NCBI GenBank assembly: GCA_963281255.1
Contig: OY725488.1
Location: 496,001 to 560,000 of the forward strand
DNA length: 64,000 nucleotides
Source: Aphrocallistes beatrix
Lineage: Eukaryota; Porifera; Hexactinellida; Sceptrulophora; Aphrocallistidae
Direction of reading: 5' to 3'
A program made the translations under genes and the position numbers. Shown piece by piece: positions 1-64,000 of this stretch (its first letter is position 1; every line of letters begins with the position of its first letter). The notes below the pieces were generated by a model. It was given only the letters and a program-made list of their open reading frames with translations, was not told where the DNA came from and did no database searches.

Positions 1-256
1 TCGAGACTTGTTCAGTTGAATTGGGTCTGATCACGAGTTTACTTTTGGCAAACGATCTTCTCATCCAATCAGTGTTATAAGCTTCAAGATCATCTTGATC
101 GGTTATGATATTCCCTTCCACGATATCGCTAAGTATTTCTGTGTCCCTCTGAGTCAGTTCCTTGTGGAAGTTGAGAGTGGATGTGCTTATTTTCGCAAGT
201 CGAATTGGCGTTTGGTGTAAGCCATAATGAGTTTTGAAAAGCTTAGCTAGAATCAT
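1..256 (-). CDS. D2HGDH: D-2-hydroxyglutarate dehydrogenase, N-terminal part (cut by window edge)
   Basis: This is an uninterrupted reading frame on the minus strand from an ATG at 256 to the window edge: 85 codons, no stop. It begins MILAKLFKTHYGLHQT, then has a stretch matching the start of mitochondrial D-2-hydroxyglutarate dehydrogenase: a segment like LTQRDTEILSDIV, then YNTDWMRRS, then KLVIRPNSTEQVS, which corresponds to the family's NVDWLR...VLLRP.TSEEVS region just before the FAD-binding domain. The family oxidises D-2-hydroxyglutarate to 2-oxoglutarate in mitochondria and passes electrons to ETF. The basic, hydroxylated N-terminus fits a mitochondrial presequence. The FAD and catalytic domains lie outside the window. 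It is divergent from CFAP77, with 108 bp between the starts. The identification rests on recalled family sequence, not a search. Confidence 0.82.
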   Translation of the reverse strand, partial: MILAKLFKTHYGLHQTPIRLAKISTSTLNFHKELTQRDTEILSDIVEGNIITDQDDLEAYNTDWMRRSFAKSKLVIRPNSTEQVS

Positions 257-364
257 GAAGAACAATAAGATACGAATGAACGAGTACTGTGTTGTATTAT
301 TGGGTCAAACTTCATTTGTACTAGGAATTATTGAATTTATTTTTATCTAGAATAACAAATAGAA
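257..364. promoter_or_regulatory. short divergent intergenic region between D2HGDH and CFAP77
   Basis: Only 108 bp separate the two start codons, so promoters and 5' UTRs of both genes must lie here or overlap the genes. It is AT-rich; I see no clear TATA box in a fixed position and no recognisable factor site. Confidence 0.45.
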
Positions 365-1102
365 ATGACATCTTTCGATCCGAACCTCCATCTCGATCCT
401 GCCGCAACTCTGCACAACCCTCTACTCTCCAAAGCGGAGTTGGGCCGTCCCCGTCTAAGGTTCTTCACCCTCCCACCGGAAGGGTTCACCTATGGACGTA
501 GGAACTTCTCACAGGACGGAGGGGCGAGGGAGGCCATGCACTGGACGGGGTCCGCTCCTAAAGTTGAGTTCAGCACAACTCCTCTCCCGAAGGATTTCAT
601 CGCCCTGAACAGAGAGTCCCTGGCTGCGGGATTCACATCAGCTCCCGGACAGAGTGACTTCCGAGTTCTCCATGACATTCGCCAGAAAGATAGGCGCACT
701 CGATCTAGGACCCGCTCAGATGTACCCAAATCTGCCCCTCCCAACATGGCCTACGGCATCAGTACGCGACCGTCCACACCCATCAACGAGCTGCTCGAGT
801 ACCGCTACCAGGAGCGGTGGATGCAGAACCGACAGAAGGGACTGGTGGAGGAGTTCGAGAGGCAAGGGGAGATACGAAGGGCTCTCAAGCATGTCAACCA
901 CACCAAGACCTCACTCATGAGGAAGAAAACTCCCTCAGTGGAGTGTTATACTTACTGGCAAATGCCGCGATTTCAAAAGGCATCTTCAAAAGTGGCTTCA
1001 TTCAGGAATGTTAGTGCGAAAGAGAAAGCGTTGAAAGCTCACGAAGATGAAGCTCCTAAGCGACAGGGAATATTTGGACATGGAATTTATAAAGCTTACT
1101 GA
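365..1102 (+). CDS. CFAP77: cilia- and flagella-associated protein 77 (CFAP77-like)
   Basis: This is a single-exon gene of 245 codons from an ATG preceded by a purine-rich AGAA context. The protein is basic, without membrane segments or signal peptide, and carries short features I associate with CFAP77: an N-terminal NPLLSKAELG, GFTYGRRN, APPNMAYGISTRPSTPI in the middle and a YQERW..N helix near residue 150. In the family the protein is a microtubule inner protein of motile axonemes. It lies head-to-head with D2HGDH and upstream of IFT57, another ciliary gene, but nothing indicates co-transcription. The match is to the conserved NPLL and GxxYG blocks; the C-terminal 60 residues are less distinctive. 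Confidence 0.75.
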   Translation: MTSFDPNLHLDPAATLHNPLLSKAELGRPRLRFFTLPPEGFTYGRRNFSQDGGAREAMHWTGSAPKVEFSTTPLPKDFIALNRESLAAGFTSAPGQSDFRVLHDIRQKDRRTRSRTRSDVPKSAPPNMAYGISTRPSTPINELLEYRYQERWMQNRQKGLVEEFERQGEIRRALKHVNHTKTSLMRKKTPSVECYTYWQMPRFQKASSKVASFRNVSAKEKALKAHEDEAPKRQGIFGHGIYKAY

Positions 1103-1369
1103 GTCGATTTTAACTTATTTCTACATGGCAACCATATCTCTCATTGGTATGCATACTATACATTCCTTATATCATATTTCTGTTTAACTCCACTTATCTC
1201 TATCTACATCTCATAACAATATGGTTTGAAATATTAATATATTGAATACAAATATTGAAAAATATGAATGACATCAAGGCGCATTGTGAGATGTCTGGAT
1301 AGGTAACTCTGCTGGAGAGACCGAGGCAAACTGCTGTAATTTCTAGATTACTTCTATCATGCAGTTATT

Positions 1370-1625
1370 GGACATACCTAATTTACGGAATATTCCATTC
1401 CGGATATTATAAATGCCTAATTTACGGAGTAGAACGGAACTATTCTGCGAAATCTGAGGACCTAATTTACGGAACTTGACGGAAACGGTTCCGGAATTTT
1501 AAATGCCTAATTTACGGAATATTCCATTCCGGATATTATAAATGCCTAATTTACGGAGTATTCCGTAAATTAGGCATTTAAAATTCCGGAACCGTTCCGT
1601 CAAGTTCCGTAAATTAGGTATGTCC
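1370..1625. mobile_element. hAT-like MITE with 8-bp target duplication
   Basis: This 256-bp non-coding element starts ggacatacctaatttacgga and ends with the exact reverse complement of that sequence. It is flanked on both sides by cagttatt (1362-1369 and 1626-1633), an 8-bp target duplication typical of hAT elements. Inside, a block beginning cctaatttacgga recurs in direct orientation near 1377, 1415, 1461, 1506 and 1544. The segment 1461-1519 is an almost perfect inverted complement of 1561-1618, so the element can fold into a long hairpin. It has no open reading frame and would depend on a transposase supplied elsewhere. The superfamily call rests on target-site length alone. Confidence 0.8.
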
Positions 1626-1691
1626 CAGTTATTGTATTTATTTTCAATGTCAATTATGATATTTGAAAATTGTTTGTTAGCTTATTTCTAA

Positions 1692-3047
1692 ATGGCTGAA
1701 GAAGAAACGGTTCGGAGAGGAGATCCTGACAACCCGGGGACCTCCCACCGAGTTGTCATTCTCAGCGAGTCTATAATGGACTCACTCAAAATCTTGAATT
1801 ACGAATCTGAGTTCTGCTATCCCAACTCCTTCCTCCCCTTCACAAGACACTACTTCGCCTTCCCTGTCAACCCAGGGGAGCAGTTCCACGCCTTCTCTTG
1901 CCTCTCTGCCTTCCTTCTCAGCACCTGCGGACTCAAGTTCGACATGCCTCAGGAGTTCGACGATCCTAACAGCACGGTGGCTGGCATTGTGGAGGGACTG
2001 AAGAAGCTGGGGGCGGCTGTGGACTTTGCACCTGGTAAGCTGAAGACTGGGAATGGAGAGTTCGTGTGCTTCGTTCTCAACGAGCTGTGTACTCAGGCGC
2101 TGAAACAGACTCGGTTTACGTACAGGAAGCCTGTCATTCCTAAGAACAAGACTCAAGACGAAATGATAGAGGAAGATGACTCAGAAGTGCAAATTGAGAA
2201 GGTGAAGCTACCATTATTAGGATTTGAAATATGTGTGTTTAAATTATGTTCGGTTTCTAGGTGGAGGAAGCCATCATAGAGGAGAGGGATTCAGACGATG
2301 AGGAATTCTTGGATCTGAAAATCCATTCGCCTCGCCGAGCAATTCAAGACGCGGTTTCAACCAAACCGATCCAGCCTCAGTTCGACCCCAGTGACTGGCA
2401 GCTGGAGGTGGAGCGAGTGACTCCTTCTCTCAAAGTCCAGCTGAGCAGCTCCGTGAAGGACTGGCGGTCCCGCCTGGAGCAGATGCAGCAGTTCAAAGAA
2501 GCGATGACCTCAATCCAAGGTTTGCTCATTCGACCGCATTGATTTGCATAACATGTGAATAACTCAGCGCTTGACTGAGTTCAGTACAATTGCAGGCAGC
2601 ACCAAAGGAAAGTTGGAGAACATGCATCAGGAGCTGACTGGCATCCTAGACAAGGTCACGACTAGAGAGAAGTACATGAACATTCAGCTAGAGAATAGTT
2701 TGAAAGATCTGCGAGCTTCCAGAGAGAGACATTCAGACGTGCGACACAAGTATGACATCGGGATGCAGAGAGTTAACGAGCTGACGCAGGAGCTAAGCAG
2801 AGTTAGTGAGGAGCTGGAGGGTGTGAAAATTCGCATGGACGAGCACGGAAATAACATGACTGATGCGACGCCAGTGGTGCGCATCAAGCAGTCCCTACAG
2901 CGACTCAAGACAGAGAACACACAGATGGATCTCCGCATCGGCGTTCTGCAACACCTGCTGACTGCTTCCAAACTGAAGGAGAAGTCTCTCCTGCAGGAGG
3001 CGGCACCTGATTCGGTAGACTTCCATTCATATGAAGCTGCTTTCTAA
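1692..3047 (+). CDS. IFT57: intraflagellar transport protein 57
   Basis: Three exons (1692-2201, 2261-2519, 2596-3047) join in frame to give 406 aa. The N-terminal calponin-homology-like half carries RHYFAFPVNPGEQFHAFSCL, PQEFDDPN, and a KLKTGNGEFVCFVL block close to human KLKSGYGEHVCYVL. An acidic linker follows, then DWQLEVERVTPSLKVQL. The C-terminal half (about residues 230-400) is a long coiled coil with REKYMNIQLE and the conserved VRIKQSLQRLK...MDLRIGVLQH...KLKEKS. IFT57 is a peripheral IFT-B subunit that binds IFT20 and supports anterograde transport in cilia. Both introns are under 80 bp with GT...AG ends. Length is close to that of vertebrate IFT57. Confidence 0.95.
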
Positions 3048-3339
3048 CCCGGTAACCCAATCACTGATCTCATTATTATATACGTATATAAATTCTATGA
3101 TGATTGTACCATGGCACACGTACATCACCTGTAATATTAGCTATGATTCTAGTACTGGGTAAGAATGGGAAATGAGGATTTGTGAGATTGATACGATGCC
3201 TTTTTTGATATTATACCTCCTATGATATATATCCTTCCATCCAAGGTTCGATATAAATATTTGTACATGCGTCTTCTGCACTTTAGATTTAGATTGCAAG
3301 TTAAGTACTGACATCATATGTCTCACGGTGTATAGCTCC

Positions 3340-5476
3340 ATGCTGCTGTCTCCTGCGTCCTGCATTGCATTGAAGTGTTTTGTTTTGACTCTTTGGCTAG
3401 AAATCCCCCTCTCACTCCTCGCCCTTCCTTTGAACCAGCACTGCAGTCTCTACTCCGGAGCTCAGAATATTGAGTGTCTGACTCACTCAAGTATCGGAAC
3501 AAAACTGCGGGATAGTCCCACCCTATGGTTCATAGAGTTCTACTCTTCTTCCTGCGGGCATTGCATCTCATTCGCGCCTAAATATCAGAGACTATCTGAC
3601 CAGATTAAGTACTGGCATCTCTTCGTCAAATTAGCAGCACTAGACTGTTCTCCCTCCATCAACAGGGAAACTTGTCGTGAGTTCAAAGTTCACGCTTTTC
3701 CTTCATTCGAATGGCAACCACCTCTCTCAGGTGTCGCTGGCAACAAGGTGTCTATACCACGTAGAGACGTGCCAACTATCACAAACATCATCATAGACCT
3801 AATTATTGAGAATCGGAACAAATACAGCGAACAACTCAGTCGATATATCCAGCAGTTACAGGAGACGGTACACTGCGACACTCAGCTCGACACTCTGCTT
3901 GAAGATAACGCGACCGCTTCCCTGATCCTAATCGTGGAGAATGGAGGCTCTTATACTGGGAAGCAGATCCTACTCGACGTAGCTGAGAACATGTTAGAAA
4001 GAACTGACTTGATGGTTCGTTAAGATTGACCTAATAAGCTACTGATTGGTAGATGCCCATTTTCCAGCTGTTTTTCATTTAATTCAGATAAGGCGGCTGG
4101 AAGTCTCAGAGGGTGCCGATTGTTCTCTGTTACCTTCCCCTATGGCGCAGAGCGAACTCCCGCAATTGGTATTCTTTAAAGGCAGCTCAACTGTGCTTCA
4201 GTACAAATCCCGGGTTGATGACGTCAGAACTCACTACTCAGCTGTCATCTCACACCTTGTGACGTCATCGCAAGACATCGCATTGCTGTCGGAATCTGAG
4301 CTAGAGGAGTTGGTTCTGCATATACCCAGGGGTGCAATACCAGAAGAGTCCGGTGCTGATTTGAGAGAAGCGCAAGGGGAAGTGGTGTTCAATCGCATCA
4401 GACACGGATTCACTGTCTCTGATCTCATCAACGCTGTCAGCTATAGTCTGAGATCAGAAGTGTCGCTGAAGGAGGAGATAGCTGGCGATGACATTCCCGC
4501 GATAATCGCCTACTTAGAACTATTGCAGCACTTCTTACCGCAGGTGTGAATAGGTATTCTCTATTCATTATTAATTTAAAGATGTCGAGATTTAAACTGG
4601 GATTTGTATAGGTACACTACAAGACGCGTTCTTCCCTTTCTTCTCTCATTGAAAAACTGTCTGTTTTTACAAGTTCCCCCAACCACGTGGTATCCCACTC
4701 TATCACTGGGAGGCACTGGGACCTCATGGTGTTGCAAGAACTTGACAGTTCCGTGTTTCCGGCCAATCCGCGGTGGGTGGGCTGCCGGGGCACTAAGCCC
4801 TATTTGAGAGGGTACACCTGCGGGGTTTGGGTCTTGTTCCATGTCTTTCTCACCCACGCCGCTCTGGAGTCAGCTGAGAAAAGTGAGGAGGAGAGAGCTG
4901 GGATGCTTAATCCTGTCAAAGTTGCGATTATATTCAGAGATTATGTGGTGCGGTTTTTCTCTTGTGCAGACTGCAAGATACACTTCAGGAAGATGTCTAA
5001 GCATCTGGAGAAGGATATCCACACGGACAGAGAAGCTGTCCTATGGTTCTGGTCTGCTCATAATAAGGTGGGGATTTGCTTAAATAACTTAGCCTTTGTC
5101 TTGTTTCATTGAATGTGTTTAGATAAATGAACGATTGAAAGACGATCCTAGTGTGGACTCGACTGCTCCCAAAGTACAATTTCCTTCTCAAGAACTGTGT
5201 CCAACTTGTCGATTCACATCTCCCATCCTCAATCCAAGCCACGAGGTATTCTCTCTCCACGGGGTTACCTGGAACACCACAGAAGTCTATCATTTCTTGC
5301 TGAGGTATTACGACAGGCGAAGGAAAGCGGAGACAATATCAAACGAAATCGAGGATAGACACTTGTTTCCAGTTTGTTATATTGTTTATGGTTTTGTAGG
5401 TTTATTTCTTTTAATGTTAGTTCGTAGGATCTACCGACGACGTAAGAAGATTATAAATAGATTTAAACAATTCTAA
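3340..5476 (+). CDS. QSOX1: quiescin sulfhydryl oxidase (QSOX)
   Basis: Four exons (3340-4014, 4088-4543, 4612-5067, 5123-5476) give 646 aa. I take the ATG at 3340 because the frame upstream has no ATG. A signal peptide is followed by a thioredoxin domain with the redox motif FYSSSCGHCISFAP. Exon 2 covers the second, redox-silent thioredoxin-like region. The Erv/ALR domain in exons 3-4 has WVGCRGTKPYLRGYTCGVWVLFH, the FAD-proximal FFSCADCKIHF, the WFWSAHNK helix and a last CPTC pair. A single membrane segment (residues about 615-635) and a short basic tail follow, as in long QSOX forms. The enzyme oxidises thiols of secretory proteins, making disulfides and H2O2. Which vertebrate paralogue it corresponds to is not decidable. 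Confidence 0.94.
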
Positions 5477-5677
5477 GTTTAGATTTGTCTGGAATATAAT
5501 TTTGTTTATATCATCAGTTCATGACAGTTACAACTTCTTTGTTCTTATATCCATGGTCCTTTAACCAATAGTTAGATAAGTACGACACAGATTTAATTAC
5601 TAGTTTCTTAAGACATATTCGTTTTATTGTCATTGGTTAGAATCTTATTCCACAGCATACTCCACTTGTTATGAACC

Positions 5678-6693
5678 ATGGCATCCTCCTCTCCTCCAGA
5701 CGAATTCTTCTCTAAAGAATCTGCTCCTTCTAACCTAGACGAATCCTTGACTCGCACGACTGAGTTCATTCGGTTCCAAGGTAAAGCGGATCGAATGCTC
5801 TGTCTGGTTACGTCCGGGGGTACCATGGTCCCTCTTGAGAAAAACACTGTCCGGTTTATAGATAACTTTAGTAAAGGTACAAGGGGTGCTTCTTCTGCTG
5901 AATACTTCCTCAAGCAAGGATACGCTGTCATTTTTCTTTCACGGAAATACTCTTTACAGCCTTTCATGCGGAATTTCTCACTTGAATATTTGGTAGATGG
6001 AATGAGTCAAGGGAAAGTGTCAGATGGTCGAGTCGATATAGACTTGGGAGAAAATAGCAAACGACTGCACGAACTACTGAAACAATACAAACAAGTGAGA
6101 TCACATGTATTACTATATTTGAGCATGAGAAACAGTAATTAATATTTGTAAAATCGTCATAGGTGAAAGAACAACAACTTCTCTTAACAATTACTTACAC
6201 ATCTCTATCAGATTACCTTTTTCTTCTGCGCGGAATATCACAGCTCCTCGCGGTGTGTGGCAGGCGTGCTTTAATTTATCTAGCCGCAGCAGTCTCTGAT
6301 TTCTTCGTCCCCGGGTCTGAAATCTCAGAGCACAAGATTCAGTCCAGAGAAGTTAAGAACCTTACTTTAGAACTCTCGCCTACTCCCAAAGTCCTGCCCA
6401 TCCTATCCAGCAGCTGGTCTCCACTCGCGCTTATTGTCACATTTAAACTAGAGACTGACCCTGCTTTGATCATGACTAAAGTTAAGAATGCGTTTAAAGA
6501 CACGGGTCCTAACCACAGAGTGGTAGTTGCCAACTTGCTTAAAGAGATTAGGCACAGAGTGAAGCTAGTGTTTGCACGAGACAGAGATGTGAAGGAGATT
6601 GCTATTAGTCCGGACAGCGTGACAGAGATCGAAGAGGTGATTATTAAAGAATTGAAAGAAGTTCATTTGGAGTATATCGCCGAAGCCCAATAA
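5678..6693 (+). CDS. PPCS: phosphopantothenate-cysteine ligase
   Basis: Two exons (5678-6094, 6163-6693) give 315 aa, close to the family's usual length. The protein shows the nucleotide-binding LVTSGGTMVPLEKNTVRFIDNFSKGTRGASSAEYFL, the catalytic-face YLAAAVSDFFVP followed by EHKIQS, and FKLETDPALI near residue 240. It condenses 4'-phosphopantothenate with cysteine in coenzyme A synthesis in the cytosol. The intron is 68 bp. The start at 5678 (ACCATGG context) is preferred over an out-of-frame ATG at 5671. Confidence 0.95.
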
Positions 6694-7574
6694 GTCCCAT
6701 AACTCGTTCACACAGTAGGCTTAGCAATTAATTGCCAGCTTTTTAAACCATCCAAAAAAAAGCATTTCGATATCTTCCAAAATTTCCTTTTTTAACCCAA
6801 GTCCTGTTTCCAAGCACGCTTTCATAATTTTATTTCACTAGAGTGAAGTGGAGTAGCATCCATACAGGGCATATTTGAATACGTGTATTATTAAAATATG
6901 TTTACTCATATTTCCCATATACTATGTAGTATTGATTGATAAAACTAACGCTTTCCATTTCATCTTAGGGATAATATTATATTAATAAATCTCCGGCCAA
7001 ATTTGTGTATGCCGAATTTTTAATAGTTGAACCAATTTATTTCCTAACTTCAGTTATACATAATTAATTAATAGAGGTGTTACAGTGTACAACCAAATGT
7101 GCAATAGCAGAGACATTACTTTAATATCAATTATAACTTTTTAAACTTTAAACTAAAATTTGGGGAAGTTGCCCTGTTCTGTTGGATACAGATGCCAATT
7201 TAGTTCATAGGGATATTTTTATCCCAGATATTCAATCTCAGCAATTACCTCCCAAGAGGAGTGGTTAAACTATGATTGATCATGATGGAATTTATTTTAG
7301 TTATTCTATTTAAATCTTGGGATATTTACCTGATTCGTAAGACAGATAAGTTTCTCGTGCAGTGATTTCAGGGAAGAATACCTATGGCATGTCTGTTGGC
7401 TATAATTATTATTCACTATGCATTTGATGTGTAAATTTTAGGGGAACTTACCTTACAAACAATGAACTAACCAAAATCTAATTAATTCTGTTTGCTGTTT
7501 TAACAGATATCATAAACTCCAGTACAGTTATCCGATTATCAATTCGATGATTTTATTTGTTATTGGTTTCAGCC
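6694..7574. other. intergenic, no gene seen
   Basis: About 880 bp of AT-rich sequence between PPCS and TMED10. No reading frame with homology, no repeat structure and no RNA gene that I can recognise. It presumably holds the PPCS 3' UTR and the TMED10 promoter and 5' UTR. Confidence 0.5.
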
Positions 7575-8278
7575 ATGGGGTTCCATGTTCGTTGGAAGTT
7601 AGCACTCTCATTAGCATTAGTAATCTCCCTCACACCCTACACACACTCGATAAACTTCGATCTCACTCCTGGAGATAAGAAATGCCTGAGAGAAGAAGTC
7701 CACAAGGATGATATAGTGGCAGGAGAGTTCAAAATATACAGGGATCAAGTAAATATACCTGTGACGGTGCGAGTGACAGATATAAGAGAGCAAACTCTCT
7801 ACACCAAAGATGATGCTTCGGAAGGGAAGTTTGGATTTACTCTAGACTACTCAGGCCAGTACTCAGTCTGTTTTCACTCAATGTCTGCTCCTTCTAACCT
7901 CCAATCGAATTCAATTCAGGTTGGTAATTTGTTTAAATATGCAATGCTAAATTAACGATCATTATGGAGTGTGTATTGTAGGTTGAACTGAAACTTGCAC
8001 ATGGAGTTGATACGAAGGATTATAAGGATATAATCGACGCAGAACAGCTTAAACCTCTAGAGGCTCAGCTTAGGAGGTTAGAAGATTTAGCGAATGAGAT
8101 CGTGCAAGATTTCGCGTACATGCGGAAGAGGGAGGAAGAAATGCGCGACACAAATGAGTCAACTAACTCTCGTGTCCTTTATTTCAGCATTTTCTCGATG
8201 GGCTGCTTACTAAGCCTGGCAGTGTGGCAACTATTCTACTTACGGAGATATTTCAAAGCGAAGAAATTAATCGACTAG
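7575..8278 (+). CDS. TMED10: p24 family cargo receptor, TMED10-like
   Basis: Two exons (7575-7919, 7982-8278; 62-bp intron) encode 213 aa. A signal peptide (residues 1-26) precedes a GOLD domain with [17 protein letters not shown] and two cysteines (KKC..., YSVCF) that would pair. A coiled-coil neck follows, containing [13 protein letters not shown] and the nearly invariant [19 protein letters not shown]. One transmembrane helix ends in a short cytosolic tail [13 protein letters not shown] with an aromatic pair site and a dilysine-type signal. p24 delta/TMED10 proteins cycle between ER and Golgi in COPI and COPII vesicles. The ATG at 7575 is the first in frame. Confidence 0.95.
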
Positions 8279-8620
8279 AGAGCAGATTGTAGTTGCTGGT
8301 AGAGCACGATACAAGGTGCTGATGTACCATATTTTCATAGCTATATACTAAACTAGGAAATAAACAATATTAAATCTGCGTGAATGAGTAATGCGATTTT
8401 GTCAATCCCTGCCAATTCCCATTCAAGTACTGATTAATTCCATTTAAGGTAATCTGAAACATTTCACAATTCTTAATTGATATTGGATACATTCATTATC
8501 TTCTAAACAACTCTATTTTAAGTTTCAAATTAGTTCACTTTCTAAGTCTCTTTGAAATCAGATCCCTTTATGGCTGTCAGAATCTGTCCGGGTAACTAAT
8601 TGAGGCTGGTAGGTTCATTC
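8279..8620. other. intergenic, no gene seen
   Basis: About 340 bp between TMED10 and PIGO, AT-rich, with no supported coding or structured element. A candidate AATAAA-like signal (aggaaataaac) lies near 8360 for TMED10. Confidence 0.45.
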
Positions 8621-11600
8621 ATGAAAAACTCACACATGAGACCATTTCTTCTCTCTACTGGTCTCTACTTCATTCTGATACCAGCTATCGGACTACTCAT
8701 TTTCACCAGCGGATTCTTCCTAACCAGGGTTGGAATTGAGAAAAAGAGCCCCACTGTAATTCCTCTCAATCCAGATTCTAATGCGGATGGAGTGATCAGT
8801 TTTGATGGATTTGCTCGATTTCATCGAGTCGTGATTCTGCTAATCGATGCATTGAGATATGATTTTGTGAAACACTCTTCTCAAGATTCTCATAATCTCA
8901 AACCCTACCATAACCACATGAAGACAGTACATCACCTCACCAGCAAATATCCTGACAGAGCCAAGCTCTTCAAGTAAGTAGAATTACAACGATCTTTAAG
9001 TGGATGAGTTCAAAGAATAATTGAGTGGTGTATACTTGATATTGCATATGTACGTATGACATGGGACGATTGGGATCTATTTTGCCTGAATAATAGCCGT
9101 ACATCATAATTATAATATGCATGATAATGTCTGCGAGACAATTGGTGGTTTAGCAATTAATTCATAAATGGCCAATCAACACATCTCTAAATTCTGATTT
9201 GGGAAATTTGCACAGTAATGTTAATTTTAGATTGACGCGTTTCTATAGATTTGTAGCAGATCCGCCTACTACGACAATGCAACGGATCAAAGGTCTGACC
9301 ACAGGAAGTTTACCCACTTTTGTGGATCAGACAAGTAACTTCAACAGTCCTAGCATTACGGAAGATACTATATTGCATCAGTTATCATTAGCAGGTAGAA
9401 AGACATTATTCGCAGGTGATGACACCTGGATGGACTTATTCCCCGGTAATCATTAATTACTCAATCTGCAATTAAGTACTGACAATTATATTTGTGCTTC
9501 GTTTAGAATCGTTTTCAGAAGCACATCCCTATCCTAGCTTTAACGTGAAAGATCTGCATACAGTGGACGAGGGGGTAGTTAGGCATTTGTTCCCCTTCTT
9601 AGCTCGGAGGGACTGGAGTCTCATCATTGGACACTTTCTTGGAGTGGACCATTGTGGACATATTTACGGACCTGATCATTCTACCATGAAAGATAAGCTG
9701 ATACAGCTGGATAGTGTGATCAAGTGAGAGAATGTTGAATTGGTGTCTGACTACGATCTCTCAGTATGTTTTATCCTGTGGATCAGTTCTGTAGTTGAGC
9801 TCTTGTCCGATGACACCCTCCTGGTTGTGATGGGGGATCACGGGATGACAGAGACAGGTGATCACGGGGGAGACACGTGGAATGAAACTCATGCTGCCCT
9901 CTTCGTCTACTCACCTCGTTCTATCTTTCCTCCCGGCACCTCTCCGTATCCTCTCATCTCTTCCCTTCTCTCAGACTCTGTCTCCCAGAAAAATATTGTC
10001 CCCACTCTCTCCCTCTTACTTGGCCTTCCTATCCCGTATTCAAACTTGGGTCATCTGATCCCTGAACTGTTCTTGGTAGAAAATTCTGATTCTAATGCAT
10101 CGCTCCATTTTTTGTCGCAAGCACTGCTAGTCAACTGTCTTCAGGTGTGGAGGTACCTCAAACACTATTCTCTGCTATCGAATGACATTCCACGTAATGA
10201 CATGACGTCACTGCAAGTTGATATGGATGCTATAATTTCATTGTCTCAAATAAATGCTACAAACGATTTGTTGGGATTAATTAATAGAAGTATTGGATTT
10301 CTAAAGCGATCAGAATCAATTTGTCACTCAATATGGGCAAAATTTAACATAAACAAGATGTCGATAGGGATTGTTGTTATGACGATATCTGTATGCTTGC
10401 AAATTTACCATCTTCTTGCCTCGCACCTGCAAGTCACTTCTTACTTCAGCAAATGTATTCTGGCAACAGCCTCAATGCTTTCTTCAATAATTGGCTCAGT
10501 GTTGTCTATTTCCTTAACTACAGGGAATTTTGTGAACGTGTCGTTTTTTCAAATGACTCTGCTATTTCTAGGAATCAGTGTAATTTTCATTTTAATGATG
10601 GTATACATAATCCTAGTTAAAGGGCGTTTTGTCTGGAATCTGTTCAAGGAATACCTGCCATTCAGAAGTTTACTTCCTATCTTTCTTATAATTCTATCCA
10701 CCTGCAGTCTTTTCTCGAACAGTTACATAATTAGGGAGGATTCACGGATTGAATTCCTGCTGCAAACATATAATTGCATCTTGATGGTTAAAAGTTTATC
10801 AGAATGGTATGCACAATCCAGAAATACGCATTATTCAAGTACGAGACTCCTCCCTAACATTCTTAAGTCTGCCTTGTTACTCTTGCTGATGAGAGCTACC
10901 AGGTATTTTCATGTATGCCGTCCTGAGCAATCTCCATGTGAATCATCTTACCTGTCTCTACCTCTTCTTAACCTTGCAGAAAAGTCCTTCATCGGAGCCG
11001 TGCTGAGATTCTCTTTATCAACGCTGTCTCTTATTCTCCCAACCGCTTACATTATTAAAAAGTATAGACTTTATTCGAACAAGTTTTATTCTCATGGACT
11101 CGTAGCTATATCTGTCCTTATAATCACGTTTTGGCTTACAAAAATATTTCCAGAACCTCCAATACCTCCTAGCTATCTCGGTCTCTATTACACTTCCAGT
11201 CCTCGCATCATCTATCTAATCTCACTTTGCTTACTGTTTTATGCGATTCGGAATGTATGGCATTCTAAATCATCTTCACAGTTTACATTGGAGTATTCCT
11301 GCGTTTCTAGTGTCGTATGGCTCCTCTGTTGTTTGCTAGTAGGAGATGGAATGGTGCCTTCTCTCGCTCTCCTCCTGACTTATCTGATGCTTCTCTCTAA
11401 TCTTACTTCGGGTAAGTTCACCTTCTTTTATTCTGTTCTATTCTAGTCACAAATCTGAGACTGTATCCATATTCACAAATATCGCTTCATCATCGCATTG
11501 TTAATAAAGTGTCGAGAATTTCATTGTTAAACTTTAATTAATTTAGAATCGAACGTTGAACTCTTTGGCTTGATCGAAATTAATTAAAGTTAATTAATCT

Positions 11601-13297
11601 AGACTGAGTTTTCTTTCAGTTGTCCTAAGTTGAAACTTCCATGACAGTATATTTAGGCAAAATATGTAATTAGTAATTGCATAGATAAAAGGACTTCTCC
11701 ATTTATAGATGACAGATGTTTCAGTATACAAAAATGAATAAAGTATTGTATAAGTTTAGAATATTGATGTTTATAATTATTTTATATTGTGTCTAGATCA
11801 ATGTCTTCTGCCAACTTTATTCTTGTCACATTACTTCTTCTTACTCTCCTCCAAATTCTACTTCGCCATCGGGCATCAGTTCACAGTACAGAGTATCCGT
11901 TATGAGGCGGCTTTTACTGGATTTCACGGGAACCTGGATAGCTTCCTGTTAGCGGGGTTTTTAATCATCATTAACATGTTTGCTTCTTACATATGGATTG
12001 TGTTTGTTCTTCCGTTGTTTTTAATTGAGACTAAACGCCAAAGCAGAGAAAGATCAGATCCTATTCCACTGAATATCATCAATACATTCTTACAGATCCT
12101 CTGTATGGCTTGCTTTCAAGTAAGGTTTTAGAATATTATATTAAAATCGAAAACTACCGGCTACTTTTAAGATTTCAGATATAAATTGAGCATATTTTCT
12201 CATAATTTCGCCATAATTTTCCGTAAAAAGTGATGAATTATGATTTCTAACGCGATCGTTACACTTCGAGTCTTCTTCTTTATCACAAAACAATTATAGT
12301 TGTATATACTTATTATCACGAATAAATTAATCAATAAAATTTTCGGATTTCTAAAGCGATCAGAATTTGTCAATCAATTTGGACAAATTAAAATTAAATA
12401 AGATGTGATTAGGAATTGTTATTATGATGATATTATATCGCTCTTTCCACATGGACAGAATACAGTAGTAGCTAAGTTATAAGAAACTTGATCAGTTTTT
12501 TGTTGGTTTATTAGCATTTAGTTGATAAACCAAAAAAAGTCGATATACCGATTAGTGTGTCTGGGATGTGGTACTTATTCCTTGTAAATTGGATGCTTGC
12601 AGGACAAAATGCAGTTTATCTCGATTACCTGAATGTTGCACAACTCTTCGTTCTTTATTAGATGACTGGCAGAAAAACATTTTGATATCCTAATACTTGT
12701 TTTTCAGATGGACATTTATTTGATTTATTTTAATTGCACAATTGGCTCAGATAAACCGTTATGAAGTAATCTTTACTAAAAATATTCCTTACTACTTCGA
12801 AATGATCAAATTCTCAACATAAGTTCGTACATTTGCTCCTCATCAATTTGCTTATGCCCATTCAGTAAATAACTGCACTTGACTTCACGATTAAAAGTAC
12901 ATTTTAGTTTGCCGAATCTATACTATTACGTATACCCCTGGCAACTTCTAAAATACCCGGATAGCTATTCTTACTTATAGGATCCTCCTGACCAAGCGAT
13001 TTCCCAATTAACCGATGTAATTCAGTATTATGTTCTAATTATAAGGACTATTTCGTTTCTCGTAGCGGTTGTCCCGATTAGTAAGCGGAGTCGATTGTAT
13101 TTAGACTGTTATTGTATTTTCTCTTTTAGGTGTTGATAACATGTGCTGTGGCATTCATCCACAGACGGCATCTCATGGTTTGGAATGTATTCGCTCCTCG
13201 GTTTGTTTATGAGGCAGTAATATATTGTGTTATGGTTGTGTCAATATTGATTGTACTTATCATTGTCTATGGAACTAATCTATCATTTAATAGCTAA
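8621..13297 (+). CDS. PIGO: GPI ethanolamine phosphate transferase 3 (PIG-O)
   Basis: Six exons (8621-8973, 9249-9445, 9507-9723, 9787-11411, 11797-12119, 13130-13297) join in frame to 960 aa. An N-terminal membrane anchor ([12 protein letters not shown]) precedes the lumenal alkaline-phosphatase-type domain: [13 protein letters not shown] (metal Asp), [40 protein letters not shown] and [13 protein letters not shown]. The remaining two thirds is a multi-span membrane region, ending with [18 protein letters not shown] and [19 protein letters not shown], both conserved in PIG-O. The enzyme adds phosphoethanolamine to the third mannose of the GPI anchor in the ER. The last intron (12120-13129) is the longest at 1010 bp and holds a decayed copy of part of exon 4 plus a dispersed repeat. 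Confidence 0.95.
12320..12440 (+). pseudogene. decayed duplicate of a PIGO exon-4 fragment inside PIGO intron 5
   Basis: The segment around 12343-12437 resembles exon 4 at 10294-10388. Both contain ggatttctaaagcgatcaga as an exact shared block, and downstream pieces align with scattered substitutions and a 4-bp gap (ttgtcactcaatatgggcaa against ttgtcaatcaatttggacaa; gggattgttgttatgacgat against ggaattgttattatgatgat). Same orientation as the gene. It is not translatable as a replacement exon. Confidence 0.7.
12995..13100. repeat. dispersed repeat, copy 1 (related to 20190-20312)
   Basis: Contains cccaattaaccgatgtaatt and, about 65 bp on, ttgtcccgattagtaagcgg followed by agtc. The same two blocks with small differences occur at 20231-20255 and 20298-20318. 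No terminal repeat or target duplication is certain. It lies in PIGO intron 5. Confidence 0.55.
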
Positions 13298-13451
13298 ATT
13301 ATTAAATTTTATACGTATATAAAACCTAAATTGTGAAAATTCCTCTTACTTTTAGCGACAAATGCCTATAAATTTCATCAATTTGATTTATATTTCAATT
13401 AATGTAGCATCACAACTGTTTGTTTCAGCAGCTGATAGATAAACGAATAAC

Positions 13452-14231
13452 ATGCTGTCTCAACTGACAGACAAGGCCACTCCTTGGTTCCTCATAATGG
13501 TCAGCACTCTATCCTGGACGGGATTGTACTATGCGATTTATTCTTTCAATCGTAAGTCGGAGCAGAGCGTTAGGTTAGTAACAGTGTTCCACGCACTGAC
13601 CAGCATATGCCTGTGCTTCTACATCTGTGTAGTGAAGAGCACGCTTCCCCTCTTCCCACAGGGAGTGGGGCTCCCGAACAACTGGTGGCACAACCTGGGG
13701 ATGACCTACAGCCTGGGCTATTTCTTATTCGACCTGGTCTGGTCTCTCTACATGCAGACTGAGAACCTGGTTATGCTAGCGCACCATGTGCTCTCTATTT
13801 TGGGGTATTTGATTTGCTTCAATATGAACCTTTCTGCCTGTGAAATCCTAGCGACCACCGGTGGGGCTGAGGTGTCCAATCCTTTCTTGCAATTGCGCTG
13901 GTATCTTCAGCAGAATCAGAGGCTGGACTCCGACGTTGGGAAATTCGCTGAGCACATGTTTCTACTCTGTTGGTTTGTGGTCAGGATGGGGATTGGCACG
14001 TTGCTGTATTTTGTAGTGGTCTCCTCAGACGTCACTTTCGTCGTAGTTAAAACTGGAGCAACTGGCATGTTCATAATCAGCTGTACTTTCACTTACGGCA
14101 TTATTCAGTACTACCGAAAAAAGTTCGGCAATCTCTCACTTATTCCGAAATACTTTGTGACAGAGTTCCCCTCTTTTGCCAGGAGTTCCTGGAAGAATGT
14201 TTTAAAACTGAAACTGATGTCAGTTTCATGA
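13452..14231 (+). CDS. TLCD5: TLC-domain membrane protein, TLCD5/TMEM136-like
   Basis: Single-exon gene of 259 codons starting at the ATG after tttcagcagctgatagataaacgaata. It has six or more predicted membrane helices. Motifs typical of the TLCD5 (TMEM136) branch of TLC proteins are present: YSLGYFLFDLVWSLYMQTE, VMLAHHVLSILGY (the central conserved His pair), EVSNPFLQLRWYL and a VRMGIGTLLYF helix. TLC proteins are multi-pass ER or plasma-membrane proteins linked to lipid sensing or transport; the exact activity of TLCD5 is not well established. The basic C-terminal tail is cytosolic by inference. No intron, unlike PIGO next door. Confidence 0.85.
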   Translation: MLSQLTDKATPWFLIMVSTLSWTGLYYAIYSFNRKSEQSVRLVTVFHALTSICLCFYICVVKSTLPLFPQGVGLPNNWWHNLGMTYSLGYFLFDLVWSLYMQTENLVMLAHHVLSILGYLICFNMNLSACEILATTGGAEVSNPFLQLRWYLQQNQRLDSDVGKFAEHMFLLCWFVVRMGIGTLLYFVVVSSDVTFVVVKTGATGMFIISCTFTYGIIQYYRKKFGNLSLIPKYFVTEFPSFARSSWKNVLKLKLMSVS

Positions 14232-14518
14232 TAACTTAATTGTATTCTGTCATGTGGAAATATTAGCAATTTTTTAACTTGATCGCGAATGATTTAAATT
14301 ATTTATTAGCTCTTGTATATAGTATTTACAATGATTCAAACATTATTGTTTATCTCTTTGCATTTGCATATTATTATTATTTATTGATTGTGTAATGGCA
14401 AATATTAACGGAAGCACCCACCTTTACCTATGCTACGAATTCTCTACTCCTACGTAGTTAATGAGTACTTAGATCTAATTATTAATAGAGAATTAGAGGA
14501 TAGCTCATTATTAAAACA

Positions 14519-16018
14519 ATGACTGAAGCGACAAAACAGGAAACAGTGAGTGTATTCAAAGCACTGATGAATGCCCCTGCAAACAAGCACTGCTTCGACT
14601 GCGGAGGAAAACCCCCGACCTGGGCCTCGGTTACATACGGCGTTTTTCTCTGCATAGATTGCTCGGCAGTCCATCGCTCCCTTGGAGTCCACATCAGTTA
14701 CATAAAGTCCACGCAGCTGGATCGGTGGACCTGGGAACGGCTAAGGTTGATGCAAGCGGGAGGGAATGCCAAGGCGGATGCTTACTTTCGCGAACATGGA
14801 ATGCAGCACAGCCAAGACACTCATAAGAAGTACCAGAGTCGAGTTGCAGAGTTGTACCGCAACAAGCTAGCAGCGGAAGCGTCCAAGCCTAATCCTGGAG
14901 TAGGAGTGAAACCGGAAACGCCCACCTCTCCTTTAGAGGTTGACTTCTTCAGCACAGAGTTGGAGCGTCCCACTGGTCCCGTAGCAGAGCTCACCGCCGC
15001 CTCTCAGAGTGCGAATTCCCAGGAATCTCCTGTCAAAACGGTAACTGCCATGAAACCCTCCTCACAGACAGGGTACAGCTCTGCCCTCATCGGAAAGAGG
15101 ACCCCTCGGAGTGCCGGCAAGAAGGGGAAAGGGTTGGGAGGCCAGAAGATTCAGGCTAGCGTTTCAGAGTTAGAAAATCAAGCTGCTTCTCTGCAATCCC
15201 GTCACGAAGCGAGTGACTCTCCTTCAGAACCTCAACAAGCCCTGGATCTGACTCAGGTGTCCAAAGAGTTCAACGCCAAGTCTAACCTGGACTCCCACAA
15301 AGCTCTGCAGGCGGAGAGACTAGGAATGGGCATTGGTATGGTCAGCAATACGACCACATCCAAACCAGTTAGTTCTAAGCAGCCGTCCTCTCACGGACAC
15401 TCCATTTCGAACAGCATGTCCTCAGCCAACCAGACAACTCCCACCTCTCGGAGTGATTACCAATATTCAACTTCTCATGAAGATGATCATGGTTCTTTCT
15501 TTTCAAAATACGGGATTTCGAGTTATAGCGATAGTGCCGAGCTCCCCACCTACACTAGCTCTCCCTCCAGCTATGAGAACTCCCAGGGCGGGACGGGGGT
15601 CAGTTTGGGAAAGCATTCCATGTTCTCTTCTGACACACCTAAGCCGAACATTCCTAAAGAAGCAGCTCCACCCCCACAGAAGTCCGTCTCGAGTTCCAGA
15701 AGTTATCAGTCCCGGGACACTCCTGCTTCAAACGATGATCAATGGAAAGATCAGTACAAAGGCGCCAGTTCTATATCTTCCGATATGTTCTTTGGTCGGC
15801 GAGAGGGGGACGATGGGCAGACGGATGATTCCGGCGTGCAAAAGTTCCGTGGCTCTAATGCTATCTCGAGCGATGATTACTTCAACAAGCCGAAACCGCA
15901 AGAGAGCGAATCAATCGACATGTATAAGATCAAGGAAGGCATCTCCATGGTTTCGACCAAACTGAGTTCTGTTGCTTCAAATGTTTACAAGAAAGTGCAG
16001 AGTAGCATGGAAACATAA
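14519..16018 (+). CDS. ARFGAP2: ADP-ribosylation factor GTPase-activating protein 2/3
   Basis: Single-exon gene, 499 aa. The N-terminal ArfGAP zinc finger is complete: C25-x2-C28...C45-x2-C48, with the arginine finger in [12 protein letters not shown] (R53). The central part (130-400) is a Ser/Thr/Pro-rich linker. The C-terminus has the repeated ISS-DMFF/ISSDDYF motifs ([22 protein letters not shown]) and an amphipathic [17 protein letters not shown] segment, which mark the ARFGAP2/3 coatomer-binding class rather than ARFGAP1. It stimulates Arf1 GTP hydrolysis on COPI vesicles. I cannot separate ARFGAP2 from ARFGAP3; an invertebrate probably has one common orthologue. Confidence 0.92.
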
Positions 16019-16183
16019 TATGTAACAAAACACTCCAATTAGAATTATTTAACTAACATTCAATTCTTATGTTGCAAGTTTAATTACCATAATTTCAAGA
16101 TGTAGGAGTTTGTTATGGATTGTATCAGCTTTACTTCTATGATAATTTATTTGTTTAATAAGTATGTCCCTCATTTATATATA

Positions 16184-16361
16184 CAGTCGACAACCGTTAA
16201 TTCGAACTGTCGTTGATAAAAAATATGTAGAACGTCAAAATTGAAAGATAAAAACGAGATATTAATATAGATTATAGGTTAAGAGAGGTTTAAATTTGTG
16301 TGGGATTCATGCGAGAGTTTCAAGGGAAAACATATTTGTTCGAATTAACGGTTGTCGACTG
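16184..16361. mobile_element. pogo/Tigger-like MITE, 178 bp
   Basis: Perfect 24-bp terminal inverted repeats begin cagtcgacaaccgttaattc on the left, with the reverse complement ending at 16361. The left flank is TA; the right flank is CA, so one copy of a TA target duplication may have mutated. Interior is non-coding and AT-rich. Termini of the form CAGT..aacc.ttaattcgaac are typical of pogo-type Tc1/mariner derivatives. It lies between ARFGAP2 and POLR2H. Confidence 0.8.
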
Positions 16362-16468
16362 CATCTCAATTTGCAAGTCTTAATTAAACCTTTCATAAAT
16401 TCAAACTATTCACTAATATACTTGTTTTAGCATATTATTATTATTATTATTAATTGCTGATACTGATA

Positions 16469-17572
16469 ATGGCTGGAATCCTGTTTGAAGATATTTTCCA
16501 TGTCAAAGATATAGATCGAGATGGGAAAAAGTTTGAGAGAGGTATCGTTATAGTATCTACTTAATATTAGTTATTTTTTGAAATATAACTTGATGAGTTT
16601 CAGTTAAGCAAGAAACTATTATACCTAAAAAATCGTTCTACATAGTGTGTGCTCGATCTAAAGCTGACTGTCTCTTCTAGTTTCTAGGCTTTTCTGTGAG
16701 AGCGAGTCATTCAAAATGGATCTTATCTTAGACGTGAACACCCAACTCTACCCTGTGAAAGTGAGTGAGAAATTCCGACTCTTACTGGCCTCTACTCTGA
16801 ATGAAGATGGATCAGCTGATGACTACGATTATCAACCCGGTGCTAGTCACGCTCCTTCTCGAGCTGATCACTTCGAGTACGTGATGTATGGGAAGGTCTA
16901 TAGACTCGAGAACGAAGCAGGGTCTTCAGAAGCGAGCACATTGTTAGTAATTATATGCGTGTTCTTCTTAGAGGAAGTAATAGACAGTAGTTAAGTATTT
17001 TCCGGGAAAGCTTTGGGTTTGATTAATTAAATATTCAATATAATTTTCTACCTTTTTTACTTGATGAAATACAAATTCAATTAATGGAAATGTCAATTAG
17101 GAAGATACTTGTACAAGTCTCGTGTCCGAAAATGATTTCCTTTTTTCTTTTTCTCATTTCTTAGCAACTATTATGCCAATTCTAATTAAGATTAATGGAA
17201 TGGACGAATGCCTGTGATTAAAGATTAATTATTGCACTGTATCATCCCTAAAGTTATGGGATATTTAATACCCAGGAAATTTTCTAAAATTCTAAGGACT
17301 TAAAGTTGACATAATTTAGTCGCAAATTTGTGGAACCCTGGCTAATGATTAGTTTAACATGTCGCGTAGTAGAATGCTATGCTATCTAGCTCAAAGCATG
17401 TACGTATCCTAGAAATTAATTATTTTTTGATGAAAATTGTTTTTATACGAATCTTAACTTCTACTAGTTAATTAATTATGATCTGATGATGTTAGTTCAT
17501 AGCTTATTATCTCTGAACTATATATGGTAGTATAAATATGTATTTAACATTCAAATTGAATGATTTGTTGAG

Positions 17573-17622
<50 letters not shown>

Positions 17623-18424
17623 TATCCTATTTGAATGGAGAACTGGCAAGTGGCATGAATGTGAATCTTAGCTTCATGTAGGTTATAATTATTCAATAAA
17701 GAGTTTACGCATGGTTGGTATATCTAAGCAAAATCTCGTAACCTATCGGCATCACTCTTACAGCAGCAAAAATTAAGCTATGCTATATTAATGAGGGAAA
17801 TGATACGTATGCATATTTTTGAAGATTTATTCTTCATGGAATGTGATTTGTGTCAACACTATATGTGATAAAAATTACTAAAAAATGACTAAAAACAATA
17901 GTGGAAGATAAGGAGTTTTTTCAAGTTACAATATTTGAGTGGCAATGAGTGGCAAGTGCTATTAAAGTAATAGACATAGTATTTTAATTAATTACAAGTA
18001 ACCAAGGCTAAAAAATTCCAACTAATCCCGACACATCCAATTTTAATCTAAAGCACAATGTACACTTTCATCTTACACGGATTTGTTAAGATTCTACCCT
18101 CAAGTTCTCTCTTCCATATGTAATGTTATTTTAGACGCTTATATGATCATCAATTATCAATTCAATCTGCTTATCTCATAATTGGTTTTAGGAGCACTGG
18201 CACCACTGTGCTTCATACCTAGATGATAGGCTAAGTGCTCTCGCTATTATTTATATCGTATTACATACTGGAAACTATTTGTATTTAACTGAAATTTCTA
18301 TTGTAGATCGGCATTCGTTTCCTATGGAGGACTTCTAATGAAGATTCACGGAGATTCTAACAATCTCCACGCCATCCAACCAGACACCTACATCTACCTA
18401 CTGATGAAGAGATTGACCTTTTGA
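16469..18424 (+). CDS. POLR2H: RNA polymerases I, II and III subunit RPB8
   Basis: Three exons (16469-16541, 16681-16942, 18307-18424) encode exactly 150 aa, the usual RPB8 length. Conserved segments run end to end: [72 protein letters not shown], then [13 protein letters not shown] and [14 protein letters not shown]8 is a shared subunit of the three nuclear RNA polymerases with an OB-like fold. The second intron (16943-18306, 1364 bp) is unusually long for this window and includes a TTG microsatellite. Confidence 0.97.
17573..17621. repeat. (TTG)n microsatellite
   Basis: About sixteen uninterrupted TTG units inside POLR2H intron 2. Confidence 0.95.
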
Positions 18425-18894
18425 TTGATATATTGATTGTTTAAATGATTTAGATATTTCAATGTTCAAATTTAAATTGAGTCTCATTCAAATAATATTT
18501 GATAAGAATACAGTAGTAGTTCATACTGTAATCGCTCTAATTGCAATATTATTGCGAAGTTTGCTTAAAAGCAAGCAAATTCGAGCAAAGGCGACATGCT
18601 AGTAGGCGAACTCTCCATCCTACTATATTAATATAAGAATACATTGATTACTATATATTTATTATTATTATTATTATTATTAATGAGAAAGACAAATGCA
18701 TTACATTATATGATGAAATAATTTATTTAGTACCCATTTACCTGGTACCCAATATTTTTATGAACATAACACATACATGTTAGTTTAAATAATAAGAATA
18801 ACATAATTCAGACAACAAACAAGTATTTTGTAACCAGCAATATATAAGTTCAAAATGAAGGATGAGACCAGGAATTAAAATCCTTATAGAGTTT
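18425..18894. other. intergenic between convergent genes
   Basis: About 470 bp between the ends of POLR2H (plus) and the Ig-fold gene (minus). AT-rich, with a short ATT microsatellite at about 18658-18683. Presumably both 3' UTRs. No coding signal. Confidence 0.5.
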
Positions 18895-19536
18895 TTATGC
18901 GCTCCTTTCTATGTGGAGCTTTTGTATCTTGGCAGGAATTGAGGGAATCGTTTGTCCGAATAAGTCCGTAACTCGGACATAGAAGGTCCCGTAATTATAC
19001 TCGTGTACCTCGTCTATCGATAGCTTATGCTTTGTCTGTCCGTGAATCGGAAGATCATTGTCATCACAATAAACGTACCACTGGAATTTGGGTGCTGTTG
19101 CTTCGACTGACACCTTCAGCTCTGCTGGGAATCCTAATGGAACTGCGATGTTTGCTGGCTGCTGGAAGAAGCGAATATTAGGAATGGTTTTGTAAGGGCC
19201 TTTTCTATCTATAGGCTGGTAAGGGAAGTCTATAAATCTCTTCTCTAGAAAGAGATTTACATATTCAGTCAGCTGTTCTTGGAGACAGTTCGTTACTTCG
19301 AGACGATACTTTCCAAATGACGCAGGCGTAATCGGACATATCTCTAAAATAGGAGTTCTCTCCCCCAATATTAGTTCCCCCAAAGGATTATACCATCTGT
19401 ACCTTATGCATCCTGATCCCTTGATGGCGTATGAGAAGAACGCGTAGCCGCCTTCGATGTTAAACTGGTTATCTGCCTTCTTATCCCATTGCAATGGAAA
19501 AGATCCCAAATAACAGTTACAAATACGTCCCGTCAT
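18895..19536 (-). CDS. protein with two Ig-like folds, unrecognised family
   Basis: Reading frame of 213 codons from the first ATG (19536). The frame continues ten codons upstream without an ATG, and an acceptor-like caatttag lies just before this ATG, so an upstream exon is possible. Two segments look like Ig-type domains: residues about 25-85 (IRYRWYNPLGEL...FGKYRLEVTN; W plus a G.Y.. strand) and about 120-205 (PAELKVSVEATAPKFQWYV...YNYGTFYVRVTD). They lack the usual cysteine pair, and I see no signal peptide or membrane segment, so it may be intracellular. MALT1-type Ig domains have a similar look, but no caspase-like or death domain is visible. Confidence 0.5.
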   Translation of the reverse strand: MTGRICNCYLGSFPLQWDKKADNQFNIEGGYAFFSYAIKGSGCIRYRWYNPLGELILGERTPILEICPITPASFGKYRLEVTNCLQEQLTEYVNLFLEKRFIDFPYQPIDRKGPYKTIPNIRFFQQPANIAVPLGFPAELKVSVEATAPKFQWYVYCDDNDLPIHGQTKHKLSIDEVHEYNYGTFYVRVTDLFGQTIPSIPAKIQKLHIERSA

Positions 19537-21098
19537 TCTAAATTGTATATGTTCCAGATTTTTCAACTTTCAAAAAAGTTTAATGTTAATCGCGCCAGTT
19601 TTCATCATATTTATACCAAATTGCAGCATTAGGGCTCCCTATTGCATTGAATGACTGCTACCGAAACTACATCTGTTGAGGAATTCGCCTAGAAACTCGT
19701 CCATGGTAGATTATGTTTAATTTCCGCCAGCAGATTTAATGTACAATAAATATAGCTACCCACCATTCTGCAGAGGAGACTGCCGAGGTATAACAATCGT
19801 TCCAAATCTTTCAATTATTTAGTACAATTATAATGATATACGAGCGTGCTGCACAGCTCGCGAACACTTGGTGTTTCTGCACCATTCACCCGCTGGCTCT
19901 TAATTAAATTTGTTTTCCTAATAGTCCATTCGCAAGCGAAATTCTATCAAAATGCGACTTACTTATGTTGGTTTAACTGAAAAAATGGTGCAGCGTAGTC
20001 ATAGATGCAAATGTATTATCAACAAATCGTTTATCACCTTAAAACGAATGACAAACAAAAGTTATCGATTCTTGAACGTATCTAATTGATACGGAAATTC
20101 CTGTCCAATTTGAATGACCTTCACAATGTTAGTGAGTTTCAATATTGGAGCATCATTTCAGGATGAAAGGTGTAGTATTCGCTGGTTAATAAGTTTGTCC
20201 CGATTAATAATGCGGAGTACCCAATTAACCGATGAAATTCAGTATTAGCTTAGCTATAGCTATGTATAGGAGCCACTCCGTTCCTGAAACTTGTCCCGAT
20301 TAAGCGGAGTCAGCCGATACTAAGCCTCATTTAGCTGTAATATTTTAGTTTGTCGACTATGCTTGGTATTAGCCAGCTTCTAAGGTGGCCAACTAAATAT
20401 AGTCTTGATTGTAACCTAATTATGAATATCAGTACATAAATTCCGAGATGAATCCCATTGTTAGTTAATTTTGTAACAAAAGGAGACGAAAACATTTAAA
20501 GTGAGGCTACCCCACCGACCGCAATCGTCAATCTGTAGCAGCAATAGCCACTTCGGAATATTTATTAAAAGAAACAGCGTTTGTCTCCCTTTCGCTTTCG
20601 TATGTTACTATTATTAGGTACTGCGGTATCAAATGAGTTTAGTTTTTTATATCGCAACAATGTGCTATAGTAAGGCTGTGACTGAAACTGTTCACCGCAC
20701 CCGAACTACGGATGTCATCATTCATTATTTTTCTAAATAACATCCCAAACTGACAACAAAACTATGGCTCTGAAACTAAGTCAGAGTCGCATATTGTTAT
20801 GAACATTCGTTTATTATGAACTAGTCCTAACTTCATTTTCAAATAGGATATCTATTGAATCAAGTTCTTAATATGAAATATCTCTATTATAAGCACATTT
20901 TTGGTCTCCTGGTGGTTCATAATAAGCAACTCTGACTGCATTAGAAAACCTGTTTAACATGTTGTTTCTAAAATCGTGCAGATAGACAATATGATACATC
21001 TCTAATACTAATATTTTGAACATGATTGTAATTATACAAGGTACCTTACATTAACTTCACACATATACGCTTATCATTATTTATTTATTCGAGTTAGA
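19537..21098. other. long non-coding gap
   Basis: About 1.5 kb between divergent genes. It contains the dispersed repeat at 20190-20312. A short minus-strand frame beginning MDEFLGEFLNRC near 19710 might be a 5' exon, but I could not join it in frame to the Ig-fold gene. Otherwise nothing recognisable. Confidence 0.45.
20190..20312. repeat. dispersed repeat, copy 2 (related to 12995-13100)
   Basis: Contains gtttgtcccgattaataatg, then cccaattaaccgatgaaatt, then cttgtcccgattaagcggag. The last block repeats the first, so a short direct repeat brackets the middle. The same blocks occur in PIGO intron 5. Sequence style resembles pogo-type MITE interiors, but I could not fix termini. Confidence 0.5.
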
Positions 21099-21341
21099 AT
21101 GAGTGGATCCGGTTTAACTCCGAACGGTTCTCGGAGCACGGAGGAGCTAGACGAGTTCGCTAGGCTCAGTGCTGAGCTAGAGAAGCTAGGAGGGGCTCTG
21201 TCCAAGCTAGAAGAGAACAGTGACGCATTCAATTCTAACGCGAAGTCCTTGTTAGTAGAAATAAAGCAAATTAGGGAAGAGAATCGACAAGATAGCCAGC
21301 AGACAGAAGATGAAGGAAATCCCAACCCTAAAGTCAAATAA
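21099..21341 (+). CDS. BBLN: small coiled-coil protein, bublin (BBLN/UPF0184)-like
   Basis: Intronless 80-aa protein starting MSGSGLTPNGS. Residues about 15-65 form one amphipathic coiled coil (EFARLSAELEKLGGALSKLE then ENSDAFNSNAKSLLVEIKQI) with an acidic, polar tail. Length, the MSG...NG start, the leucine spacing and the RQ-rich end match human BBLN (C9orf16), an intermediate-filament-associated small protein. Coiled coils are prone to false resemblance, so other short coiled-coil families such as small BLOC/BORC subunits remain possible. Confidence 0.5.
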   Translation: MSGSGLTPNGSRSTEELDEFARLSAELEKLGGALSKLEENSDAFNSNAKSLLVEIKQIREENRQDSQQTEDEGNPNPKVK

Positions 21342-21878
21342 AATAATAACAGAGTATGAATTAGATATTATATATGTCTATACATTATACGTATCTGTCA
21401 ATATCATATATTTCACATACAATTCAGAGGATATATGTTATGAATATATTGAAATGAACTTATTATTTGTCTAACATTATCTCATACTGTCATTGTCTGG
21501 TCCGAACCTAGACCTTGCATTCCATCTTACCACAGGTGTAACTAACATCTGCAGTGAATAGTCGAAACTCGGATATTATAACATTTAATTAAGCCACAAA
21601 TGATTGGCAATCCATGAACTTTATTTATTTTATTTTAAATTTGAATTTTTAATTGTGCTTTGCTTGATTTGTACCTGAATTGGATATAACCCATTTCAGG
21701 CACAAACCAGCCACCACACCACAGCTGGTGCCACCTGTCAGACAGAGAGGGCTGTAAAACACACTAAATTTATCATTTTGAAATTGTGATCTTCAGTTTC
21801 ATTTTCAGCGGTCAGACGAGATAAATAATACTAATACATATTCACAACATTAACCAACCACATCTCTATATTATTAGC
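21342..21878. other. intergenic, no gene seen
   Basis: About 540 bp upstream of the whirlin gene, AT-rich, with no structured element recognised. It should contain the whirlin promoter and 5' UTR. Confidence 0.45.
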
Positions 21879-24800
21879 ATGCGTCGTCAAAAATACAATC
21901 CTGAGTATGTCGACTTTATCCGCGACTTCAATCGGCACATGAATGAAGTGCTGGACTCCAGTGACAAGCAGTTTCTCATTCACAGCCTCAAGCAATACTT
22001 CATGTACAAAGACATAGAGAAGTTCACTCTCTCTCTTGAGAGCTGTCTCAACACCTCCCACAAGAGGGATCTGCTCCTCAAAATCAGAAATATCATTGCT
22101 AAGCAAGACTTGATAAAGTTTGACGCGATCGCCCCTTACAATCAGAAACGGAGTCGTGAGAGCAAGAACCCGCGCTCTCACCATTCCTACCCTCGCCGAG
22201 CTCGGAGACAACGATCTATGAACTGTGAGTTTCTTAGTGTCACCCATATGCGTAGCTAAGGGGTTGCTTGTGTCACCTCCCCTAAAAGTTCCCGACACTC
22301 AATTTTTGATTATTTTACATATTTCAGACAGAAAATGCGTATAATTGCATTATTTAATCCTCCTCCCCTATTGCTGAGATTACAAGTTTACAAGTACGTG
22401 TACGTATGTACTTGAGAATCCTGGAAATTCAAGGAATGTATTGTAAATATAAAATATTTGCTAGATAAGCTCTGTGGGTCGGAACATTCTTGTTTTTGTC
22501 AGGTTTGCAATTCTCTAAACAAAATAAAATTGATTTGTTGATTATCCACCATTTTTGATAAATTGAAAACAGGCGTTTTGGAATTAAAGGAATTTATTCA
22601 GTTTTGACTATCGATTGATCCGATTGTGAATTCCAGCTTCCGTGGACGCAGTGAGGGAGAAGAGGCAGACTCAGAGTGTGGCGTACAGTGGCAGTAGGAA
22701 GGTGCGAGTGGTGCGCATCCCTGGTTCAGAGGAGGAGCTGGGGTTCAATGTACGCGGGGGAAAAGACTTCGGAGTGGGTATCTACGTGAGTAGGGTGGAG
22801 AAGGGGAAACTGGCAGACCAGTGCGGACTGAAGCCTGGAGACCAGATCCTAGAGGTGAACGGGATAGACTTCACTAACCTCCCACACTCTACGGCCGTTA
22901 AGGTTTGCCATTAATGCCCAACCTCATTCTGTATCTTGTTAAAAATATTCTCTGACGTCAGGTTCTGAAGTCACGAGGCAACCTGAACCTGATGGTGCAG
23001 CGAGTCGGAGTCATTCCTCGCGACAGGTCAGGCGAGACCCACTTCATCTGGATAGACCCGCTCACAGGCAGACCGATTAAGGGCAGCACTTCCGTCGAAC
23101 CTGCGGAAGATAACGCCTACGAGCTGAAGAGTGATTTGCAGTTGATGACGCGTATGAATTTAGTTACACATCAACCTTCCAATCCTATCAACTGTCTCAT
23201 TTATCTATTCCGTTATTCTAAGGTACGGACGAACGTAAAGTGTTATTGAAGGTGTTAGAAGGGGGAAGCTTGGGATTGAGTATCCGAGGGGGCCGCGAGT
23301 ACGGACTGGGGATCTACCTGAGCACCGTGGACGAGGGCTCGGCGGCACAGGATGCGGGACTGCGTGTAGGGGATCAGATAATGCGTGTGAATAACACCTC
23401 TTTCCACAGCATCTCCCATGAGAAAGCTGTGAAGGTGAGGAGTAGATAGACACTCCTGGGTAATTCATGAACAAATGACACGATTAAGATTTACTATATA
23501 AAACAAACTAAAAGATATCACAATTTTTACAACTTAATTCCTTGGGTAATTGGCAGGAATGGCAGCAGCTTAAGTTTTATAATTACTAGTTTTCTAAATT
23601 TCATTTTTATCAGACATTTTTCAAAAAGAAGTCTCGACCAAGTATGTATGTTTCTATGCAGCTATTGCCAGTAAATTCCTTACTAGACTATTCTAGACAG
23701 TTCGCTATCCTGATTCAATTGGATAGTTGGATAGCATCCGATATGAAACGACTATGAACTCGTCTAGTCGAGTCAAAGTTTGAAATATTCTTAAGACTTA
23801 CTGCCTCCACTGCCTGGACAGAATTTAAATTTGTTTGGTAGCTTACTTTCTACAAACTCCATAGGCGCTAAAGAGCTACACGCACCTTATGCTGACCATT
23901 CGCAATGTGGGACGAATTCCGCACACTTTTAAGCCGTCTAAGCCTAGCTATGACAGCTCCACTTTCCCTCAAGCTCGAGGCAGGAAGATCCGCCCTGCGT
24001 TGAAGGACATGGCGCATAGGAACACGGTAGACGGTCTCAACCTATCCGCCGGTGGGAAGGAGAAATACCCCGAGAAGAAATATATCGAGAAGAAGGTAGT
24101 ATCTATTCAGGTAGAATGGATGCTAGCATTCTTTGGTATTTCTATCTATACTAAAATACAAATTAATAGGAAGAAGAGCAGATTATTCCAGAGAAGCTTG
24201 ACACTTCCAACTGGGATACGCGGAAGAGATCCTCTCTCTTCGAGAACCCAGATGTTGCGAGAGTGAAAGGAACAGAGAAGGCGCACCCTGCTAACCCCCC
24301 CAGCCCCATATTCTCCCGGTTTGTGGGCGGACTAACCACCCTCTCAAACCAGGGCCTCTCTCAGTCCAGAGAGATGCTGATGGATCGGACCAGGAAGTTC
24401 GGAGGGGAGGGGCTACTCACAGATGTGAAGGCGGCTATCAAGAAATACGACGAGAACCAGGAACTGGAGCCGTTCGCTCGTTTCTTTCGCGACATGGACT
24501 CGGTTGGTTTAGGAGACCCATTGTACAATTCTATGGAAATATTGGGAATTTCAGCTCTCTTCATTAGTGAGAGTTAATCATGAGTTTCAAATAGAGCACT
24601 ATTTCATTGCTTCATTCGCTGTAGATACCGGAAAAGAAGTCCATAATCCAGGACGCGCGCTGTGTCCTAGAGCCGAGGCATGTGGAGTTATTCGACAGAA
24701 TCGTGGCCTATCGCCCCGAGCAGTCAACCTTAAAGCCGAATAAAAGGATCTCAATCACCAGCTCTCACTCCGGAAGTGGATTCGGTCGTCCCGCCCCCAG

Positions 24801-25358
24801 AGCGAGACCCCCACACGTGCACAAACTCCCGCCCTCCCTGCTGAACATATTCGAGAATCAGAGACTATCCGACATCCTGGATCGTCCGGATTATCCTTTT
24901 GAGGGCGAGACAGTGATTCACAGACCCACCAAGACTAGGTAAGTAATTAAAGTCACGAATGTAGTGTGTAGCTAATCTATTCCATGCGTGTGGTTATATT
25001 TCCTGTAAATAGTGATTCCGGTTCACACGAATTCCTAGCTGGAAAAGTGGATTCTACTCTCAAACAGGAGAAAAATCCTAAAGTGAAGGTTGAGATTTTT
25101 AAGAACTCTCCGACTCTCGGGCTGAGCATCAGCGGTGGCTCAGACACTCCCAACCCAGAGGTCATCATCGAGGAAGTTAAACCAGGGGGAGCTGCGTTCA
25201 GTGATGGATTTCTCAAACCTGGTTTCGAGATTGTAGCTGTGAACTCGACCCCTCTGCTAGGTCACACTCATCGAGAAGTTGTAGAGATAATTAGTCGAGC
25301 ATTCGCAGACTCAAATACTCTGAAAATGGTAGTCATCCCAAATGTAACGGCAAACTGA
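21879..25358 (+). CDS. WHRN: whirlin-like PDZ scaffold
   Basis: Eight exons (21879-22224, 22637-22902, 22962-23151, 23223-23434, 23865-24095, 24170-about 24502, 24625-24938, 25013-25358) give about 745 aa. Domain order is harmonin-homology domain 1 (residues 10-85), PDZ1 (LGFNVRGGKDFGVGIYVSRV), PDZ2 (LGLSIRGGREYGLGIYLSTV), a linker, harmonin-homology domain 2 ending in PRHVELFDRI, and PDZ3 (LGLSISGGSDTPNPEVIIEE). The second helical domain and the PDZ3 type mark whirlin rather than harmonin. Whirlin organises Usher-complex and stereocilium or periciliary proteins. The exon 6/7 junction inside the second helical domain is uncertain: the good donor at 24567 is out of phase with the acceptor at 24624. 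Confidence 0.88.
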
Positions 25359-25758
25359 CCACTTCCTGATTCAGTAATTTGAAATTGACATTTTATTCAC
25401 TGAGATTATCCGATTAATCCCTCAATATTTATATTTTTATTAGTATGTTAATACTATATGTTATCTCTACATACAAACATTTATGAATAGGATATTATGT
25501 ATTTATTGACTTTGTGTCTTCTAATGTTACAATTATTCTCTTAATCTCTCTCCCTGCGATGTATTTAAATATATCCAAGTATTTTTTAAATAAGCGAAGA
25601 TGAATTAATATTGAAATGATTTCATAATACAGAATTAAGAACCTTTGAAACAAAGCCTTGGAAATAGAATAATACAAGTAATTATAACCGATTCTACTTC
25701 TAGAGATTAATATATATATATAGATGTGTGTTTGTGCGCTAATTACTAGAAACGCGAT
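25359..25758. other. intergenic between convergent genes
   Basis: 400 bp between the 3' ends of whirlin and SGF29; AT-rich with a short (TA)n run near 25711. No coding signal. Confidence 0.5.
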
Positions 25759-26574
25759 CTAAGACTCCTGGCTAACTGAAGCGTGAGATTTCTTGGTCGG
25801 AGGGAGGATATATCTCTGTGCCACAGCCACTGGCTGACTATATCCTCCCTCGTAGTGGTTGTCTTCAAACTTAACATGGTAGTCGTCGTATATGTTTTTT
25901 GGCTGCGAGTGAACTACTCCGGGGTAGAAACAGGTCGTGTGTGGATAGAGAGCGAGCACTGACCGTCCCAGCCCGTAGAGGAGACCCGGGTTCTGAGTAG
26001 GGTCCACCTTATGCACCGGAAGGAACGTTAAGTGTCTCCGCTGTAAGTAGTACATTGCATCTTCCCGCTCGATATCCTGCACCGCATACCTCCCCGTGCA
26101 CCCGTTGTGAGTCTGAACCACACCAAGGATCCACTGGGAGCTGCCCTCGCACGAGGGAATACGTGCCGCCACATGGTCGCCGATTCTCCCTCGGTGCTTT
26201 TCATCAGGCTTTACATTTCCACAGAGCACCGGCGCTTTTTCGTCCTCCCCTTGAAACACAGGCAGTCTGTCCGCATGGTCTCGGAGGAGTGCGAAGAGTG
26301 TGCTTCTACGGACCGAGATTCCAACTTCACTCATGTCCGGGTTGTTCCCTTGTATGAGGAGATCTACCTTCTCCACAGCCGACTCCACATAGGAGGCCTG
26401 TAGTGACAAGCTCTCGAGGCAATCCTTCTTCAGAGGGCTGTAAGAATTGGGATATTTTTCTGCACTTTTGGCAGTTCCTATGTACTTATGACACTTGACG
26501 TTCTCATCTACCAGGTGTTTTATCAGGTCTCTCAGTTCTCTCAACGCATTATCTACAACCAAAGACCTTTGCAT
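25759..26574 (-). CDS. SGF29: SAGA-associated factor 29
   Basis: Intronless 271-aa gene. The N-terminal third is helical. Residues about 130-262 form the SGF29 tandem Tudor module: GDHVAARIP, WILGVVQTHNGCTGRYAVQDIE, RRHLTFLPV, VLALYPHTTCFYPGVVHS, DDYHVKFED and the terminal AQRYIL. The aromatic residues in YAVQDIE, TTCFY and KFED correspond to those that read trimethylated histone H3K4 in human SGF29. It is a subunit of the SAGA and ATAC acetyltransferase complexes. It is head-to-head with the FKBP-CRTAP gene (329 bp between starts). Confidence 0.94.
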   Translation of the reverse strand: MQRSLVVDNALRELRDLIKHLVDENVKCHKYIGTAKSAEKYPNSYSPLKKDCLESLSLQASYVESAVEKVDLLIQGNNPDMSEVGISVRRSTLFALLRDHADRLPVFQGEDEKAPVLCGNVKPDEKHRGRIGDHVAARIPSCEGSSQWILGVVQTHNGCTGRYAVQDIEREDAMYYLQRRHLTFLPVHKVDPTQNPGLLYGLGRSVLALYPHTTCFYPGVVHSQPKNIYDDYHVKFEDNHYEGGYSQPVAVAQRYILPPTKKSHASVSQES

Positions 26575-26903
26575 CCTAAATCAACTGATAGTGTATGTGT
26601 AATTATCACTGATTAAGAAGTTAACAATCTCGGATCAGATTATATCAATAATTTAACTCCTATGTATATACAACACTATTAAGGAACAAGACGTCCAGAC
26701 TTATCAGTGTATTGCAGGTTTTGTAATACAGTATAGTTGTCAGTGCAGTATAGACTATCGTTGTGGCTAGCTCTGTTAGTAATTGTTGAATCTGAGTTAG
26801 TTATTGTAGGCTAACTCTGACCTCGAATATTTCATCTGATTATAGAGAACTATAAATGATTATTGTAATGATTTGAATTGAATCAGTAGATGTTGCAAAT
26901 CAA
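26575..26903. promoter_or_regulatory. divergent intergenic region, SGF29 and FKBP-CRTAP
   Basis: 329 bp holding both promoters. Contains several tgtagtt/gttagtt-like AT-rich tracts; no motif stands out. Bidirectional promoter use is inferred from spacing only. Confidence 0.4.
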
Positions 26904-29900
26904 ATGGCGAACTTCACATCCATTCTATCTCTATTCTTGTTAATGTGTATGTTTTCAAGTTGTTTATGCTCTCTCTCTGAGTATGGCGAGCTTACCAACC
27001 CTGAAGGTCTCTCTGTCATGACCATTACAAAACCTGAGATTTGCGCATATCAAGCAAAAAAGAATGACATTGTATCGTATCATTATATCGGGAGGTTACT
27101 CTCTAACAACAACATATTCGGAAGGAGGTACTATTTGAAATAATCTAAATATGAAGAGTTTTATTTTCAAAACTTTATTTATTGTTCTTATTATACTAAC
27201 AGTTTTGACTATGGGACCCCTTACATCACACCTTTGGGACAGAAGAAGATCATAGCCGGAATGGATCGGGGGTTGATAGGGACCTGTATAGGCGAGAGGA
27301 GACGAATCACAATCCCCCCTCACCTGGCCTACGGGAAGGAGGGAGTTGACGATAAAATTCCTCCTGATTCTACCTTGGTGTTCTACATTAAACTTCTTAA
27401 TATTGAAAGGGTAAACTACAATGAATTATCACTTATTGGTGGTTTCCTAGTTATGTGTTCTGTTCTTCTAGAAAGGAATTTCTCTTGAAATTGAACAGAA
27501 TTTGGAGAAAGTTTACGAAGCAGCGACCAAATCGTACGGGAATGAGAACTGGGAGAGTGCTGTCAATGCATTCGAGAGAGCGCTACATCTCTTTCAGGAA
27601 TTTGAGAACAAAACGATCGAGTGTGTTAGACAATGCACCAAATCTTCAGAAGAAAAGTAAACCATCTGTGACATAACTTTGTGATTATTACTAACGCGCC
27701 CTATTAGCTCGTGTGTTTAACAGGTATTATGAAGATCTTGTAAAACTTGATGCAACATTCCTCTCTACCACAATTCAAGGGATTGGATCGGTTGAGCTTC
27801 TTCTCCCTAAGCTCCAAACTTCCAAATGCTTCAGCTCTTGTCAATCTCACTCTTTCACAAAGAAAGACTTAGATATTTCATATGATACGATTGAAAAATT
27901 CTTGCACAAAAGTGTCCACATCATGATTCAATGGGCCTACAACCAAGTAATTGTATTAACATACACGTTCAATATGATAGGGTAGCTTAGACAATTTTAT
28001 CGAGTTTTTTTCTAGATTGGAGATCAAAAGAATGCTGCAATAAACAATCAAATTTATTTCAACGCATTTCCAGATGTGGAAATGGCGATAAGTAACAGGA
28101 AGTATTATATTGAAATGTTTGGACCTGAACGCTATACGAGTGAGATTAGAAGCCAAGCTATCTTATTCAACACTCACTTCTACTACAGCTCTGGAGTTAG
28201 AGGTACGTATGTACACACATGCTTTATTTATTAAGACTCCTTCATTGAAATTCATAATGAAGAACTCTAATATATTTGGAAATATAATGTCGGAGATTGA
28301 ACTTTGTGAATCGCTGTCTTAATTTGGACATAGATTACATCCGTTTTCGCGAAATTCTTCGATATTTAACTGTCCAATTCCAGCTAACTTTGGAAGGTAG
28401 CAATTTGTAGATGTGCACCTTACCATTGTATTGAACGATGCTTTTATATGTGATATTACTGCTAATACAAATCGGTATCTTCTACGTACTTTGAAGTTCC
28501 ACTGTCTGTCGACCCTCAGCTTCAAATTAGAGAACAGGTGTATGATTTATTATTGAATCACTACAAGTGAAATCGGAAAATTTTTGAAGCAAGTAATTAT
28601 TTTAATATCATATATATACAGGTCGAACTAGAATACATTTAATAACTCTTGTCGAATAGAAGCAACATTGTCGTCTGTTTTTACGATCGACAGATAAGTA
28701 AAAAATAGAGCATATGCAGATAGGATGTGCCAGAGGTCATGCGAATCATAGAAACCCCAGAGAATGCAATCTCTATTCATCTCTTTGGAGGCGACAGGGC
28801 CCAATGCCCAGTTTGAAACAGGAGAAAAATAAAAACTTATAGCGATAATCCAGAGGATTAAGCTGAGTATGCCGATTACGAATGTAATAGCGAACACAAG
28901 AGTGTTGTATCTATACTCTCTTTTGATTATCTTCATCATCCAGTAGTAGGATAAGTAGAACAAGAAGTTGCCGATGAATATTCCAATAAAGATACTAGAT
29001 ATGTCCATTTGACGCGCCGACAAAAAACAACATCCTCCGATGAAGTTTATAACTAGAACGAAGAAGAGATGTACTACGCGATGTTTGTTATTCTGAGGCC
29101 AAAAGACTCGACATATTGTCTGCCTCCTTGTTATCACATCAAAGACGGTAAATACAACCAGGGATATGTTCCCTAGGTAGTACAGGTTGGCGATTATCAA
29201 GAGCGTGGTTAGTAGTATGAAGAGAATGTATACAGAGCGTATCAGGTAGAAAGATTGGGCGGATTCAAATGCTTCTAGAAGTGAGAGACAGGCAAAAGCT
29301 GCGATCAGAAGTATGAATGTGTGTGATGAGAGGTTTGATTGGCCGTGTCTGTTTGTGTACAGCTGTAGAGTGATCAAGAGGAGACTCACTAGCATGAACA
29401 GAGTGTCGTACTGGTAGTTACCTGCATTTGGACAGAGGTGGTATAAAGCGCTCATAGCTCCCTCGACTATCATGCTCAGACCCATTGCCAGTTCCAATCC
29501 CAAGTACCTACTCACTCCTCTATCCACCTCAGCTGTGTTTGTAACATGACGGACTAGTACAATCAAAATGAATAATACTCCTAGAAATACGAATCCAGAG
29601 TTGCTCCAGACATTATTGAATGCGTCGATAGTTCCCATTCTCTGTGCGCATTTCATGTTGTAATAACAAAAGTCCAGGTCACCCTTTTCTTCAGCTAGCT
29701 TCTGCTTCAGTAAACTGCTCTGGAAGGCAGGGATCCCGAAAAACAAGCCAATGCAACAAATACCCCAAACAAAACGCATATACTTCTTTTGCAGATAAAC
29801 CCTTCTTGGCTCTTCACAGTCTTTGTGTGTTGTTTCTATATCCAAGCTAACTTCAATCGTTATCACTTCGTATTTTTTCTTTTTTATTGAGAACTCTTCC

Positions 29901-32900
29901 TTTTCCCAAGAAGAGAGTAGTGATGATTTTTCTTTCGAAAATACAGGAGTGAAAAAAAGGAATGTAAAATTCGAATTTTGTGTGTGAATACATTTCTCAA
30001 ATGTGTAAATAATGAAGAATACAAGGTACATGGGGAGGAACAAACAAGTAACTAAACAGATCTTTACCCAAATGTGATATTCGTGTGTATCAACGTTCTC
30101 AATTAGAACACTGACGTTCTTTGTTTTTTCACCATTATTCGTTTGCATTTCGCTAAGATTTGGACTCATGAGTTTCAGAATTATGAAGAATTCACAATTA
30201 TTTTTGCATCTATAAAGATGAATGTTCGCTGAAGTTTGCATTTGAAAATGTTCCGTGGCAGGGAGCAACTGAGACCCTGGTACAGGGGGAGAGCGGTTGT
30301 AGTACAGCGTGACGTAGAGGAAGGCGAGGTCCTCAGATTGTATCTTAAGATTGATGTGGGAAGAGTTCTGGCGAGATGAGACTTCTGCTAGTTTGGAGTT
30401 CACTCTGTTGGTAGGAGAGTAGTATAGGAGGAGTGGTGCAGAGCGGGAAACAGTTAACCGAGGGCTTGATATGCCTTCTTGCAGGAGAATGTAATCTACA
30501 AACAAATTGACACATTAAACCCTCTTCAGTTATGATTCAATTCCTCCTGTCTCACTTTACCTATACTCTGAAAAGTAATCCTATACAGTATGTCATTATC
30601 GGAATGTGTCAACACGATAACATCTAGGGCACCAGTTCTGTTTGTTTCATCAATGCTAGGACAGTGAGTATATACTGCTGTGTGTCTGACCCTCCCCTCC
30701 TCTCGGTAAGGAAGCGAGAAAGAGACTGGAGGAGTGGAGGTTATTGATATAAATAGAGGGTTGTATTCAGTTGTCTTATTCTTGACCTTGATGACGATTT
30801 GCACGGGGATTCTCTGTGACAAGTTTATTTGATAGTTATGCACCGTTCCTATACTCAACGAATTTTGATACCGTTTCCCCAACGTGACATCTACATTATA
30901 CTGCTCGCAACTCGCTAAGTTGTAGAATTTCAGCTGTGAAATAGCTGTTAATAAGATTAACACCATTAATACCTTTATACAGTCCATTCTCAATTACACT
31001 TCAGGAAGGTTGATAATATTTTATAGTTTGGGACAAAGCCAGATATTATCACCGTTCAAATATGACTTCCGATAAATCCCGAGACAATTATATTATGAAT
31101 GCCTAAGTCAATCTTTCCATTGTTATTTTAATCGAAACCTCGCGAAGAACCATCTCACCAATTCAGGCGAGGTATAGAAGTTCCTGATCTCATGGTTAGT
31201 TAGGAGATAATGTCGTGAGGGGATTCTTGATTCTAATGAGTTGGCGGCTTCACTGCAGTTCAGTTGTTTGCTCTTAATTGGTTGTTTAAAATGTACTTAA
31301 ACATACAGTACACCCTCGGTTATCCGAACACCTCCGTTTGTTAGCTCAAAGATTGGTGTTCGGATAAGTGAAATCGTTCGGATAAGCGAAATACGTATTT
31401 TACGCTCTTAAATGCACATGTACCAACTTAGATGTTATTAAAGAACGTATTATGATTTGAATACTACTTACACGTATGTATAGCCAAACAAATTGACAAT
31501 GCTACGCACAATTTTGGAACATACATTTTTAAGGAATTGATTTATTAAACATTATTTCAGTTATCCGAACACATCATTTCAGTTATCCAAACACATCATT
31601 TCAGTTATCCAAACACATCATTTCAGTTATCCGAACACATCATTTCAGTTATCTGAACACATTATTTCAGTTATCTGAACACATATTTCAGTTATCCGAA
31701 CACATCATTTCAGTTATCCGAACACATTATTTTCACAAATTCGATTGAAAAGTATTTGATAAAATGAGTGGTACTCGAACACACTGTTCGGATAATCGAG
31801 GTGTCGGATAATCGAGGTTCTACTGTATTAACTTGTTTATTGCAGCTTATGAGCAATCAGAATGGAAAACTTGTGTGGAGGAATTCAGCCTCTCTCTCGA
31901 CCATTACAAAGAAGATTTGAAGAGATGTCGTGAATTTTGCTATGCTATACCTATTTCTAAAGATATTCATTTGGTAAGGACATACTTAAATATTAGAGAT
32001 GACTTAAACTCCCGAGATATAAACACTCACCCGTTTACAATTCAAATCGTGTTAGTAGCAGGTTCAGCTTACAGTTTAATTTGATCTCAGAGAGGTTAAA
32101 ATATAACCATTTAATGGGAATTACTTGTTCAATATATGTTTTGTGTGCTGATGCTGGCCATAGAATAAGTCTAATTATATGTACATATATGTATATATAG
32201 TACATACGTATCTTATAACTTATAAGTAATGAAACGTCCTTTACTTCCTATCATTTCCCTCTCACTTCTACTTTTGCTGGATTACTCCGGTTATTCTGCA
32301 AGCATTCCTCCCCCTATCTTGACACTTCATTTCAGTGCCAAAGTACGTCCAAGCAAACTATTTGATGATTCACCGTTTGCACATGGAAGAGGCGCTACGA
32401 TACACATGAATTCAACTGCTGGCGATAGCAACACTGATCTTATGATCTCTGAATCCGACTACAACTTCTCCAATCAGTCAGAAATCGTTTACCAGTCGTA
32501 CATAAATGGGAAGGAAAAGAGAGGATATTTTATTTATGATGGCGAATGCATTACGCATAACATTGATGGCATACCCCCAGTATACCTGATCGTGCCCGGG
32601 TTTTTTTCAGGATTTGTTTTCGGAAGCTTTAACAATATGCCTCGCGTCATGACATCAAGCCACCAGCACTGTCCGTACCACGAGTCTCTCTCCTGCGAGG
32701 GATGGACATGTTTCGGACCAGATGATAATTCTGATAACGCGACTGTCTTCATCCATGGCACAACAATTCTGCACTATTTCATGGGTTTGGCTCCTGGAAA
32801 ACCTGTCATATTCGACGAGTTCAAACCTGGATTCCAGACGATTGACAAGTTCCAGCCACCCAAAGCTGCTCACTGTGATCCTAACTAACATCCGATCTAA

Positions 32901-33733
32901 TCTACGTATAGTTGAGTTAACATAGGAGAGTGTTCCACAGTTTTGTTTTTACAATTACGTATCATTTAGTATGAGTATATATTGTAATTTGTAAACTCGG
33001 GTATTATGGTATGTATGTGATTTCTTGTGTATAGTGCTTGTACGTAGGTATTAGAGACATAGCACATATCCTTAAATTCTTTTCTTCCAGATGTCCAAGT
33101 ATAACGGCGTCCATATTGCGCAAGTAGAGGGATTCGTTTTGAAATGTAAGATGGAGTGTCTGGAGAGGATCGAACTGGTGGAAGGTGTCCGGGTTAATAA
33201 TCTATTAGCAAATCTATTTGCCCATCTTCAATACTGTTACTTCCAGAGTGAGTTATACATTCCAAATGAAATATATTATTGATTGGAGAGCGTTCTTACA
33301 AATTTGAAATCTGAATTTATTAAGATGACCAGAAGGAAGAAGGATTTGAAGCAGCTCTCACATGGAGACAATTGGATTTTTCAGACAAAAATGCTGAAAA
33401 AGCAGTTGAATATTTCATGAAGGAACCAGATATAGCATCAACTAAGATTTACCAACCCATAATGGTTAGTAGGATTTTAATGAAACTATCGAAAGCTTGA
33501 ACTTTTATTGTTTTCATTTGGAAATAATTAGAATAAACAATTTAATTTTTAACTTTTTCTTTCTTAAATAGGAATTTATCAAAATGAAAGAGCTGAGTGA
33601 GATAGAAGCTAGGCTGCTTGCATTTTACAAGACAAACAAGTTTCCAAAGAAGCAAGGATTGATGGGAGAGCAGACTGCAGACAATCTGAACATTAGACTA
33701 CGGTCCATCGGCAGAATTAAAGATGAATTGTAA
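26904..33733 (+). CDS. FKBP prolyl isomerase fused to a CRTAP/leprecan-type domain, KDEL-terminated
   Basis: Nine exons (26904-27127, 27203-27410, 27472-27656, 27724-27946, 28016-28202, 31846-31973, 33091-33247, 33325-33464, 33572-33733) join in frame at every junction to 537 aa. A signal peptide (1-23) is followed by an FKBP domain (about 50-143: SYHYIGRL, GMDRGLIGTC, RRITIPPHLAYG, IPPDSTLVFYIKLL). From residue 145 the protein matches CRTAP and the non-catalytic half of prolyl 3-hydroxylases, with all four leprecan CxxxC pairs (195/199, 241/245, 370/374, 404/408) and TPR-like helices. No dioxygenase domain follows; the chain ends IKDEL, an ER-retention signal. CRTAP works with P3H1 and cyclophilin B on collagen. 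Introns 5 (3.6 kb) and 6 (1.1 kb) each contain a complete gene. Confidence 0.88.
28628..30987 (-). CDS. SIDT1: SID-1 transmembrane family protein (nested antisense gene)
   Basis: Two exons on the minus strand (30987-30561, 30495-28628; 65-bp intron) encode 764 aa. A signal peptide and a beta-rich, N-glycosylatable ectodomain (about 20-290) are followed by a membrane anchor near residue 300, a cytosolic loop, and then about ten further helices. Family signatures: CYYNMKCAQRMGTIDAFNNV, GAMSALYHLCPN, YDTLFMLV and, near the end, NRDCILWGFYDSHDLWHILS. The last holds the conserved S/H/D/H residues of the CREST-like membrane hydrolase core. SID-1 proteins import double-stranded RNA; vertebrate SIDT1/2 act in lysosomal RNA and lipid handling. 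The whole gene lies inside intron 5 of the FKBP-CRTAP gene. Confidence 0.94.
31306..31825. mobile_element. pogo/Tigger-like MITE, 520 bp, with internal minisatellite
   Basis: Left end cagtacaccctcggttatcc and right end, read in reverse, cagtagaacctcgattatcc form imperfect terminal inverted repeats. Both flanks are TA, the target site of Tc1/mariner and pogo elements. CAGT.. AACCTCG.TTATCCGAAC termini are typical of Tigger-like elements. No transposase frame. The interior includes eight tandem units rich in the same ttatccgaac terminus motif. It sits just upstream of exon 6 of the FKBP-CRTAP gene, ending 20 bp before the acceptor. Confidence 0.85.
31552..31735. repeat. 22-bp minisatellite inside the pogo-like MITE
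   Basis: Eight units of the form ttatccgaacacatcatttc+ag start at 31561, 31583, 31605, 31627, 31649, 31671, 31692 and 31714. Units differ by single bases (ccgaa/ccaaa/ctgaa), and one is 21 bp. The unit core copies part of the element's own terminal repeat. Confidence 0.92.
32229..32888 (+). CDS. secreted protein, possibly ependymin-related (nested sense gene)
   Basis: Intronless 219-aa frame starting MKRPLLPIISLSLLLLLDYS, a clear signal peptide. The mature part has N-glycosylation sites (NST, NFS, NQS, NAT) and five cysteines: one in YDGECITHN, one in HQHCPYH, two in SLSCEGWTCF and one close to the C-terminus (AAHCDPN). There is no membrane segment. The arrangement of a cysteine after a YDGEC-type strand and a final F.PP...C recalls ependymin-related lysosomal or secreted proteins, but I am not sure of the family. 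It lies wholly within intron 6 of the FKBP-CRTAP gene, same strand, so it needs its own promoter or is part of the host's alternative transcripts. Confidence 0.6.
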   Translation: MKRPLLPIISLSLLLLLDYSGYSASIPPPILTLHFSAKVRPSKLFDDSPFAHGRGATIHMNSTAGDSNTDLMISESDYNFSNQSEIVYQSYINGKEKRGYFIYDGECITHNIDGIPPVYLIVPGFFSGFVFGSFNNMPRVMTSSHQHCPYHESLSCEGWTCFGPDDNSDNATVFIHGTTILHYFMGLAPGKPVIFDEFKPGFQTIDKFQPPKAAHCDPN

Positions 33734-33947
33734 ATTGTCTTATATCATATAATTATAATTATGCAGGGAGATTGTCTCCGATTACATGAGTAACTCTGCA
33801 ACTTATTATGTATATGAGTGTACAAATACTGGATTTTCTGATTTCTCTACATATATACTCACTAAGATAGAACCTTGAGTGCATAGAATTCATTTCCATT
33901 AGATACTTTGTTTTAGCCTATAATAGCATCACCATACCAAGTATAAA

Positions 33948-34082
33948 ATGACGGAAACTGTGATTGTGAGGACTTTCGTAAAGGATGATAGGCCAGCACA
34001 TCTTCTGCACTGCATCATCACCTTGTTTTGTCCTTGGTGGATCTTTGTCTGGATATGCATGTGCTGCTGTTACGGATGCTGA
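33948..34082 (+). CDS. small cysteine-rich membrane protein, array copy 1
   Basis: 44 aa, starting METVI-like (MTETVIVRTFVKD). The C-terminal half is the module shared by five neighbouring genes: DDRPAHLLHCIITLFCPWW, a short hydrophobic stretch and the end CMCCCYGC. The hydrophobic stretch of about 16 residues flanked by cysteines suggests a membrane-inserted, perhaps palmitoylated, C-terminus. No intron. Support is the conservation of this reading frame among the five copies, not homology to a known family. Confidence 0.75.
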   Translation: MTETVIVRTFVKDDRPAHLLHCIITLFCPWWIFVWICMCCCYGC

Positions 34083-35108
34083 GTATCTGACGAAGGAGTA
34101 CTTGTGTACGGAAACAAAAATTAATTAGTTTGTATGCCGTATTTTTGTTTGTTTGTATGCATTATATACTGTAAGATAAATACATGTTCTCTACCTTCAA
34201 GTTAATCTAACTCAAATTTAAATAGTATGCCGAAACGCGTAAATGAATGTAGCTGTAGAGCACTGGGCCAGAGGAAATTTTCATTTTCATTCCCCTTAAC
34301 GGTCGTGTAGCAGGATTCCTGTGTTATTATTAGCTATCATGGGCGCATAGTCTGAATTAATAAAAATCTCAATCAGTTGATACAATTCAACAGATTAACG
34401 TTATACTATAATAATTATCTAAATCAGATGAATGATACCAATGCAACAAGAACCACTTTCTTATTCACAAGTATTGCATTCAAAAAGAAGCTTTAGTAAA
34501 TAAAACGAACTTATTGATGCCAATCTGTCAACTGTCATTTTATTTCTATATACGTACTTGTAATTCGACACTGATACTTTAGAATTTGTATATAAGGCAT
34601 GCAGCCTAATCAAATAAAAGGTCTGTAAGAAAACTTTCATATAGAAGATATCTCTCGAGATATAACTTTATTAGGCCCATTAATCAGGAGACATTAATTA
34701 TAATTCCCTACAATGGAATTGCATATTCACTTGGGAGTAGCTTACTGTTCCGTATCGATATCATGTATCATAAACTTGAAAAGTTTCCTATACCTGTCCT
34801 GATTGACTAATTAGAGAAAGATATTCCGCATTTATTCTTCCTCGGATACAGGGGTGGCTAAATTAGTGTCTTTTCTAAATTTATTCCAATTCTTTCCCCG
34901 ACAGATTATTAAATTTTCCCCGACGGGAGATGTAGCCCCCTATGCCCCCCTATCGCCACCCCTGTTCGGAGAACCAGTTTTATTATTTTGGCTGCTACGA
35001 CTCTATCATAATAAAACAAAAACAAAAAGTCCTAGCGTTTTAATATATAATATTATTAAATAATAACTATCCTATCCTTTGACCTAGCAGTGAACACAAT
35101 CTCAAGTA
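34083..35108. other. spacer between array copies 1 and 2
   Basis: About 1 kb, AT-rich. A 70-codon frame at 34854-35063 lacks homology to the array module and is probably chance. No repeat recognised. Confidence 0.45.
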
Positions 35109-35249
35109 ATGGGTGAAACGACAGTACTTGTGAAGAACTACATCGTTAAAGACGAGAAGCCGAACCATTTGCTGCACTGTCTCATAACCATATTCTGTCC
35201 CTGTTGGGTGTTCGTCTGGCTGTTAGTCTGCTGCTGCTACGGATGTTAA
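35109..35249 (+). CDS. small cysteine-rich membrane protein, array copy 2
   Basis: 46 aa, MGETTVLVKNYIVKDEK, then PNHLLHCLITIFCPCWVFVW and the shared end VCCCYGC. Differs from the other copies in an FCPCW instead of FCPWW core, adding a cysteine in the hydrophobic stretch. Same strand and intronless. AATAAA lies at 35308-35313 downstream. Confidence 0.75.
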   Translation: MGETTVLVKNYIVKDEKPNHLLHCLITIFCPCWVFVWLLVCCCYGC

Positions 35250-35719
35250 CTGACACTCAAACAGCTCAATAGACTTCACAAAGTTTCATTCTTTACATTG
35301 ATACTCTAATAAATTATGTATATTATGTGGATGACAATTCGTCAGTTATTAAATGAAAATAAAGATTGAACTATTATGTGGTGATTTTCATTTTCTAGGA
35401 TGAATACGATCAATGTTTCGGGATCGTTGCCTGCTTCATTGTGATTGAATTTAATGAGATTTCCCAGCTTTCTTAAAAATTTGACACTAAGTGTTAAGTT
35501 CTAGACGCTGATTATTAAAAAAATCATCCCTTAGACAAAGTTAGATCGTGTAGACTCCCTTAGACCCACCACTGTTGATTGCTGTTAGCTACCAATTGAG
35601 AGCAATCATGCACACGAACTTATATAGATCTGAGTTGAAAATTGTAATTCTGAAATGTCCTAACTGTCTACATACATTTATTTAGATCTTTGTTAGTAAT
35701 TCCAACTCAGAACTCAGCA
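35250..35719. other. spacer between array copies 2 and 3
   Basis: About 470 bp of AT-rich sequence with the copy 2 polyadenylation signal at 35308 and no other recognised feature. Confidence 0.45.
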
Positions 35720-35860
35720 ATGACTCAGACAGTAGTGAAGGTGAGGACAGTCATGCTCAAGGATGATCGTCCGAATCACTTGGTGCACTGCCTCATTACG
35801 CTATTCTGTCCTTGGTGGCTGATCGTGTGGCTCTGCGTTTGCTGCTGCTACGGATGTTAA
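35720..35860 (+). CDS. small cysteine-rich membrane protein, array copy 3
   Basis: 46 aa, MTQTVVKVRTVMLKDDR, then PNHLVHCLITLFCPWWLIVW and CVCCCYGC. Closest in layout to copies 1 and 2 (no proline-rich N-terminus). Intronless, plus strand. Confidence 0.75.
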   Translation: MTQTVVKVRTVMLKDDRPNHLVHCLITLFCPWWLIVWLCVCCCYGC

Positions 35861-36058
35861 ATTTCTAAATTTTCTATTCCCCAACTGGTTGTGTTAAATT
35901 TATGTTTTGTTTTTTTTATGGTGGATAACAATTTTCTATTATTTGCGAAGTTTTACTTCTAAGAGTCGTCTTTTAAATAAAATGGTTATTGGGAGAATGT
36001 TACTAGTAACCCATATGGAATTTTTGATATCAGTTCGTTACTATTGGCACCATTAGAG

Positions 36059-36337
36059 ATGCAGCAGAATCCCCCGCCATACCAATACAATCAGCCAGCA
36101 CAGATGCAGCAGCCGATGTATGCCCCGCCTCCTCAGAACCCCGGCTACCAGTACCCGCCCCAGCCCGTGCACCAACAGCCCTACCCTCCTCAGCAAGCCT
36201 CTCCCCAAGTAGTGGTCACCAACGTGACCCACCATCACGACGACCGCCCCAACCACCTGCTACACTGCATCATCACTCTCTTCTGCCCTTGGTGGATTCT
36301 GGTCTGGTGCTGTGTGTGTCTCTGCTACGGATGTTAG
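36059..36337 (+). CDS. small cysteine-rich membrane protein with Pro/Gln-rich head, array copy 4
   Basis: 92 aa from the ATG at 36059 (no ATG lies upstream in frame). The first 58 residues are Pro/Gln/Tyr-rich (QQNPPPYQYNQPAQMQQPMY and similar), then HHHDDRPNHLLHCIITLFCP and the end CVCLCYGC. The proline-rich head plus C-terminal cysteine-rich membrane module has the plan of CYSTM-type proteins, although the module sequence itself is different. Role unknown. Confidence 0.8.
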   Translation: MQQNPPPYQYNQPAQMQQPMYAPPPQNPGYQYPPQPVHQQPYPPQQASPQVVVTNVTHHHDDRPNHLLHCIITLFCPWWILVWCCVCLCYGC

Positions 36338-36748
36338 TCTCCAGCCCGAAACAAGACTTTTGTTCAATAACTAAGTAGTGCTAGACCAGGGGTTCTCAAC
36401 TGGGGTACAATTACGTATTTTATACACTAACTTTCTATTTTATATTAAATTATTTTTACTCTTAAATAAAATGTAGCGGTATGTACTAGTCGTATATATT
36501 TAGAAATAAACATTTCACCTCCATCGTATTCAAGGACAATATTCGCTTGGTATCGCGGCACCTGTGAGGTGTCAGTAACTGCGTTGAAAGAGGCAAACTG
36601 GAATATCTACGTGCAGTATCTTCATAATTTTAATGTCAGGCTTAGATGTGTGAATAAAAGATAATCCGTTCTAGAAGTTTACATTTTCTCTAATGGGTAT
36701 CCTAGTGCACGAACATTCTTCGAAATTTCTCAATCTGTTTTAAAGTAA

Positions 36749-37240
36749 ACAAGCGCGCTTCGCGCTTGCTTGCGCTGCGCGGCTGGCGGACACTTTATGT
36801 CCGCCGGAGGCTCCCTTCGGTCGCCTGGAGTCACATTGGTTAATTATAAGGGAGATAACATCTCTAAATATGTCTGTCCTACTGTGCTAATCGATATCAC
36901 TCGAAAAATCACCAAATTTGTGAATTTAAAATTTTTTGATGCGTAATGATGACGTCATAACAAAGTGATGAGTCATCATTTTTTGATACTAGTTGCATCA
37001 TATGTGAGGTATGTTAGTACACAGATTCTATTAAAATTTCAGCCTTCTATCTCCTATAATGGCTGAGTTATGCCCGAATAACTGTGTTGCTTAACTTTTA
37101 AAAATGTGACAATGACGTCATAATTCCATGATGAGTCGACATTTTGCTCTGAACTCAGAACTTACTGGAGCCATAGCCAAAAGACTCCCACATGCCAAAA
37201 ATCAGCTTTCTGAGCCCGGCAGTTTCTTCAATCAATTCGT

Positions 37241-37274
<34 letters not shown>
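36749..37274 (+). repeat. dispersed repeat of about 500 bp, copy A
   Basis: Begins with a GC-rich palindromic segment (aacaagcgcgcttcgcgctt, followed by gctggcggacactttatgtc and cgccggaggctcccttcggt), passes through AT-rich sequence with two tgacgtca-type stretches and ends in a (TA)n run after ttcaatcaattcgttac. It matches the reverse complement of 48610-49086 along nearly its whole length, with about 65 bp extra near 36985-37045. No coding capacity. The one-sided microsatellite end suggests a non-autonomous retroposon-like or Helitron-like element; class not established. Confidence 0.9.
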
Positions 37275-37278
<4 letters not shown>

Positions 37279-37655
37279 AATAACAATAGAGTTTTAATAG
37301 TAAGGATGAATCCTACAAGTTAGAAATCAAATTTGTAAAATTCCAGAATAAATTGCATTGTAATGCATTGTATTAATGACACAAATTCCAAATCATTCAT
37401 TAATTCATTAGTCATTCACTGTTGAACTTCACATATACTGATTCATTTCAATTGAATTGACATGCTGTACACTCCTGACCAATGCTATCGGTACCCATAT
37501 GCATATGTGAACAATGCAGTTACTTAGTATTATCTCTTCTTACCCAAAAAGTTATTTCCATCGAACTGTGTTCCGCCCCCTTGTATTTACAAGTTAATTC
37601 TGATCAAACCGCTTAGGTTTCGTATAGGCGTGACTATTTTGTGGAGCAGTTCTAG

Positions 37656-37901
37656 ATGCAGCATTCACACCCCAACTACAAGTACCAGCCATTGGATACT
37701 CAAATGCCACCATCGTACTCTGTGGACCCTCACAACCCGCACCCCCAGTATGAGAGGGCGGAACCAGTCCCATCTGTGATCGTGGTGAACAATGTGTACG
37801 AGGATGACAGACCCAATCACTTACTACACTGCATCATCACCATTTTGTGTCCCTGGTGGATATTAGTGTGGCTCTGTGTCTGTTGCTGCTACGGATGCTA
37901 G
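37656..37901 (+). CDS. small cysteine-rich membrane protein with Pro/Tyr-rich head, array copy 5
   Basis: 81 aa, MQHSHPNYKYQPLDTQMPPS at the start, a short Val-rich strand, then EDDRPNHLLHCIITILCPWW and the end CVCCCYGC. Like copy 4 it has a long polar head. It is separated from copy 4 by the inserted repeat at 36749-37274, which explains the wider spacing. Intronless. Confidence 0.8.
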   Translation: MQHSHPNYKYQPLDTQMPPSYSVDPHNPHPQYERAEPVPSVIVVNNVYEDDRPNHLLHCIITILCPWWILVWLCVCCCYGC

Positions 37902-39792
37902 TGTAACTTGACATAGATTCGCTACTCAATATTCTTCGAGTCACTTAGGTTCTAAATCGCTTCGACGTATATTAATTATTTTGGATATTTGTTAGATCTT
38001 ACCAAGCTTAATTGTACTAGTACTTTATAAGTATTTGCTGCTCAGCCTTTACTGTCAAATATTTCTTTATGTGACAAGGTATTGATATAAATATGTTCTA
38101 AATCGATGAAAACTATTACTACAGTACTAATATTTTTCAGTTTAAGTTAAACTTAAGGAATTAAATTCCTTACAGGCACATGATTTGTAAAATTTCGAGA
38201 CAGAACAATAGTACAGCACTAGAACAGTACCAGAAGTATGGAAATGCTACGCATCAGCAGTTCCATCTGCCATAACAATTTCTTAACATACAAGTGTATG
38301 GGGTTCCCATTCATAAACAAAAAGTATGCCAGTTACGCTTTTAAGATTTCGAATGCTCATTAAAATAGTGTGGGGACAGGAATAATCGAAGCCACCAAAT
38401 TGTTAGATTGACAACTAAAAAGCAGAAAGAAGAGCAAGCTGGTTCATTTCCTGAATTAATTTGAAGCTAATCTTCAGATTTAGAAAGATTTTGAGACTAA
38501 ATCAATCTTTGAATATTGATCAAGAAAGTTTAAGACCAGTCCCGAGGTCGACAGAATTTTAAATAACTTTAAGAATATGGAACTAGTATTCGAGGATACA
38601 AATACGAAGTGGTTTGTTACTTTGGAATGGGTGGTTTTATCATCTGGATAAATTCAGCCAATACCTTAATTATACCAGGAACAATTGAATTGTGTTGCGA
38701 GTAGAATCAGCTTCACTTAATCGAGACACATCGGACCAGTAATGTCTTTATTAATTCGAGTTCCTAATTGTATTAATATTAACTTCCATTATGGGAATAA
38801 TACTGTTCCTGGTGTCTTGTTTCAAATAATCTTTTATCTCGAGATATCAGAGTTTATTGTAAATGTTCGATACTGAAGCAATTCTTTGATTTAAATATTT
38901 CCCTAAAATTTCTGACTCTGAATTAAAATAATATTTCCCCAAAATCTATTTAGTACAGAAATATCCAGCCTCCAGTAAAACTAACTATTAAACTTATTGA
39001 GCGATTGATTTGCTCACATCAATGGAAAGAAAGTCTAAGTATTGTCCGAAATCTAATTTAACTTCCCTCAAGAAACTAATCAATCTTGGAAGTCTATCTC
39101 CCCTTCCATATATAGCACATTCCCCATCTTTAGTATTTTCCTGTCACGCTTTGAAAACTCTTTTTTTTTGCTGTGTTATGTAACTTGTGAACCGGCCACT
39201 AACCAGAAATTTGAGATCAATAATTATAAATATTCAAGAAGAGGCACGAATCAACGTCAAATTCTGAGGTTTCCATAGAAGATACATCATAAACTCCGCA
39301 CTTAATAGAGAACAAATAATTGATACCATCCCACTTTTATTTATCCCAAAATTCTCAATAAGTCAACTTAATTTAAGACTACGTATTCAGGTCGGACCTT
39401 TCAATCTTTGAAATCCACCAAATTCACACAATTCACACTCGTTAATGTAGTAATTTACAGACAAGCTGATAAGTATGTACCTTATAAAATTGAACTCAGC
39501 TAAAAATAACTATTCTAGGAGTAGGCTAGTAAGAATACACCAAAGACAATAAATATACTAGGAGACAGTAAATTCTAGTGCAATTCATGTGTATAGTGAG
39601 AATACTATCATATTTATACCATAAAGATAATCACTAGTGTCACTTATGATTATAGATGTAGAGTAAATGTGCCTTCAGAGATCAACTAATAAGCAGCAGA
39701 GCTCCTCACTGCCTGACATCAGTCTCCCAATGCCTGTTAAGTCGTTTGATTTACCTATTCAAAAGCTACACACAGAATTACATATGGTAAAT
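37902..39792. other. long gap after the small-protein array
   Basis: About 1.9 kb of AT-rich DNA between array copy 5 and the 3' end of the PP2A scaffold gene. I looked for a further PNHLLHC-type module on both strands and saw none. The 3' UTR of the PP2A gene must occupy the right part. Confidence 0.45.
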
Positions 39793-42700
39793 TTATGCAG
39801 GCATGATTGAATACATACTCTGATTGGTCATACCTTGAAGAGCTTCATTGGCGAAGTATCTTACGTCCGGGTCGGAATCTGTTTTGAGTTTTTCTAAGCA
39901 TGGCAAGATTTTGCTCTTGACTAACCTAAGAGCAATACACCAAATGGATAACCATCCCAATTACAAGATCACTGTACAACCTTATGAAAGTCTGATTCTA
40001 ACAAGCAATCTTCTCATTTATATTTCAAATTTAAGGCTTACCCTTGTTCTGTTTTCGGTTTCATTTTTATTATTGTTTTTGAAGCATTAAAACGGACGTT
40101 TGCTACACTATCGCCAGCTAGATCCACCACGATGGGAAGAAAGGTGTTGTTCACGACATCCGATGTACAAACTTCCGATAAATGCTAGAAGCAATGTAAA
40201 ATATATTAATTTACCTAATTAGGGAGACATTATCTAAAGTTAATAACCTAATATCCATTTAGGATATGATTCAATTCTATATTATTTTTCAGTTTACTAT
40301 CATATTAAGTTTGCAGTTTATTAACAACATTTTTAATAAGAATAACGCGAGTACTTACATTCAATGCAAACAGAGTAGTCATTCTGTGGAGGTAATTTGC
40401 ATCTTTCGCCAGGGCTATAACCTTCGGTAGCAGAGTCTCCTAAAATGAACACAAGATTATCAGATTTGATCTCAAGAAATTATGTATACATATATTAACA
40501 GTTGTAGTCGTTACCTCGCCCCACTTTGAGCCAAACTTCTCCACGAGTTTTTTCAGATTTTCTATCCCTGCTTCTCTAATCGCGTATACTGTAGAATAGA
40601 TAAGTACGAAACTAATTAGGTTGTTATTGCAAGAAATGTTAATTAAAACCTACCATTGTCAATTAACCAACTCAAACAGAGAGATGACAACTTTTCTATA
40701 AATACTTCGATTCCCTAAGAATTAAAACGATCTGATATCAATATACGAGTTACGCCGTTACTAATAGCTGTATTAACATACCAACTGTTCTGCTAGCAAT
40801 GGCATGTACTCGATTATTGCCATCCTGACTCGCCACTTCGCGTCATTCGCAAGATCCACAATAGCAGGTAACAGCGATTGCGACAGCTGAGTAATTCCGA
40901 TAACTGTCACAAACAATACATTATTAAAATCTTAGTTTTATAATAATAGTTTTATAAATGCGACCTACCTTTATTTACGTATTCGAGACTTGAAATGATA
41001 TTCAACCGTACTTCTGGACACTAAATAGTACACACATGCCGCGTAACAATTATAAAAATATTTCATTAAAACTTCAATATCGGAGCTTACCTCGTCTTTT
41101 AAAAGTGCGAGGTATATTTCTAGTAAGTGATCAATCGTACTATGAAATGAAGTATTGTAAAAAATTTGGAGAAAAGTGTACAAAATAAATAAATGAATTT
41201 TGGAAAGAGTCAAATAACTCACTTATCTTTTCCCACGAGTGGAGACAGACCCATTATGACAGATGCTAGAGCTGTTTTGACATGTTGGTTAGCGTCCTTT
41301 GCTAAGGCCTTAGGGAGAGATAAGAGCAATTTGAAAGTACGTACGTACGGAATAACTAGTATACTTATATCAATGCTATACTCATATCACAATGTATTTA
41401 TTAGTATCATAGCATGTCATTTGCCAAGATAATACTTGTGGGACCCTGCAAATCCGGAAAAACATTTGTTTCTAACTTTCTCGCGCAATCTACGACTCCA
41501 TCCTCTGGTGAGTATTGCCCTACAAAGGGGGTCCGCATTCTAGAATATTCCACGACCACCAACCTCCCCCAGACCGGGAAAGCGGTGAACTGTGACGTGG
41601 AGCTGTGGGATTGCAGCGGGGACAAAGAGTGCGAAAACTGCTGGCCAGCCATGCTGAATGGAGCTCAAGGAATGGTGCTGGTCTACAGCCCTGACCAATA
41701 CGATACGGAAGAAGTTGGGTGGTACTTTAAAAAGTTTGCAGGGAAAGCTAAATTTAAAGATTATCAGTGTCTATTGGTTGGCAATAGGAGACCGACTTCA
41801 CAAGGGAAAGTAACTGTGCCCAGCTCTCTCTCTAAAGTTAAGCATGTGCAAGCGAACATCGAGCTCGATCCTGACTCAATCCGAACGGAGTTTAACGAGT
41901 TCTTAGCTCGCATTTTCTCTGCAATCAAGATTGTACAAGACCAGGAAGAACTGGGAATAGTAGGAAGTACTCAGTAACTAGCAATGCCTATGTATTTGGT
42001 AGCGACCTTGATCATTTACGTTATCTATTAAAAGCATTATAATTATCCAAAATGTCAGTACTCATCTCTATAGAAAATTCCAACCAATTTCTAGCTATAA
42101 AGTAGCACTTAGTCTTTCTACAAACTAGAATCCGAAGACATCCTTAAGTACGAGTTGATTATTGTTCTAGGGAACTTCTCTACTAATTAGGATTTTGAAT
42201 AAGATTCACACATCTGTTATATACAGCACTATGTACCTCATAGAAGCTCAACTATCATTATCTTCCTTAAGTTTGGCTACCTAAGGAAAGTTTATGGATT
42301 CCAATCGTATTAGAGAATTATAAATGCCAATCTGCCTTCAAATGGTTACTTTATATTAACTGACGAAGGTTCAATGAAATTTATAGCTTTTATCATAAGA
42401 AAATTGAAATATCGTTTTATTCTTAAACTCGTTTTAAGTATTGTCTTAATTAATTCAGTATTAATGATTTTTATGAGAAATTCCCCAAAAGAATCAACGA
42501 TTAATGGAATTGCTTCACCACAAGTCAATACTCCACTACGGACAAAAGTTATGCTGAAAGAAGGAATATATTTTCACATGTTCGGACGAGAAAATGAAGT
42601 GAAATTAGCCATTCCCATTTGGAAGATGGCAGATGTTAAGATTCAGTATTACGTGCCATGTAGACATAACACCACTCTACCTCGCTTCACGCCTGATAAT

Positions 42701-45700
42701 GAAAATATAATATTTTACGATGAGGAGAAACAGCGAAGTCTTAAGGAGGATATATCTTTGATAAATGAACATAATATAAATAGGGGACAATGGCATGTCA
42801 TGCTTAACCCTAACGTACTGGTGAATAGAACAGCTATTCAGAGGGAACTGAGCAAGTACAGGTGGCATCATCCTGTATTACTGACTTACAGTTTTAGAAG
42901 AGAGACAGAGGAATTGGATATTTTTGACTCAAATTATTATGAAGTTATAATCTTCAGTGCATCCCTGATTGAATTACTACGTACAAATACAAATCTCAGT
43001 TTAGATGGATTCAGAAAGTATTGGACTGGCAATTATCTTCAAACAGACGTAAGTTTCCATTTGACACATGTATTAACTACCACAATTAAAAACTGATATT
43101 TCTACAGGCAATCATCACGAATTCGTTTTGTCACCAAATCGAACGCAATTGTGCATTTCTACAAAACTCGATCTTCTACAAAGTAGCACCACTGGGTCTG
43201 CTTCCTCACATCTTCCTACTGCTCTTGCACAGCGAGAAGAAGACCAAGTCTTCACTGCTGGCAGACGCGACGAGAAAGTACGACACAGCTTTCAACAAAA
43301 TTCCACACAAGTTGGTCTACATAGTAAGCGCTATCGGCCTAGACTTTTTAACTTCCATAAGAGTACTGATTCTATGTATTGCATCTAGATATTTGCATGA
43401 AGCAAGAGAGTTATACGACCGTGAGATGGAATGGGGTGCCGTGGATACTAAGGAATGGAAACGGATGGATCTTCCTCAGGAATGCAAGGAGTTGGGCTTA
43501 GTCAACCCACCAGATTGCTACCTGACCTGTCTAGTAGAAGGAAGTATGCCAATAATCAGGAATGGGGGCATGTGGAAGTGGAGGATAGTTGAGGCGTACA
43601 CCCAATTCAGTTTGGAGGTTGGAGAGGAGTATCTTGTGTGGTTCGAGAAGCGAGGAGGGCATAACTTCTTGTTCAGATTCATGAGTCCACTAGCCATGAA
43701 TTCAGGTGGAGATTTACTGATGCCAGTAAAGCAGAAAAGGCTGTTCCTTCTAGAAGACGGAGAGCCCCATCCAGAGGGCATACTGGACCGATATCAAGAT
43801 CTGCTGAGAGAACAAGAGGTTCATCTGACTACTACTAGACACCCGATGCTATTCACTATCGACCTGATCCTCTTGATAGACCAACTCACGGAGGATACAT
43901 TGACTCAACAGTTGAACAGAATAAAAGCAGCTTTTCCAGAAGTAGAAGCACAAATTTGTAGTGGGGAAATAACAAGTATCAACTTGTCACAATTAGTCTC
44001 ACACTTGGAAATTAACGACATCCTCGCAGTTAACATTCTGAAGAAGAGCCTTGACTACCAAACAATTGAGAGGTGTTTCTCCTTGCCAAGTTTAGAGTTA
44101 CTCATGGCATCGGATAATGACGGGGGAACGTGCATTACGGTGGGAGACGCTATTCGAACATTAAAACCTGAATCCGGAGAATTCTCACTGGAAAGCATTT
44201 CTAAACTGCTCTCAGACATGAAGTTAGTGAGAATTCCACTCAGCTTAGCACATGACGGTATATAAATTTGTGTATAATAAATGAATATACTCTGATTGTA
44301 AATTGAATAAGTATCTACATATATTTCACTCAAATGGCACATTTAACATTATTCTTATCGAGATGGATGGATATATTGTAAACTTTTAAATTAATGAAGA
44401 AACATGAATACCTGAATGCAGGGATAAAAGTGTTGTAATATTATTTCTGCTCTTCCTTCCTCTGGAAGATCGTCACAGAAAACTAATACAATATTAATAA
44501 TATTCCAATCACAAGTTTAGCGAAAGGCTGAGCCTATAGCATCAGCACTGGCTATTCTGATTTCAGAAATGATGGTCAAGTGTATGAACCTCTTAACTTG
44601 CTGGCTGCAGCCGCTCTGACTTCTGCTTCTGCGTCCTTGAGGAGGCTGTTGAATGCTGGAACGAGTTCTCTCTTGGTTAGGTTGGGCCCTATGGCGGTTT
44701 GCAGCTAGAGAAAGAATGCAGTTAGAATGTGGAGAAGTAGAGTGAGTACATATATGAATCTGTAGAAAGTTACCTCATGGAACTTGTCCGTCACCATATA
44801 TCTAACTCTCCATGATTTATCCTGCAAATGGTTAGCAATTATTAATAGTGAGTTCTAAGTAACAGCAATCTCATAATAGCACTAGACATTCCAAATAAAT
44901 AAACAAGTTTCAATTGCATAGAATGGAACAACCGAGCACTCCAACATCGAACTATCCACCTTGCATTTTGATGAAAGTACGGGTACTACGAAAGTTTCTA
45001 AATCGTGTTCTTCTAGTAGACTTGCAATCGAGACACAAGCAGAGACGATTAGCAGCCTCACTGAGTCCTAAACAGACAAGACAGATTAATGCCTATTAGA
45101 CTTCAATAGAAAATAGAGCTTATTAATCTGAACCATTACTTGATCATCTTCGGCCAATGCTGTGAAGAGAGGAATCAGATCACTCTTCACATGTTCTTTA
45201 CTCATTTTCTCGGCTATTTCCTAACAAGAGAAGTGACGTCACGGCAGAATCGAGTGACAGTAAGACTGCTGATACTCACCCCTAGCTTCCCTGCCGCTGC
45301 TCTCCGGACCATGGGCGTGTCATCTTGGCACAAGTTCTTTAAATGGCTAAATAACGCATTAGTTTTGAGAGTTGAGATTTGCTGAATCTAGGACTGTTGA
45401 GCCTATCTACTTACTTTCTCAGCTCTTCCTGAGTTTGTTGGGGGACTTTTGAGTAAACGACGGAGTAGAGTCCACAAGCGGAGGTCCGAGATGTGAACCA
45501 TTCAGCTTGAATATACAATATAATATTAACAGCACGTAACTCTATTAATCATATTTTGTGAAAGTAGGTATAAATACTACAAACAGGAACATAAGGTATT
45601 AATTAAATCGAATGAGAATAATCTGCAGTCTACCTGTTGTTAATCGCTTTATCATAGGTATGTAGTGATCTTGTAAGTCTTTGGTTGCGTGTGAGTTGAC

Positions 45701-46786
45701 AAGATTTCGTAGTGATTCGACTGCCTAACAAAACAATTCTAAAATAATAAATAAACAAATCACAAAGATGTTTAAGTAAATAAACTGGGTACGACTGGAA
45801 TGCCTGGAGTTCGCATCCCAATAGTATATGTAATGGATATCGATTAACGTAAGGATATTTAACTCAATGGAATATGAAGAATAAATACAGATATGAGGTC
45901 CGTGGACCTTACCTTTTCACGGACGAATGTCTCTTCAACCATTGCCAGGTTTTCTAAAGGAGCCTAGAATACAATAACGAGATTATACAGGAGTACATGT
46001 GGGAGGTTTCAGAAAGGAAATTACTTAAAACGAGCATGCCACTCACCAGTAGATAGTGAGCATAGTCCTGACCTCCCACGAGATGAATGAAATTGTTATC
46101 TCCGAGCTAAAATGCAAATACATACAAGATATCGTTAAAAATGAAAAAGACAACAAATCAGTACCTGAGCTGCCAATGCGTGCAGTACTTCATCCTCGTC
46201 GTCAATGGTATCTAGTGAAACATGGAAGTAAGCGATGCAATGGGAATGGGTGTGGATGGAGGTACTGACCTGTGAGGAATGGGATGAGTTCCTTTCGAGT
46301 GCGTTCACACCCAAGGGCGAGTGCTATTGTGCTCAATTTCCGAATCGAATTCAATCGGAGCTAAAAGACAGATGTCATCAAAACTATCCCTCGCAAATAG
46401 CAAGTTGGCACTCAAACCGTTCTAGTAACTAAATTGGATTGCTGCAAATTCAATCTTAAATGTTAGGTAGAGAATAGCTCGTAATTTTTCAGATAGTTAC
46501 TCCATCAGTTCTGGATTGTCGACATGATGGTGCTATTAGTGAACCATCGATTGGTAGTCTAACATGTCAATCACATCATATGAAGTACGAATTATTCATG
46601 AGCTGATCAAAAGCATATTTTTCTCAAAAATGTATTGTTATGGCAACCTTATATTGTATATAAATTATATCTAGTAGGAGTGGGGAATACCTGTACATCT
46701 TCATTTCTTAGCTCGTCTATAAGAACTGCGATCGGATAGAGAGAATCTTCCGCTGACCCGTCTTGACCCGTCGTAAGATTCGCCAT
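39793..46786 (-). CDS. PPP2R1A: PP2A 65-kDa scaffold subunit A (HEAT-repeat protein)
   Basis: About twenty small exons on the minus strand encode a protein collinear with the PP2A A subunit (about 590 aa). Exon 1 (46786-46691) reads MANLTTGQ...[19 protein letters not shown]; exon 2 (46360-46270) [17 protein letters not shown]; exon 3 (46211-46165). Later exons give [88 protein letters not shown] and [12 protein letters not shown]. The protein is a HEAT solenoid that holds catalytic and regulatory PP2A subunits. The intron from 44411 to 41309 is 3.1 kb and contains two opposite-strand genes. The 3' end is uncertain: either read-through to a stop at 39793 or a tiny last exon at 39765-39755. Confidence 0.93.
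41414..41977 (+). CDS. IFT22: intraflagellar transport protein 22 (RABL5), nested gene
   Basis: Intronless 187-aa small GTPase-like protein. The P-loop is [20 protein letters not shown], followed by [13 protein letters not shown] (the switch I region typical of RABL5) and [20 protein letters not shown], with WDCSGD in place of WDTAGQ. It lacks a canonical NKxD guanine motif (LVGNRRP at that position) and has no C-terminal prenylation cysteine, as in IFT22. It is an IFT-B subunit that binds the IFT74/81 pair. It lies inside the big PP2A scaffold intron on the opposite strand. Confidence 0.95.
   Translation: MSFAKIILVGPCKSGKTFVSNFLAQSTTPSSGEYCPTKGVRILEYSTTTNLPQTGKAVNCDVELWDCSGDKECENCWPAMLNGAQGMVLVYSPDQYDTEEVGWYFKKFAGKAKFKDYQCLLVGNRRPTSQGKVTVPSSLSKVKHVQANIELDPDSIRTEFNEFLARIFSAIKIVQDQEELGIVGSTQ
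42374..44265 (+). CDS. unrecognised 610-aa type II membrane protein, nested gene
   Basis: Two exons (42374-43048, 43108-44265; 59-bp intron) join in phase 0 to 610 aa. A basic N-terminus and a hydrophobic segment (about 15-35: [20 protein letters not shown]) indicate a signal anchor, with the rest lumenal and carrying NxS/T sites (NTT, NRT, NLS). Two more hydrophobic stretches occur near residues 250-262 ([12 protein letters not shown]) and 292-315 ([20 protein letters not shown]). Cysteines cluster around 355-380. The anchor plus lumenal mixed alpha/beta region is the plan of Golgi glycosyltransferases, but I see no DxD motif in a convincing setting and do not recognise the family. It lies in the PP2A scaffold intron, opposite strand, downstream of IFT22. 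Confidence 0.7.
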
Positions 46787-47362
46787 TGGAATTAAAAGAA
46801 TCGATTTACTAGCTAACTAATGTCTAAGACTATTCCTATTTGTCTAATTACTGGAGAAGAGAACAATGAAAGGTTGGCAATTAAAGTTTCATTACTGCCT
46901 AGTATTGGATTTCACCTATTCCTATTCCGACACAAATACGCATATTAGATTCTGAGTATTGCAAATAAATACAAGTAAAATGAAGGAATACTGGCAATCC
47001 AGTCATGTTCTTCTACCTGTATTACAAGTTACAAACTCCACGACCTAAATATTAACCTGTGTGATAGATGGAGCAGTGTGCTCAACTCGGTCAATTGGTA
47101 TGTATGCACTAATCCTCAGTAAAATCCTACCATCTCCTCAAGGAATGGGCACAGAAATGAATACTTGTAATTGTAACTATTTTCTAATTATTTTATAATA
47201 TATTTTGTAGAACTACTCTGATAAAAATAAGATACTTGAAAACAGATAATTAGAGGGAGAGCAACAACACGCTGTGTGACCTAAGTAAAAGTGTATGATA
47301 AGTGAACACGTGAATTTTATTTAGACAGGAGAATAAGTGTGGAATTTCGCTCTTTGGAAGCG
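46787..47362. other. intergenic, no gene seen
   Basis: About 580 bp between the PP2A scaffold start and the 3' end of the G-gamma gene, both on the minus strand. AT-rich; holds the PP2A scaffold promoter. No other feature. Confidence 0.45.
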
Positions 47363-47602
47363 TCATATGATTGAGCAGATAGAACCAGACTGCTTGACGA
47401 AGGGATTCTGACTCTTCGGGAGTCCATCTCTCAAAGGATCTTGCTCAGTTGTACAGAAACGAACTATCTCTGTTGCGCTTTCTGACACCTTCACTCTCGG
47501 TGTCTTGAGCTCTTTCTTGTATTGAGATATTTGCATCTGGATTCTTTCCATCGCGAGATAGGTTTGAGCTATTTGTAAACTAATTTTAGAGAAAATGATC
47601 AT
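47363..47602 (-). CDS. heterotrimeric G-protein gamma subunit
   Basis: Up to 79 codons; the frame opens with an ATG at 47602, but an acceptor-like aaattag precedes a second ATG at 47551, which would give a 62-aa protein after a 5' UTR intron. The protein has the G-gamma plan: an amphipathic helix (QISQYKKELKTPRVKVSESA), then the C..... DPL and NPF motifs (FCTTEQDPLRDG, SQNPFV) and a terminal CaaX box CSII for geranylgeranylation. Gamma subunits form an obligate dimer with G-beta at the plasma membrane. The vertebrate paralogue cannot be assigned. Confidence 0.88.
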   Translation of the reverse strand: MIIFSKISLQIAQTYLAMERIQMQISQYKKELKTPRVKVSESATEIVRFCTTEQDPLRDGLPKSQNPFVKQSGSICSII

Positions 47603-47710
47603 TAAAAATATTTAAACTATTCATTAAAATTGAAATCCAAACGAATTTAATAAGCGATCTGAAGTAATTAATAGTCGAATTCTTAATAATAATTCGCTAA
47701 CTCAATTTGC

Positions 47711-48520
47711 TTAATAAAAGTCCCCATCGATATCTGGGTGCTTGTAAGTAGGAATTGGTTTGAATTCCGGCAGCCAGAATATCCTGGTTATGTCTCCGAG
47801 CACTCCGCCCTTCTTCATTTCTTGATACTGGTCGTAATCCGGCATGAGAGGAGGGAGAGGGTTGCCTTTAAATTCGAGAAAAACACATTTCAAGTTTGTG
47901 TTGACTCTATTCGGAGCGGAAAAAGCGTCGATGTAGTTTCCGCTCATGCCAGAGAACCTATCTGCGATGTCGAAGAGCTGCGGAATCAAATAGAATTCCT
48001 AGAGGAAGCAAGCAGCCATCAAATTTGAGCTAATTCAGATAGTGAAATAGAGCCCAAATGTCATCAAAATGCAAGCCTATTTATACTTTCAGCGTGTTAA
48101 CGCACAGATATTTCAAACATATGAAGTCATGCCATATAGTGTTGATAAATGTGTTGAACGTCAAACAGGTTCCACTATTAGCTAGATTATAATGAGCAGT
48201 TCCTTAATGGTGTATAAGACATTGTTCAGATAATACAAACTCACAGGGTTAAGCATGATTAAAATCCGGTCCCGACTCTTTTCATCATTCATTTTCGCAC
48301 AATCAATCAGCTACAATAAAAAAACAAACATAAAATGCAAATAACATTTCTAAGTTAAGTGAATACGTACATGGTTAGCTTCCTTCTTGAGAACTCCAGC
48401 TCTGCGGACAGGAAGTAAGATGCGTTCATTCCTGACGAGTTGTCGCACTACCAATCTCATCTTCCTGATGTGCTCCGAATAAACCGCATGCAGGCGAGTT
48501 GCCACCCCTCTAGAACGCAT
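47711..48520 (-). CDS. MRPL17: mitochondrial large-subunit ribosomal protein bL17m
   Basis: Three exons on the minus strand (48520-48371, 48310-48245, 47998-47711), all phase 0, encode 167 aa. Signature segments of bL17: HIRKMRLVVRQLVRNERI, the LKKEANHLIDCAK helix, FYLIPQLFDIADRF, and a core-ending YIDAFSAPNRVNTNLKCVFLE followed by KGNPLPPL, matching the mitochondrial family (IPNR..D.AKMAVIEYKGNCLPPL). The last 40 residues are a mitochondrion-specific extension. Lies next to the copy B repeat, which is 90 bp upstream of its start. Confidence 0.9.
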
Positions 48521-48609
48521 TGTATCTAACCAGAATAAAAGTTTGTTAATATCCTGTGTTGATCTGTGTGCATTCAGATGTATATCCTTACTATTAAAAC
48601 TCGATTAAT

Positions 48610-49086
48610 GTATATTTATTTATATATATATATCTCTGTAACGAATTGATTGAAGAAACTGGCGGGCACAGAAAGCAAATTTTTGACATGTGGGAGTCTT
48701 TTGGCTATGGCTCCAGTAAGTTCTGAGCTCAGAGCAAAATGTCGACTCATCATGGATTTATGACGTCATTGTCACATTTTTAAAAGTTAAGCAACACAGT
48801 TATTCGGGCATAACTCAGCCATTATAGGAGATAGAAGGCCGAAATTTTTAAAAAAATGATGACTCATCACTTTGTTATGACGTCATCATTACTCATCAAA
48901 ATTTTAAAAATTGACAAATTTGGTAATTTTTCGGGTGATATCGATTTTAAAACTAAGATGGACATATTTAGAGATGTTATCTCCCTTATAATTAACCAAT
49001 GTCACCTTCAGGCGACCGAAGGGAGCCTCCGGCGGACACAAAGTGTCCGCCAGCCGCGCAGTGCAAGCAAGCGAAGCGCGCTTGTT
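48610..49086 (-). repeat. dispersed repeat of about 500 bp, copy B (inverted)
   Basis: Reverse complement of copy A (36749-37274). Starts on the minus strand with aacaagcgcgcttcgcttgc, then ggctggcggacactttgtgt, and finishes with tcaatcaattcgttacagag and a short (TA)n run. Copy B lacks the extra segment near the middle of copy A. A plus-strand frame at 48856-49095 falls entirely in this repeat and is not a gene. Confidence 0.9.
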
Positions 49087-49176
49087 AATAAATAATCGTG
49101 AAACAGAATCAAACAGCAAGCAAATTATATTCAGAAAAAAATCCATAATAAAAATATGTAAAAGCGAGCAAATTTT

Positions 49177-50352
49177 TTAGATTTCAGTTGAGCAATCTTG
49201 CAAATCTCCAATGGATTTGTCGCAAGGATAATCCTCCATCATCTTTAGAGTGTGGAACTTCGTCAAATCGATGACCACCTTATTGCTAACCAGCTTTAAC
49301 ACATTAGTGAACCGATATCCGAAATCTATTTCCGAACCTCTGTATGACGTCATAACCTGCGCAGTGGCTCCAGTTCCCTCCACGATCCCTTCCAGCACGG
49401 CTACTAACTCGTAATTCTCCTCTCTCAGCTGTTGGGGGGACAGCTGGTACAAGGGACTACTGGGTGAGATTTCGTGTTGAACCTCTGTGGGGAGAATCAT
49501 CTGGAGCCTGTCCACCCCCGTGTCATACCCCACGTCCAGGTTCTGGCACATGAACGCAACCCCCTCTCCTTCACACCTCGTCAGGTGGAACAGGTAGAGT
49601 TTAATGTGCGGCTCTACGAGCTTTACTTTCCGCAGATCTGTCACGCGGAATGAGAAAAACCATTTCCCATTTTCTCTGAAAACAGAAGCTGTTTTGCTAA
49701 ACATAATGGTTGCCTTTCTGCGATAAGGCCGCGAAATTTTAGTGACAATGAGCGCGAGATAGAACGCATCGATAAACAGTCCAACAACGGACTGAGCGAA
49801 GAGAATGAAGAAACCAAGAACACAGTGAGGATCAGATCTGGGCTGTCTGAACCCGAATCCGATGGTGGACTGAACTTCAATCGAGAGGAAGAAAGCGGAC
49901 AGAACATCGGTAACACCTTGGACACAGGTCTTGTTGGGTTCATCGCTGTCTGGGATGAGCGAGGCGCCATACCACAGCGCGGCGAAGAAGGAGTAGCTGA
50001 TCATGTAGGTGGCGACGACGAGGAGGATGAACAGCCACCATTTGCAGTCGATCAGAGTGGTGTAGACGTCGAATGCGTAGGCTTTGCCTCTCTGGGCTTT
50101 CAAGGAGTGGACTAGCGTTCCTGGGGACCCGTCCTTGTGGACCAGTCTTTGAAAGAGGGGCTTGATGGGGATGAGGATTGGCGAGTTGATGGAAGGTTGG
50201 ACGATGTGGTTAAACTCAGCTGGCAAGGAGTCTAGCACGAGTTTAGGAGGTGAAATTTTCTCCGATCTCTTGGTGGTAGCTGAGCTTTTAAAGTTAGAGA
50301 CGTCTACGTCATGATGAGTCATTGGCCTTAATAGGGGCTCCTTGCTCGCCAT
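49177..50352 (-). CDS. inwardly rectifying potassium channel (Kir)
   Basis: Intronless 391-aa gene. Cytosolic N-terminus, slide helix with KAYAFDVYTTLIDCKWW, M1 (about 103-128), pore helix and selectivity filter SIEVQSTIGFG (163-167), M2 (about 178-204) with an aspartate at 195 (LFIDAFYLA) at the rectification-controller position, then the cytoplasmic immunoglobulin-like domain (RKATIMFSKTASVF, WFFSFRVTDLR, EPHIKLYL). GFG in place of GYG also occurs in Kir6 channels. M2 is followed by RPYRRK, a phosphoinositide-binding basic patch. Subfamily is not assignable by eye. Transcribed in the same direction as the endoglycoceramidase upstream. Confidence 0.95.
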   Translation of the reverse strand: MASKEPLLRPMTHHDVDVSNFKSSATTKRSEKISPPKLVLDSLPAEFNHIVQPSINSPILIPIKPLFQRLVHKDGSPGTLVHSLKAQRGKAYAFDVYTTLIDCKWWLFILLVVATYMISYSFFAALWYGASLIPDSDEPNKTCVQGVTDVLSAFFLSIEVQSTIGFGFRQPRSDPHCVLGFFILFAQSVVGLFIDAFYLALIVTKISRPYRRKATIMFSKTASVFRENGKWFFSFRVTDLRKVKLVEPHIKLYLFHLTRCEGEGVAFMCQNLDVGYDTGVDRLQMILPTEVQHEISPSSPLYQLSPQQLREENYELVAVLEGIVEGTGATAQVMTSYRGSEIDFGYRFTNVLKLVSNKVVIDLTKFHTLKMMEDYPCDKSIGDLQDCSTEI

Positions 50353-50527
50353 ACCTCAACGTTTCCCCGCTTAAATATAATTAAAGTAGTGGTACGTAAA
50401 TAGAACAATATTAGATAATGAAGATATAGAGTCACCTAACAATGTAATTACATACGTATCATACAAATAATATAAAAGCATTATTTATAGTCTACAAAGT
50501 CACTGTTATGTAGGTAAGCTAATTCGA

Positions 50528-52003
50528 TCAGGGTGGAGTGATGTTCACTCGTATTGTGGCATTGTTCGCTTGCTCGTGCTCAATCAATACAATATTCTCG
50601 CTAATATTCACTTTGTACTTTATCTCGGTTGTCACTGCAACAATAGGGGTATCCCAGTAGCCTAGCTTCGCATTCAGATAGATCTGTGTGACGGTGTTAG
50701 GAATGTGCATACTAGTGCGGTACACCAAATTGAACTCGTAGTCTTGAGTATTGAAGGAAATGCTCTCTACCTCCCCGGCTACCACCTGGGGGTAGGTCCG
50801 ACTTAGAGATTTCGCTTTTTTCTGATCAAACTCTCCAGTTATCGCATCAAACAACGCCCCACAGTCCCCAGTTATGTTCCCGTACAACTTGTACATCCAT
50901 CCAGTCCAGGACTGCTTGTACTTGTCACAGGTGTCGAGCAACTTGTTCAAGCTCTCCACGTCAGACCCACACATCAAGTACTCAGTTAGAAAACCGCCGC
51001 ACTTTAACTTGGCAAGATCTCCCATTCTGACTTGAAATTGCTCGTCTACATCGGGCATATCAGGTGGGAAGTAGTAATGATAAGATAGAACGCTTCTGTT
51101 TTGATATTCATCCCCCCCTGGCACCTCTTTGAACCCTGTCCCTAGGTCAGCCCATGTGACAGATTCAAACATGATGATATGCTCCGTATCTACCTCCCTG
51201 ATAGCGGAGCTGATCTTGTCGTAGGCAGGTGACAGGTTCTCTTGATCCGTTTTGAAAGGATCCAAGTAAGAAGGGTGATGATAAAAGTCTCCTAGCCAGG
51301 GCTCGTTCATCAGCTCATAACCGATGACAGAGGCGTGATCTTTGAACTCTGAAGCCGACTTCTTCCAGAACGTTGCCAGGCTGTCTAGCAAACCATTAGA
51401 GTTCTTGTAAATTTTCTCAAATGCGATCCCTACCTCTTCAGTGATGTAATAATCCGACCAGGTGTGCCTAGCACATTGCTCTGGGGTAGGACGCGTTCCT
51501 GTGTGATTGTAGGGAGCTGATAATGGAAAGGGGAAGGCGATCCCGTCCCCAGACTCCACAGCCCAAGCAGGCACTCCCTCCCCACAGAATTCCTCGGACA
51601 GAACGTCCTGATGCAAGTCTAGAATTGTGTAGATATCGTGCTTGTAAGCGGTGTCCACGATGCTGCGTATCGTTTCGTAGTACGACTCGTTGTATCTTCC
51701 TCTCTCAGGCTCTGCCCCAGGCCACATGAGACCTAGCCGGATCACATTCAGCCCGAGGCGTGAGAGGGTTTGCATGTCCTCCTCCACTAACGAGTGGACA
51801 GGATCGAACGCGTCAGTTCTTGGTGCATAAGGAGGGATTTTGTAGACAGCGTTCACCCCATGGAAGTAAACCTCTCGGCCGTACTGGTCTATCAGGCGGT
51901 TAGTTTTAGGGTTCACACTGACAAACCCCAAATCTTGATGTGCAGATTCGTCGAGACGAATGGAAATTGCAGAGAAAATGAAATATAAGAATAGATGTCT
52001 CAT
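50528..52003 (-). CDS. endoglycoceramidase-like glycoside hydrolase (GH5)
   Basis: Intronless, 491 aa from the ATG at 52003; the frame continues upstream without an ATG. A signal peptide (1-15) precedes a TIM barrel: ILDLHQDVLSEEFCGEGVPA, a GYELMNEPWLGDF acid/base strand (Glu about 234) and a GGFLTEYLMCG nucleophile strand (Glu about 341), both typical of endoglycoceramidase. The C-terminal 90 residues form the usual beta-sandwich. The enzyme releases oligosaccharide from glycosphingolipids and is found in cnidarians and other invertebrates. NLTxD-type glycosylation sites are present (NHT, NRS, NIT). Confidence 0.94.
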   Translation of the reverse strand: MRHLFLYFIFSAISIRLDESAHQDLGFVSVNPKTNRLIDQYGREVYFHGVNAVYKIPPYAPRTDAFDPVHSLVEEDMQTLSRLGLNVIRLGLMWPGAEPERGRYNESYYETIRSIVDTAYKHDIYTILDLHQDVLSEEFCGEGVPAWAVESGDGIAFPFPLSAPYNHTGTRPTPEQCARHTWSDYYITEEVGIAFEKIYKNSNGLLDSLATFWKKSASEFKDHASVIGYELMNEPWLGDFYHHPSYLDPFKTDQENLSPAYDKISSAIREVDTEHIIMFESVTWADLGTGFKEVPGGDEYQNRSVLSYHYYFPPDMPDVDEQFQVRMGDLAKLKCGGFLTEYLMCGSDVESLNKLLDTCDKYKQSWTGWMYKLYGNITGDCGALFDAITGEFDQKKAKSLSRTYPQVVAGEVESISFNTQDYEFNLVYRTSMHIPNTVTQIYLNAKLGYWDTPIVAVTTEIKYKVNISENIVLIEHEQANNATIRVNITPP

Positions 52004-52384
52004 GTCAATTCCATCTACTGTGAAGTTGACACGAATCAATACTAGGTTCTGCCGTACCAAAACCCAGACTGGTAGAGTGGTGGGTGTTGGGGCTTATGTT
52101 ATATTTGAATTATTGGGGGGTTTTTTGTTTTAATTAAAGCTGATTTCAGGGTTGTCCCAACTAAATTTATGACAAAGGAATAACTTTTCCCTTTCAAAAC
52201 TAATTGATCATTATTCATTCCTACTTTGCGCGAAAAATAGGGCGGGCATAAATTTAATGATATACAATTTCTGGATTTTTAGTGATTCCATCCAGCAGGA
52301 CTTTTTACTGGGAAAAGAAAAATGTCCAAGATTTATTAAAACAAATATCTGGTGACTCTCGTGAAAAACTAACTCGTTTAGACA

Positions 52385-52464
<80 letters not shown>

Positions 52465-53612
52465 ACTAGCCAGTTATTTCAGAAGCTGGCCACCATACAT
52501 AGTTAGCAAACTTAACTTTGGTATACCATCAAATATGTTACATGCACGAAAATTACCTTATCAACACCTAAAATAAAATATTTTAAATACACATACGTAC
52601 GTAGAATAAAACTAGTTTCTACTAAAGTGAGCTTGTAGCTGTAAATACGATTCTTAATAGCTCACTCAGAGTTGAAATCGACTTTTTTTTCAGACTCGGC
52701 CCCACTCAACCTAAACCCGAAACTGAATCCATATTTGAGCCGAAACCCCGATAATATGCCTACATATATTGTAAATGTAAACTGAAAAGCATCAATGGAA
52801 AAATTAAGTTATAGGCAAATAATTGTTTTGGTGCATTGCTGCAGAGTACAGCAATTCCGGTGCCTCAACAGCTCAACTCGATTTGGACCCAACCTGAGAA
52901 ACCCGAACCCGATTAAACTCTTAATAATCTAGTTAAAGCACTAAAATTAAATCCAGGACTATGGCCAGACAGTTCATTCAAAGTCTTTCGTTATCTCATA
53001 GTCGTAAATCATAATTTATCACAATTTATCACAAATCATAATCATGATTCAATGTACCGAAATTCAAGTTCGATGTTATCATGCTGATGCATTAATACTT
53101 TGATGACAATCTCGGTTCTCAAGTTGGTAAATTTAATTTTTTCTCGTTTCTCAAAATATGCTACTTTCATGGTACGTATGCTAAAATCCGTTCGGAATTG
53201 TGTGGGAGATGAAATTTAATTTTGTGCAACACCATTTCTATATGGAATTCTATGCAAAAGCCGCCCACACCACAAGTTGTACATATCCTCTCTTTCCCTC
53301 TGGGATTTGTATCCAAAGCTGCTTTGCGATAAACATGGCTACGGAGATGATACAAAACTAAAAAAATAATGGCAGAATAAGTGTTTTTGTCAATTTTGCG
53401 TTTTGTTCTGGGACATTTTTTTTTACCGTATTGTACCTACGAGTATTTACGTACAATATTGTTAAAATATTTGGGGTTGGTGGAAAGAATTATATTTGCA
53501 AGCATTCAGATTTCTGTTTTGGCGATACAAACGATGTTACGTGTGCTATTCTTTGAATCAAAATACTGTTACAACCAACAGAGCTTATCCGTTTGAACTA
53601 GTTTATACACAG
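52004..53612. other. long non-coding gap with microsatellite
   Basis: About 1.6 kb between divergent genes. Holds the AAT microsatellite at 52385-52463 and AT-rich sequence. A frame continuing upstream of the Ser/Pro-rich gene lacks an ATG. Nothing else recognised. Confidence 0.45.
52385..52463. repeat. (AAT)n microsatellite
   Basis: About 26 uninterrupted AAT units upstream of the endoglycoceramidase gene. Confidence 0.96.
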
Positions 53613-54698
53613 ATGGCATCCAGCCCTGGAATACTGCCTAAGAAGCCAGGTCCACAGCCCTTGAAGGCGACTCTCCCCTTCACTCTCACCCCCACCCCAG
53701 ACGCACACCGCCAGCTCTCCTGTCCGCCAAACAAGATCAAGACTTCCTGGAAAGCTGGACCGCGAAAACACTCGTTCGGTCGCATCTCCCCGCCTGAATC
53801 CAGCACGAGGTTTCAAAAAAAGTTAGGAATCCATCGGACCGGTTCCCTCGGCTCGCTGGATCCTTCTCTCAACTATTTCGCATCGCCTCGTCTCTTCCCG
53901 CCCAGTCCCATCCTGACACACTCACACCTCAGAAATTCCCCCAACGTTTCTTCGACTGACAGTGAGGGTAGCAGCGTTCAATTGCAGTCCGAATCGGTCA
54001 GGAAATTCAAACGCATTCGCCCAATGCGCTCGGCTTCTCTTGACTCGGCAGAGAATATTGCAACTGCAAAGGTGCAGCACAGCTACTCCCTCGACTCCAT
54101 CAACCCCCTCCCCCTGCCCGTGGATGCCCCTCTCCACTTCTTCCCGATCCACAACGTCTCAGAGAGCCGCCGGGTCTCGTTGGAGGGGGTGGACCAAGAA
54201 ATAGCGCTGGCACTCAACGGTCTCTCCATCAACGCGACACAGCCAGAGGTCTGTCCGGACGGCCACGTGGCGCCTGCTCCATTTGCCATCAGAGAGGTCC
54301 GATCCGCTGGTGCGATCAACTCGCCCCGCTCCACTCAAGGCGTCTCCCCTGCCAGCGCTGTGTCCTCTAGGGACTCCCCAGGCTCCGCTTGCTCCTCCTC
54401 CCCCCCCGATCCCAGAACTCAGCCCGTCGTTAAAGTCCACTCCGTTAGTCCGAGGTGTCTCTTCAACCGTGAGCCTCCCCGTGGAGCTGTCAGTGTGGAG
54501 TTACGTGTAGCCAGCAAATCAGCCGGGAAGGTACAGGGACCGGATCCCCGCAAGGTCGGCATTGTTCTTGCCGGAGTTGGTCAAGCCGTGAGCATGTCCT
54601 CTTGCTCCGCCTTCAGACCCATCCATCAGATTGCAGAAGCAACCCGCCCACTTTTTCAATTCGAATCCCCTTCTTCTTCCCCAATTGAATTAATTTAA
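53613..54698 (+). CDS. Ser/Pro-rich basic protein, unrecognised
   Basis: 361 aa from the first ATG (53613), which directly follows an acceptor-like tatacacag, so a 5' UTR intron is possible. The protein is low-complexity, rich in Ser, Pro and Arg, with no membrane segment or signal peptide. It repeatedly shows phospho-serine contexts of the R-x-x-S type (RTGSLGSLD, MRSASLDSA, HSYSLDSI, SRRVSLEGV), as in 14-3-3-binding scaffold or signalling proteins such as FAM53, FAM117 or CRTC; none matches clearly. GC content and codon use are higher in G+C than the flanks, consistent with real coding sequence. Confidence 0.65.
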   Translation: MASSPGILPKKPGPQPLKATLPFTLTPTPDAHRQLSCPPNKIKTSWKAGPRKHSFGRISPPESSTRFQKKLGIHRTGSLGSLDPSLNYFASPRLFPPSPILTHSHLRNSPNVSSTDSEGSSVQLQSESVRKFKRIRPMRSASLDSAENIATAKVQHSYSLDSINPLPLPVDAPLHFFPIHNVSESRRVSLEGVDQEIALALNGLSINATQPEVCPDGHVAPAPFAIREVRSAGAINSPRSTQGVSPASAVSSRDSPGSACSSSPPDPRTQPVVKVHSVSPRCLFNREPPRGAVSVELRVASKSAGKVQGPDPRKVGIVLAGVGQAVSMSSCSAFRPIHQIAEATRPLFQFESPSSSPIELI

Positions 54699-55663
54699 CA
54701 CCGAATAATCTATTCAAATCGAGTACTTCTCCAATTTATCGTTTTCTTGATCATGCTGGTGTGTTTAGGAATGTTCTTTAATTAACGAAATAAACTTTTT
54801 CTATTCTCACTATACTATATCCTTCTATTTTAAAAATGACAATGCACTTTGAGCGAAAGTTGCATTTATATTTCTGTGAACATTGAGATTATTTAAGCAT
54901 TCTTTTCCTCTTTTTTTAAAAATGGAATCCCCCGTAAGAAGGATTATGTTTATGTTCTATCAGAGAGTTCCCTAATAGTGAATGCTAGAGAGTGATGAGT
55001 TCTCTAGCATAGCTGCTTATCAAAGCTAATGCAATGATAGCAATGAGTCATAAATCTCTACTCGATATTTTATTGATGAGAAAAGCCCCCCAAAATGTGT
55101 GTTCTTTTAATTGTATCTGCAACTTAATCAGACCTCGCTTGTTATAAACAAAGATATTAGTTATGACAAGCTTTCTCTTACCTAGCATATAATCTTACAT
55201 CGACTAAATCAATAACTGAATATGTTGGCAGCACATTGGACCTGTTAGCTAAGCAACAACAATACTGCTACATGGAGTAGGTTGTGAATGAACTAAACAA
55301 AGCAGGAAATTATATTTTTAATAAAAAACAAGGCGTTGTCAAAAGAAGTGCAAAAAAACTGGACAAGCAAGTGTGAATAACACTAATTGTCCATAAATTT
55401 TAAATTGGCAATTTTGGAGGTGCTAACTGAACTACTTTGACATATTATTGCTAATCACTAAAACATTTGCTTCTGTATTGCTTACTATCTAAATTCCCTA
55501 GTCAGATCTTCAATAGAATAACAACAATACATAATAATTAATAGATCGAGATCTCTTTAAACTATGCAAAATATTTAAAGGTCGTTAACTATTATTTACA
55601 GTCTGAGAAATAATTTAGTTTGATAAGATACGAGTGAGTATTTTAGACTCTCTATTCTTCTGA
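54699..55663. other. intergenic, no gene seen
   Basis: About 960 bp, AT-rich, between the Ser/Pro-rich gene and sacsin. AATAAA at 54789-54794 is a plausible polyadenylation signal for the former. The rest should include the sacsin promoter. Confidence 0.5.
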
Positions 55664-58600
55664 ATGGCTAATCGAGGAGAAGCTCGTATTGGAAGTGAGT
55701 TTATACTCAATTAGCAAGAGCTGCAGTTCGTCTAATATCAGTATTTACCTCATATTTATTACATAGGATCTTATGGTCAGATAGTCCCACCTCTCATCAG
55801 AGTTATCATAAATACTCTGAGAAACTACCCGGACGGCAGCCAAATTCTGAAAGTGAGGGATTATTTTACAATTCTTTATAGTTATTCTTTTGTAAAAATT
55901 TGCCATATCACCGATATTCTATTCTCATTAGGAGGTGATTCAAAACGCAGATGACGCTTGCGCAACAGAGGTGGAGTTCCTATTGGACTACACGGAGCAC
56001 GGCTCTGACAACTTGATCAGTTCGTGCGTGGAGAAGTACCAGGGACCCGCTCTCTACGCCTGGAACAACGCCGTGTTCGCGGACGAGGATTGGGAGGGAG
56101 TCAGGAATATTAGTGTCAGTAGAAAGGAGAAGAAAGCCCTCAAAGTGGGGAGATTCGCTCTGGGGTTCATTTCAGTGTATCACCTCACAGGCATGATTTA
56201 AATTTATAGATTTTAGCTGTCCATTATATATCTCTTTTGAAATATTCTCTCTTCCTAGACTTCCCGTGTATTCTCAGTAACGAAGACGTTCTCTTGCTAG
56301 ACCCTCACATGGAGATTGACAACACAGGCGGAGTGCGTATAGGGTTGGATGAGTTTAGAACTGAGAATCGAGTAGCTAGCCACTTTGAAAGTTTCCTGAA
56401 CTACTTCGGCTACAACGGAACCACTCAATATAATGGAACCATATTCCGCTTTCCTCTTAGGACAGGTCGCTATGAAACTTCTCTTCCGAATAACGCCTAT
56501 AACCCAGATAAAGTGCTGGAGACATTGTTTGACCCTTTTAGACAAGAGATAGAAAACTGTCTTTTGTTCCTGAAGAAAGTCACTAGCATTAAAGTGTCGG
56601 TTAAAGAGAGTTCTGGCATTTCTAAGCTGTTATATTCTGCTGAGATCGATCCGAGATTTAGACCAAGTTTGTTAGGGCATCGGATGGAAATGTTTGATTT
56701 TGTTAAAAACGGAGGACACATGAGTTCATCTTTCATCTACCTATCAATTTTTCCTACTCGCTTCACAAGTGATACTGAGCAGACCAGACTATGGCTTGTA
56801 CTTAACATGCTGGGGGTGGGGGGAGCCATAAGTCCAGCACTCAGAATCTCTTTTTCCAAGCAATCTGAGAGCTATCTTCCTTGGTTCGCACTCGCTCTAC
56901 CCCTCCCCCATGCGACCGGCGCTCTAGCCTCTATCGGGAGTGATTTATGCTGGTCCATGCCATTTGTAGATTTGACAACTTTATTTGTTCGAATTGATAA
57001 TCTTGAAATCCCAATTATTCCACTGTCAAATGAAGATAGAGAGTTCATTGGGAGTTTGTTTTGTTTCCTTCCAATCGCCGCTAGATCGAATTTTCCCTTC
57101 CACATTCACGGTTACTTCGCGCTTAGTACAAATCGTCGCTCGATCAAGTGGCCCAGATTTGATGATAATAGCGAAGAAGCTAGTTGGAATATGGAACTTG
57201 TGAAGAGCTTAGGCACTCAGTGTTATGCGATACTATTGTATGTAAGCATTTCTAAATTCCAAACTGAAGGAGACGGTGGATTCCAATACAGTTTGTGGTC
57301 TCACCTTCCTTCTAAGCAGGACTCCCAGCAGTTAGACGGTCTCATACACAGAGGAGCTCTGGAGATAATTCAGCACCAATCTATCGTTTTCACGAATTGT
57401 AACTCTAGATGGATTCAGCTTGACCATGCAATGTTCCTTCCTTCCATTTTCAGTATCAAGATGCCTAATGAACAGGTCTGTAGAGACCTCCTAATCGCTC
57501 TCTCACATCCAGTAGTTAACATTTCCTCTGAAATCGCTAATGTAATTGCTGCATACGATTTCTTAGACAAGAAAATTCGTCCCAAAGTTGTTACTCCTGC
57601 TATGATGAGACAGATTTTAATCAGTTTTAAGGATAACGAACATTTATTACATTTTCTTTCAGTCAAACAAAACGTTTTCTCTCTCTTAGAGATCGTTCTT
57701 AATGACGTCAGTTTTCCTTGTAGTAACATCTCTGCAGTGCTGAATGGCATCAGATTAATTCCTATTTACATGCTAGATTTACCCGCAAGCTTTGGCGGGA
57801 GTAATAAATTCTATATAAGTGAGCGACCTCAGAAATTTATAAAACTCTTTCCAGGACTGGAGAACTTTTTTGTCGAGCCCGCCCTCCCTCCACGCATCAG
57901 CAGTTTGTTATTAAAACTAAGCAGAACTGGAAAGCTTAACTTAAAGGACATAACTGATATACGCAATAATCCAACTCTATTTGTCGATTTCCTTGAGAGA
58001 TCAATGAGAAAATATTTTGACCTTAATTCGCCAGTCAAATGGACTCTTGGGGTTAACAGACATCCAGAAAGAGAATGGATTGAACTTGTGTGGAAATTTA
58101 TAAAAGATAGCAGTATCATTGAAGAATTGATAAAGCGAAAATGCCCAATTTTACCGAAGCAAAGTATCAGTTCTGTGCAAATTGATCTGCTTCCGCTCAG
58201 TAGACTTAGATTGCCTTATATGGAGGTCAGTGAGGTGGCTGATTACCAAGAGGTCGAAGCTGTCCTTGGAGATTGTGGTTGTTACCTGTGTGAACGTAAT
58301 GCTTTCATCCCAACATTCCACAAGTATGTGTATCCTGCATTACCACGTGGGCTCTTCTCTATTTTACAGTTCCCAAATATTCGTAATCTATTTCTCCAAC
58401 AATTATCCAAATCTAGTAACTCGATTAGATTATCTCTGAGAATGATAATCTTTTCAATCGAGCTGCAAGAGACACATGTCCAATGGACGAGATCGTTCCC
58501 TATTTTTATTTCCATCTCAAGTCATTGGGTTACAATGGATCATTTTCGACAATATTATTTACCTCCTAATTGTGTTCCAGAAGAATTTTCTCGCTATCCA

Positions 58601-61600
58601 GAAAACTTTCTCAGTCCTTTCGATAATGCAAATGTGCACCTTTGTGAAAGGTTAGGAGTAATTAACTTGTCCCTTAATGAAACCATTCAGCACCATTTAC
58701 TGCCAATTCTTTGCAATGGAAATCTCTCGGACACTCCTCAACAGAGAAACTTACTCTCCTTGTGGATTTTGAGAATATCTCCTAGTTTAATTGATCCTGT
58801 CATGTTAGTGAATCCGAAATGGCTTTTAGACTCGAGGACAGGTTCCGAGTTAGCAACCAGAGCCAAACTCTACTCTCCCACTGAACTATTTTATCCTAGC
58901 GATCCGCTTATAATGAAACTTGCAGGAGTTAGTCAATCAGTAGCTTTCCCCAATGAAATGTATGCTAAATATTTGGATGTTCTAAAAGCTCTAGGATTAC
59001 AAACTTCCGAATTCATTACTTACAAGAGCCTCGAAGCAATTGTTAGCTCTTCTCTACGAAATATCCCTGGTACTGCGAAATATGAACCTTGGCTTAATGC
59101 TTTGATTAAATTATTAAGTATTCATTTTAACAGATTAGACCTCTCCAGCAAAAGACAATTCTGGAATATCTTCCACCAAGCACGTTTCATAAAGCCGTCT
59201 TCTAGATGTATGTGCAAATCATATCCTACTTGTTTGCCCTTTTATACTCACGCCAACAGCCTTGCCACCCCGGGTCAAGTAACTTTATGCTCTGAAAAAG
59301 AAGCTTGCTTAATAGCTGGTGTGGCTCCCTTTTTGGTAGAAAATTCGTATACCCCTGAAAGTCACCAGATTATATACAGGTGTATGGGGTTTCAAACATC
59401 AGTAACTCCTGCTCTGATCTGTGAGCAATTGAAGTTTATAATTAAAACATCTAAGGGTGAAGGCGGTGTTAATTTAGATCAAAATGAAATCCACTCTCTG
59501 ATTAAAAAGATGTACAAATATTTTGGGAAAAATGTTCAATGTCAGCACCAATTCATTAACAAAATCGATCATTCAGTTTTCATCCCATGCTATGGCTTCG
59601 TTGGTGTGCATCAAATGATTCTCTCTTGCAGCGAAAAACTCTCTCCGCATATCTTCTCCCTTGATAGATACTACAGTATTACAGACCCTCATATTTCTAA
59701 CTTCTTTAAGTTGCTCAACATTAAATCCCAAATCGATCTAGACAATTGCCACTTTATCTTGCAAGAGTTGAGTGGAACCATTCTTTCTCCTGAAGATGTT
59801 AATTTAGCTATAGCGCTAATAAATTTTTATTACGATTTGATTCAATCCGTGGAAACTCCTAGGAATTGTCTGATTTTAGCTCAGGATTCAAATGTCTATT
59901 TAGCACAAGATTGCATTTTCAATGATTTGAAGTGGATGGAGCATTCTTCTCTCTTGTCCCTTGAGAAAGTGGTACATTCGAAAATACCCCATTCTATTGC
60001 GAGCAAGTTTGGATGTCAACCTGCAAGCATTGCACTCGCACCCATGACTGAAGACTTTGGTCTTGGCTGTGGCCAGAGTGAAAATTTTGTAGATCGGTTG
60101 AGGGGAATTCTTAAGGGCTATCGGATGGAGATGGACGTATTTAAGGAACTTATTCAGAATTCTGATGATGCGGGGGCATGTGAAGTCAAAATATTATTTG
60201 ACTACACTTCTTATTCGTGTCAATCGATATTGGATCCTCGCATGAGAGAGGTTCAAGGTCCTGCTCTCTACTTCTTCAATAATGCACAGTTCTCTCCTCA
60301 GGATCTCGAGAACATCGTCCAACTTTCAAAAGGGAGCAAATTGAAACTTACTAATAAAATTGGTCGGTTTGGAGTTGGGTTCAATGCTGTGTATAACTTC
60401 ACAGACTGTCCCAGTTTTATAAGTGGGGATATTGTTCAGATATTTGATCCCCTACAGGTGTATGTAGGTAGTTTCCGTCGGGATTCTGGTGTAAGGTTTC
60501 GTTATCAAAAGGATGATGTAAGAAGAATAGAGACGTACCATGATTTATTCGAGGTTTATGATGGGATATTTGGGTGTAACGTCTTGAAAGGTCAACCTTA
60601 CGAACACACTCTATTTCGCTTGCCATTTCGCAAGAATGAAAGCAAGCTGTCAGATCAAACCTTTGAAAAAGATGGAATTTCTCAACTTCAGCAGATCCTC
60701 CAGCAAGAATTGGAGAATTTAATACTATTTTTACAAAGCATAACATGTATCGAGGTCTATGAGAAGATCCACAAGAACGAGATTAAATTGCTTCTCCGAG
60801 TTTCAAAGAATGAGTGCGAGACAATGCGTTTCTTACAAATTCATAGAGAATACTTTAACAATTTCTTAACACTCAACAGACCGACTAGAATTGTCTCTTC
60901 TTCTGATATTGTTTCGATTTGTTCTGAATCACAAAGTGAGACAACTAGTCACAAATTTCTCATATCTTACGCGAGTGGTATTCAGGGTTGTTTTGATGTT
61001 TTAACGAAATTTAGACAATTGAATGCAACATTGTTACCCTTATGTGGTGTTGCAATTCCATTATCATTTCTAGAAAATATTCCTAACTCACACGCATGTT
61101 TCCTTTATACATTTCTACCGCTACCAATTCACAGCCCTTTGCTAGTCCATATCAATGGTTACTTTTCTCTATCTGATTCAAGGAAAAATGTGAGTGATGC
61201 GTCTGGTAGGAAATCCCAGGATTTTCCCACTGAATGGAACATGGCTCTGATTAGTGATGCGCTACCGAATGCACTGATTTGCGCTTTTGAGAAATTGCAC
61301 ACCCTTGAACCACTTTCTTGTACCTCTGACCTTAAGATTCTTTCGAATTATTTCTCTCTCTGGCCAGTTAGAGAGAGTACCGAGCTGTTATGGAGGCAAT
61401 TTTCTCAATGTTTTGCTGAACGGATTGTTAGTAATATGTATTCAAATAGAAGGCTCTTTCCATCTGCACAAAATCCACTTACTTGGGTTGATTTTGAAGA
61501 TTGTTCCTTTCTCTCACTTCAGAATTCTCTCATTAGCAATAAACCGTTTCTGAATTGTATTTATAGCTTATCTGACTTGTGTAGAAATACAAAAACTTTT

Positions 61601-64000
61601 GTCTATTTACCAAATCAATTCTATTCTTCTCAGATATTCAGGACTTTTGCTAGGCTTAGACCAGATAAGATATATGATCTGAAGAAACTATGCGAAGGAT
61701 TTATCTTTCCAATGCTTGACATACTCACACTTGACCAGCTTGTGATTATCTTCAATACTTTGATTCCGTTGTGCAACTATGAATCTAACACTTGGCTTTT
61801 CGATTCTTTGCAAAAGACAAAGTTTATCCCATGTAGTGGAGTTGGCTCATCTCACTTTGTATTGAGAAGTCCGTCTCAAGTTGTATTTCCAAATTCTATA
61901 ATCTCCAAGCTCTACCACCCCCAAGATACGAATAAACCAGTTCCTCAGCTTCATAGTCGATTTGATCATACTAAGAACGACGTTTTTACTCAAGTGCTCA
62001 AGTACATGGGGGTTTTATTTTATTTATTGCCAGATGCTGAAATAGTTGGTCGGTGTAAGATAACTTGCCAACTGACACCTCTTCCATTAGCTGTACAACA
62101 TGCCTCTTGCTTAATAGAGTATTTATATACAGCTGTACGTGAGGATGAAACGTTGAAGGGACGTATTTATGAAGATATAAAGAACATCCCCTTTATCCCA
62201 ACCTATCGAGATTCACTTTGTGAAATCTGTTCTCTGCCACTTGATGATTTCGCAGCACCTAAGGATTGCTTCCCATTCCATTTACGCCACTTGGTAACTC
62301 CAAACTTTCCGTCTGCGACCGAAACAGTTAAAGATATATCAACTATCTTCCATATTTTACCACAAATTACAATTAATAATATTTTCACAGTTCTGAACAC
62401 TTTAATATCAAATGCGAAGAATATCTCCACGTCTTCAGATATCAGTGAAAAGATACTCTCTCTATACAAATATCTAGCACAGATTCATGATAGTTCGGAT
62501 TTAAATTTGATTGAAAGGGAACTTAGTCATAGTCCTTGGGTATTCCATCCTAAAAATGGTAAATTCTATCCTACAAATCGAGTTATCATTTCTCCTGATT
62601 ATTTAGATTTCGAAAATGTATACTTGATCAGTTTTCCATATCGGGATATTTTAACTGATAAAAATTTTGAGGATTTTTTGAAGAAAATTGGAATGAAAAA
62701 GGATGTAGATAATTATATGATTGTAGATTGTTTACAACGAGTTCATCAATCATTTGATAATAATCCAATTCCTGAAGATCTTGTCAAGTTCGTACTTAAG
62801 CTCGTTGACTCAATCAGATATCCCATTGGAAACTCTGCTAGAGTATTTATTTTGAGCCAAATGAACATCCTCCATCCTCCATCTGAGCTCTTCGTAAGTT
62901 TTTCTCCTCATTTAGAAGAATTTTTAACTTCAGAAAATTCAGAAAAATCCGTTCACTGCGCTATTCATCCTCGCCGAGCGTATGAGTTAGGTGCGAAGCT
63001 GTCTGAAGAATTATTTTCTGACAGTTTCGAATTTGGGCTTGAAGAGAAAATAACTGATCGAATTCAGAATTTGATTAGAGAGATGCCGATGAGTTCTCTT
63101 GTTAAAGAATTGATTCAGAATGCAGAAGATGCCCAAGCCGAAGAAATTCTCTTTATCTTGGATGATCAAGATTATAGTAAATTCGATTCTAAACTTTGTC
63201 TCGCAAATGAAATATTTCCTGAATGGAAGAAACTTAACTCGTTTCCATCTCTATGTGTCTACAATAATAGAGGTTTTTCTGCAGAAGATCTTAAAGGAAT
63301 TCAGACCCTGAGTGTGGGCGGGAAAACCGGAGAAAGGGAGAGTATTGGAAAGTTTGGCTTAGGATTCAGTTCAGTGTATCGAATTACAGACGCACCAACA
63401 TTTATTACCTCTAAAGATGGCAAAGAGGGTCTAACTTTTTGTTGTTTCGATCCTTACCTTAAATACACTGTAAGTTCGTCAAGAATTGGCAGTAGGGGGA
63501 AAAGAGGTAAACGCGTTGACATTAATACCAAAGAGAATTTGGAGAAGTTTTCTGATCAGATATGTCCTTTCAAGTTTACTGCCTTTCAAGACAATCCTGA
63601 CTTGAATCTAACCAACTTATGGAATGACGGAGATTTCACTATGTTCAGACTGCCTCTTGATATTGAACTTAATTCAGATGACACTAATTCACAGAGTATG
63701 CACATTCCTTACAGGAGGCAAGAAATAAGAAAGCATTATTCTCTCAAAGAAATTAGTCAAGAGATTATAAATTGCATAAAGAACTGTCCTGAAATGCTTT
63801 TATTTTTGAAATCAGTTCAGCAGTTGAAGGTCATTAGTGTTGATAAATGTAAAAGAGTATCTCTGCACTGTTCGTTGTCTGTTGAGCGGTTAAAAGAGGG
63901 TTACTTACCAGTTCCAAACTGGCATCCTTTAAAGATTGAGGATAACTTCATGGTTGAAGTTAGGCAGATTACAATATCACAAACAAATACAAATACATAC
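55664..64000 (+). CDS. SACS: sacsin-like HSP90-related co-chaperone, first 2706 codons (cut by window edge)
   Basis: Exons 55664-55694, 55767-55852, 55932-56190 and 56259 to the window edge; the last is an open frame of at least 7.7 kb. Intron 3 (56191-56258) has GC rather than GT at its 5' end. Three sacsin internal repeats are visible, each opening with an HSP90-type ATPase fold: EVIQNADDA with GRFALGFISVYHLTD (residues 40 on), ELIQNSDDAGA with GRFGVGFNAVYNFTD (1422 on) and ELIQNAEDA with GKFGLGFSSVYRITD (2409 on). The protein starts almost directly at repeat 1, without the ubiquitin-like N-terminus of vertebrate sacsin. J and HEPN domains, if present, lie beyond the window. Vertebrate sacsin is linked to intermediate-filament and mitochondrial quality control. 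Confidence 0.93.

Follow-up and report, generated by a model that had tools for sequence, protein, structure and literature searches.

Organization of the locus

The window analysed here is a stretch of 64,000 nucleotides from the glass sponge Aphrocallistes beatrix, and it belongs to an assembly of 100.5 Mb in 28 contigs. Positions 26904-33733 (+) hold a gene whose nine exons join into 1614 nt and encode 537 aa, with a single stop that is terminal. All eight introns begin with GT and end with AG. The exons, together with the intron found at the fusion boundary, are as follows.

Exon 1, 26904..27127 (+): start codon, hydrophobic leader and N-terminal portion of the FKBP domain
Exon 2, 27203..27410 (+): remainder of the FKBP domain, the exon ending where the domain ends (..LLNIER)
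Intron 2, 27411..27471 (+): 61 bp, phase 0, at the fusion boundary; if retained, stop at 27486
Exon 3, 27472..27656 (+): beginning of the leprecan TPR region; CxxxC pair 1
Exon 4, 27724..27946 (+): leprecan TPR region; CxxxC pair 2
Exon 5, 28016..28202 (+): leprecan TPR region; Asn that aligns with N184, a residue of the collagen groove in human CRTAP
Exon 6, 31846..31973 (+): leprecan TPR region; CxxxC pair 3
Exon 7, 33091..33247 (+): leprecan TPR region; CxxxC pair 4
Exon 8, 33325..33464 (+): final portion of the leprecan TPR region
Exon 9, 33572..33733 (+): C-terminal portion with a conserved K(K/R)xGxxG(D/E) stretch, KDEL and stop

Several other features lie in or around this gene. Intron 5 contains, in antisense, a gene for a SID-1 type dsRNA channel (28628-30993, -); its 28628-30514 part matches PF13965 with an E value of 7.7e-106, and the frame at 30526-30993 is a candidate for the first exon of this gene. 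The same intron holds a tandem repeat at 31549-31732 (22-bp unit, 8.4 copies), located inside a larger tract of related TATCCGAACA-type repeats. In intron 6, an uninterrupted ORF of 220 aa with a hydrophobic N-terminus (32226-32888, +) gave no Pfam and no PDB match. On one side of the gene, a single frame at 25759-26580 (-) encodes an SGF29-type protein with a tudor-like domain (PF07039, E 7.3e-27). On the other side, four small-protein ORFs (33948-36334, +) have in common a cysteine-rich ending, ..CYGC; none has a Pfam match, and we presume a resemblance to BRI3-type proteins.

The product combines an FKBP domain and a leprecan region between two ER signals

The initial annotation had described nine exons in phase, a leader, an FKBP domain, four CxxxC pairs and a C-terminal KDEL, and all of these were reproduced from the sequence. 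When the 537-aa product was scanned with Pfam, the domain search that had been proposed as a check, both expected domains scored above their cut-offs. FKBP_C was found at residues 49-140 (E 1.7e-27, 96 bits for a cut-off of 21.1) and TPR_leprecan (PF23557) at residues 155-469 (E 1.1e-24, 87.8 bits for a cut-off of 27), the latter match spanning positions 2-307 of the 310 in the profile. The CxxxC pairs are located at residues 195, 241, 370 and 404. In the same 537 aa the scan gave no match to a 2OG-Fe(II) oxygenase domain (E <= 0.1) nor to an EF-hand, and the FKBP_C stretch is single. The protein ends in RIKDEL and starts with a hydrophobic leader, judged by eye; it thus has both the leader and the C-terminal KDEL-type signal of soluble ER-resident proteins.

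Exon 3 is devoid of Met and is immediately preceded by an in-frame TAG, which doubles as the acceptor site; the leprecan part thus lacks a separate start in this exon. This agrees with the earlier statement that the CRTAP-like part lacks its own start codon and leader.

The fusion is conserved in other sponges

Relatives of the fusion were compared as protein sequences only. With the window protein as query, 45 database proteins were matched, four of which had both FKBP_C and TPR_leprecan in the Pfam column. With residues 60-480 of the relative from Halichondria, 109 matches were obtained at E <= 1e-10. Nine had both domains, and these include the query itself and the four proteins of the previous search. 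For the other 100, FKBP_C was listed and TPR_leprecan was not; they are mostly of the FKBP9/10 type, and those with an organism name come from vertebrates, plus one tunicate. Pfam scanning confirmed both domains in 9/9 relatives, in the same order as in the window protein; a survey for this architecture had been suggested in the initial annotation. The three relatives with an organism name are all from sponges: Oopsacas (Hexactinellida), Halichondria panicea and Geodia barretti (both Demospongiae). The other six (519-548 aa) come from contig sets whose longest members measure 1759-3037 bases. Given the eight introns of the window gene, such sources are probably transcript-derived or intron-poor.

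Sequence features of the fusion are retained throughout this set. The junction motif R-x-G is kept in all ten fusions, the first four CxxxC cysteines in 10/10, and all eight in the 9/9 members that cover that part. Every complete C-terminus (9/9) ends in xxEL; P0001, a truncated gene model that diverges from the window protein close to where exons 5 and 6 meet, was excluded from the C-terminus counts. The closest database relative found, that of Oopsacas minuta, is 80% identical to the window protein in the FKBP part (100 positions) and 51% identical in the shared leprecan part (212 positions). Among the relatives other than that of Oopsacas, seven have a full domain; their identity to the window protein was 56-65% in the FKBP domain as compared with 21-25% in the leprecan part, which argues that the FKBP domain is the slowly evolving, more constrained part of the fusion.

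We then considered whether the two halves could be adjacent genes, one for an FKBP and one for a CRTAP-like protein, linked merely by the choice of exons. An intron does sit at the fusion boundary, the FKBP frame left unspliced at 27410/27472 reaches a stop at 27486, and other FKBP genes are present in the genome. However, nine relatives show the same fusion with the same junction motif. In addition, exon 3 supplies the leprecan part with neither a start codon nor a leader, and the FKBP part taken by itself lacks an ER signal. We rejected this reading on the evidence of the relatives and regard it as very improbable. The sequences argue that the fusion is real and not a gene-model accident, the shared domain order in nine relatives being the strongest evidence.

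When the profile was built from the leprecan parts only, the search returned two proteins and missed P0024 and P0025, which are members of its own alignment. Its result thus gives no information on where the fusion is lacking, and our claims leave other phyla aside. Likewise, the VIA-align rows are mostly FKBP domains, and the absence of other families there is uninformative. The database labels given to the fusion are FKBP9-like, FK506-binding protein 2 (FKBP2), SC65-like (for the Halichondria protein) and cartilage-associated protein. Each label fits one half, and the four names conceal the fusion family in present annotation.

The leprecan part is probably not closest to CRTAP

Like the fusion, CRTAP has no 2OG-oxygenase domain, and it is the best-scoring solved relative of the fusion by sequence; neither CRTAP nor SC65 is known to carry an FKBP domain. 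We assume that positions 150, 153 and 187 of CRTAP are groove residues. In the passages of PMC12433258 considered here, Asn184 of human CRTAP is the only residue named as lining the collagen groove, and it is the one aligned with the Asn of exon 5. P3H1-3 share TPR_leprecan with the fusion and differ from it by their 2OG-Fe(II) oxygenase domain. SC65/P3H4 is placed in the leprecan family by PMC4847768, in the portion consulted.

A leprecan tree was built from 13 sequences (ten fusions, the P3H of this genome, human CRTAP and human P3H1), a thin sampling with long branches. In this tree human CRTAP grouped with human P3H1 with a support of 99, and the topology uniting CRTAP with the fusions was rejected (AU p 0.0118). 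In the best tree, the glass-sponge fusions were separated from the others by the human pair together with the P3H of this genome (support 52 at one node); the tree uniting the leprecan parts of all the fusions was equally good (delta lnL 0.12, AU p 0.559). As the FKBP domains of the fusions do group together (see below), a single origin remains the simplest reading of the sequences.

These data bear on the idea that the fusion is orthologous to vertebrate CRTAP and has acquired an FKBP domain, or that it represents an ancestral CRTAP whose FKBP domain was later lost. The missing oxygenase domain and the best score of CRTAP among solved relatives favour it; the grouping of CRTAP with P3H1 and the AU test, from a long-branched comparison of one CRTAP, two P3Hs and ten fusions, speak against it, and we hold it to be unlikely. 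The initial annotation had left the choice between an ancestral and a convergent form: the first is disfavoured by these two results, and a parallel enzyme-less leprecan fits better. The fusion and CRTAP probably reached their enzyme-less state independently.

The FKBP domain has an altered pocket

In a maximum-likelihood tree of FKBP domains, the fusions formed one group (support 100), the FKBP9/10 domains a second (97), and FKBP2, FKBP12 and FKBP14 a third (96). When this tree, made from short domains and a small sample, was rooted on FKBP12, the fusion domain went with FKBP9/10 (split support 96); unrooted, the three groups just meet. P0050, whose FKBP domain lacks its first half, was left out of the tree and counted only at the pocket positions it covers. 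The FKBP9/10 set consists of 15 domains from four proteins, the domain-cutting pattern having missed some; from Clavelina and from Dipodomys, three domains of the protein were taken in each case ("Clavelina d3" denotes a later one), and lamprey P0027 was not included in the comparisons. The nearest solved single-domain structures are FKBP2 and FKBP14. An FKBP2 gene run into CRTAP was nevertheless rejected as a candidate, given that a separate FKBP2-like gene exists at another place in the genome and that the tree separates the fusion domain from FKBP2.

FKBP9 and FKBP10 (FKBP63 and FKBP65) resemble the fusion in their C-terminal ER signal, and some of their domains share with it M59 and the stretch ERRRITIPPHL. 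They differ in having several FKBP domains, mostly with EF hands, and no leprecan part. FKBP10 acts in collagen biosynthesis.

For the pocket we assumed FKBP12 numbering and the pocket roles of D37, R42, W59, Y26, F36, I56, Y82 and F99. In 9/9 fusions D37 and R42 are replaced by G and Y, and in 10/10 W59 is replaced by M; the Y26, F36, I56, Y82 and F99 positions are kept. The pocket is thus altered alike in all members covering it, and isomerase activity is putative. The domain could then be a non-catalytic module that binds collagen, the hydroxylase or another chaperone, in a protein that is a scaffold only. Such a role would suit the three replacements in a domain that, as a whole, is the conserved part of the protein. 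Against it, the other five pocket positions are retained, M59 is also found in 14 of the 15 FKBP9/10 domains aligned, and human FKBP2 has a residue other than R at position 42 as well; many FKBP9/10 domains retain D37/R42 and some have lost them (e.g. Misgurnus d4), so that the loss is not unique to the fusions. Moreover, FKBP65 is treated as an isomerase in the part of PMC5380960 consulted. We judge a purely binding role less likely than not.

Partner genes and ER signals in the same genome

One further leprecan gene was found in the assembly, a P3H on contig C14 (L016 1408-3363). It is a single uninterrupted frame of 651 aa with TPR_leprecan and 2OG-Fe(II) oxygenase domains, and its best match is human P3H1 (284 bits). 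The frame ends in ..QVIYNAM, with an AATAAA about 47 bases past the stop, and there is no KDEL-type ER-retrieval signal at this C-terminus. Contig C7 encodes a cyclophilin with a hydrophobic leader, which we take to be cyclophilin-B-like, and a separate gene on C9 an FKBP2-like protein with a C-terminal NEL. The genome also has at least 128 collagen-repeat matches. It had been proposed that the sponge complex uses an FKBP rather than a cyclophilin; this part found no support as worded, because the genome retains a cyclophilin-B-like gene besides the separate FKBP2-like one, and the FKBP is therefore not a simple replacement for cyclophilin.

The distribution of ER signals differs from that of vertebrates. 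P3H1 is the sole KDEL bearer of the P3H1/CRTAP/cyclophilin B complex according to the sections of PMC3352923 consulted, and those of PMC4847768 place ER signals on P3H1 and P3H3 only among the proteins of two leprecan complexes. In the sponge, the retrieval signal is on the fusion and this genome's P3H has none. The retention logic would thus be reversed relative to vertebrates.

Proposed function

Sponges appear to join in one chain two types of parts that are separate in vertebrates. The initial annotation had this gene covalently linking an isomerase to the CRTAP scaffold; an FKBP domain is indeed joined to a leprecan/CRTAP-type scaffold directed to the ER, and the isomerase itself is putative. 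In the mechanism that homology suggests, the TPR part would grip proline-rich procollagen chains in its groove, like CRTAP, and pair with the separate prolyl 3-hydroxylase, while the tethered FKBP domain would bind, or act on, neighbouring X-Pro bonds. The retrieval signal of the fusion would hold the signal-less hydroxylase in the ER. One chain would in this way do the work of a CRTAP-plus-isomerase pair, having evolved in parallel to the vertebrate P3H1/CRTAP/cyclophilin B complex.

We favour, with some reserve, an ER-resident FKBP-leprecan fusion of at least two sponge classes that does CRTAP-plus-isomerase work in parallel to the vertebrate complex; our confidence was slightly lowered by the best leprecan tree, which falls short of uniting all the fusions. 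More tentatively, and short of an even chance in our estimate, sponges may have built a collagen-processing complex of their own, whose fused subunit would grip the substrate, contribute a repurposed FKBP site and bear the ER-retrieval signal that retains a signal-less P3H.

The initial annotation knew of no described FKBP-CRTAP fusion, and none was found in the titles and abstract starts of the open-access literature among the matches listed; the main text of the Oopsacas genome paper and that of the Aphrocallistes one contain 0 occurrences of the words FKBP and hydroxylase. The architecture is real, conserved and apparently undescribed; the parts of the family are known, and their combination and signal layout are new to us.

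If the sponge-built complex is true, the vertebrate wiring, with KDEL on the hydroxylase and a separate cyclophilin isomerase, would be reversed, and enzyme-less leprecan scaffolds would have had more than one origin. A simple retention mechanism that can be put to the test is predicted by the way in which the ER signals are divided between fusion and hydroxylase. Altogether, the fusion points to parallel evolution of an enzyme-less scaffold; as a Rosetta-stone fusion it lends support to the view that a prolyl isomerase works alongside leprecan scaffolds, and it offers a single-chain protein in which this scaffold-isomerase partnership may be tested.
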